A program made the position numbers and the translations under genes. A stretch of DNA of 35,401 nucleotides from Acidobacteriaceae bacterium (GTDB lineage: Bacteria; Acidobacteriota; Terriglobia; Terriglobales; Acidobacteriaceae), in contig PLGM01000154.1 of the NCBI GenBank assembly GCA_003139795.1, positions 60,309 to 95,709 of the forward strand, given 5' to 3'. The notes below the pieces were generated by a model. That model was not told where the DNA came from. It saw only the letters and a list, made by a program, of their open reading frames with translations, and searched no databases. This document shows, piece after piece, positions 1-35,401 of the stretch (its first letter is position 1; each line of letters begins with the position of its first letter).

Positions 1-1290
1 AACCTGGCCGGGGTTCTTACCTCGACCGGCACGGTAGCCTTCGCCGTGATTACGCTGCTGCCGGTCGAGCTGATCCTTCAGGTCAGTTCCGGCGCCGGGT
101 TCGCGATGGTTTTCGCCCTGCTGATTGCCGCCATCCTGTGGAACCTGAGCACCTGGTGGTTCGGCCTGCCCGCCTCCAGCTCCCATACCATGGTCGGGTC
201 CATCATCGGGGTGGGCCTTACCAATCAGCTGATGAACGTCCACTCCGGGACCTCGGGCGTGGATTGGGAGCAGGCGTTGAAGGTCTTCAAGGTCCTGCTC
301 ATCTCGCCGGTGGTCGGCTTTGGGCTGGCGGCACTATTATTCCTGCTTTCCAAGTTGCTCATCAAGTACCCCGCCCTCTACAAGGCGCCCAAGGACAACA
401 CGCCGCCGCCGTGGCCCATCCGCTCCCTGCTGGTGCTGACCTGCACCGGCGTCAGCTTCTTCCACGGCTCCAACGACGGACAGAAGGGCATGGGCCTGAT
501 CATGCTCATCCTGATCGGCACCGTCCCCACGGCCTACGCGCTGAACCACGCCGTCACCGCCCACGATGTACAGGACTTCATTGCCGCCTCAGAGCAGGCC
601 GGGCACATCCTGGACCGGCACGTGGACAAGAGCGGCATCCTGGGCGCCGATGCGCGCGCCGAGGTTACCGACTACATCCGCACCAAGCAACTGCAGCCGG
701 ATACGGTGCTGGCGCTGCGGGAGCTGGTGGAGGATGTGAGCCACGAGGTGGGCCTGTACAAGGAATTGAAGGCTGTGCCGTCGAAAGACCAGACCAACGT
801 CCGCAACGATCTGTATGTGACCAGCGAAGCTATCCGGCTGATGCAGAAGAGCGGCCAGCCGGCCTTCACCGCCGAGGAAAACGCCTCTCTGAAGAACTAT
901 AAGAATAGGGTGGACAAGGCCACCAAGTTCATTCCTCCCTGGGTTAAAGTAGCCGTGGCGCTGGCGCTGGGAATGGGCACCATGGTGGGCTGGAAGCGCA
1001 TTGTCGTGACTGTGGGCGAGAAGATCGGCAAGGAGCACCTGACCTATGCGCAGGGCGCTTGCGCCGAACTGGTGGCCATGTTCACCATCTTCGCCGCGGA
1101 TACCTGGGGGCTGCCGGTCAGCACCACCCACGTGCTCAGTTCGGGCGTGGCCGGCACCATGGTGGCCAACGGCAGCGGTCTGCAGTGGTCCACCCTTCGC
1201 AACATCGCGGCAGCCTGGGTGTTTACCCTCCCCGCCGCGGCGATGCTATCGGGAGGCCTGTTCTGGGTCTTCAGCCGGATGGCTCACTAA
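1..1290 (+). CDS. pit: Inorganic phosphate transporter, PiT family (5' end cut by the window)
   Basis: Low-affinity phosphate (metal-phosphate/H+ symport) carrier of the inner membrane. The reading frame is open from base 1, so the true start lies outside the window; the GTG at 46 is only an internal codon. Two copies of the PiT signature are visible, as expected for this internally duplicated family: GLPASSSHTMVG near residues 54-66 of the visible protein and GLPVSTTHVLSSG near 370-383. Hydrophobic membrane segments flank a hydrophilic cytoplasmic insert at roughly residues 187-310, an arrangement also found in PitA-type carriers of Gram-negative bacteria. The stop TAA at 1288-1290 is followed after 25 bases by a strong terminator, so this is the last gene of its unit. 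Confidence in the family is high; the exact substrate is inferred. Confidence 0.93.
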   Translation, partial: NLAGVLTSTGTVAFAVITLLPVELILQVSSGAGFAMVFALLIAAILWNLSTWWFGLPASSSHTMVGSIIGVGLTNQLMNVHSGTSGVDWEQALKVFKVLLISPVVGFGLAALLFLLSKLLIKYPALYKAPKDNTPPPWPIRSLLVLTCTGVSFFHGSNDGQKGMGLIMLILIGTVPTAYALNHAVTAHDVQDFIAASEQAGHILDRHVDKSGILGADARAEVTDYIRTKQLQPDTVLALRELVEDVSHEVGLYKELKAVPSKDQTNVRNDLYVTSEAIRLMQKSGQPAFTAEENASLKNYKNRVDKATKFIPPWVKVAVALALGMGTMVGWKRIVVTVGEKIGKEHLTYAQGACAELVAMFTIFAADTWGLPVSTTHVLSSGVAGTMVANGSGLQWSTLRNIAAAWVFTLPAAAMLSGGLFWVFSRMAH

Positions 1291-1315
1291 AGCTGCCTTG
1301 AATCTGCCTTTGAGG

Positions 1316-1342
1316 GCGTCCGCCGCGGCGGACGCTCTTTTT
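1316..1342 (+). terminator. Rho-independent terminator after the phosphate transporter
   Basis: A perfect 20-base palindrome at 1316-1335 (arms GCGTCCGC and GCGGACGC around CGCG) is followed at once by a T-rich tract ending in five T at 1338-1342. Position and structure fit an intrinsic terminator for the upstream transporter gene, separating it from scpB. Confidence 0.85.
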
Positions 1343-1398
1343 CCGCGCTTTGCACAAGTCCGAGAACCGCAAAGGACACACAGGGCGGCTCCAATTCC

Positions 1399-1418
1399 GG
1401 TACCATACTTGAGGTACC
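1399..1418 (+). promoter_or_regulatory. Pair of GGTACC palindromes just before scpB
   Basis: Two identical six-base palindromes GGTACC lie at 1399-1404 and 1413-1418, with centres 14 bases apart, ending ten bases before the scpB start. The stretch lies between the upstream terminator and scpB, so the scpB-rluB promoter should be here. The dyad could be an operator, but two hexamers are weak evidence on their own. Confidence 0.25.
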
Positions 1419-1427
1419 TATTGCAGA

Positions 1428-2570
1428 ATGAGCCTGAAAGCCAAGCTGGAAGCTGTCATCTACGCCGCGGAGGAGCCGGTCACACTGGCCCAGCTCGCCG
1501 CACTGTTTGCCGCCGACGCCCTGGAGTGCAAGGCGGAGCAAGAAGCCGCGCGGGCCGCCAGGCAGGCCCCGCAAGGCGGCGAACCGCTGCCCCTGTTCAA
1601 CGAGACGTTCGACTCCCTGGGAGTGGACGAGTCCGCAGAGTCAACAACGCCGGAGGCGGCTGAAGCGCCCTTAGAGCCGGACGCAGAGCCAGCCTCCGAT
1701 GCGAATGCGGAAACGGACGCAGAGGCCGGCGGGGAGAGCGGCGCAGAGACGGCGTCTGAGGTCCCGGCCGGGGCCGAAGCGGAGGAGAAGCGCCTGGCCC
1801 GGTTGCGCGACCGCGAGGTGCGCGCGATACTCCGGCAACTGCTGGACGAGTTGATCGCCAGCTATGCCAGCGACGAGCGCGGCGTGGAGATTCGCGAGAT
1901 CGCCGGCGGCTACCGCATGGCGACCAAGCCGGAATGCCACGACGCAGTGCGATCGTTCGTAAAGAGCCTGAAACCGGCGCTCCGGCTCTCCTTGCCGGCC
2001 CTGGAAACCCTGGCCGTGATCGCCTACAAGCAGCCGGTGACCGCGCCGGAGGTGAATGAGATTCGCGGCGTGGATTCATCCGCCGTCTTCGGTACGCTGC
2101 TGGCGCGCAAGCTGATCGCCACCGCAGGGCGCAAGCAGGTGATCGGCAGGCCCATCCTCTACAAAACGACCAGAGAGTTCCTGGTGCGGTTTGGGCTGAA
2201 GGACGTTTCCGAACTGCCGTCGATGGAGGAGTTCGAGAAGATGGCCGAGCTTGAGTTCGAGGAGCCGGAGCCGGCTGCCGAAGGAGAAGCGGCCCCGGTG
2301 GTGAACGAGGATTTGAGTCTGGAAGTGGACGGGACCGCCGATGAGCCGGCAGACGAACCTGCCGCGAACGCCGCACCGGAGATACAGGAAGGCCCTGAGA
2401 CCAATGCGGCGGCAGCCAGCGAAGATCCTGCGGCTACTCAAGAGCCGGAATCTACAGAACTTTCCGCCGGCTCGCCCGCAAACCAAGCGGAGACAACCTC
2501 CGCAGAGGCCGCGCCTGCTGCGCCTCACCCCACAGAGCAGGCAGAAACCGAGACTGTTCCCCATGACTGA
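1428..2570 (+). CDS. scpB: Segregation and condensation protein B with long acidic insert and tail
   Basis: Subunit of the SMC-ScpA-ScpB condensin, which compacts and segregates the chromosome. The N-terminal winged helix begins canonically (residues 1-30, MSLKAKLEAVIYAAEEPVTL) but is then interrupted by about 85 residues rich in Ala, Glu and Asp (about 35-120). It resumes at RLARLRDREVRAIL (122-135). The conserved second half is clear: AGGYRMATKPE (159-169), LSLPALETLAVIAYKQPVT (188-204) and GRPILYKTT (240-248). A disordered acidic tail fills residues about 265-380, making the 380-aa protein nearly twice the usual length. The ATG at 1428 is used because the ScpB start motif begins there. The stop overlaps the rluB start, indicating translational coupling, a common scpB-rluB neighbourhood. 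scpA is not in the 137 bases upstream. Confidence 0.93.
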   Translation: MSLKAKLEAVIYAAEEPVTLAQLAALFAADALECKAEQEAARAARQAPQGGEPLPLFNETFDSLGVDESAESTTPEAAEAPLEPDAEPASDANAETDAEAGGESGAETASEVPAGAEAEEKRLARLRDREVRAILRQLLDELIASYASDERGVEIREIAGGYRMATKPECHDAVRSFVKSLKPALRLSLPALETLAVIAYKQPVTAPEVNEIRGVDSSAVFGTLLARKLIATAGRKQVIGRPILYKTTREFLVRFGLKDVSELPSMEEFEKMAELEFEEPEPAAEGEAAPVVNEDLSLEVDGTADEPADEPAANAAPEIQEGPETNAAAASEDPAATQEPESTELSAGSPANQAETTSAEAAPAAPHPTEQAETETVPHD

Positions 2571-4935
2571 TGACCTGCGGCCCGAACCGAGTGAAGCCGA
2601 GTCAGACAATGCGCCCGCGACTGAAATTGCCGCAACTGAAATAGAAAACCCAATCGGAAACGAGACCGACGGCGAGGCGGAGACCGCGCTCGGAGCTGAA
2701 ACAGAAGCTGAAATCGCAGGCGCCGAAGACGAGGCCGAGATCGAAGCGGAAGACGAGTCTGAAGCCGAAGACGACGCGGAGCCAGAAGCTGAAATCGAAG
2801 CCGCAGAAGACGAGGCCGAGACCGAAGCGGAAGACGAGTCTGAAGCCCAGCCTGAAGCCGGGGAAGAGGAGCCGGAATTCAGTCCCAAGCCGCGTCCGCC
2901 GGCCAAGTTGGAGCGGTTGCAGAAGATCCTGGCGCAGGCGGGCGTGGCCAGCCGTCGCAAGGCCGAGGAGCTGATCGAGCAGGGCCGCGTGCAGGTGAAC
3001 GGCAAGGTGGTGACGGAGTTGGGCACCAAGGCAGACGCCGGCCGCGACCACATCCGCGTGGACGGCAAGCTGCTGCAGGGCGCGGAACGGCTGCGGTACT
3101 TCGTTCTGAACAAGCCCAAGGGGTTCGTGACCACGGTGAAGGACCCCGAGGGGCGGACTACGGTGATGCAGTTCTTCGACAAGATGCGGGAGCGGCTTTA
3201 CCCCGTGGGCCGGCTGGACTACATGAGCGAGGGACTGCTGCTGGTGACCAACGACGGGGAGCTGGCCAACCGGCTGACGCGCGCCGCTTCCGGCGTGGAG
3301 AAGACCTACCTGGTGAAGGTGGCCGGGCAGCCCACGGAGGACGAGCTGGACCTGCTGCGCGGGGGCGTATCGATCGAGCGCGGCAAGCCGGGCTCGGGCC
3401 AGGTGCGCACCTCGCCGGTCCGCATCCGGCAGGTTCGCCAGGGCGACAATCCGTGGTACGAAGTGGTTCTGATCGAGGGGCGGAACCGCGAACTGCGCAA
3501 GATGTTCGAGGAGATCGGGCATTTCGTGGAAAAGATCCGGCGCGTGGGCTACGGGCCGCTAGTTCTGGACCAGGAGCCGGGCAACCTGCGCGAGCTGGAT
3601 CCGGAAGAGCTGGAGTTGCTGCGCAAGGCGGCCGAGGGCAAGCTGCGCACCCCCAAGGCCAAAGAAGTTCGCCGGCGGAACATTGCCGATTCCCTGCCGC
3701 CAGAGAGGCCGGCTTTCAAGCCGCGCGGAGCAAAACCTGCCGCGGGGCCAAAGGACTACCGGCCGAAAAGGTCGTTCGGCGCAGACAAGCCGGTGAGGAG
3801 CGGACCGGGGCCGGCAAAATTCGGTTCTGCGCGGCCCACCGGCAGGCCGACTGCGGGGCCGGGATGGAAGAAAGAGGACCGGCCGCCAACGCGGTTTGCC
3901 GCAGGCTCAGGGGGCGAAGACCGCCCGGCGGCACGCAGGAGCTACGGAGACAGACCGGCCACGGGGCGGACATACGGAGCGAAGCCGCCCGCAGGCCGCC
4001 CGCACGGGGACAAACCGGCGGGGCGCGCTTACGGAACCAAGCCGGGCGCAGGCAGGCCTTATGGCAATAAGCCCGCTGCGGGCCGTGGCTCTGCTGCCAA
4101 GCCGGCCTGGAAGAAGCCGGAGGCCGGGGAATGGCCGCCCTATAAACGGCCACCCGCGCCACGGCCTGAGGCGGCCGGACTCCAAGCCCCTGCGCCGATC
4201 GAGGACCTGGGGCCGAAGAGACCGTCCCGGCTGCACATTGAGCCGATCCGGGAGGCGGAACGCACCGGCCGGACCGGAACAGAACGTCCGGGCACGAGCC
4301 ACCCCGGTCCAGGGCGTTCGAGCGCCCGCGGTTCCAGCCGTAGCTTTGGGAGCGAAAGCGGCCGGGGCGAGAGTGGGCTCTCGCGGCCCTTCACGACCAG
4401 CAGCGGCAAGCCCCGGGCAGGCGGCGCGCGGCCGAGCAGCAAACCCGGCAAGTCCGGCGGGCGCTCATACGGCGCGGGTTTCGGGACTGGCCAAAGCAGA
4501 GTTCGCACCGGACCGGACTCCCGGCCCAGCTACGGCGCAAAGCGGCCCTATGGCGGCACGTCGGCCGGGCGCAGTTCCGCAGGGCCGACCGAACGGCCGT
4601 TTCGCCGCAAGGAAGGCGGGGAGTCATCCGCGCCCCGTCCGGCACGGCCCTACACTCCACGCGTCGAAGGCGCTTCCGAGGCTCGGCCCAGGAGCGAGCC
4701 TACTGGCGGCGCAGGCTCGCGTGCGGAGAGAAAAACCGGCTCCGGGTGGAAACCGAAGACGAGCTTTGGCGGGCCGGGCAAACCGGCCTCCGGCGCCCGG
4801 TCCAAACCCAAGGCAGGTGATTTCTCCAAATCCGGCTACAAGGGCAAGCCGGGCGGCTCGGGAGCAAAGCGCACCGGCTCACGGCCAGCGGGCAAACGCG
4901 GCGGCGGCGCACCGGGGGGCAAGAAGCGCGGTTAA
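2563..4935 (+). CDS. rluB: 23S rRNA pseudouridine synthase, RluB/RsuA family, with acidic N-terminal and basic C-terminal extensions
   Basis: Converts a uridine of large-subunit rRNA to pseudouridine (family role; E. coli RluB acts at 2605). The start is the ATG at 2563, which overlaps the scpB stop by 8 bases; the frame is open further upstream, but that part has no family similarity. An acidic segment fills residues 1-110, an S4 RNA-binding domain about 115-160 (KLERLQKILAQAGVASRRKA), then the catalytic domain. The catalytic Asp is D219 in GRLDYMSEGLLLVTNDGE, and EGRNRELRKMFE is the conserved C-terminal motif. From about residue 360 to 790 the protein is a Gly/Arg/Pro/Lys/Ser-rich basic tail with imperfect repeats of the type GRxYGxKPxA. 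Family members usually have 250-350 residues, so most of this 790-aa protein is extension. Confidence 0.9.
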   Translation: MTDDLRPEPSEAESDNAPATEIAATEIENPIGNETDGEAETALGAETEAEIAGAEDEAEIEAEDESEAEDDAEPEAEIEAAEDEAETEAEDESEAQPEAGEEEPEFSPKPRPPAKLERLQKILAQAGVASRRKAEELIEQGRVQVNGKVVTELGTKADAGRDHIRVDGKLLQGAERLRYFVLNKPKGFVTTVKDPEGRTTVMQFFDKMRERLYPVGRLDYMSEGLLLVTNDGELANRLTRAASGVEKTYLVKVAGQPTEDELDLLRGGVSIERGKPGSGQVRTSPVRIRQVRQGDNPWYEVVLIEGRNRELRKMFEEIGHFVEKIRRVGYGPLVLDQEPGNLRELDPEELELLRKAAEGKLRTPKAKEVRRRNIADSLPPERPAFKPRGAKPAAGPKDYRPKRSFGADKPVRSGPGPAKFGSARPTGRPTAGPGWKKEDRPPTRFAAGSGGEDRPAARRSYGDRPATGRTYGAKPPAGRPHGDKPAGRAYGTKPGAGRPYGNKPAAGRGSAAKPAWKKPEAGEWPPYKRPPAPRPEAAGLQAPAPIEDLGPKRPSRLHIEPIREAERTGRTGTERPGTSHPGPGRSSARGSSRSFGSESGRGESGLSRPFTTSSGKPRAGGARPSSKPGKSGGRSYGAGFGTGQSRVRTGPDSRPSYGAKRPYGGTSAGRSSAGPTERPFRRKEGGESSAPRPARPYTPRVEGASEARPRSEPTGGAGSRAERKTGSGWKPKTSFGGPGKPASGARSKPKAGDFSKSGYKGKPGGSGAKRTGSRPAGKRGGGAPGGKKRG
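2704..2847 (+). repeat. In-frame 81-base tandem duplication in rluB
   Basis: Bases 2704-2766 recur at 2785-2847 with about four differences in 63 positions. The offset is 81 bases, i.e. 27 codons, so the repeat stays in frame and duplicates the acidic stretch EDEAEIEAEDESEA of the RluB N-terminal extension. Confidence 0.8.
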
Positions 4936-5013
4936 AAGCCAGCCCCACTTCGTTGGACTGCAGGGCGGTTTCAGAATTGCCCGTGATAGCCTGACAGGCA
5001 AGAAGGAGCCCAT

Positions 5014-5331
5014 ATGGCAAACAGCTTTAGTACAGATATTCTCATTCAGACGCCAGACCCAACGCGTGCGGCATCTTTCTACGTCGAGCAACTCGGGTTC
5101 GAGGTCACCGGCGAAGATCCTCCGATGATCAGCCTTCATGGCGCGCACATCAACCTGTTCATCGAGCGGGGGCCGTCGCTGGGGCCGGTGCTGGAAGTCA
5201 CGGTCGACAGCGTCGAAGCCGCCCGGCTCCGCCTCGTAAAAAACGGGTGCGTGGTCGTGAAGCACGAGCCGGATTTTCCGCGGTGCTACGTCAAAGATCC
5301 CTTCGGCTTGATTTACAACCTGACCAGCTAG
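5014..5331 (+). CDS. VOC (glyoxalase/bleomycin resistance-like) family protein
   Basis: A 105-residue single-module vicinal-oxygen-chelate protein. The N-terminal beta-alpha unit (DILIQTPDPTRAASFYVEQL, residues 8-27), the central DSVEAARLRLVKNG helix and the terminal YVKDPFGLIYNL motif (about 92-103) are typical of the fold. Members may bind a metal and act as lyases, dioxygenases or drug-binding proteins, and the sequence does not decide between these. A good ribosome-binding site AAGGAG at 5003-5008 precedes the ATG by five bases. It sits alone between rluB and msrA with gaps of 78 and 115 bases. Confidence 0.8.
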   Translation: MANSFSTDILIQTPDPTRAASFYVEQLGFEVTGEDPPMISLHGAHINLFIERGPSLGPVLEVTVDSVEAARLRLVKNGCVVVKHEPDFPRCYVKDPFGLIYNLTS

Positions 5332-5446
5332 GCTCTGCGCAGTGCGGACTGGAAGCGTCCATTCACCCGCAAGGACACGGGCGGCGGCCTAGACCGCAAA
5401 ACAGGAAAACTGCTACCCCGGCCCGCCCTCGTGCATCTGAATTGGC

Positions 5447-5926
5447 ATGGCTATTGAAAAAGCGACATTCGGAGCGGGTTGCTTCTGGGGCGTGGAGGCG
5501 GCGTTTGCGGCGATTCCAGGCGTGACGGCGACGGCGGTGGGCTATGAGGGCGGCAAACTGGAGCGGCCGAGCTACAAGGACGTTTGCACGGACTCGACCG
5601 GGCACGCGGAGGTGGTGGAACTGGACTTTGACCCCGCGCAGGTGAGTTACGAACAGCTTCTGGAGTTTTTCTTCACCCTGCACGACCCGACCACGCTCAA
5701 CCGCCAGGGTCCGGACTGGGGCACGCAGTACCGGTCGGCCATCTTCTTCCACTCGCCCGAACAGGAGGCGGAGGCGCGGGCCAAGATTGAACAGTTGACC
5801 GCCGAGGGGCGGTTCAAGCCGAAGCGCGTGGTAACGAAAGTCGAGCCGGCGCAGACTTTTTGGCGGGCGGAGGAGTACCACCAGCGGTACCTGGAAAAGC
5901 GAGAGCAGACGAGCTGCCACATCTAG
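5447..5926 (+). CDS. msrA: Peptide-methionine (S)-S-oxide reductase
   Basis: Repairs oxidised methionine by reducing the S-epimer of methionine sulfoxide, with thioredoxin as the usual electron source. The catalytic motif GCFWG is at residues 11-15 (Cys12 attacks the sulfoxide). Further MsrA blocks are [49 protein letters not shown] and the C-terminal [12 protein letters not shown] resolving Cys lies at 157, three residues from the end. The 159-residue length is that of a compact cytosolic MsrA with no MsrB fusion. No strong ribosome-binding site is seen, but the ATG fits the family N-terminus. A short heptamer repeat follows the stop directly. Confidence 0.95.
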
Positions 5927-5947
5927 TTGCCAGTTGCCAGTTGCCAG
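5927..5947 (+). repeat. TTGCCAG heptamer repeated three times
   Basis: Three perfect tandem copies of TTGCCAG begin on the base after the msrA stop codon. It is a short simple repeat between two convergent genes, with no structure that suggests a terminator. Confidence 0.8.
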
Positions 5948-6067
5948 AGTAAGAGCCAGGGAGCGAGCAAACCCGGAATGTGGCCCATCCCCGCGGCTCC
6001 AGTTGGCACCGCGGCACACAGAGTGCGCAGGCCGGGAACTGTGGACTTTGGTGCTGGCGGGAGACCG

Positions 6068-6955
6068 CTACTCCGGGTTTTCTGTTCTCTCTTCGGCGGG
6101 AGCGGCAACAGGCCCCGCATTCGGCTCCTGGGACACAATATCCGCACCTTCGGGCGAAAGAAACACGGGCTGGGCAATAGTCCCCTGCGGCGACTCAGCG
6201 GTAGTCGCAGCCCCCGGCTCGTCGATCCAGAGACAGACGATCCAAAATACCAGCACGGCAACGTAGACAGCGCCACTGGCGTTGAAGAGCTTGTCGCGCA
6301 AGCCCAGGATGCGCTCGTACTCGGCCTGGGTGTGGGGCGCAGCAGTGTGGGCAATGATCTGCCAGATCCCTTGCACGGCCAGTTGCGCGATGGACGCGGT
6401 GGAGAGGCCAATGACAATCTGCTGAGTGTGACTGCGCCAGCCGGCGTTCGAGCGGCGGCCCAGGAGGACCACCAGGAGACCCAGCTCGACGGTGAGCAGG
6501 TCGACCAGCAAATCGGCCTTCAGGGCCGCCAGTTGCATCAGACGCAGAACCGCAAGGGTCGAATCCGCGGTGAGGGTCTTCCACGCCGGCCAGGGTCCCC
6601 AAACGGCCAGCACTCCGGCGCCCACGGCCAGAACCGCCAGGGTACCCACAATCCAGGTACGCCGCTGCACGCCGCCAAAGGCCCGCCGCGCCAGTTCCAC
6701 CAAGACCAGCAAGCCAACGATGGCGGCCAGATCGGCCATGGTGATGAAGATGGCGCTCAAGGTGAGCGACGGCAGGCGCCCGAAGAGCAGGCGGCTGGCC
6801 AGCAGACGCAGAGCCATCAGGACAATGCTGGCGGTAAACCAGGGGAAGCGCCGGATCCGGTCGCGGCCCAGCAGGACCACCAGGAGAACCAGTTGTGCGG
6901 CAAAGGTCAGCGTCCAAATAACCTGAACGGCCGTGAAGTCAAAATTGAAATGCAT
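6068..6955 (-). CDS. Multi-pass membrane protein of unknown function
   Basis: A 295-residue protein not recognised as a named family. The N-terminus (FTAVQVIWTLTFAAQLVLLVVLLG) is hydrophobic, and roughly seven membrane segments can be traced to about residue 240. A hydrophilic, Glu/Pro-rich tail of about 55 residues follows. Positively charged loops such as GRDRIRR and ARRAFGGVQRRT follow the membrane segments. There are no catalytic motifs. The ATG at 6955 has a weak AAGG five bases upstream. It is convergent with msrA, and vapC ends 83 bases upstream on the same strand without obvious coupling. Confidence 0.75.
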   Translation of the reverse strand: MHFNFDFTAVQVIWTLTFAAQLVLLVVLLGRDRIRRFPWFTASIVLMALRLLASRLLFGRLPSLTLSAIFITMADLAAIVGLLVLVELARRAFGGVQRRTWIVGTLAVLAVGAGVLAVWGPWPAWKTLTADSTLAVLRLMQLAALKADLLVDLLTVELGLLVVLLGRRSNAGWRSHTQQIVIGLSTASIAQLAVQGIWQIIAHTAAPHTQAEYERILGLRDKLFNASGAVYVAVLVFWIVCLWIDEPGAATTAESPQGTIAQPVFLSPEGADIVSQEPNAGPVAAPAEERTENPE

Positions 6956-7038
6956 AAGAACCTTGTCCGGGCCGCGCGTTGCTTGTTGCGCAGGCCACTT
7001 TCTCAGTCTAACCGCCCTCAGAGCAGGAGCATCTCAAT

Positions 7039-7476
7039 TCACAGCTGTTGGTTGAGGAGGGGTAATACTGAGATTGCGTGGAGGGGACCACTCGATTGGC
7101 CCGCGGCACGGACCACCCGGATAAGCCTTTCATCCGCGGTCACGAGTGGAACGCCGCGCGCTTCCGCCAGCGCCAAATAGACACAATCGTAGGCCGGGTG
7201 ATCGAGCGCCACCGCAAGTTCAAGCACACGGGTCAACTCTGGCTCAGGTAAGCACAGTTCAACCCCGAAACTGGCCAGGAGCCGCGCCGCGATGCCTCCT
7301 TCACTGGCGGACATCTCCCCCCGTCTCACCTTCTTCCAGAGGATGTTGGCGCACTCCGCCTGCAACAGTGACGGCGCCAAAAGCCTGCTGCCGAACAACG
7401 CCAGCGCCTCAGCGGTCCCTTTCTCGGCAACCACCCATTTGATGGCTACGCTTGCATCCACAATGCGCGCGCTCAA
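7039..7476 (-). CDS. vapC: PIN-domain ribonuclease toxin (VapC type)
   Basis: Toxin half of a type II toxin-antitoxin pair; VapC toxins are Mg-dependent RNases that usually cut tRNA or rRNA. The 145-residue PIN domain has the expected acidic residues: D7 in RIVDAS, E41 in LLQAECANIL, D97 in HPAYDCVYLALAE and D115 in LVTADERL. The start is a TTG at 7476-7474 that overlaps the antitoxin stop in the sequence TTGA, so the toxin is translated by coupling to the antitoxin. The RNA target cannot be read from the sequence. Confidence 0.9.
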   Translation of the reverse strand: MSARIVDASVAIKWVVAEKGTAEALALFGSRLLAPSLLQAECANILWKKVRRGEMSASEGGIAARLLASFGVELCLPEPELTRVLELAVALDHPAYDCVYLALAEARGVPLVTADERLIRVVRAAGQSSGPLHAISVLPLLNQQL

Positions 7477-7718
7477 CGTTCGTCCCGCCCCTCCCGCTGC
7501 AAAACCTCCGCTGGAGTATGCGTCCTGCCCACGGTCAATGCTCGCAATTCGGCAGCCAGTTCCAGGAGCGCAGCCAAGGGCGCCTCAGTGCTCACACCCT
7601 TCGTATTCGCAGTCAAGAGCTGCTTCACCAGTGCCGAAACAGAGGTATTCTGCTCCGCCGCGCGAATGCGCGCCTGGCGGTAGGTTTCATCGTCCAAGCT
7701 TAAGGTAATATTCTTCAC
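7473..7718 (-). CDS. vapB: Ribbon-helix-helix antitoxin (VapB type)
   Basis: 81-residue antitoxin directly upstream of, and overlapping, the PIN toxin gene. The N-terminal strand and helices (MKNITLSLDDETYRQARIRA and SVSALVKQLL) form a ribbon-helix-helix DNA-binding unit that would autoregulate the operon. The C-terminal part would wrap the toxin. The start codon is GTG at 7718-7716, chosen because the RHH strand begins there. The 3' end of tRNA-Arg lies 103 bases upstream on the same strand, so the operon promoter must be in that gap unless there is read-through from the tRNA. Confidence 0.87.
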   Translation of the reverse strand: MKNITLSLDDETYRQARIRAAEQNTSVSALVKQLLTANTKGVSTEAPLAALLELAAELRALTVGRTHTPAEVLQREGRDER

Positions 7719-7821
7719 AGTTTCACGGTATCACATTTTCGCAGGATTCGCTTGAGACGGCATCGCCGAAGAACGCACCAATAACGTGAAGAAGATTGGG
7801 CAACGGGAAGGCAAGAAAGTA

Positions 7822-7898
7822 TGGTGCGCCCGGAGAGATTCGAACTCCCGACCTAACGCTCCGGAGGCGTTCGCTCTATCCAGCTGAGCTACGGGCGC
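7822..7898 (-). tRNA. tRNA-Arg (anticodon CCG)
   Basis: The minus strand folds as a complete tRNA. The acceptor stem is GCGCCCG/CGGGCGC, the D arm carries AGCTCAGCTGGATAGAGC, the anticodon loop is CTCCGGA with anticodon CCG (bases 7864-7862), and the T arm is GGGAG-TTCGAAT-CTCTC. CCA is encoded at the 3' end (7824-7822). It reads the CGG arginine codon. The standard D- and T-loop residues are present and no intron or mismatch is seen. Confidence 0.97.
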
Positions 7899-7938
7899 GC
7901 TCTATAAGCATACCGTACTTTCGTTTCTTGCTGCACCG

Positions 7939-8226
7939 TCAGCCGGCTGTAGGGTCTTCCGCCCGCCCGGCCTCTCGCTGCACGCGCAGTTCCTCCATCA
8001 CGGACTGGATCAGCGCCTTGGCGCCCTCCAGGCCGCCGAGAACCGCCTGCAGATCGAGGGCCGGCTTGGAAGGGTTGCGGGTGGAGGCGCAGTAGACTCC
8101 GTGCTGGCCTACCATGATCAGGGAGTCCGTCAGCAGATCCAGCGCCACCGCGAGCCTGCCCCGCTCCACGCCCATCATGAACTCATGCCGCTGCAGTTCC
8201 GTCCGCTTCTCGTCGAATACGCTCAT
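7939..8226 (-). CDS. Small protein of unknown function
   Basis: A 95-residue, probably cytosolic, mostly helical protein not recognised as a family. It begins MSVFDEKRTELQRHEFMMGV and contains an amphipathic middle part (RLAVALDLLTDSLIMVGQHG). The second half is also helical (AVLGGLEGAKALIQSVMEEL), with a short disordered tail. It lies alone between tRNA-Arg and the sugar isomerase-like gene on the same strand, with a weak GAGG just before the ATG at 8226. The reading frame has the base composition of its neighbours and no competing gene, but expression is inferred. Confidence 0.6.
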   Translation of the reverse strand: MSVFDEKRTELQRHEFMMGVERGRLAVALDLLTDSLIMVGQHGVYCASTRNPSKPALDLQAVLGGLEGAKALIQSVMEELRVQREAGRAEDPTAG

Positions 8227-8290
8227 ACCTCAAGCGTACCCGAAGAGGCGAGTGGTGGTCTCTTGCCGGTTGGCCGCGTGAAACCCGAAC

Positions 8291-9151
8291 TTAGACGTCC
8301 AGCTTGCGCATGTAGTCGGCATCGAGGCGGAGGGCTTCGATGGGGTCGATGTCGAACTCTTCCTGCTCAATGAAGTAGTGCTTGAGGCCGGTGGCGGCGC
8401 GGAGAATGGGTCGATAATCCATGCCGCCGCGTCCCATCACCGTGGAGTGGAACTGGCCTGTAGCGCCGCGCACCATGTCCTTGACGTGGAGCAGCGGGAA
8501 GCGCTGCGGCATCTTACTCAAATAGTCCACGGGGTTGCGCCCGGCAGCGAAGACCCAGCCGCAATCCATCTCGAAAACAACCAGCTTCGGGTCGGTGAGG
8601 CGCAGCAGCTCGTCGTAGAAGACCACTCCGCCCTCGTTGCCAAACTCCGGGCCGTGGTTGTGATAGCCGAAGGTCATGCCGGCGGCTTTCACCTTTTCGC
8701 CGATGCGGTTGAGCTCGCCCGCCACCCAACGCCAGTCGTCCAGGGTAAGCGGCCCCTTCGCCTGCGGATCGCGCCGCACCGGCGAGGGGGAGATGATGTA
8801 GTCGAGGCCGAGGTTGTGGCCGTATTCGATCAGCTCGTCGAGGCGTGGCCGGAGATCGCTGAGCGGATGGTGTGTGCTGATGCAGCGCAGGCCGGCCTGG
8901 TCCATGGCGTGGCGAAACTCGGCCGCAGTGCGGTTGTAGTAGCCGGCGGCCTCGACCTCGGTATAGCCGGCAGCCCGCAGTTTGCGCAGAGTGCCGTCAA
9001 AGTCCTTGGGCAGCAATTCGCGGACGCTGTAGAGTTGCAGCCCGATGGGCAGGCGGAGCGGTGCGGCGGCCAGACGGCCGGCGCCGGCACAGGCAGCGGC
9101 CACAGCCGCACCCGAGGCTTTCAAAAAAGTCCTGCGTGAGGTAAAGCTCAT
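8291..9151 (-). CDS. Exported sugar phosphate isomerase/epimerase-like TIM-barrel protein
   Basis: 286-residue protein of the xylose isomerase-like TIM-barrel superfamily (AP endonuclease family 2 fold). It starts with a Tat-type signal (SRRTFLKASG, residues 5-14, then an Ala-rich stretch), so it is probably exported folded. Barrel motifs include PIGLQLYSVRELL, AAGYTEVEAAGYY, MTFGYHNHGPEF, LVVFEMDCGWVFAAG and FPLLHVKDM; their His, Glu and Asp residues would form the metal site. It follows the Gfo/Idh/MocA gene by 27 bases, with GGGAG ahead of the ATG at 9151. This pairing is usual in inositol or uncommon-sugar catabolism. The substrate is unknown. Confidence 0.85.
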   Translation of the reverse strand: MSFTSRRTFLKASGAAVAAACAGAGRLAAAPLRLPIGLQLYSVRELLPKDFDGTLRKLRAAGYTEVEAAGYYNRTAAEFRHAMDQAGLRCISTHHPLSDLRPRLDELIEYGHNLGLDYIISPSPVRRDPQAKGPLTLDDWRWVAGELNRIGEKVKAAGMTFGYHNHGPEFGNEGGVVFYDELLRLTDPKLVVFEMDCGWVFAAGRNPVDYLSKMPQRFPLLHVKDMVRGATGQFHSTVMGRGGMDYRPILRAATGLKHYFIEQEEFDIDPIEALRLDADYMRKLDV

Positions 9152-9178
9152 TTGCGTTCTCCCTGGGAAGGGCTTGGC

Positions 9179-10540
9179 TCAGCCCTTGATGGTTTTTGTG
9201 GCCGCATCCCATGTGGCCACGGTGCGGTGAAAGTAAGAGTAGTTGGCCAGGTGACAGCCGATGGCGGCATTGTTGCCGAAAATCTCGTCTTCGACCACGT
9301 GCTGCCGGGTGTTGACGGCGCGGAAGAAGTTGGCGATGTGGTCGGCGGCGTCATCATAGCCACGGGGCACGGTGTAGGTCTCCACTGCGCCTTCAATCAT
9401 GGAGAGCGGCGGCGCCGGATGGGCCGCGCGCCACTCATCCATCCCCTGTTTCCGTTGCGCATCCGTCATGCCGTTCCAGCCATAACTTTCAAATCGCGGG
9501 GTCACGTCCTGGGGCGTGAGGGTGACGGAGTTGCCTGTGACCACCATCGTTCCCGTGGACCCAAAGAAACTGATCCGCTCGTCGGCGTCGTTGTTGTTCT
9601 GATTGCAGTGCAGATGCACCTGGATGCCGCCATTGGCTGAAGGGTAGTCGTAGACGGTCTCGAGCAGGTCGGGAAAGTCGCGGCCGTCCTTGTAGTGGTA
9701 GAGACCGCCGCTGGAGTAGGCGCGGCTAGCCACGGTGTTGATTCCGGTGATGACCTGAATGCCCGAGAGGAGGTGGACGAAGAGGTCGCCGCCCAGGCCT
9801 GAGCCGTAGTCGCGAAAGAGGCGCCAGCGGAAGAACCGGACCGGGTCAAAGGGATGTGGGGGTGCATCCTGGATAAAGCGGTCCCAATCGACGGTTTGTG
9901 GGCTAGCGTCGGCTGGAATGGGATAGACCCAGGCGCCGCCGGGCGAGTTGCGGTTCCACTGGGCGTCGATCGAATGGACCTCGCCGAGCCGGCCGGAGGC
10001 ATAGATATCCCGCGCCTTGGCGTAAAGGATGGAGCTTACACGCTGGCTTCCGGCCTGGAAGATGCGCTTGCCGGCCTCGACCGCCTCCACCATGGCCAGG
10101 CCGTCGGCCACCTTATGGGACATCGGCTTCTCGCAGTAGACGTCCTTGCCCGCCGCGACGGCGTCCAGCGTGACGCGGCGGTGCAGGTGGTCGGATGTGG
10201 CCACAAGCACTGCGTCCACATCCTTGCTGTCGAGGAAGACACGGTAGTCGCGGGTGGTGGGGATATCGCCGCCCCACGCTTCTTTGGCGGCCTGGTGGCG
10301 CGTTTCGTAGAGGTCGGCGGCGCCGACGCAGATCCCGGTGGGCACTTGGCGCGCGGCCCTGAGCAGGTCGCAGCCGCGAATGCCGGTACCGACAATGGCA
10401 AAGCGAATCCTGCGACTCGGGGCGGTTTGGGCGGCCAGCGCCGCCGGCTCGAGCATTGTGGTTTTCACGACCGCGCCCGCCGCAACAGCGCCCGCGCCCA
10501 AACGCACAAAATCCCGCCTGCTCATCGAAAATCGATTCAC
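9179..10540 (-). CDS. Tat-exported Gfo/Idh/MocA family oxidoreductase
   Basis: NAD(P)-dependent sugar-type dehydrogenase of 453 residues. It has a twin-arginine signal (SMSRRDFVRLGAG, residues 5-17), then the Rossmann dinucleotide motif AIVGTGIRGCD (48-58), the family motif CEKPM (136-140) and the C-terminal substrate domain. The start is placed at the GTG at 10540, which has AAGGAG eight bases upstream; the ATG at 10525 is the alternative. It is the first gene of an operon with the TIM-barrel protein and is divergent from the beta-helix gene. Export of a cofactor-dependent enzyme requires folding before Tat transport, as in glucose-fructose oxidoreductase of the same family. The substrate is not predictable. 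Confidence 0.88.
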   Translation of the reverse strand: MNRFSMSRRDFVRLGAGAVAAGAVVKTTMLEPAALAAQTAPSRRIRFAIVGTGIRGCDLLRAARQVPTGICVGAADLYETRHQAAKEAWGGDIPTTRDYRVFLDSKDVDAVLVATSDHLHRRVTLDAVAAGKDVYCEKPMSHKVADGLAMVEAVEAGKRIFQAGSQRVSSILYAKARDIYASGRLGEVHSIDAQWNRNSPGGAWVYPIPADASPQTVDWDRFIQDAPPHPFDPVRFFRWRLFRDYGSGLGGDLFVHLLSGIQVITGINTVASRAYSSGGLYHYKDGRDFPDLLETVYDYPSANGGIQVHLHCNQNNNDADERISFFGSTGTMVVTGNSVTLTPQDVTPRFESYGWNGMTDAQRKQGMDEWRAAHPAPPLSMIEGAVETYTVPRGYDDAADHIANFFRAVNTRQHVVEDEIFGNNAAIGCHLANYSYFHRTVATWDAATKTIKG

Positions 10541-10775
10541 CGGAGGCTCTCCTTTACGACCGCCATTCTCGCTCTCGGGGCTGCATCGTGTCCAGAAGCG
10601 CAAAAAGCGGGGGGATTGTGAATCGCCATTCAGATGAATACCATACGAACTGGGATGCGGCGGGGAAGACCCGGCGCACCGAGCTGCCTGCAGGTTGAAC
10701 GCGGCACTGTGGCGGAGCTCGGTATGGGCCGGAATGGCGGCAGGTCATCAAACAGCTATTTGAAGGCGCGGAGAG
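10541..10775. other. Divergent intergenic region between the oxidoreductase and beta-helix genes
   Basis: 235 bases separate the two divergent genes and should hold both promoters. Ribosome-binding sites are visible at each edge (AAGGAG for the minus gene, GGAGAG just before the plus gene). No convincing operator, repeat or small gene is seen in between. Confidence 0.4.
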
Positions 10776-12569
10776 ATGAACGAATGGATGCATAGCGGCC
10801 TGCGCAGGGCCGGGGATTTGAGAGCGGCCATAGGGTTCGGCCTGCTGACGGGGCTGCTGGCGCACTCCGCCGCTGCGGCGGCAATGGCCGCCAGCGGGTC
10901 AAAGGCGAGTTTGGGGCCGGATTTCGGGCCTAATGTGCTGATCTTCAACCCATCGATGCCGACGGCTGCGATCCAGGAGCAGATCGACAGGGTTTACTCT
11001 CTCCAGCGTCAAAATGAGTTCGGTCCGGAGCGGAATGCGCTGCTGTTCAGGCCCGGCGACTACAAGTTGGACGTGCCGGTGGGCTTCTACACGGAGGTGA
11101 TGGGATTGGGCGCCTCGCCGGACGGCGTTCACATCACGGGCAATGTGCACGCAGACGCCAGCTTGAGGAACAACAACGCGACGTGCACCTTCTGGCGCGC
11201 GGCGGAGGGCTTTTCGGTGACGCCGGCGGCCGGGACGGCGAGCGGGACGATGCAGTGGGCGGTTTCGCAGGCCGTTCCCTTCCGCCGCATGCATGTGCTC
11301 GGGAACTTGGTGCTGCACCAGAACGGGGGCTGGGCCAGCGGCGGCTGGATGTCGGACTCGCTGGTGGACGGCAATGTGGGTTCCGGCTCGCAGCAGCAGT
11401 GGATCTCGCGCAACAGCGAATGGGGCAGCTGGACGGGCTCGAACTGGAATATGGTTTTCGTGGGCGTGGTGCATCTGCCGGAAGGTGAATGGCCCAAGCC
11501 TCCGTATACCAAGGTTGCCGAGACTCCGGTTGTGCGCGAGAAGCCTTTTCTGGAGGTGGATGCGGAGGGGCGGTACAGCGTGCGGGTTCCCTCGCTGGTT
11601 CGCAATACCGCGGGGATCACTTGGCGGGGCGGATCGACGCCGGGGAAGTCGATTCCGATCAGCCGGTTCTACATTGCGCGGGCAGGCGTGGACACGGCGG
11701 CGACGATCAATGCGCAACTGGATGCGGGCAAGAATCTGTTGCTGACGCCGGGGATTTACGAGCTGACGGAGGCCATCCGCATGAGCCGGCCCGATACGGT
11801 GGTGATGGGGCTGGGATTTGCGACGCTGCGGCCCACCAAAGGCACGGCGGCAATGACTACCGCGGATGTAGACGGGCTGATCGTCGCCGGGCTGCTGTTC
11901 GACGCGGGGGCCGAGACGTCGCCCGTACTGCTGGAGGTGGGGCCGGAGGGGAGCAAGGCCAGTCACGCCAAAAGCCCTATCTCTCTCCACGATGTGTTCT
12001 TTCGCGTGGGCGGGGCAGGGGTGGGCCGCGCGAAGGTCAACCTCAGAATCAACAGCAACGACACGATTGTGGACCACACCTGGATCTGGCGCGCGGATCA
12101 CGGCGCGGGGGTGGGCTGGAACCTGAATGGCAGCGCCAACGGGCTGGTGGTGAATGGGAACAACGTCACGGTTTATGGACTGTTCGTGGAACATCACCAG
12201 GAGTTTCAGGTGCTGTGGAACGGCAACAGCGGGAGGACTTACTTTTATCAGTCGGAGATTCCCTACGATCCGCCGGACCAGGCGAGCTATGCCAGCGGGC
12301 CGGGTACAAACGGCTGGGCCTCGTACAAGGTGGCCGATGGAGTGACGAGCCACGAGGCGTGGGGGCTGGGCGTGTACTCGGTGTTCCGGCATCCGAACGT
12401 GGTGCTGAGCCGGGCTATTGAGGTTCCGCGAGCGCCGGGAGTGAAGTTCCACCATATGATCACCGTGGCGCTGGATAACCTGGGCGAAATCTCGAACGTG
12501 ATCGACGATGCGGGCGGACCTACCTCGACCAACCCGCGGGTTACGCCCAGAGTGACCGAATTCCCCTGA
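10776..12569 (+). CDS. Secreted right-handed beta-helix protein
   Basis: 597-residue protein with an N-terminal export signal (a hydrophobic, Ala-rich run to about residue 40). The body is one long repetitive region of short strands typical of a parallel beta-helix: ALLFRPGDYKLDVPVGFYTE, KNLLLTPGIYELTEAIRMS, VVMGLGFATL, LHDVFFRVGGAGVG and VNGNNVTVYGLFVEHH. Long relatives in actinobacteria are often labelled adenylyl cyclase or coagulation factor 5/8 type protein. I see no cyclase domain, and the body resembles the polysaccharide-acting beta-helix families (pectate lyase or GH55-like) in architecture only. The ribosome-binding site GGAGAG precedes the ATG at 10776. A role in polysaccharide binding or cleavage outside the cytoplasm is inference. 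Confidence 0.78.
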   Translation: MNEWMHSGLRRAGDLRAAIGFGLLTGLLAHSAAAAAMAASGSKASLGPDFGPNVLIFNPSMPTAAIQEQIDRVYSLQRQNEFGPERNALLFRPGDYKLDVPVGFYTEVMGLGASPDGVHITGNVHADASLRNNNATCTFWRAAEGFSVTPAAGTASGTMQWAVSQAVPFRRMHVLGNLVLHQNGGWASGGWMSDSLVDGNVGSGSQQQWISRNSEWGSWTGSNWNMVFVGVVHLPEGEWPKPPYTKVAETPVVREKPFLEVDAEGRYSVRVPSLVRNTAGITWRGGSTPGKSIPISRFYIARAGVDTAATINAQLDAGKNLLLTPGIYELTEAIRMSRPDTVVMGLGFATLRPTKGTAAMTTADVDGLIVAGLLFDAGAETSPVLLEVGPEGSKASHAKSPISLHDVFFRVGGAGVGRAKVNLRINSNDTIVDHTWIWRADHGAGVGWNLNGSANGLVVNGNNVTVYGLFVEHHQEFQVLWNGNSGRTYFYQSEIPYDPPDQASYASGPGTNGWASYKVADGVTSHEAWGLGVYSVFRHPNVVLSRAIEVPRAPGVKFHHMITVALDNLGEISNVIDDAGGPTSTNPRVTPRVTEFP

Positions 12570-12719
12570 CGATGCGCGGTTTGCACCGGGCTGAACCCGC
12601 CGGCCCCTGGTCCCGTCCGCCGCGGAGGATGAGGCCTGGGAGTGCGGCGGCCAGCACGGACTCTGGAGCGCAGCGAAACGCCCGGCGGTGAATCATGGGA
12701 GAATGGAAGGGTAAACGTT

Positions 12720-14438
12720 ATGACAAACGAGAACTCTTCAGAAATCCTGCCGGCCGCTGCAAACACCTCTGAGCCCGTTGAAGAACCCACCGAGTCCTTT
12801 GCAGACCTGCTTTCCGCATTCGAACGCACCCACTCGCACAAATCCGAGCCCGGTTCAAGACAGTTGGAGGGCACGGTCGTCTCCGTCTCCGCCGACCAGG
12901 TGTTTCTGGACATCGGCTACAAGGCAGAGGGCGTTCTGCCCCGCTCGGCCTTCGACAACAACGCCGATGGGGTGAAGGTGGGCGATAGTTTTCCGGTCTC
13001 CGTGACGGGACGCAACGAAGAACACTATTACGAGCTGTCGCGGTTCAAGGTGGCGCAGCCGCGGGACTGGTCGGCTCTCGAAGCCGCCTTTGCCGAAAAG
13101 CTGGCGGTGGTGGGCACGGTGACGGGCGTGGTGAAGGGCGGCCTGAATGTGGATGTGGGCGTGCGCGCCTTCATGCCGGCCAGCCGCAGCGGCACCAAGG
13201 ACGCGGCGGAGCTGGAGGCGCTGGTGGGAACGGAGATTACCTGCCGCATTACCAAGCTCGACGTGAGAGACGAAGACGTGGTGGTGGACCGGCGGGTGGT
13301 GCTGGAAGAGCAGGCGCGCGGGTTGCAGGAGGGCCGCTACGCCGCCATGAAGGAAGGCGACTTGGTCACGGGCAAGGTGCGCAGCCTGGTCCCGTACGGG
13401 GCATTCGTCGACCTGGGCGGCATGGACGGGCTGCTGCACGTGAGCGATATTTCGCACAGCCGGGTGAACAAGCCGGAAGACGTATTGGCGGTGGGCCAGG
13501 AACTGCAGGTGAGGATTCTCAAGATCGATCAGGAGACGAAGAAGATTTCGCTCGGCCTGAAGCAACTGCAGGCGGAGCCGTGGGACAACGCGGGAGGGCG
13601 CTTTCTGGCGGGACAGCGGATTACCGGAACGGTGACGCGGCTGGCCGATTTTGGCGCATTTGTGGAGATCGAACCGGGGCTGGAGGGGCTGATTCATATT
13701 TCGGAGATGTCGTGGGGCAAAAAGGTTCGGCACCCGAGCGACATTCTGAAGCAAGGCGACCGGGTGGACGCCGTGATTCTCGGTATCAAGCCCGAAGAGC
13801 GGCGGATCTCTCTCGGCCTGAAGCACGCGTTGAGCGATCCGTGGCTCGAGGTGCAGCGGAAGTTCCCCGTAGGCTCGCAGATTGAAGGGCCGGTGACCAA
13901 GCTGATGAACTTCGGAGCGTTTGTGCAACTGGCCGACGGGATTGAGGGGCTGGTGCATGTGAGCGAGATTTCGGCCGAGAAGCGCATCAATCATCCTCAG
14001 GATGTTTTGCGGGCTGGGCAGATCGTCAAGGCGCAAGTCCTCGCCATCGACCCCGAAAAGCGCCAGATCAAGCTGAGCATGAAGCAGCTTATCCCCACGG
14101 ACATCGATGAATACATTGCCGAGCACAAGGCGGGGGACTTAGTTTCCGGGCGCGTGATGGAGCTGTCAGGGTCTCACGTGGTGGTGGAATTGGGCGAAGG
14201 CATTCGCGCTGTCTGCCACGGCGCCGCTCCCCGCACGGCTGGCGCAGTGGCTGTGGAGACGAAGAGCGAAGGCAAGGCGGATTTGTCGTCGCTGTCGTCG
14301 TTGTTGAGCGCGCGGTGGAAGGGCAATGCGCCGGCAGAATCGGCCAAGCCGGAGCCGCTGAGCGAGGGGAAGATTCGCAGCTTCAGGATCGTGAAGCTAG
14401 ATGCGGAAGGCAAAAAGATCGAAGTGGAGCTGGCCTAG
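12720..14438 (+). CDS. rpsA: 30S ribosomal protein S1
   Basis: 572-residue S1 that helps the 30S subunit bind and unfold mRNA. Six S1/OB-fold units can be traced, starting near residues 49, 130, 212, 297, 383 and 470. Units 3-5 are the most conserved (for example VPYGAFVDLGGMDGLLHVSD and NFGAFVQLADGIEGLVHVSE). The sixth is degenerate and split by a Ser-rich insert before the terminal KLDAEGKKIEVELA. The start is the ATG at 12720, with GGAAGG upstream; the frame is open 26 codons further but shows no S1 similarity there. It is a single-gene unit facing the convergent glpD, whose stop is only ten bases away. Confidence 0.95.
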   Translation: MTNENSSEILPAAANTSEPVEEPTESFADLLSAFERTHSHKSEPGSRQLEGTVVSVSADQVFLDIGYKAEGVLPRSAFDNNADGVKVGDSFPVSVTGRNEEHYYELSRFKVAQPRDWSALEAAFAEKLAVVGTVTGVVKGGLNVDVGVRAFMPASRSGTKDAAELEALVGTEITCRITKLDVRDEDVVVDRRVVLEEQARGLQEGRYAAMKEGDLVTGKVRSLVPYGAFVDLGGMDGLLHVSDISHSRVNKPEDVLAVGQELQVRILKIDQETKKISLGLKQLQAEPWDNAGGRFLAGQRITGTVTRLADFGAFVEIEPGLEGLIHISEMSWGKKVRHPSDILKQGDRVDAVILGIKPEERRISLGLKHALSDPWLEVQRKFPVGSQIEGPVTKLMNFGAFVQLADGIEGLVHVSEISAEKRINHPQDVLRAGQIVKAQVLAIDPEKRQIKLSMKQLIPTDIDEYIAEHKAGDLVSGRVMELSGSHVVVELGEGIRAVCHGAAPRTAGAVAVETKSEGKADLSSLSSLLSARWKGNAPAESAKPEPLSEGKIRSFRIVKLDAEGKKIEVELA

Positions 14439-14448
14439 GCGCTAACCT

Positions 14449-16014
14449 TCACACCACCCTATATTGCTCCGCCAATGCGCGGAACTCGCTTACTTGCACC
14501 TCAATCCACGCTTCATCGCGGCCTAGCTCGGCGGCTAGCAGTTTGGCTACCGGGTCGGCCATGGCGATGGCTGCGCTGGCGTTGAGAAACAGGGCGCGGG
14601 TGTGGCGGGCGAGCACGTCTTCGACGGTGCGGGCCATCTCGGCGCGGGCGGCCCAGACAACTTCGGCGGCGATGTAGGGAAGCGCGGGATGGAGTTGCAC
14701 GGCCAGGGCGGGGTCCTCGGCAAGCGTGCGAATCGATTCCGCATCGGAGCCGTAGACGGCAAGACTGTCCTCTGGGCTGCCCTGCGCGGCGGCGTCCTCA
14801 AGATAGCCGTGAATGCGCAGGTTCTTTGTGGTGCACTCAACGTCTGGGAGTTTGCCCAGGGTGATGGCGTGGTCCACGCAGTCCTCGGCCATGTGGCGGT
14901 AGGTGGTCCACTTGCCGCCGGTGATGGTGAGCAGGCCGGAAGTGTCCACGTGAATGACGTGGTCGCGCGAGAGGGCGGAGGTCTTGCCTTCACCCTTCAC
15001 CAGCGGGCGCAGGCCGACGTAGACGGCGAGCACGTCGGCGCGGCTGGGCGGGCGGACAAAGAAACGCGCTGCCGTCTCCAGGATGAATTCGATCTCCTCA
15101 TCGAGCGGGCGGGGTTCCAGGCTGGGCGCGTCGACGGGCGTGTCGGTGGTGCCGGCGACGGCGTGGCCGTGCCAGGGAATCACGAAGAGGATGCGGCCAT
15201 CGCTGGTGCGCGGGACCATGAGCGCTGTCTCGCTCTTGAGGAACGAGCGGTCGAAGACCAGGTGAATGCCCTGGCTGGTGACCACCAGCGGGTCTGCGGC
15301 GGGATCGGCCATCTGGCGGATTGAATCGGTAAAAACTCCGGTCGCGTTCACGACGATGCGTGCGGAAATGGCGAGTTCTTCGCCGGTTTCCTCATCGCGC
15401 GCCAGCATGCCGTTGACATAGCCGTCGGGGTCGCGCTGGAGGCCGGTGACGGGGCAGTAATTCAGGAGCGTGGCGCCGTGATCGGCGGCCGTCATGGCGA
15501 GATGAATGAGCAGGCGCGCATCGTCAAACTGGCCGTCGTAGTAGACCACGCCGCCGCGCAGCTCTTCGGGCTCCAGTGCGGGCAGGCGTTCGAGGGTTTC
15601 TTCCTTCGAGAGCAGCTTGGATGCGCCAAAACCGTATTTGCCGGCCAGCATGTCATAGAGCTTGAGGCCGATGCCGTAAAACGGCGCCTCCCACCAGGAG
15701 TAGTTGGGGACAACGAAGGCCAGATCGTGGACCAGGTGGGGCGCATTCCGGCGCATCAGGCCACGCTCTTTGAGGGCCGACATGACCAGGGGGATGTTGC
15801 CCTGCTCCAGGTAGCGGACGCCGCCGTGGACCAGTTTCGTGCTGCGGCTGCTGGTGCCCTTGCCAAAGTCGTGGGCCTCCAGGAGGACCACACTGAACCC
15901 GCGCGCGGCGGCATCCACGGCCACGCCTGCACCGGTGGCCCCGCCACCGACGACTGCAATGTCCCACGGCTGTTGCCGCTCCCGGACGTTGCGCACCATC
16001 TCTTCTCTGCGCAT
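14449..16014 (-). CDS. glpD: Glycerol-3-phosphate dehydrogenase, FAD-dependent
   Basis: Membrane-associated flavoenzyme that oxidises glycerol-3-phosphate to dihydroxyacetone phosphate and passes electrons to quinone. The N-terminal FAD-binding motif is DIAVVGGGATGAGVAVDAAA (residues 18-37). Family blocks GTSSRSTKLVHGGVRYLEQG, VVVTSQGIHLVFD and LLTITGGKWTTYRHMAED are all present. The 521-residue length is normal. The start is the ATG at 16014 with GGAG six bases upstream; a TTG four codons earlier is possible but lacks that spacing. It lies 72 bases downstream of glpK on the same strand, so the pair forms a glycerol-use operon. Confidence 0.95.
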   Translation of the reverse strand: MRREEMVRNVRERQQPWDIAVVGGGATGAGVAVDAAARGFSVVLLEAHDFGKGTSSRSTKLVHGGVRYLEQGNIPLVMSALKERGLMRRNAPHLVHDLAFVVPNYSWWEAPFYGIGLKLYDMLAGKYGFGASKLLSKEETLERLPALEPEELRGGVVYYDGQFDDARLLIHLAMTAADHGATLLNYCPVTGLQRDPDGYVNGMLARDEETGEELAISARIVVNATGVFTDSIRQMADPAADPLVVTSQGIHLVFDRSFLKSETALMVPRTSDGRILFVIPWHGHAVAGTTDTPVDAPSLEPRPLDEEIEFILETAARFFVRPPSRADVLAVYVGLRPLVKGEGKTSALSRDHVIHVDTSGLLTITGGKWTTYRHMAEDCVDHAITLGKLPDVECTTKNLRIHGYLEDAAAQGSPEDSLAVYGSDAESIRTLAEDPALAVQLHPALPYIAAEVVWAARAEMARTVEDVLARHTRALFLNASAAIAMADPVAKLLAAELGRDEAWIEVQVSEFRALAEQYRVV

Positions 16015-16086
16015 TATTCGCTCCAATGCAACTTCCAGCCCCCACCGAGACGCAAGAAGCCAAGCACGCAGCTTGCAGACAGCTTC

Positions 16087-17571
16087 TTACGCGCTCCAGT
16101 TCTTTGCCCGTTCGACAGCCCGCTGCCATTGCGCGCGGCGCTGGGCGCGAACGGCGGAATCCATTCGCGGTTCAAAGCGCGCGTCGTTTTGGCGTCTGGC
16201 GCGCAACTCCTCAGGGTTGGCCCAGAAGCCCGTCGCCAATCCTGCCAGATAGGCGGCGCCCAAAGCTGTGGTCTCCGTCACCTGAGGACGCACTACCGGG
16301 ACGCCGAGCAGGTCGGCCTGGAACTGCATCAGCAGATTGTTGACCGCGGCGCCGCCGTCCACGCGGAGGGCTGCCAGGGGGGTGGTCTCGCTCTGGACGG
16401 CCTCAAGCACGTCGGCCACCTGGAAGGCGATGCTCTCCAGGGCTGCACGGGCAATGTGGGCGGGCGAGGTGTCGCGGCGAAGGCCGATGATGAGGCCGCC
16501 GGCGTGCGCATCCCAGTGAGGCGCGCCGAGGCCCACAAAGGCCGGGACAAAGACCACGCCGCCTGTGTCGGGCACGCTGGCGGCGAGGGCTTCGACCTCG
16601 GCCGAGGAGCCGATCAGTTTGAGGTTGTCGCGCAACCACTGGACAACAGCGCCGCCGATGAAGATGCTGCCTTCGAAGGCGTATTCAAGGCGATGTTGGG
16701 CGCTGGCGGCGAGCGTGGTGATGAGGCGGTTCTTGGAGCGCACGAATTCGGCGCCGATGTTCTGGAGCAGGAAGCAGCCGGTGCCGTAGGTGTTTTTGGC
16801 CTCGCCCGCGGCCCAGCACAACTGGCCAAAGAGGGCGGCCTGCTGGTCGCCGGCGATGCCCGCGACGGCCGCGCCACCCAGGCCGAGGGTAGTGGTGACT
16901 TCGCCGGCCATTTGGCTGGACCAGACCACTTCAGGGAGCAGGCTCTCGGGGATATCGAAGATGCGCAGCAGTTCGGGGTCCCACTCGCCCTTGACGATGT
17001 TGAAGAGCAGGGTGCGGGAGGCATTTGTAACATCAGTCACGTGGCGGCTGCCGCTCGTCAGGTGCCAGATGAGCCAACTGTCGACAGTGCCGAAGGCCAG
17101 CTCGCCGCGGTCGGCGCGGGCGCGGGCGCCGGGGACGTGATCGAGGATCCAGGCGACTTTGGTGGCGGAGAAATAGGGATCGAGGACGAGGCCGGTGCGG
17201 TTGGAGACGTCTTCCCCGGCGCCGCTCTCTTCGAGAGCCGCGCAGCGCGAAGCCGTGCGGCGATCCTGCCAGACGATGGCGGGATGGATGGGCTTGCCGG
17301 TGGCGCGGTCCCACACAATCACGGTCTCGCGCTGGTTGGTGATGCCGATGGCAGCCAGGTCCCTGGGCCGCGCGCCGACCTTGCCGAGCGCTTCCACGGC
17401 GCAGCTCAACTGGCTGGTGAGAATTTCGGTGGGGTCGTGCTCGACCCATCCCGACTGGGGATAGAACTGCTCGAACTCGTGCTGCGCCGCGGCGGCAATG
17501 GCGCCCGCCTCGTCAAACAGAATCGCGCGGGAACTGGTGGTTCCCTGGTCCAGTGCAAGGATGTATGCCAT
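16087..17571 (-). CDS. glpK: Glycerol kinase
   Basis: Phosphorylates glycerol with ATP to glycerol-3-phosphate, the substrate of the downstream glpD product. The FGGY-kinase N-terminal phosphate motif [16 protein letters not shown] is at residues 5-20. Further hallmarks are [51 protein letters not shown] and the C-terminal [22 protein letters not shown]. The 494-residue length matches the family. The start is the ATG at 17571, which begins the conserved [10 protein letters not shown]; upstream codons in frame have no similarity. No glycerol facilitator or glpR-type regulator is in the window. Confidence 0.96.
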
Positions 17572-17861
17572 GTGCGCCGTCCGCCTTTGGGCACCAGTCA
17601 AACACGCTTGGCCGTGAGTGGGCAAGGTGGGCGGGAATCATGCCGCCGGCCTGAGTGCCGGTCTTTAATTGCCGCAGGCGATGACCCGGTGGCGACCAAG
17701 AATCACGATCCGAGATGAACCTCGACTCTCACGTTCGGCTGTTGACCAAGCTCTCCTGTTTCCGCGCAGAATCATCTCTGGCGGGCTCGACCGACCCTGC
17801 GCGTCAATCGAAGGACATCGGGCAAACAACAGGATTTCTCGCCGGCACGATCTCTGCGTCT

Positions 17862-20234
17862 TCAGTGTGAGGATTCAAGCAGAACCGATGACGCCTGGGG
17901 CAGATCGATCGACAAACGGCCATCTTGCAAAGAAAAGCTGCGTCCAGTCCAGGCGTCCTTCCAGGTCTCCATCTGCCAGGACCTGGGGATTGCCAGCGTG
18001 GCGTGGCGAGACAGATCGGCGTCGTCCCGCAAGCCCTCTTCCAGATTGGCCGCCATCAGGTGAGTTACTCCGTTGTGAGTGCGCCAGGCGGCAAGGTTCA
18101 TGGTTTCTTTCAAGTCGATCTGGGCGGCGCGCAGGCCGCCGTTCCGCCGCAGCAGTTCGTTCAGCACACCGGCGGCGAGTGCGTACGGGGCGCCGGTGTT
18201 TCCCCAAACCTGCGATAGAGGCAATTCTTCCACCGACCTTAGATAGGGAGGGTTCCATGCGGCAATTGGCGCTCCGCCGGCCGCGCCGAGCGTGAGTGCC
18301 GGAGAGCCTTCCTGGGTATAAATCACACTCGCATCCGCAGACGCAGAGGCGCTTTCGGGAAGGCAATACGCATTGAAGTCGAGTGGCATGTTCTTCACCA
18401 GTTCCGGGGCTCGATTGGCGGCTTTGCACAGCCGAACCGGCCCTTCGGCAGGAGCCGGGCTCCCGCGCAAACCGGCCAGCCGCAAGAGTGATTCGTCTAT
18501 GCCCCCGGCGAAACTTCCAACCAGAGCGACTGGATGGCCACTGGCGATGATCTGTGTGAGCTCAGCCAGATGCTTCGCGGAAAGATGGGAGGGTGTTTGC
18601 ACCACGAGCAGATCGGATTGAATCTGCGGCAGCCATTCAATGCGCGTGGAGGACAGAATCGGAACTGGCCACTTGGCCACAGATCCGGCCTGCTCATCCA
18701 GCCATTCATTGATGTCGTGGCCGGGCGATGCATGGTCAATCTGCCATTGCATCGCCTCGCGGGAATACACCAGTGTGGGGCCGAAGACAGCGGTTGTCTG
18801 GCGCGCATCCGCAACCGCTCGATTGATGTTGGCGGCAAGAAAGCGGACATCCTGTTCGTCAAGCAGACGCTCACCCTGATTGGCCCATGAAATGTACGAC
18901 CCCACGGGAAGCTTCAAGCCATTCGGCGTCTTGACGGCCGCATGGGAGTAAGCCCAGATTCCCCAACGCAATTTTTCGGGCGCGGAATGAATGACATCCC
19001 AACTTTCCCATGCGTCGAAGGTTTCGATAAGGGGATAATGGCGGACCTTGGTATCCGCGAGGATGGCTGCGTGGGTGAGCATGTAGGCGAGTTGGTAAGT
19101 CCATCCTTTCGTGGGGGCATTCCAGAACGAACCTTCACGGATGCCAATCTCGTTCCATGCCCCGGCCCAGGTCTGGTCCACCCAGATATCCAGATAACCT
19201 TGCCTGGCAATGGTCTCCAGATCCAGTCCGTTTGACCGCCAATCCGCGACCGCACTGGCTCCATTGGAATACATCATGACCAATGCATCCGGGTTTGCCA
19301 GCTTTGTTTCTCTGACCAGCGCAGCTACAGCATCGGTGGCCTGACGGATGACATCCGGGGAGGGAGCAAGCGGACCCCAGGGGCCGGCACGTTGGTATGG
19401 AACCGGCGTGCCAAAAGAATCTCGCAGCATAATCGCATCAAGGCCCAACGATCGCGACATGCTTCCCCATTGAGCCGAGTAGGCCTGATGCACCGGCGTC
19501 CCCTCCACGATTCCGTGGGGCATTCCTCCCAACGGGGTTGGGTCCGCATGCAAACGAGCCGCTGGATCGAAATAGCGTCCGACGTCAAAACTTCCCGGCT
19601 GGCCCGAGGCAGGTTTTGTAAATGCCTCCGAGTGGCGGCGAACCCAGGCCGCCTCCTCTCCGTATGCATTCGTCCACGCGTAGTTCAACATGCCGACTTT
19701 CACGCCGGCAATCTCACGCCGCCCTGCTTCCTGCTTGAGATCTGCGATCAGTCGCTTCACATCGCCATAGGTCCAAGGATCGTAGCCCCGTCGCTTTCCT
19801 ATCACCGACCCGGAAAACCGGGCTTCCGACTTTTGCTTCCTTTCCCCGGTGGTCCCGCTCAACTGTCCCCGCTCATCGACCCATCGACTTTGACCTGATC
19901 CGGTGGGCAGCGAAATTCTCTGCTCAAGATCGCCGGACCATTCCATCACCGGGCTAACCGTCCAGCCGATGTTCAGAATCACGCCACGGTAACCGCGGAC
20001 GCCCGCGAAGAGAGGTTGAAACCTATCCCAGAATTCGTGAGCGGACTCCGTCAACGCCTGCTGCTTGAACCAATAGAGGTCAATCTCAATCCATCGGTCC
20101 GTATCGACCGAAACTGCCGGAACCTTCTGTGCCGAACATGGGTTCTGGAGGATGCAGAGGAATATCCCCAGTAGAATCGCAGCCGCCGCACTGCAATGAA
20201 GGCGCATGGGCCATGGTCTTGCTTGCCGTTGCAT
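17862..20234 (-). CDS. Large secreted protein of unknown function, glycoside hydrolase-like architecture
   Basis: 790-residue protein not recognised as a named family. It begins with a signal peptide (hydrophobic AAAAILLGIFLCIL, cleavage near SAQ). Residues about 35-480 look like a TIM barrel: GYRGVILNIGWTVSPV, GLDAIMLRDSFGTPVPY, ALVMMYSNGASAVADWRS, GYLDIWVDQTWAGAWNE and HYPLIETFDAWESWDV. Residues about 500-640 resemble a glutamine amidotransferase-like fold (LLVVQTPSHLSAKHLAEL, SGHPVALVGSFAGG), as seen in the trimerisation domain of GH42-type enzymes. A beta-rich C-terminus follows. The ATG at 20234 is preferred because GGAG lies upstream; the ATG at 20258 or 20207 is possible. The stretch looks lower in GC than its neighbours. 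A carbohydrate-active role is inference. Confidence 0.7.
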   Translation of the reverse strand: MQRQARPWPMRLHCSAAAAILLGIFLCILQNPCSAQKVPAVSVDTDRWIEIDLYWFKQQALTESAHEFWDRFQPLFAGVRGYRGVILNIGWTVSPVMEWSGDLEQRISLPTGSGQSRWVDERGQLSGTTGERKQKSEARFSGSVIGKRRGYDPWTYGDVKRLIADLKQEAGRREIAGVKVGMLNYAWTNAYGEEAAWVRRHSEAFTKPASGQPGSFDVGRYFDPAARLHADPTPLGGMPHGIVEGTPVHQAYSAQWGSMSRSLGLDAIMLRDSFGTPVPYQRAGPWGPLAPSPDVIRQATDAVAALVRETKLANPDALVMMYSNGASAVADWRSNGLDLETIARQGYLDIWVDQTWAGAWNEIGIREGSFWNAPTKGWTYQLAYMLTHAAILADTKVRHYPLIETFDAWESWDVIHSAPEKLRWGIWAYSHAAVKTPNGLKLPVGSYISWANQGERLLDEQDVRFLAANINRAVADARQTTAVFGPTLVYSREAMQWQIDHASPGHDINEWLDEQAGSVAKWPVPILSSTRIEWLPQIQSDLLVVQTPSHLSAKHLAELTQIIASGHPVALVGSFAGGIDESLLRLAGLRGSPAPAEGPVRLCKAANRAPELVKNMPLDFNAYCLPESASASADASVIYTQEGSPALTLGAAGGAPIAAWNPPYLRSVEELPLSQVWGNTGAPYALAAGVLNELLRRNGGLRAAQIDLKETMNLAAWRTHNGVTHLMAANLEEGLRDDADLSRHATLAIPRSWQMETWKDAWTGRSFSLQDGRLSIDLPQASSVLLESSH

Positions 20235-20281
20235 TGTCACAATGTCTCCAATTCGCATGAACCTGTCCGATGACGTTCCAA

Positions 20282-20324
20282 ACGCATCCGGCGGCGCCCG
20301 TAAAACGGGAACCGCCGGATGCGT
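20282..20324 (-). terminator. Long nested hairpin downstream of the GH13 gene
   Basis: Perfect 13-base arms (ACGCATCCGGCGG at 20282-20294, its complement at 20312-20324) enclose a second small hairpin (CCCGT/ACGGG around AAA). It lies 25 bases beyond the stop of the minus-strand alpha-glucosidase gene, so it is a likely transcription end. On the minus strand only three T follow, so RNA stabilisation or a weak terminator is also possible. Confidence 0.6.
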
Positions 20325-20349
20325 CTTACCGCGAGTTATTCACTGCGAG

Positions 20350-22149
20350 TTACTGCACTTCGCCGATGTAGACGCCGTAGGGGCCGAGCTGAAACTCGCC
20401 CAGCGAGGCTGGATCGGAGGCGCCGGGGGTCTTGAGCAGGGTTTTGATCTTGCCGCCGGAGCCGGGAATGGTGAGGCTGACCGTCTGCGGGTCGGGGGTG
20501 AAATTGACCGATACGACCACAGCCGGTGCTCCAGGCGTCAGGCGCAGCCAGCTCAGGACCTTGGTGTTGGTGGTGTCGAGCATGACGTTGTCGCCGTGGG
20601 CGAAGGCCGGGTTGGTCTTCTTGAGGCGGATCAGGGTCTGGTACCAGGTGAAGAGGGAGTTAGGATCGCTCTTCTCGGCCTGGACGTTGATGGTGGCGGC
20701 ATTGGGCGGGACGGGCAGCCAGGGAGTGGCACCGGCTTTGGTAAAGCCCGCGTCGGCGGTCGCGTCCCATTGCATCGGAGTGCGCTCGCCGTCACGGCCC
20801 TTGTCCTTGGGCCAGCCGGTGAGGCCAACGGGGTCCTTGACGTCTTCCTTGCGGGCGGGCGGCGTGGTCTTCATGCCAATCTCGTCGCCGTAGTAGAAGA
20901 GCGCCGTGCCTCGACTGGCGAACAGCATCGTCGCGATGACGCGCTCGATGTCGGTGTCGTGAACGCCATCGCCGTAGCGGGCGTCGATGCGCGGGTTGTC
21001 GTGGTTATCGAAGACCAGCAGCGGAATATTGCCGCCGAGGCCGGTTTCCGCGTCGTTGAGCCGGGTGCGAAACTCGGCCACGTCGAGCTTGTTGATGAAG
21101 CCCACCTGGGTATCCATGGGCAGTTGAAACTCCGGCTTGTCCGCGGCCCCATACTGTTTGGCGAGTTCGGCGATGTTGGGCAGGTAAGTCTCGCCGATGA
21201 GCACCCGCGTGCCGGGGAACTTGTCGGAGTTGAAGGTGTCGCTCCAGGCGCGCATCTCCTGCATCACCGCGTGCGTACCGGGCAGGTTGTTGGTCCGGGT
21301 GTCGTTCAAGGCAATGTCGCCGTAGTCATTGAGGTAGGATTTGCCGTTCTTGTCGAGGAGGACGTCTTCGTCGATGAGGTTGGGGTCCTCGAACAGGGTG
21401 GTGATGGCGTCAAACCGGAAGCCGCCCACGCCACGCTTGAGCCAGAAGCCGATGATGTCCTTGAAAGCCTCGTGGATTTTGGGGTTGTCCCAGTTCACGT
21501 CCGGCTGCTGGATGTAGAACTTGTGGTAGTAGTACTGGCGGGTCTTCTCGTCCCACTCCCACGCCGAGCGGCCAAAGTCGGACTGCCAGTTGTTCGGCGC
21601 CTGGCCCTTGTCGGTCGCCGTTTCTCCCTTGCCGTCGTGCCACATATACCAGTTGCGGTAGGGGTTGTCGCGCGACGACCGCGACTGGATGAACCACTGG
21701 TGTTTGTCGGAGGTGTGGTTCATGACCATGTCCATGACGATGCGGATATGGCGTTTCGCCGCCTCGGCCACCAGCCGGTCAAAGTCCTTGAGCGTGCCGT
21801 ACTGGGGATCGATGTTCTCGTAATCCGAGATATCGTAGCCGAAGTCCACCTGGGGCGAGGGGTAGACCGGGCTGAGCCAGATGGCGTCCACGCCCAGGTC
21901 CTTCAGGTAGTCGAGCCTTTCGGTGATGCCGTTGAGGTCGCCGATGCCGTCGCCGTTGGAGTCCTGGAAACTGCGCGGGTAGATTTCGTAGATGACGGCG
22001 TTCTTCCACCAGTCCCGGGCGCTGGAGGGGGTTGCGCTGCTGAGTTGGGGTGCGGGTTTGGGGGGCGCGTTCTGCCCCGCCGCGGATAGCGCCGCGACCC
22101 CCAGAGACAGGGCGATGGCGCAGCTTGCAATGCTCCTGGTCCAGTGCAT
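20350..22149 (-). CDS. Secreted GH13 alpha-glucosidase/alpha-amylase family enzyme
   Basis: 599-residue glycoside hydrolase family 13 enzyme hydrolysing alpha-glucosidic bonds, probably of short malto- or isomalto-oligosaccharides. A signal peptide (residues 1-26, ending SAAGQ) sends it out of the cytoplasm. The catalytic triad is visible: nucleophile D247 in GFRFDAIT, acid/base E320 in VLIGETYLP and transition-state D384 in VFDNHDNPR. The N-terminal YEIYPRSFQDSNGDGIGDLN and MVMNHTSDKHQWF motifs are those of oligo-1,6-glucosidase and trehalose-hydrolase-like members. The start is the ATG at 22149 with GAGGAG six bases upstream. A hairpin follows the stop. Exact linkage specificity cannot be fixed by eye. 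Confidence 0.92.
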   Translation of the reverse strand: MHWTRSIASCAIALSLGVAALSAAGQNAPPKPAPQLSSATPSSARDWWKNAVIYEIYPRSFQDSNGDGIGDLNGITERLDYLKDLGVDAIWLSPVYPSPQVDFGYDISDYENIDPQYGTLKDFDRLVAEAAKRHIRIVMDMVMNHTSDKHQWFIQSRSSRDNPYRNWYMWHDGKGETATDKGQAPNNWQSDFGRSAWEWDEKTRQYYYHKFYIQQPDVNWDNPKIHEAFKDIIGFWLKRGVGGFRFDAITTLFEDPNLIDEDVLLDKNGKSYLNDYGDIALNDTRTNNLPGTHAVMQEMRAWSDTFNSDKFPGTRVLIGETYLPNIAELAKQYGAADKPEFQLPMDTQVGFINKLDVAEFRTRLNDAETGLGGNIPLLVFDNHDNPRIDARYGDGVHDTDIERVIATMLFASRGTALFYYGDEIGMKTTPPARKEDVKDPVGLTGWPKDKGRDGERTPMQWDATADAGFTKAGATPWLPVPPNAATINVQAEKSDPNSLFTWYQTLIRLKKTNPAFAHGDNVMLDTTNTKVLSWLRLTPGAPAVVVSVNFTPDPQTVSLTIPGSGGKIKTLLKTPGASDPASLGEFQLGPYGVYIGEVQ

Positions 22150-22273
22150 TGTGGTCTCCTCGTCGTGTTTCCGCTGCTCGTAGATTCGGCAGCAGTGTGT
22201 CGCAAGCCAAACTATCACATTGGGGCGGGAAATGGCTGCCGTTGATTGGCTGTTTCGGGCGGAAAAGTCCGCT

Positions 22274-24010
22274 CTAAGGCTTCCCCTCAGCCGGCGCCGA
22301 ACTTATCTTCAGCCGGTCGAAATTGATGCTGAATATCGGCTCCTCGCGGGTTCCGGAGATGTGAATCGGAACCTCCGTGCCAGCCCCGTTCTTCTTGAAG
22401 TACTTGTCGGCGGGCTTGAGCAGCAAACCTGCCCAGCCACCCACCATCTGCGAGACCGTGGCCTGCAGCTTCGCCGTTCCGGTAAAGTCCAGCGCGCCGC
22501 CCTCCACGCCATACGTGCCCTGCAATTGGATCATGGCCCCAGGAACGGTGTAGGTGAGACCGGGCAGGGTAATGACGCCGCCGGCCATCTGGAAATCGCC
22601 CTGCATGGTGGAGTGGATGGCGGCCGGGTCGGTGGTCTTCACATCCTGGGGCCGGCCCTGGCCACGCATGCTGAGTTGCCTGAGGCCGTCCTGGATTTTG
22701 ACGCTGGAGAACCGCGCCTGATCGAGATTGAAGGCGCCTTTCAGGCTGAGACGCTCGTGCACCGGCGCGGTCCCCGGCGGAATGTGCAGCGTGGTCTTCA
22801 TGGTCAGCGAGCCGGTCAGCAAGGAGTTAGGCGAGTGGCTGGCGAGACGGAGAAAATCCTCAAGGCGCGCGCGGTCCACGTTGATCGTAAGCGCAATGTC
22901 GTGGCCCTTGCTGGGCGGCAAGGCCCCGGTATTGCCAACCTGCGCGGCCGCCACGCGAACAACCTGACCCTGGGCGGTAAAGTGCGAATGGCCCAGCGTC
23001 GCATCCACGGGATCGAGCCAGGTGTCGCCATTGGTGGCATCCACCCTGGCGTGGAAATGGGTGTGGAGGGGCAACGGGTTGCCGAAGTGGGTGAGGCGGA
23101 AGTCCGGCGTATCGGTGTCGCCATCCACGACCAGGTCGCGCAATGTGCCCTGGTAATTTCCGGTCGAGGAGAGAATCCCGGCAATGCCCTTGAATCCGGC
23201 GAGGTCCGCGTGGTCAAACGTGTAGTGGCCTGTAATCGGGCTCTCGCCGGGATCCGCCACCAGCCATGGACCAAAGCTACCGGTGGAGTGAATCGTGCCT
23301 ACCGGCCGGGGATTGGTGAGGTTGGCGTCAAAATCCATGGCCTCGCCGGAGCTGATTTTGGTGAGCTTGAACTGCGCGATGGCAAAGTCCAGGGGCAGCT
23401 TGCCGGGCTTGCTGGTTTCGAGCACAAAGTGGGCCCCGGTGCATTCGATGGTGTCCACCGCGAAGCGCAGCGACAGGGCGGAAGCCGTGCGTTGGGCAGC
23501 AACGGATTGGCCGGCAGCCTCAGTGGAGGCGTCCGGGGCTGCGGCAGAAGCGTGGCCAAAGTGGGATTTGGGCGGGAAATGGATATCGAGCCCCTTCAAC
23601 TCGACCACCGAGATGTGGAACGGCTTGCCGGGTTGGTAGTGGAGCGGGGCATGAAAGCGAAACTCGTCGAGGCGGATGATTGGGTCGCCCGAATTCGTGG
23701 CCGGGGGCACCGTAACGCCCTCAACCTGGGCCGGCGGCCAGATGCGCAGACCGTGACCCTCGGCCCGGAGTCCATTCACGAGCGACACATGAAAGGTGTC
23801 CATCTCCACGCGGGCGTGAAAGTGCTCCTGCAACGTCCCGACGATGCGGGCGCGCAGGAAGGGCTCGGCCCGGTGCAACGCCAGGTCCGCAATGACGGCC
23901 AAGGCCGCCGCCAGCAGGAGCAACCCGCCTGCGACCCACTTCAACCACCGGTTTCTGCGCCAGAAAGATGCACCAGTGTTCGCCAAACCTGCCTCCCGAT
24001 TGGATTCCAT
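22274..24010 (-). CDS. AsmA-like envelope protein
   Basis: 578-residue protein with one N-terminal membrane anchor (residues about 24-44, after RRNRWLKW). A long periplasmic beta-rich region follows. The opening HRAEPFLRARIVGTLQEHFHARVEMDTFHVSLV and the C-terminal block (GVITLPGLTYTVPGAMIQLQ, LDFTGTAKLQATVSQMV) are typical of AsmA/YhdP-type proteins. These are now regarded as bridge-like lipid-transfer or envelope-assembly factors. The start is uncertain: the ATG at 24010 gives a normal anchor, while one at 24097 would add a basic 29-residue leader, and neither has a clear ribosome-binding site. It is divergent from the zinc-ribbon gene. Whether this copy moves phospholipid is inference. Confidence 0.78.
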   Translation of the reverse strand: MESNREAGLANTGASFWRRNRWLKWVAGGLLLLAAALAVIADLALHRAEPFLRARIVGTLQEHFHARVEMDTFHVSLVNGLRAEGHGLRIWPPAQVEGVTVPPATNSGDPIIRLDEFRFHAPLHYQPGKPFHISVVELKGLDIHFPPKSHFGHASAAAPDASTEAAGQSVAAQRTASALSLRFAVDTIECTGAHFVLETSKPGKLPLDFAIAQFKLTKISSGEAMDFDANLTNPRPVGTIHSTGSFGPWLVADPGESPITGHYTFDHADLAGFKGIAGILSSTGNYQGTLRDLVVDGDTDTPDFRLTHFGNPLPLHTHFHARVDATNGDTWLDPVDATLGHSHFTAQGQVVRVAAAQVGNTGALPPSKGHDIALTINVDRARLEDFLRLASHSPNSLLTGSLTMKTTLHIPPGTAPVHERLSLKGAFNLDQARFSSVKIQDGLRQLSMRGQGRPQDVKTTDPAAIHSTMQGDFQMAGGVITLPGLTYTVPGAMIQLQGTYGVEGGALDFTGTAKLQATVSQMVGGWAGLLLKPADKYFKKNGAGTEVPIHISGTREEPIFSINFDRLKISSAPAEGKP

Positions 24011-24190
24011 TGTCGCAGAGCGTTGGCGGCTTGAGACTGGGGCTGGATTCTTTCCCTTGCGCGAGCGCCGTGCACCCCACATTTGCTTGAGATGCATCGC
24101 GCAAGAGGTGGGAAACCGGAAACCAGCTCCATTCGGCGGCGCTCCTCATTTTCTTAATAGACGGTGCATGGCGTAGACTCCATAGCACGG

Positions 24191-24967
24191 ATGCAAACGC
24201 ACATTGAAAATCTCGTCAAGCTGCAAAGCGTGGATGTGGAACGTGCACGGCTGACCGTTGCGGTGCGCGCCCTTCCGGCCGAAATCGCCCAGGCCGAGGC
24301 TGCGCTGGCTGGGGCCGAACGCCAAGCCGCCGAAGGCTCGGATGCGCTGAGCCGCGAGGAATCGCTGCGCACTCGCCTGGAGCGCGAGATCGCCGGCCAC
24401 CGCCAGAAGGCGGCGCGCTTCCGCACCCAACTGGACGCCGTGAAAAGACCCGAGCAGGCTGAAGCCATCGAGCATGAGATCCGGTTTGAATCGGGCGAGG
24501 CCGAGCGTCTGGAAGACGAAGAGTTCGTCAGCCTGGAACGCACGGAGGGGCAGGAAGCCGCACTGGCCGCAGCCCGCGCCCAGGTGGAAACCCTGGCGGC
24601 GGCCCTGGACAAAATCCGCGCCCGCGTGGCGCTCCGCCAGCAGGAGTTCAGCGCCGAACTGGCCAGCTTGAACGTTGAACGGGAAGCGCTCCGCCAAGCG
24701 ATCGAGCCCGAGTGGCTCACCCGCTTCGACCGGCTTGCCGTTTCGCGCGGCACGGGCCTGGCCCGCGTCGAGAATCAGCAGTGCACCGGCTGCCGCATGG
24801 GCGTCCGCCCGCAGACCTGGAACCAGCTCCGCGAGGGCGAGCTGCTGACCTGCGACAGTTGCGGAAGGCTGCTGTACTGGGATCCGGAGATGGCTCCAGC
24901 CGCGAAGTCGCCGCAGCCTGCCCCTGAGGCCAAACGCAGAATCTCCAAATCCCAAGCCGGAGACTAG
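24191..24967 (+). CDS. Coiled-coil protein with C-terminal C4 zinc ribbon
   Basis: 258-residue protein of the widespread bacterial C4-type zinc-ribbon family (DUF164-like). Residues about 1-175 form a long charged coiled coil rich in Ala, Glu and Arg. The C-terminus carries two CxxC knuckles, C198/C201 (CTGCRMGV) and C221/C224 ([10 protein letters not shown]), which would bind one zinc. A nucleic-acid or nucleoid-related role has been suggested for the family, but the function is not established. The ATG at 24191 begins the conserved [12 protein letters not shown]; an ATG at 24164 is less likely. The next gene starts two bases after the stop, so both are co-transcribed. Confidence 0.85.
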
Positions 24968-24969
24968 CC

Positions 24970-25506
24970 GTGAGGCGCATCTGTGTGGACATGGATGAGG
25001 TGATGGCGGACACGCTGGCCGAACACCTGCGCCGCTACAACCAGACATTCGATGAGGAAGTGACCCCGGAAGACCTGGCCGGCAAGGGGCTGTGGGAGAT
25101 TGCGCCGCTTGACCGCCAGCAGCAACTCCGCGACTTCCTTGACGCCGAAGACTTCTTCGAGGACCTGGCCCTGATGCCCGGCGCGCAGCAGATCCTCAAA
25201 GACCTTTCCACTCGCTTTGAAATCTTCATCGCCACGCAGGCCATGACGGTGCCCAACTCGCTGGGGCCCAAGTATCGCTGGCTACAGCGCCACTTCCGTT
25301 TCATCCCTCCCACGCACTACGTGTTTTGCGGGAACAAGAGCATTCTCCGCGCCGACTATCTGATCGACGACCTGCCCCGCAACCTGTTGCGTTTTGAAGG
25401 CCAGGGCATCCTTTACACCGCCCCCCACAACCTGACCGCGACCGGCTTTGTACGCGTGGATAACTGGCAGCAAGTGGCCGAATACTTTGCTACCCAGCCC
25501 GGGTAA
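24970..25506 (+). CDS. 5'(3')-deoxyribonucleotidase-like HAD phosphatase
   Basis: 178-residue protein of the NT5C branch of HAD hydrolases, which dephosphorylate deoxyribonucleoside monophosphates. The nucleophile motif is ICVDMDEVMADT (D7 and D9). Motif II is in FEIFIATQAMTVPNS, the lysine region is in WLQRHFRFIPPTHYVFCGNKS, and the terminal acidic motif is ADYLIDDLPRNL. The start is a GTG at 24970, only two bases after the preceding stop, giving a tight operon. Acid residues and length match this small family. Substrate preference is unproven. Confidence 0.87.
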   Translation: MRRICVDMDEVMADTLAEHLRRYNQTFDEEVTPEDLAGKGLWEIAPLDRQQQLRDFLDAEDFFEDLALMPGAQQILKDLSTRFEIFIATQAMTVPNSLGPKYRWLQRHFRFIPPTHYVFCGNKSILRADYLIDDLPRNLLRFEGQGILYTAPHNLTATGFVRVDNWQQVAEYFATQPG

Positions 25507-25574
25507 GGCCCTACCTTGATGTACTGACCCAGTGCGTTCGGTCCCGCTGCCGGAACCGTGGGATGCAGCCAAGG

Positions 25575-26312
25575 CTATTTGGCGTCACCCGCACCCGGCT
25601 TTACCGGCGCCCCAGACCCAGGCTTGGCCGCGGGCAATGGACTGACGGCGCGCAACGGCATCGGCTGCGCCTGCGGCGGCTGGTGCATGGTAACGATAAT
25701 CGCCCCGGCGGCCTTCTTGCCCGCGCACTGGTAGGAGTGGGGCGTACTGGCGTCAAAATACACTGCATCGCCCGCCTCCAGTGTGCATGCATGATCGCCG
25801 TGGCGGAGGTCAAGATCTCCGTCCAGTACATACAGGAACTCAAACCCCGGGTGCATGTGCGCCTTGGGCTCCATATCCTTTGTCAGCGGCACAAACTCGG
25901 CAAAGTAAGGGTCCATGTGCCGGTCCGGCACCATGTAACCGAGGCTCTCAAAGTAGTACGTTGGCGAATTCACCCCGGTCTGCGGCAGCCTTACGCGCTC
26001 CTTGCGGCGGTGAATCCGGAACAGCGCGTTCGGTTCGGACTCAAAGAAATGCGAGAGGTCCTTGGAAAAGACCATGGCAATGCGGGCCAGGTTGCGCAGC
26101 GTGGGCACCACACGCCCGGTCTCCAACTGGGAGAGGAAACTCGCCGAGAGACCTGTGTGCTTGCCCAGTTCGACCAGGCCCATCGACTTCTTGAGGCGCA
26201 GCCGCTTGATCCTCTCACCGATCCGCTTCTCCGCAATGAACCGTTCGGCAGTCTCCAGGTCCACCTGGGTCTTTTGCGTCTCTTCGCTCTTGACCACCGC
26301 CAACTCGCCCAT
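25575..26312 (-). CDS. XRE-family transcriptional regulator with cupin sensor domain
   Basis: 245-residue cytosolic regulator. An N-terminal helix-turn-helix of the Cro/XRE type spans about residues 31-90 (RIKRLRLKKSMGLVELGKHTGLSASFLSQLETGRVVPTL in sequence order). A C-terminal cupin barrel lies at about 150-220 (HMHPGFEFLYVLDGDLDLR, EAGDAVYFDASTPHSYQC), which would bind a small effector or metal. The tail is Pro/Ala-rich. The ATG at 26312 is preferred because AGGAGG lies five bases upstream; the adjacent TTG would be too close. Relatives often control amino acid, polyamine or stress genes. The target here is not apparent, and the divergent neighbour is a gene remnant followed by asnS. Confidence 0.88.
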   Translation of the reverse strand: MGELAVVKSEETQKTQVDLETAERFIAEKRIGERIKRLRLKKSMGLVELGKHTGLSASFLSQLETGRVVPTLRNLARIAMVFSKDLSHFFESEPNALFRIHRRKERVRLPQTGVNSPTYYFESLGYMVPDRHMDPYFAEFVPLTKDMEPKAHMHPGFEFLYVLDGDLDLRHGDHACTLEAGDAVYFDASTPHSYQCAGKKAAGAIIVTMHQPPQAQPMPLRAVSPLPAAKPGSGAPVKPGAGDAK

Positions 26313-26458
26313 CAACGCCTCCTGACTGCACTGGAATAGGATGCGCCTCAGAGCAGAATGTTGTCCAGATCAAAAATAATTCGCGTACGACTAAATCAGT
26401 ATCGCTCTGCGGCCGGTATCGTATTCACCAGAGGGAAAGGAAAATCCATCTCGTCAAT

Positions 26459-26560
26459 ATGAGCGCTCCGTCGTTCCGAATTCTCCTGTCCGGCGCCTCC
26501 GGAATGCTCGGCACAGCTCAGCAGCAGTCGCTGGCCGCGGCCCTCGCGCCGCCTCAATAG
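26459..26560 (+). pseudogene. N-terminal remnant of an NAD(P)-binding SDR/epimerase gene
   Basis: A 33-codon frame starting MSAPSFRILLSGASGMLGTA and ending at TAG 26558-26560. It matches the first strand, glycine-rich loop and first helix of extended SDR proteins, especially the TIGR01777 epimerase type with its SGASGxxG motif. The sequence stops before the second strand. No continuation in any forward frame is evident in the 69 bases before asnS, so this is a truncated stub rather than a simple frameshift. A purine-rich GAGGGAAAGGAAAA lies upstream of the ATG. It could instead be a chance small frame; the motif makes a remnant more likely. Confidence 0.5.
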
Positions 26561-26629
26561 CCCTTCACCCCGCGCTATCCTAAAGGGTCCGGCCGCCAAC
26601 ATTCCTGCGGCCCGCCAAGGAAGCGCCGC

Positions 26630-27985
26630 ATGGCCGATGAAACCACCGTCCCCGCAACTCCAGCCGCACCCGTAGCCACCATCGCCACTCTCGGCCAGCA
26701 CGAAGGCCAGTCCGTGACTCTGCGCGGGTGGCTCTACAACCTCCGCGAGAGCGGCAAGCTCCTGTTTCCGATCTTCCGCGACGGGACCGGAACCATTCAG
26801 GGCGTGGCGCACAAGGCCGGCGTGCCTGCGGCGGTCTTCGAGGCGCTGAAGGGGCTGACCCAGGAGTCGTCGGTCATCGTGACCGGGCGCGTCCGCGCCG
26901 ACAAGCGCGCGCCGGGCGGCTTCGAACTGGACGTTGAGAATATCGAAGTAGTGCAGCGCGTACCCGAGTCCGACCCCTACCCCATCACCCTCAAGGAGCA
27001 CGGGGTCGACTTCCTGATGGAGCACCGGCATCTGTGGGTCCGCTCCCCGCGCCAGTCGGCCATTCTGCGCATCCGCGCCGAGATCATGCGCGCCGCGGCC
27101 GAGTACTTCGACCAGAACGGGTTCATCCGCACCGACCCGCCGATCCTTACGCCGGCGGCCTGCGAGGGCACTTCGACGCTGTTTCCCGTGGACTACTTCG
27201 GCGACACGGCCTTCCTGACCCAATCCGGGCAACTGTACATCGAGTCCACGGCGCTGGCGCTGGGCAAGGTCTACAGCTTTGGGCCCACCTTCCGCGCGGA
27301 AAAGTCCAAAACCCGGCGGCATTTGACGGAGTTCTGGATGATCGAGCCGGAAGTGGCCTATTGCGACCTCGATGGCCTGCTCGAACTGGCTGAAAACTTC
27401 CTGTCGCATATTGTGCAGAGCGTGCTGAAGAACCGCGCTTCGGAACTCACGGTGATCGGCCGCGACCGCGCCAAGCTGGAAGCGATACTGCCGCCGTTTC
27501 CGCGGCTGACCTACGACGATGCCGCGGCCATGTTGAACGCGGCCTACAAGACCGGGCAGCTTGAAGCGCCGTTTGAGTACGGCAACGACTTCGGCTCTCC
27601 GGACGAGACCTGGCTCAGCTCGCAGTTCGACCGCCCCGTCATGGTGCACCGCTACCCCGCCGACGTGAAGGCTTTTTACATGGAGCCCGACCCCGCCGAC
27701 GCGCGCCTGGCCCTGTGCGTCGACGTGCTGGCGCCCGAAGGTTATGGGGAAATCATTGGCGGTTCGCAGCGCGTTTCAAGTTACGAGCTTTTGAGCTCGC
27801 GCATCGAGCATCACAAACTGCCGCGGGAAGCTTTCGAGTGGTACCTGGACCTGCGGCGCTACGGCAGCGTGCCGCACTCGGGCTTCGGGATGGGGATTGA
27901 ACGGGCGGTGGCGTGGATCTGCGGATTGGACCATGTGCGCGAGACAATTCCGTTTGCGCGGACGCTGCACCGCATTTATCCATGA
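26630..27985 (+). CDS. asnS: Asparaginyl-tRNA synthetase
   Basis: Class IIb aminoacyl-tRNA synthetase charging tRNA-Asn with asparagine. An N-terminal OB-fold anticodon-binding domain occupies about residues 25-125 ([24 protein letters not shown]). The catalytic core follows, with [31 protein letters not shown] split by motif 2 and [11 protein letters not shown]. Motif 3 is [15 protein letters not shown] near the end, and the gene ends with HRIYP, a usual AsnRS terminus. The 451-residue length is normal. The ATG at 26630 is preceded by AAGGAAG. The gene ends ahead of a bidirectional terminator shared with frr. Confidence 0.95.
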
Positions 27986-28021
27986 GCCATGGGCTCTGTT
28001 ACCGAGCCGTTCCCTGCGCGT

Positions 28022-28070
28022 AAAAAAACTTCGGGCCTGTTCGCAAAGCTGTGCGGACAGGCCCGATTTT
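28022..28070. terminator. Bidirectional terminator between asnS and frr
   Basis: A 12-pair stem (GGGCCTGTTCGC at 28033-28044 with GCGGACAGGCCC at 28053-28064, one G-T pair) has a T tract on the plus side (28067-28070) and seven A at 28022-28028, which are seven T on the minus strand. It lies between the convergent asnS and frr stops and can end both transcripts. Confidence 0.85.
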
Positions 28071-28088
28071 CCTGAGATGTCGTCGCGC

Positions 28089-28676
28089 TCAGACCTGCAT
28101 GACTTCGGCTTCCTTTTTGCGCGAAAGCTCTTCCATGCGGCGGATCTCCTCGTCGGTCATCTTCTGGACTTCTTCGAGAGCGCGCTTCTCCTCGTCCTCG
28201 CTGATCTTCTTCTCCTTGGCCAGCTTCTTCAGGATGTCGTTGCCGTCGCGCCGGACGTTGCGGATGGCGGTGCGGTGCTCCTCGAGCACCTTGTTCAGGT
28301 GCTTGCAGACGTCGCGGCGGCGCTCTTCGGTCATGGGCGGAACGGGCACCCGGATGATCTTCCCATCGGTCAGAGGATTGAAGCCCAGGTCGGCGATGCG
28401 CAGGGCCTTTTCGATCTCCTTGATGACGCTGGGGTCATAGGGCGAGATGAGGATCAACTGCGCCTCGGGCGTGGAGACCTGCGCCAGTTGGCTGATGGGG
28501 GTGTGCGTGCCGTAGTAGTCCACCTTGACCTGGTCGAGCATATGCACGTTGGCCCGGCCGGTTCGCGTGGAGGCCAGATTGGCCTGGAATGTGGCCACCG
28601 CCTGGTCCATCCGGCGCCTGAGGTCGCTGGAGAGTTCTTTGAGCGCCGGAATTCCGGCCATTGTCGAGACTGCCAT
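28089..28676 (-). CDS. frr: Ribosome recycling factor
   Basis: 195-residue RRF, which with EF-G splits post-termination ribosomes. It carries the hallmark LASTRTGRANVHMLDQVKVDYYG with the RTGRA motif, then PISQLAQVSTPEAQLILISPYD and IRVPVPPMTEERRRDV. The C-terminal helix is AKEKKISEDEEKRALEEVQKMTDE in sequence order. The start is the ATG at 28676 with GAGGAG four bases upstream; a longer frame to 28697 lacks a site. In many bacteria frr follows pyrH. Here it stands alone between asnS (convergent) and lipA (upstream, same strand, 103-base gap). Confidence 0.96.
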   Translation of the reverse strand: MAVSTMAGIPALKELSSDLRRRMDQAVATFQANLASTRTGRANVHMLDQVKVDYYGTHTPISQLAQVSTPEAQLILISPYDPSVIKEIEKALRIADLGFNPLTDGKIIRVPVPPMTEERRRDVCKHLNKVLEEHRTAIRNVRRDGNDILKKLAKEKKISEDEEKRALEEVQKMTDEEIRRMEELSRKKEAEVMQV

Positions 28677-28779
28677 CTTTCTCCTCGTTAGGTCCAAAAC
28701 AATATATTAGCGGAATCGCCGGCAGGGAAAGACCAAATGCCCTGGACGAAATCGTTCAGCGTGACGTTAGCCGGAATCC

Positions 28780-29685
28780 CTACACCACAACCGAAAGGCC
28801 CGTCGAGGATGCCTGCTGGTGGGCGTGGTAGCTGGAACGGACCAGCGGACCGGACTCCACGTGGCGGAAATCCATCTTGAGGGCTTCAGTCTTCAGTTCG
28901 GCAAACTCGCGCGGCGTGTAGAGCCGGGCCATGGGCAGGTGGTCGCGCGAGGGGCGCAGATATTGGCCGATGGTGAGAATGTCGCAATGGACGGCTGCCA
29001 GGTCGCGGAAGACCTGGAGCAACTCGGCCGTCTCCTCGCCCAGGCCCACCATCACGCCGGACTTGGTGAGCCCCGCGGGCCGCAACTGTTTGGAGTAGCG
29101 CAGCAGTTCGAGGGTGCGCTCGTAGCGGGCGCCGGAGCGGACCACGCGATAGAGACGCGGGACCGACTCGGTGTTGTGGTTGAGGACTTCGGGACGCGCT
29201 TCGACGACGGTGCGAATGGCTTCCCGATTACCCTGAAAGTCGGGGATGAGCACCTCCACCCGGCAGCCGGGAGCCTGACGACGAATCTCTTCGATCACGC
29301 GAGCGAAGGCGCGCGCGCCACCGACCAGATCGTCGTCGCGATTGACGCTGGTGATGACGGCATGTTCCAGGCCCAGCGTGGCCACGGCTTCAGCCACGCG
29401 GCGGGGTTCGTCGAAATCGATGGGCTCGGGGCGGCCCTTGGGCACGGCGCAGAATCCGCAGCGGCGCGTACACAGATTGCCCAGCATCATGAAGGTGGCG
29501 GTTTTGTGGTGCCAGCACTCGCCGATGTTGGGGCAATGCGCGCTCTCGCACACGGTGTGCAGGCCCAGCGATCGCGCCAGGCGCTTCAGGTCGTGGTAGT
29601 TCTCGCCCATGGGGGCGCGCGCCTTGAGCCACTCGGGTTTGGGGGCCGGAGTTTTGAGCGCCGGGGCAATTTGGACCAGTTCCAT
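28780..29685 (-). CDS. lipA: Lipoyl synthase
   Basis: Radical-SAM enzyme that inserts two sulfur atoms into protein-bound octanoyl chains to make the lipoyl cofactor of 2-oxoacid dehydrogenases. Both iron-sulfur sites are visible: the auxiliary cluster cysteines C46, C51 and C57 (TVCESAHCPNIGECW) and the SAM cluster cysteines C72, C76 and C79 (LCTRRCGFCAV). Other blocks include VITSVNRDDD and LTKSGVMVGLGE. Near the C-terminus, SGPLVRSSYHA contains the RSSY motif. The 301-residue length is normal. The ATG at 29685 is chosen over a GTG one codon earlier. lipB is not in the window. Confidence 0.96.
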   Translation of the reverse strand: MELVQIAPALKTPAPKPEWLKARAPMGENYHDLKRLARSLGLHTVCESAHCPNIGECWHHKTATFMMLGNLCTRRCGFCAVPKGRPEPIDFDEPRRVAEAVATLGLEHAVITSVNRDDDLVGGARAFARVIEEIRRQAPGCRVEVLIPDFQGNREAIRTVVEARPEVLNHNTESVPRLYRVVRSGARYERTLELLRYSKQLRPAGLTKSGVMVGLGEETAELLQVFRDLAAVHCDILTIGQYLRPSRDHLPMARLYTPREFAELKTEALKMDFRHVESGPLVRSSYHAHQQASSTGLSVVV

Positions 29686-29847
29686 CACGCTTTCATTGTA
29701 GCGGCATCCTCCTCGATCGCTCCATGGACGCGCGCCACCTGGCCTATCCGCCGTTCAAGCCCAAACCGTTCGATAAGTTGAAGAGCTTGTGCCCCTGATT
29801 TGGAGTGTTTTCCGGCGGCTGGCGTCAATATCTGGCGGAGATCTCGC

Positions 29848-29871
29848 GACCATGGTAAAATGACCATGGTC
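29848..29871 (+). promoter_or_regulatory. Tandem palindromic operator candidate upstream of the toxin-antitoxin pair
   Basis: GACCATGGT at 29848-29856 and the perfect palindrome GACCATGGTC at 29862-29871 are repeated with centres 14 bases apart. A third, partial copy (GACCATGGC) lies at 29907-29915, at the start of the antitoxin gene. Toxin-antitoxin complexes typically repress their own promoter at such repeated palindromes, so this is the likely autoregulatory operator. Confidence 0.5.
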
Positions 29872-29901
29872 AGATTGACCCGCTACGAGGAGGCAATTTT
29901 C

Positions 29902-30186
29902 ATGCGGACCATGGCGGCGGGTGAGTTCAAGGCCAAATGCCTGGCGGTGATGGCCGAGGTGAATTCCAGCGGGCAGCCGGTTCTGGTGACAAAGCGGGGC
30001 AAGCCGCTGGCACGGGTTTTCCCCTCGGAGGATCAGAGCCCCAAGGAGAGCCCGGAGGCGATCTTCGGCTGCTTGCGTAGCTTCCTCGCCACGACGGACA
30101 ATCTTGACGATCTCGCCGGACCGATCATCCCGCCGGAGGACTGGGACCATATGAAGGAAGATTGGTCTCCGTTTCCGCCAGAATGA
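29902..30186 (+). CDS. Phd/YefM-type antitoxin
   Basis: 94-residue antitoxin partner of the overlapping PIN toxin. The N-terminal half (AGEFKAKCLAVMAEVNSSGQ, then PVLVTKRGKPLARVFP) is the Phd/YefM DNA-binding fold. The C-terminal half (GCLRSFLATTDNLDDLAG, PEDWDHMKEDW) is acidic and would cover the toxin. The start is the ATG at 29902 with GAGGAGG eight bases upstream. Repeated palindromes lie in the 54 bases before the start. The stop overlaps the toxin start in ATGA, so the two are translationally coupled. Confidence 0.88.
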   Translation: MRTMAAGEFKAKCLAVMAEVNSSGQPVLVTKRGKPLARVFPSEDQSPKESPEAIFGCLRSFLATTDNLDDLAGPIIPPEDWDHMKEDWSPFPPE

Positions 30187-30575
30187 TCATTCTCGACACG
30201 CATGTGGTGATCTGGCTGCTCACGGCTGGAGCGCGATTGTCTCCCAGGGCGCACAACGCCATCCTGCGAGCTCGTATCGGTGGAGAAGCGCTGGCCTGTT
30301 CCCCGGTATCTTTGTATGAGATAGCCTACGCTGCCCGGAAAAAGCGTCTGCCGCTGAACGCTCCGGTCGAAGAATTCATCGCTGCTCTACAAACTCAGTT
30401 GGAGATGGCGCCATTGACGGCCGAAATCGCGGTTTGCGCGGCTGGACTTCCCGACCCTTTTCACGGCGACCCCATCGACCGGATGATCGCCGCCACGGCC
30501 ATCGTCGGAGATTGCGTGCTGATCACCCACGACGATCGAATCCGCAAAGCGAACGTGTGCAAGACGCTCTGGTAG
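30183..30575 (+). CDS. vapC: PIN-domain ribonuclease toxin (VapC type)
   Basis: 130-residue toxin of a type II pair, probably a Mg-dependent RNase. The PIN active-site acids are visible: D5 in MIILDTHVVIWLL, E46 in SLYEIAYAARKK, D99 in GDPIDRMIAATAI and D117 in LITHDDRI. This WLL/YEIA subtype commonly pairs with Phd/YefM-like antitoxins, as here, unlike the RHH-paired toxin at 7.0-7.5 kb. It overlaps the antitoxin by ATGA. Its stop lies five bases from the convergent membrane-protein stop, so no separate terminator fits between them. Confidence 0.92.
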   Translation: MIILDTHVVIWLLTAGARLSPRAHNAILRARIGGEALACSPVSLYEIAYAARKKRLPLNAPVEEFIAALQTQLEMAPLTAEIAVCAAGLPDPFHGDPIDRMIAATAIVGDCVLITHDDRIRKANVCKTLW

Positions 30576-30580
30576 CGCCC

Positions 30581-30991
30581 TTACCTCAGCCGCTCGCGCA
30601 CCTCGGTACGGGCCAGGTAGAGAAAGAAGACCAGGTTGAGCAGGCCCTGAAGGGCGAAAGGAACCTCGTGGACGGCGGCAAACTTCCACAGAAAAAGCGC
30701 CGCAAGCAGGACCACGGCAGCCAGCGTCAGCGCCCAGGCCCAGCGAAACAGCATAAGCAGCCCCAAACCCGCCGCGATAAAGACAGCCGAGAACACCAGA
30801 TAGGCCGGCCGCACCTGCCCCATCACTACGCCCAGAATGTTGATCCCCGCCAGCGCCAGCATGTACAGGCTCACCGCGGCCAAACCCGGCAAAAGTTGCG
30901 GGGTCCGCATGCGTCCCTGCGGCGCAGGCGGGGCAGCCGCGGTAGCAGTTTCCGGCCCATTGCCGGCCTCTTTCGTCTCTTCGTTGGTCAT
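30581..30991 (-). CDS. Small four-helix membrane protein of unknown function
   Basis: 136-residue inner-membrane protein, no named family recognised. A disordered N-terminus of about 27 residues (rich in Thr, Ala, Pro) precedes four hydrophobic helices: LLPGLAAVSLYMLALAGINI, LVFSAVFIAAGLGLLMLF, WALTLAAVVLLAALFLW and FALQGLLNLVFFLYL. It ends in charged TEVREERL-like residues. The ATG at 30991 overlaps the cytochrome c stop in ATGA, so it is coupled to that gene and the two products may work together. A frame reaching further upstream is only the shadow of the cytochrome gene. Confidence 0.75.
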   Translation of the reverse strand: MTNEETKEAGNGPETATAAAPPAPQGRMRTPQLLPGLAAVSLYMLALAGINILGVVMGQVRPAYLVFSAVFIAAGLGLLMLFRWAWALTLAAVVLLAALFLWKFAAVHEVPFALQGLLNLVFFLYLARTEVRERLR

Positions 30992-31365
30992 AACGAGTGC
31001 AGATAGGCCAGCAGATCGCTCAGTTGGCCGTCGGTCAGTGGCGTGGACGGCATCATGTTGCGGCCGTGCAGAATGACCTGGGTGAGCCGCTCGTCGGTTG
31101 GGGGGGCCCCCGAAGGCATGGCTTTGACCTTGGTGAGGGCCTGCAAGCCCGGGCCGTGCAGCCCATGGGTGGTTGTCGGGTAATGGCACCTGGCGCACTT
31201 CAGTTGATAGACCTGCGCTCCCCGCGCCTCTTCCGGCGTCCAAAGCGCCTCGGGCTTGGAGGGCGGCAAAGAACGGCAGCCTGCAAGGGCCGCCGCCAGC
31301 ACGCCAACAAGGCCCAGCAAGGGAGTCGGTACGGCAAGGAAAACAGCGAAAGAACGAGTACGCAT
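30988..31365 (-). CDS. Class I c-type cytochrome, probable lipoprotein
   Basis: 125-residue exported monohaem cytochrome c. The N-terminal signal ends in a lipobox-like LAGC (C30), suggesting a lipid-anchored periplasmic protein. The haem site is CARCH (C57, C60, H61), and Met104 or Met105 in NMMPSTPLTD is the likely sixth ligand. The C-terminal DLLAYLHSL helix is typical. The ATG at 31365 gives a normal signal peptide; a TTG at 31383 has a better-spaced GGAG and would add six residues. It lies 21 bases after dacB and overlaps the small membrane protein, forming a three-gene unit. Its redox partner is unknown. Confidence 0.85.
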   Translation of the reverse strand: MRTRSFAVFLAVPTPLLGLVGVLAAALAGCRSLPPSKPEALWTPEEARGAQVYQLKCARCHYPTTTHGLHGPGLQALTKVKAMPSGAPPTDERLTQVILHGRNMMPSTPLTDGQLSDLLAYLHSL

Positions 31366-31386
31366 CTGGCTTTGATGATACAAGGC

Positions 31387-33045
31387 TTACTCCGCCGAGG
31401 CGATAGCTTCCGCGATGCGGTCGATGGCCTGGACTTCGGCATCGCTGCCCGGACGGTGGCCGTTGACGAGGATGGAGAATGCCAGCGTCTTGCCGCTGGC
31501 CACAGTCACGTAGCCGGAGAGGGCATTCACTTCGTTGAGCGTGCCGGTTTTGGCCCAGATGCGGCCCTTGAGGGGGGAGTTCTTGAACCGGTTAACGAGG
31601 GTTCCGTCGACGCCGGCTACGGGGAAGGTGTCGCGCCAGGCCGCGCCCCACGGCTGGCGCGAGGCCCAGGCCAGCAATTGCGCATAGGCGCGGGGGGCAA
31701 TGCGGTCGTCGGGGCTCATGCCGGAGCCGTCGTAGAGGAAAAAGTCGTTGTCGTCGACGCCAGCCTCAAGGAGAAACTGGCGTTCTACCCGTGTGCCCTG
31801 GGCAAAACTGCCTTCAGTGCCGTGAACCTTGCCCAAGAGACGCAAAAGCAACTCGGCGTGGAGGTTCTGGCTGATCTTGTTGGTGAGCGTGATGTCCTGG
31901 GCAACTGGGATGGAGGTGTGGGTTGCGAGGATTCTGCGACCCTCGAGCGGGGCCACTACGGTGGGAAGGCCGGACCGGGTGAGCCTGAGCGGCTGGGAGC
32001 GCTCGGCGGCAAAATCGTCCGCTCCAACAGAGGATTTATGGCGGGAAGCAGGCGCACCGGCCACGTTGACGCCGCGGCTGAGGAGCGCCTGCCTGAAGGC
32101 GGCGGCGGTGAACTCGGCGGGGTCCTCGACGGCGAGGCCGGCATGGAGTCCGTTGGCCGGCGCGGTGCCCCAGGCGCGGACCAACATGGAGCCGGGACGG
32201 CGATCAAGGCCGGGGTGGGCGGACTGGCCGGCGGGGGTGGGGATCATGGTGTTTTCGAGGGTGTAGTAGTCGACGTTGGGGGTCCACTCGGCGACGGTGG
32301 AGGCGGGGGAGGCGGGGTCGGCGGCGATGGTGAGCTCGATGGTGTTCTCAGCGAAGGTGAGGGCGGAGATGGGGGCGCCGTAGCTCCATTGCAGGTCGTC
32401 CCAGGCCCAGGACTGGCCGTAGGGCTCATCAAGGTAGAAGCTGTCGTCGCCCACGACGGTGCCCTCGACGGTGCGGATGCCGGATTGTACGACCTGTCCG
32501 GCGAGCAGATCGAGGACGTCCATGGCCTTGGGCGGCTTCTCCGGCTCGCTCGCACTGGCAGAAGATGAGGCAGGAGAAGGAGTTGCGGCCGGAGGATTAG
32601 GCTCGGGAGGGCGGTAGGGGTAGCGGCGGGCACTAAGGGTGGGGTCGCCGACGCCAAGCAGGATGAGATCGCCGTGGAGGACGCCCGCGGCATCGACCTC
32701 GCCGCCGGCGACCACGTTGGTAGTCCAGGTGAGTGTGTCGACGGGCAGCAGGGCAAAGGCGGCGGCGGTGGTGAGGAGCTTGGCGTTGGAGGCCGGGGTG
32801 AAGAGGCGGCCTTCGTTGAAGCCATAGAGGACCTGGCCGTCGAGGGTCTTGACGCTGATGCCGAATTGGGCATGACTGAGTGCTGAGTCGGCGAGAATAA
32901 CCTGAATACGGTCAGCGAGTTGGCCTGTGGGTGGGGCGGAGTGGGCGGCGGGGCTGGCGGGGTGCTTCTGGGCTTGGGGAAACAGGCTCACGGGGAGCAG
33001 AATCGCCGCCAGGAGAAGCGCCAGGGTTCGGGGAAAGGCTTTCAT
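31387..33045 (-). CDS. dacB: D-alanyl-D-alanine carboxypeptidase/endopeptidase (PBP4/DacB, S13 family)
   Basis: 552-residue periplasmic peptidoglycan hydrolase that trims or opens D-Ala peptide bonds. A signal peptide ends near FPQAQ (about residue 25). Penicillin-binding motifs are SxxK at S86-N-A-K89 in [11 protein letters not shown], the [10 protein letters not shown] segment around S441 (S13 members often have DGSGLSxxN), and KTG at 499-501 in [17 protein letters not shown] Pro/Ser/Ala-rich insert (about residues 148-170) interrupts the early part. The ATG at 33045 begins a standard signal sequence. The stop is followed closely by the cytochrome c gene. Confidence 0.93.
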
Positions 33046-33160
33046 GGAGGGAGTTTAGCAGGAGCCGGGCGGCTGCGGCGTACCATTCAGGGAGAAGGAG
33101 TTCTTTCTGGGTCTTGGGATTGCTTGAAGAGGACGAATTGCTGCGTCGAGTGAGGGTTAA

Positions 33161-34138
33161 GTGAAAGAAATGAATGTATTTAGACGAACAATTGTGGAAT
33201 GGAAGCTGCGCAGCCGCACGGTCGAACTGGGCCGCCGCACACTGGTTATGGGGGTAGTGAACATTACGCCGGATTCGTTCAGCGACGGAGGGCGGTTTTT
33301 CGATGCGGAAGCGGCTATCGCGCATGGAATCAGGCTCTTGAACGAGGGCGCGGACTTGCTGGACCTGGGCGCGGAGAGTACGCGGCCGGGTTCGCGGGCG
33401 GGTGGAGCAGACGGGTCCGGGCTGGGGCCGGCGGTGAGCGCGGAGGAAGAACAGGGACGGCTGCTGCCAGTGCTCGAAGGGATTCTCAAGGCGTGGCCGG
33501 AAGCGATTGTTTCTGTAGATACTTACAAGGCTCGGACGGCGCGGGCGGCGGTGGCTGCCGGGGCCGAGATTGTGAACGATGTGAGCGGGTTGGGATGGGA
33601 CCCGGAGATGGCCAGGGCTTGCGCGGAGGCGGGTTGTGGTGTGGTGCTGATGCATACGCGGGGACGGCCGGAGGAGTGGGGAGGACAGGCGCAACTTGAG
33701 CCGAATGAGCTGCTCAGGACGGTGCGGGCGGGGCTGGAGGCGAGCCTGAAGACGGCCGTGGAGGCGGGGATTGCGGCGGAAGCCATCGTGCTGGACCCTG
33801 GATACGGATTCGGGAAGCGGCTCGAGGAGAATTTTTCCTTGTTGGCGAGGCAGGCGGAGTTGTTGGCGATGGGACGGCCACTCGCCGTCGGGGTGAGTCG
33901 CAAGTCGTTCCTGGGCAAGACTTTAGAGTCGCTGTACGGAGGAAGAACCGCGCCCGTTGAGGGGCGGGAAACGGCGAGCGTGGCGGGGCTGGTGGCGGCG
34001 ATTCTGCACGGGGCGTCGGTGGTTCGGGTGCATCAGGTGCGGCCGGCGGTGGAGGCGGCGCTGGTGGCGGATGCGGTGCTAGGGCCTGTTAACACTACTG
34101 GGGTAGGTGGCGCCGGCGCCAATTTTTCTCAGTTCTAG
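33161..34138 (+). CDS. folP: Dihydropteroate synthase with C-terminus rewritten by a mobile element
   Basis: Joins p-aminobenzoate to dihydropterin pyrophosphate in folate synthesis; the target of sulfonamides. The family motifs are intact: MGVVNITPDSFSDGGRF (residues 30-46), DLGAESTRPGS, VSVDTYKARTARAAVAAGA, IVNDVSG, LMHTRG, LDPGYGFGK and GVSRKSFLG. The GTG at 33161 has GAGGG four bases upstream; an ATG at 33170 is the alternative. Codons 307-325 and the TAG stop lie inside the 272-bp element that begins at 34079. The last 19 residues (LGPVNTTGVGGAGANFSQF) are therefore foreign. The catalytic barrel is complete before that point, so activity is probably kept. Confidence 0.93.
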   Translation: MKEMNVFRRTIVEWKLRSRTVELGRRTLVMGVVNITPDSFSDGGRFFDAEAAIAHGIRLLNEGADLLDLGAESTRPGSRAGGADGSGLGPAVSAEEEQGRLLPVLEGILKAWPEAIVSVDTYKARTARAAVAAGAEIVNDVSGLGWDPEMARACAEAGCGVVLMHTRGRPEEWGGQAQLEPNELLRTVRAGLEASLKTAVEAGIAAEAIVLDPGYGFGKRLEENFSLLARQAELLAMGRPLAVGVSRKSFLGKTLESLYGGRTAPVEGRETASVAGLVAAILHGASVVRVHQVRPAVEAALVADAVLGPVNTTGVGGAGANFSQF

Positions 34139-34350
34139 GAGAGAGGAGCGACGCATACCGGGTGTCTGCTAGCGACGAATGACGACGAAATGAGGAAAAT
34201 TGGCCCCGGCCCTTCGGGTTGCGGTGAAAATCCGGCCATACTTCATTCTCGCTCTTGACGGTGGGCCCGCCACAGCCTTCGGGCTCGGCTTCGTCTGGCC
34301 GGATTTTCCCTCGCAACGCTACCTGCCCCAGCAGCGTTAACAGACCCTAG
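34079..34350. mobile_element. 272-bp MITE-like element inserted in the 3' end of folP
   Basis: The two ends are about 34-base imperfect inverted repeats (34079-34112 and 34317-34350) with five differences, all transitions. Each outer end is CTAG, so a CTAG target duplication is possible. Two internal hairpins are present: 34118-34131 pairs with 34191-34204 (14 bases, one wobble), and 34226-34238 pairs perfectly with 34296-34308. No transposase or other convincing gene lies inside. Removing the element plus one CTAG gives the frame GCG GTG CTA GAG GGG CAG CGA and so on to TGA at 34371, an alternative folP end. The size, inverted repeats and lack of coding capacity fit a non-autonomous element. 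An IS5-like origin (YTAR-type target) is only a guess. Confidence 0.8.
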
Positions 34351-34576
34351 AGGGGCAGCGAGTCAGCGGGTGAGCGAGTCATCGGGTCCGCGCTTTTCGA
34401 GGTCGCAGACGCGGCGGGCAGGACCTGGGCGCAGCGACCCGCGCTGCTTGCGGTGGTCCAATGTGAGCAGACGTTGGGGTGCGGGACTTCTAGGATGATG
34501 CGTAGTGAAGGTGCGAGACGGTAGTTATCAGGGCCGGTCCAGCTTCCAGCAAGGCTCCCAGAAGGCTGCGTAAACC
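34351..34576. other. Non-coding stretch between the element and the first small gene
   Basis: The first 23 bases (to TGA at 34371-34373) can be read as the displaced original end of folP. The rest shows short imperfect GCGAGTCA/GCGGGTGA-type repetitions near 34358-34385 and no gene, terminator or operator that can be supported. Confidence 0.4.
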
Positions 34577-34780
34577 ATGCCCGCGAATGAGATTCTGCAA
34601 GAAGCCAAGAAGCTCCACAGAGTGAGTGACAGCCTGGCCACGCTGGCGGAAGAAAATGCGCCCCTCGAAGCGGCACTGACGATCCTCGCGGGAACGGTTC
34701 GCAACTCCGCGACGCTGCTTGAGGTTCTGGTTGCGTTGAGGCTGGGGCCGGTTCAGGGGTTGAACTCGGCAAGCAACTGA
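34577..34780 (+). CDS. Small helical protein of unknown function
   Basis: 67-residue product MPANEILQEAKKLHRVSDSL followed by ATLAEENAPLEAALTILAGT and a hydrophobic TLLEVLVALRLG segment. It reads as two or three amphipathic helices with an early acidic-basic heptad pattern, and has no Cys. No named family is recognised. The ribosome-binding site is weak. The amino acid composition is protein-like, and no longer frame on either strand looks real here, but short length makes the call moderate. Confidence 0.5.
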   Translation: MPANEILQEAKKLHRVSDSLATLAEENAPLEAALTILAGTVRNSATLLEVLVALRLGPVQGLNSASN

Positions 34781-34894
34781 GATCAGGGGACAGGGATCGA
34801 GACCGGATTGGGGGTCTTCGCCTGAGGGTTCGATGCAGTGCGGCGTCAGCAGACTGCCCGCCGATGCAAATATCGATGAAGGAGAGGTTTGGTT

Positions 34895-35041
34895 ATGAAA
34901 AAGAAGAACCGGATAGAAATGGCAAAAGAGATTATCGCCAGCGTGAGAAAAGAGATGGATAGGCCGCGGCTTACGGAGTCGGTGCGAAATGGCCAGAGCG
35001 GTTTGAGCACGCCGGCCGCGAAGAGGACCGCGGTGCGTTAG
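34895..35041 (+). CDS. 48-residue basic small protein
   Basis: ATG at 34895 with a strong AAGGAG at 34879-34884, ending at TAG 35039-35041. The product starts MKKKNRIEMAKEIIASVRKE and ends with a Ser/Thr/Arg-rich tail (TPAAKRTAVR). The first half is a likely amphipathic helix with alternating Lys/Glu; the second half looks disordered. The good ribosome-binding site and the run of Lys codons after the start support translation. Function is unknown; a small nucleic-acid or ribosome-associated protein is possible from its charge only. Confidence 0.55.
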   Translation: MKKKNRIEMAKEIIASVRKEMDRPRLTESVRNGQSGLSTPAAKRTAVR

Positions 35042-35296
35042 CTTCCGGTCTCGAGCTCCCAACTTTTCAAATTCGGCTCCCTGGGTTTGTGGAGAGGCGG
35101 GCGGATCTCTTCGAGTTGGGGTTTAGAGTGGAAAGGCTATCAGTCTACTTATAGTTAACATCAATCGGCAGTAAATCGACTCTAGATATGTATCGAGAGA
35201 GCCATATGCCATGTGCAGATCCGCAGATAAAGCGGCGCTTGTGCGCGTAGGTCAAAGTAGCTCTGCGAGTTAACCGGCAACGCGCGACAATAAGGT
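35042..35296. other. Lower-GC intergenic stretch
   Basis: 255 bases between two small genes. The part from about 35130 to 35215 is clearly richer in A and T than the rest of the window (for example TACTTATAGTTAACATC and TCTAGATATGTATCGAG), which fits a promoter region for the gene at 35297 or recently acquired DNA. TATAGT near 35150 could be a -10 box, but no convincing partner is seen. Confidence 0.35.
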
Positions 35297-35401
35297 ATGA
35301 AAAAGTTTTGGCTTGGACTGGTTCTCGTCTTCTGTCTCGCAGTACCTTATGCGGCGCAGGCGCAGGTGGTTGTGGTAATACACCACCGTCACCATCATCA
35401 T
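35297..35401 (+). CDS. Small secreted protein with histidine cluster (3' end cut by the window)
   Basis: The ATG at 35297 opens a frame that runs to the window edge, 35 codons seen. Residues 1-23 are a clear signal peptide (MKKFWLGLVLVFCLAVPYAA, then QAQ as the cleavage site). The mature part starts VVVVIHHRHHHH, seven residues of which six are His from position 29 on. Such a His-rich start suggests metal binding outside the cytoplasm, but the rest of the protein is missing and low-complexity His runs are also found in proteins with no metal role. A weak TAAGG precedes the start. Confidence 0.65.
   Translation, partial: MKKFWLGLVLVFCLAVPYAAQAQVVVVIHHRHHHH

Follow-up and report, generated by a model that had tools for sequence, protein, structure and literature searches.

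A rare acidobacterial protein family, probably carbohydrate-active, that is undescribed in the libraries searched

The gene described here codes for a protein of 798 residues (P0001, hereafter the query) in the genome of an Acidobacteriaceae bacterium (G000), and lies in a stretch of 35,401 nucleotides (contig PLGM01000154.1, positions 60,309 to 95,709) that is referred to below as the window. The query belongs to a real family that is undescribed in the libraries searched and is probably carbohydrate-active. With a rough probability of 0.6, sequence analysis suggests that the query is a carbohydrate-active enzyme that is exported, an exo-acting glycosidase being the likeliest kind, and cleavage of a glycan is given about the same odds. 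A tie between this family and methylated sugars is interesting and unproven. Two ideas put forward in a preliminary description of the window, a resemblance of the query to GH42 enzymes and a partnership with an adjoining GH13 enzyme, are not supported.

Gene and Protein

The query gene is real, since a homologue in a MAG of the Acidobacteriaceae (L001), the sole relative found in a scan of genome contigs, is 70% identical to it over residues 48-795. The open reading frame had first been drawn at 17862-20234; it is genuine and reaches eight codons further, to 20258, position 20234 being an internal ATG at residue 9. Both sequence motifs singled out at that stage, LDAIMLRDSFG (residues 273-283) and YLDIWVDQTW (residues 355-364), are found in the protein, and the signal peptide claimed for it fits, on hydrophobicity, a single strong hydrophobic stretch at residues 22-38. 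The gene is present as a single copy within its own genome. Its lower GC content was likewise borne out (0.591 vs 0.620-0.670 in six neighbouring genes) and is more pronounced at third codon positions (GC3 of 0.645 vs 0.772-0.872 in the same genes). The query and its proposed parts are as follows.

17862..20258, minus strand: query coding sequence (P0001, 798 aa), from the open reading frame and the 70% identical homologue
20130..20258, minus strand: predicted N-terminal export signal region, residues 1-43, with a putative boundary, containing the strongest hydrophobic window of the query (residues 22-38)
18861..20093, minus strand: proposed (beta/alpha)8 barrel, residues 56-466, the part common to a sister family and a barrel-only Nonomuraea protein (hhalign), with a putative barrel fold
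18459..18791, minus strand: proposed amidotransferase-like domain, residues 490-600; the best, non-significant alignment to GH42 proteins spans residues 551-711
17865..18341, minus strand: proposed beta-rich C-terminal domain, residues 640-798; a sub-threshold Melibiase_C match (E 0.016) occurs in one of seven members

The absence of a recognised family, noted from the start, was upheld by searches of Pfam-A, NCBIfam and PDB sequences, each of which returned zero matches: no Pfam or NCBIfam family matched the query at E<=1 or scored over its curated cut-off, and no PDB sequence matched at E<=10. Profile searches against PDB sequences gave chance-level matches only, and none of the three libraries yielded a match to an established non-glycosidase family. 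When seven members of the family (A1) were searched singly against Pfam, only sub-threshold, single-member matches appeared (TMEM52, 0.0054; Melibiase_C, 0.016; DUF3991, 0.12). AlphaFold models of the query as a single sequence (mean pLDDT 36.4) and of its barrel part together with L001 (mean pLDDT 35.0) were unusable, and the faint strand-helix alternation in the former was not counted as evidence. The three-domain layout of barrel, amidotransferase-like domain and beta-rich end is thus only a reading of the sequence. The literature within reach, in which subscription journals were barely represented, described neither the query family nor a demethylation of sugars by corrinoid enzymes.

Rarity and Arrival in the Window

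The query gene is rare and patchily spread within its own bacterial family. Full or contig-split copies occur in seven of 80 genomes of the genus (G000, G310, G367, G342, G316, G369, and G356), full-length copies occur in five of 398 genomes of the family (G000, G342, G461, G449, and G516), and two samples of the phylum contained full-length matches in 1/297 and 2/396 genomes. An eighth genome of the genus (G343) holds only a C-terminal remnant of 33 residues (L029:9496-9594, 67% identity), which is overlapped by another open reading frame and is probably a decayed copy. No relative was found in the viral contigs and phages scanned. Weak matches at L010-L021, L039, L041, L042, L046, and L049 were not accepted as relatives.

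Three genes flank the query in the window.

20350..22218, minus strand: GH13 enzyme adjoining the query, part of an older neighbourhood and not of the system considered here
16087..17625, minus strand: glycerol kinase glpK, found after GH13 in those sister genomes whose corresponding site has no query gene
14449..16026, minus strand: glycerol-3-phosphate dehydrogenase, glpD-like (Pfam/NCBIfam searches)

In G310 (L073) and G372 (L072), glpK comes after the GH13 gene and the query gene is absent from the interval, and the alignment of both loci to the window ends at 20351, the end of GH13, and restarts at 17627-17630, at glpK. This gene order, together with the odd composition of the query (low GC3), shows that GH13 and glpK were already neighbours when the query gene was inserted between them. 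Of 79 genus genomes, 59 have the GH13 gene itself at E<=1e-200, mostly without the query, and G310 carries its own query homologue on a different contig, beside GH42 and GH59 genes. Because of the insertion, nothing about function can be read from the adjoining GH13 gene: the earlier argument from a secreted GH13 neighbour fails, and a GH13 partnership was rejected on the gene order in G310 and G372. The proposal of a new carbohydrate-active family draws nothing from that neighbour; its support comes from the absent family matches and from the neighbourhoods of the homologues described below.

Two further features of this neighbourhood were observed. A 607-aa protein upstream of GH13 (22274-24097, minus strand) is kept with GH13 in sister genomes and has no Pfam or NCBIfam match. 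In several genus genomes, a second GH13, about 40-50% identical, lies beside the GH13 enzyme (L062-L065, L067, L068, L070, L083, and L084).

Three Subfamilies and their Conserved Residues

A profile of ten close members (A2) was compared with a sister family (A3) of TAT-exported proteins of about 850 residues from four acidobacterial genomes (G551, G225, G641, and G372), and with a protein of 413 residues from Nonomuraea gerenzanensis (P0002). The similarity of A2 to A3 (hhalign probability 93.8, E 1.7e-7), of A2 to P0002 (probability 95.8, E 7e-9) and of A3 to P0002 (E 6.4e-16) is significant, and on these profile comparisons the query, the sister family and the Nonomuraea barrel protein form one superfamily of three subfamilies. 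The Nonomuraea protein spans only the N-terminal, barrel-like part, and no export signal is apparent in it by eye.

Conserved acidic residues, sought in the barrel part of the query by alignment of homologues, are present: H209, E211, D239, D274, and G283 are common to all three subfamilies. E412 is invariant in close members only. E201 was dropped as a superfamily-wide acid, because the alignments do not place it against the glutamate in the G-P-E of the distant subfamilies. The conserved motifs, all from alignments, are listed here.

19626..19637, minus strand: R-H-S-E, residues 208-211; H209 and E211 are kept in all three subfamilies
19542..19553, minus strand: L-H-A-D, residues 236-239; D239 is kept in all three subfamilies
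19410..19439, minus strand: residues 274-283; D274 and G283 are conserved, and the two distant subfamilies have N for D280
19149..19181, minus strand: VDQTWAGAWNE, residues 360-370; D361, N369, and E370 are invariant in 10/10 close members, not in distant ones
19008..19028, minus strand: IETFDAW, residues 411-417; D415-x-W417 matches the D-P-W of the distant subfamilies
18873..18890, minus strand: SWANQG, residues 457-462; N460 is invariant in 10/10 close members

The active site would lie at the C-terminal face of the proposed (beta/alpha)8 barrel, where it may be lined by H209, E211, and D239, on a long loop, and by D415 on a late strand, all of them conserved across the three subfamilies; the conservation of D415 in Nonomuraea is less sure, since the alignment of the tail to the query differs between alignments.

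Neighbourhoods of the Relatives and a Possible Link to Demethylation

Sugar or methyl-transfer genes lie near the query homologue in seven of nine other genomes, an uncontrolled raw count, and glycosidases are abundant in Acidobacteria, which counts against an argument from neighbourhood. The contexts comprise URO-D, GH42, GH59, and GH116 in G310; GH127 and a sugar porter in G367; LacI, GH16, GH31, and an outer-membrane receptor in G356; AraC, an aldose epimerase, a Rieske/desaturase fusion, and a sugar porter in G461; a sulfatase, a radical SAM protein, an FGGY kinase, a PTE-like protein, a sugar porter, and a receptor in G449; and a sulfatase followed by a 37% identical porter, AraC, an epimerase, and a Rieske/desaturase gene in G516. 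G369 has, in the direction of the query, URO-D, a B12-binding protein, DUF1638, and the ferredoxin-type start of a RACo-like protein. In the two remaining genomes, G342 and G316, the genes read are all of other kinds, among them outer-membrane receptor, export and regulator genes. At L001, a GH42 gene lies two genes upstream of the homologue and URO-D stands at the edge of the locus. One and the same sugar porter, 66-67% identical, recurs near the homologue in three genomes of three genera (G367, G461, and G449). A 566-aa protein with no Pfam match (L022:6548-8248, minus strand) adjoins the porter and a query homologue.

The distant subfamilies also keep company with sugar genes, both lying in operons for sugar uptake. 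The sister family, which has no Pfam match, sits in a conserved operon (L054, L055, L056, and L057) of an IclR regulator (labelled by reading), an outer-membrane receptor, the enzyme, an arabinose/fucose-isomerase-like protein, an MFS transporter, and an esterase. Enzyme, isomerase-like protein and MFS transporter are present in 4/4 genomes, a close receptor (>70%) and the esterase each in 3/4, and IclR in 3/4, the fourth genome having fragments of it. In Nonomuraea, the end of a gene for an ABC solute-binding protein overlaps the gene of the barrel-only relative, and LacI, GH1, and GH3 genes lie nearby. The locus of this relative also holds a 1048-aa exported-looking protein (L050:341-3487, minus strand) with no Pfam match above cut-off and, by eye, a likeness to alpha/alpha-toroid lyases.

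Co-occurrence of the query with the porter (E<=1e-120) and with MtaB (PF12176) was examined in 79 genus genomes, a draw that did not include G316; all P values are hypergeometric and ignore shared ancestry and incomplete MAGs. The porter is found in 17 of the 79 genomes, among them five of six query carriers (G000, G310, G367, G342, and G356; P 0.0014 ignoring ancestry). MtaB is found in ten, among them four of the six carriers (G000, G310, G342, and G356; P 0.0018, again ignoring ancestry). Within this sample, the carrier G369 lacks both and G367 lacks MtaB. Porter and MtaB occur together in eight of these genomes (P 3.3e-5, likewise ignoring ancestry), and in G000 they lie side by side on contig C236, away from the query. 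Elsewhere, PhyH-type dioxygenases lie beside the same porter in other loci, and a GH36-like gene adjoins it in G319.

The porter was also seen in wider gene groups. Corrinoid methyltransferase genes (MtaB, B12-binding, URO-D, RACo, and DUF1638) adjoin one sugar porter at L117:1499-14131 (G309), L112:3720-6689 (G000), and L113:2891-7947 (G310); G309, which lacks the query, unites in one stretch AraC, an epimerase, a Rieske/desaturase gene, the porter, URO-D, RACo, DUF1638, MtaB, and a B12-binding protein. A fused fatty-acid-desaturase/Rieske/reductase of about 760 aa is a repeated neighbour of the sugar porter or of an aldose epimerase (L051:2958-5270, L053:13986-16499, L116:4025-6307, and L117:3718-6006), and this fusion is possibly a sugar demethylating oxygenase.

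The export signal, rarity, mobility and sugar-gene neighbours of the query together suggest that it frees a polymer-bound sugar for uptake. The query would be exported by means of its N-terminus and, outside the inner membrane, would remove the terminal sugar of a polysaccharide; once freed, this sugar could be imported by the MFS sugar porter found near several homologues and, inside the cell, might be epimerised and then demethylated. Demethylation is proposed because the porter and the homologues are linked to corrinoid methyltransferases or to the Rieske/desaturase oxygenase, and the sugar may carry O-methyl groups since corrinoid methyltransferases, the Rieske/desaturase fusion and PhyH-type dioxygenases are all plausible demethylating systems. 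O-methylated sugars as the substrate are a tentative suggestion, decidedly less probable than glycan cleavage itself. Equally speculative is the full proposal, that the query founds an undescribed glycosidase family of three subfamilies, whose acidobacterial branch would free O-methylated sugars for a dedicated porter and for demethylation by corrinoid methyltransferase, or by Rieske/desaturase oxygenase in relatives.

The link to corrinoid and oxygenase genes may well be a coincidence, at odds somewhat short of even; the enzyme would then act on an ordinary plant or microbial polysaccharide and move among carbohydrate gene islands. The neighbourhoods differ in nearly every genome, the insertion in the window put the query next to unrelated glycerol genes, and related genomes have their ancestry in common, all of which speaks for a coincidence. 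It would account less readily for the URO-D, B12-binding, DUF1638, and RACo-like genes that directly follow the query homologue in G369, for URO-D at the edge of L001, and for MtaB being rare (10/79) yet present in four of six query carriers.

Partial precedents exist. Oxidative demethylation of 6-O-methyl-D-galactose in marine bacteria by cytochrome P450 is reported in PMC10033563. Glycan degradation is tied to the removal of sugar methyl groups in both systems, demethylation being only proposed for the query; the marine system uses cytochrome P450, whereas relatives of the query adjoin corrinoid methyltransferase or Rieske/desaturase genes. The GH156 exosialidases, reported in PMC6254351, are an example of a glycosidase family whose first definition came from functional screening; the query, in comparison, showed no sequence relation to any PDB sequence.

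Other Enzyme Classes

An exported barrel protein of a sugar pathway that is not a glycosidase, such as a lyase, an isomerase-like enzyme or a binding protein, is an unlikely identity for the query. It would agree with the lack of any glycosidase family match, with the catalytic acids, which have no assignment, and with the isomerase-like protein and esterase in the sister operon; the export signal and the GH42/GH59/GH127, sulfatase and sugar porter neighbours suit cleavage of a polymer better.

A retaining alpha-glycosidase similar to clan GH-D, the alpha-galactosidase type that comprises GH27/31/36, is improbable. This clan has an Asp nucleophile on strand 4 and an Asp acid/base on strand 6, roles that D280 and D361 would take, respectively. 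D361 is invariant in 10/10 close members and D280 in the 9/9 that cover the site, and their spacing of 81 residues falls within the range of the clan; one of seven members has the sub-threshold Melibiase_C match, and a GH36-like gene lies beside the same porter in G319. However, both distant subfamilies carry N in place of D280 and do not keep D361, the strand numbers, though plausible, are predicted from the sequence, and no Melibiase or GH31 family matched the barrel part.

Clan GH-A enzymes follow the rule that the N-E acid/base stands on strand 4 and that the nucleophile, a Glu on strand 7, comes about 100 residues or more after it. A diverged relative of GH42 beta-galactosidases of this clan, with N369-E370 as acid/base, E412 as nucleophile, and barrel, trimerisation and beta domains, is a poor candidate: the E370-E412 spacing is 42 residues, as against 166 in the GH42 protein of L001, and too short for strands 4 and 7, and neither N-E nor E412 is kept in the distant subfamilies, even though W368-N369-E370 and E412 are invariant in 10/10 close members and a GH42 gene lies two genes upstream in L001. 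GH42 beta-galactosidases (PF02449 and PF08532) resemble the query in length and, by sequence reading only, in the order of barrel, amidotransferase-like and beta-rich parts; the query differs in having no Pfam match, and neither Glyco_hydro_42 nor its trimerisation domain was found in seven members at E<=10. The best hhalign alignment of A2 to 17 local GH42 proteins (551-711 vs 541-692) falls on the collinear middle domain, where the layout originally suggested would have it, at a probability of 2.6%; because a GH42 vs GH13 control gave only 5.7%, this insensitive test neither proves nor excludes a GH42-like layout. GH42 and GH59 neighbours were not taken as relatives of the query, profile comparison being not significant.

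Significance

Acidobacteria play a major part in decomposition in soil and peat, and plant, fern, algal, and microbial polysaccharides commonly contain methylated sugars. To our knowledge, the release and demethylation of such sugars are little known beyond the marine P450 case. A family missed by the main libraries, and accompanied by a porter and corrinoid methyltransferases, offers concrete genes to test. Should only the weaker claim hold, the query would still stand for a new family of glycosidase-like proteins with a superfamily of its own; should the O-methyl reading be true, these genes would form a route by which bacteria of soil and peat join the decay of polysaccharides to one-carbon metabolism.
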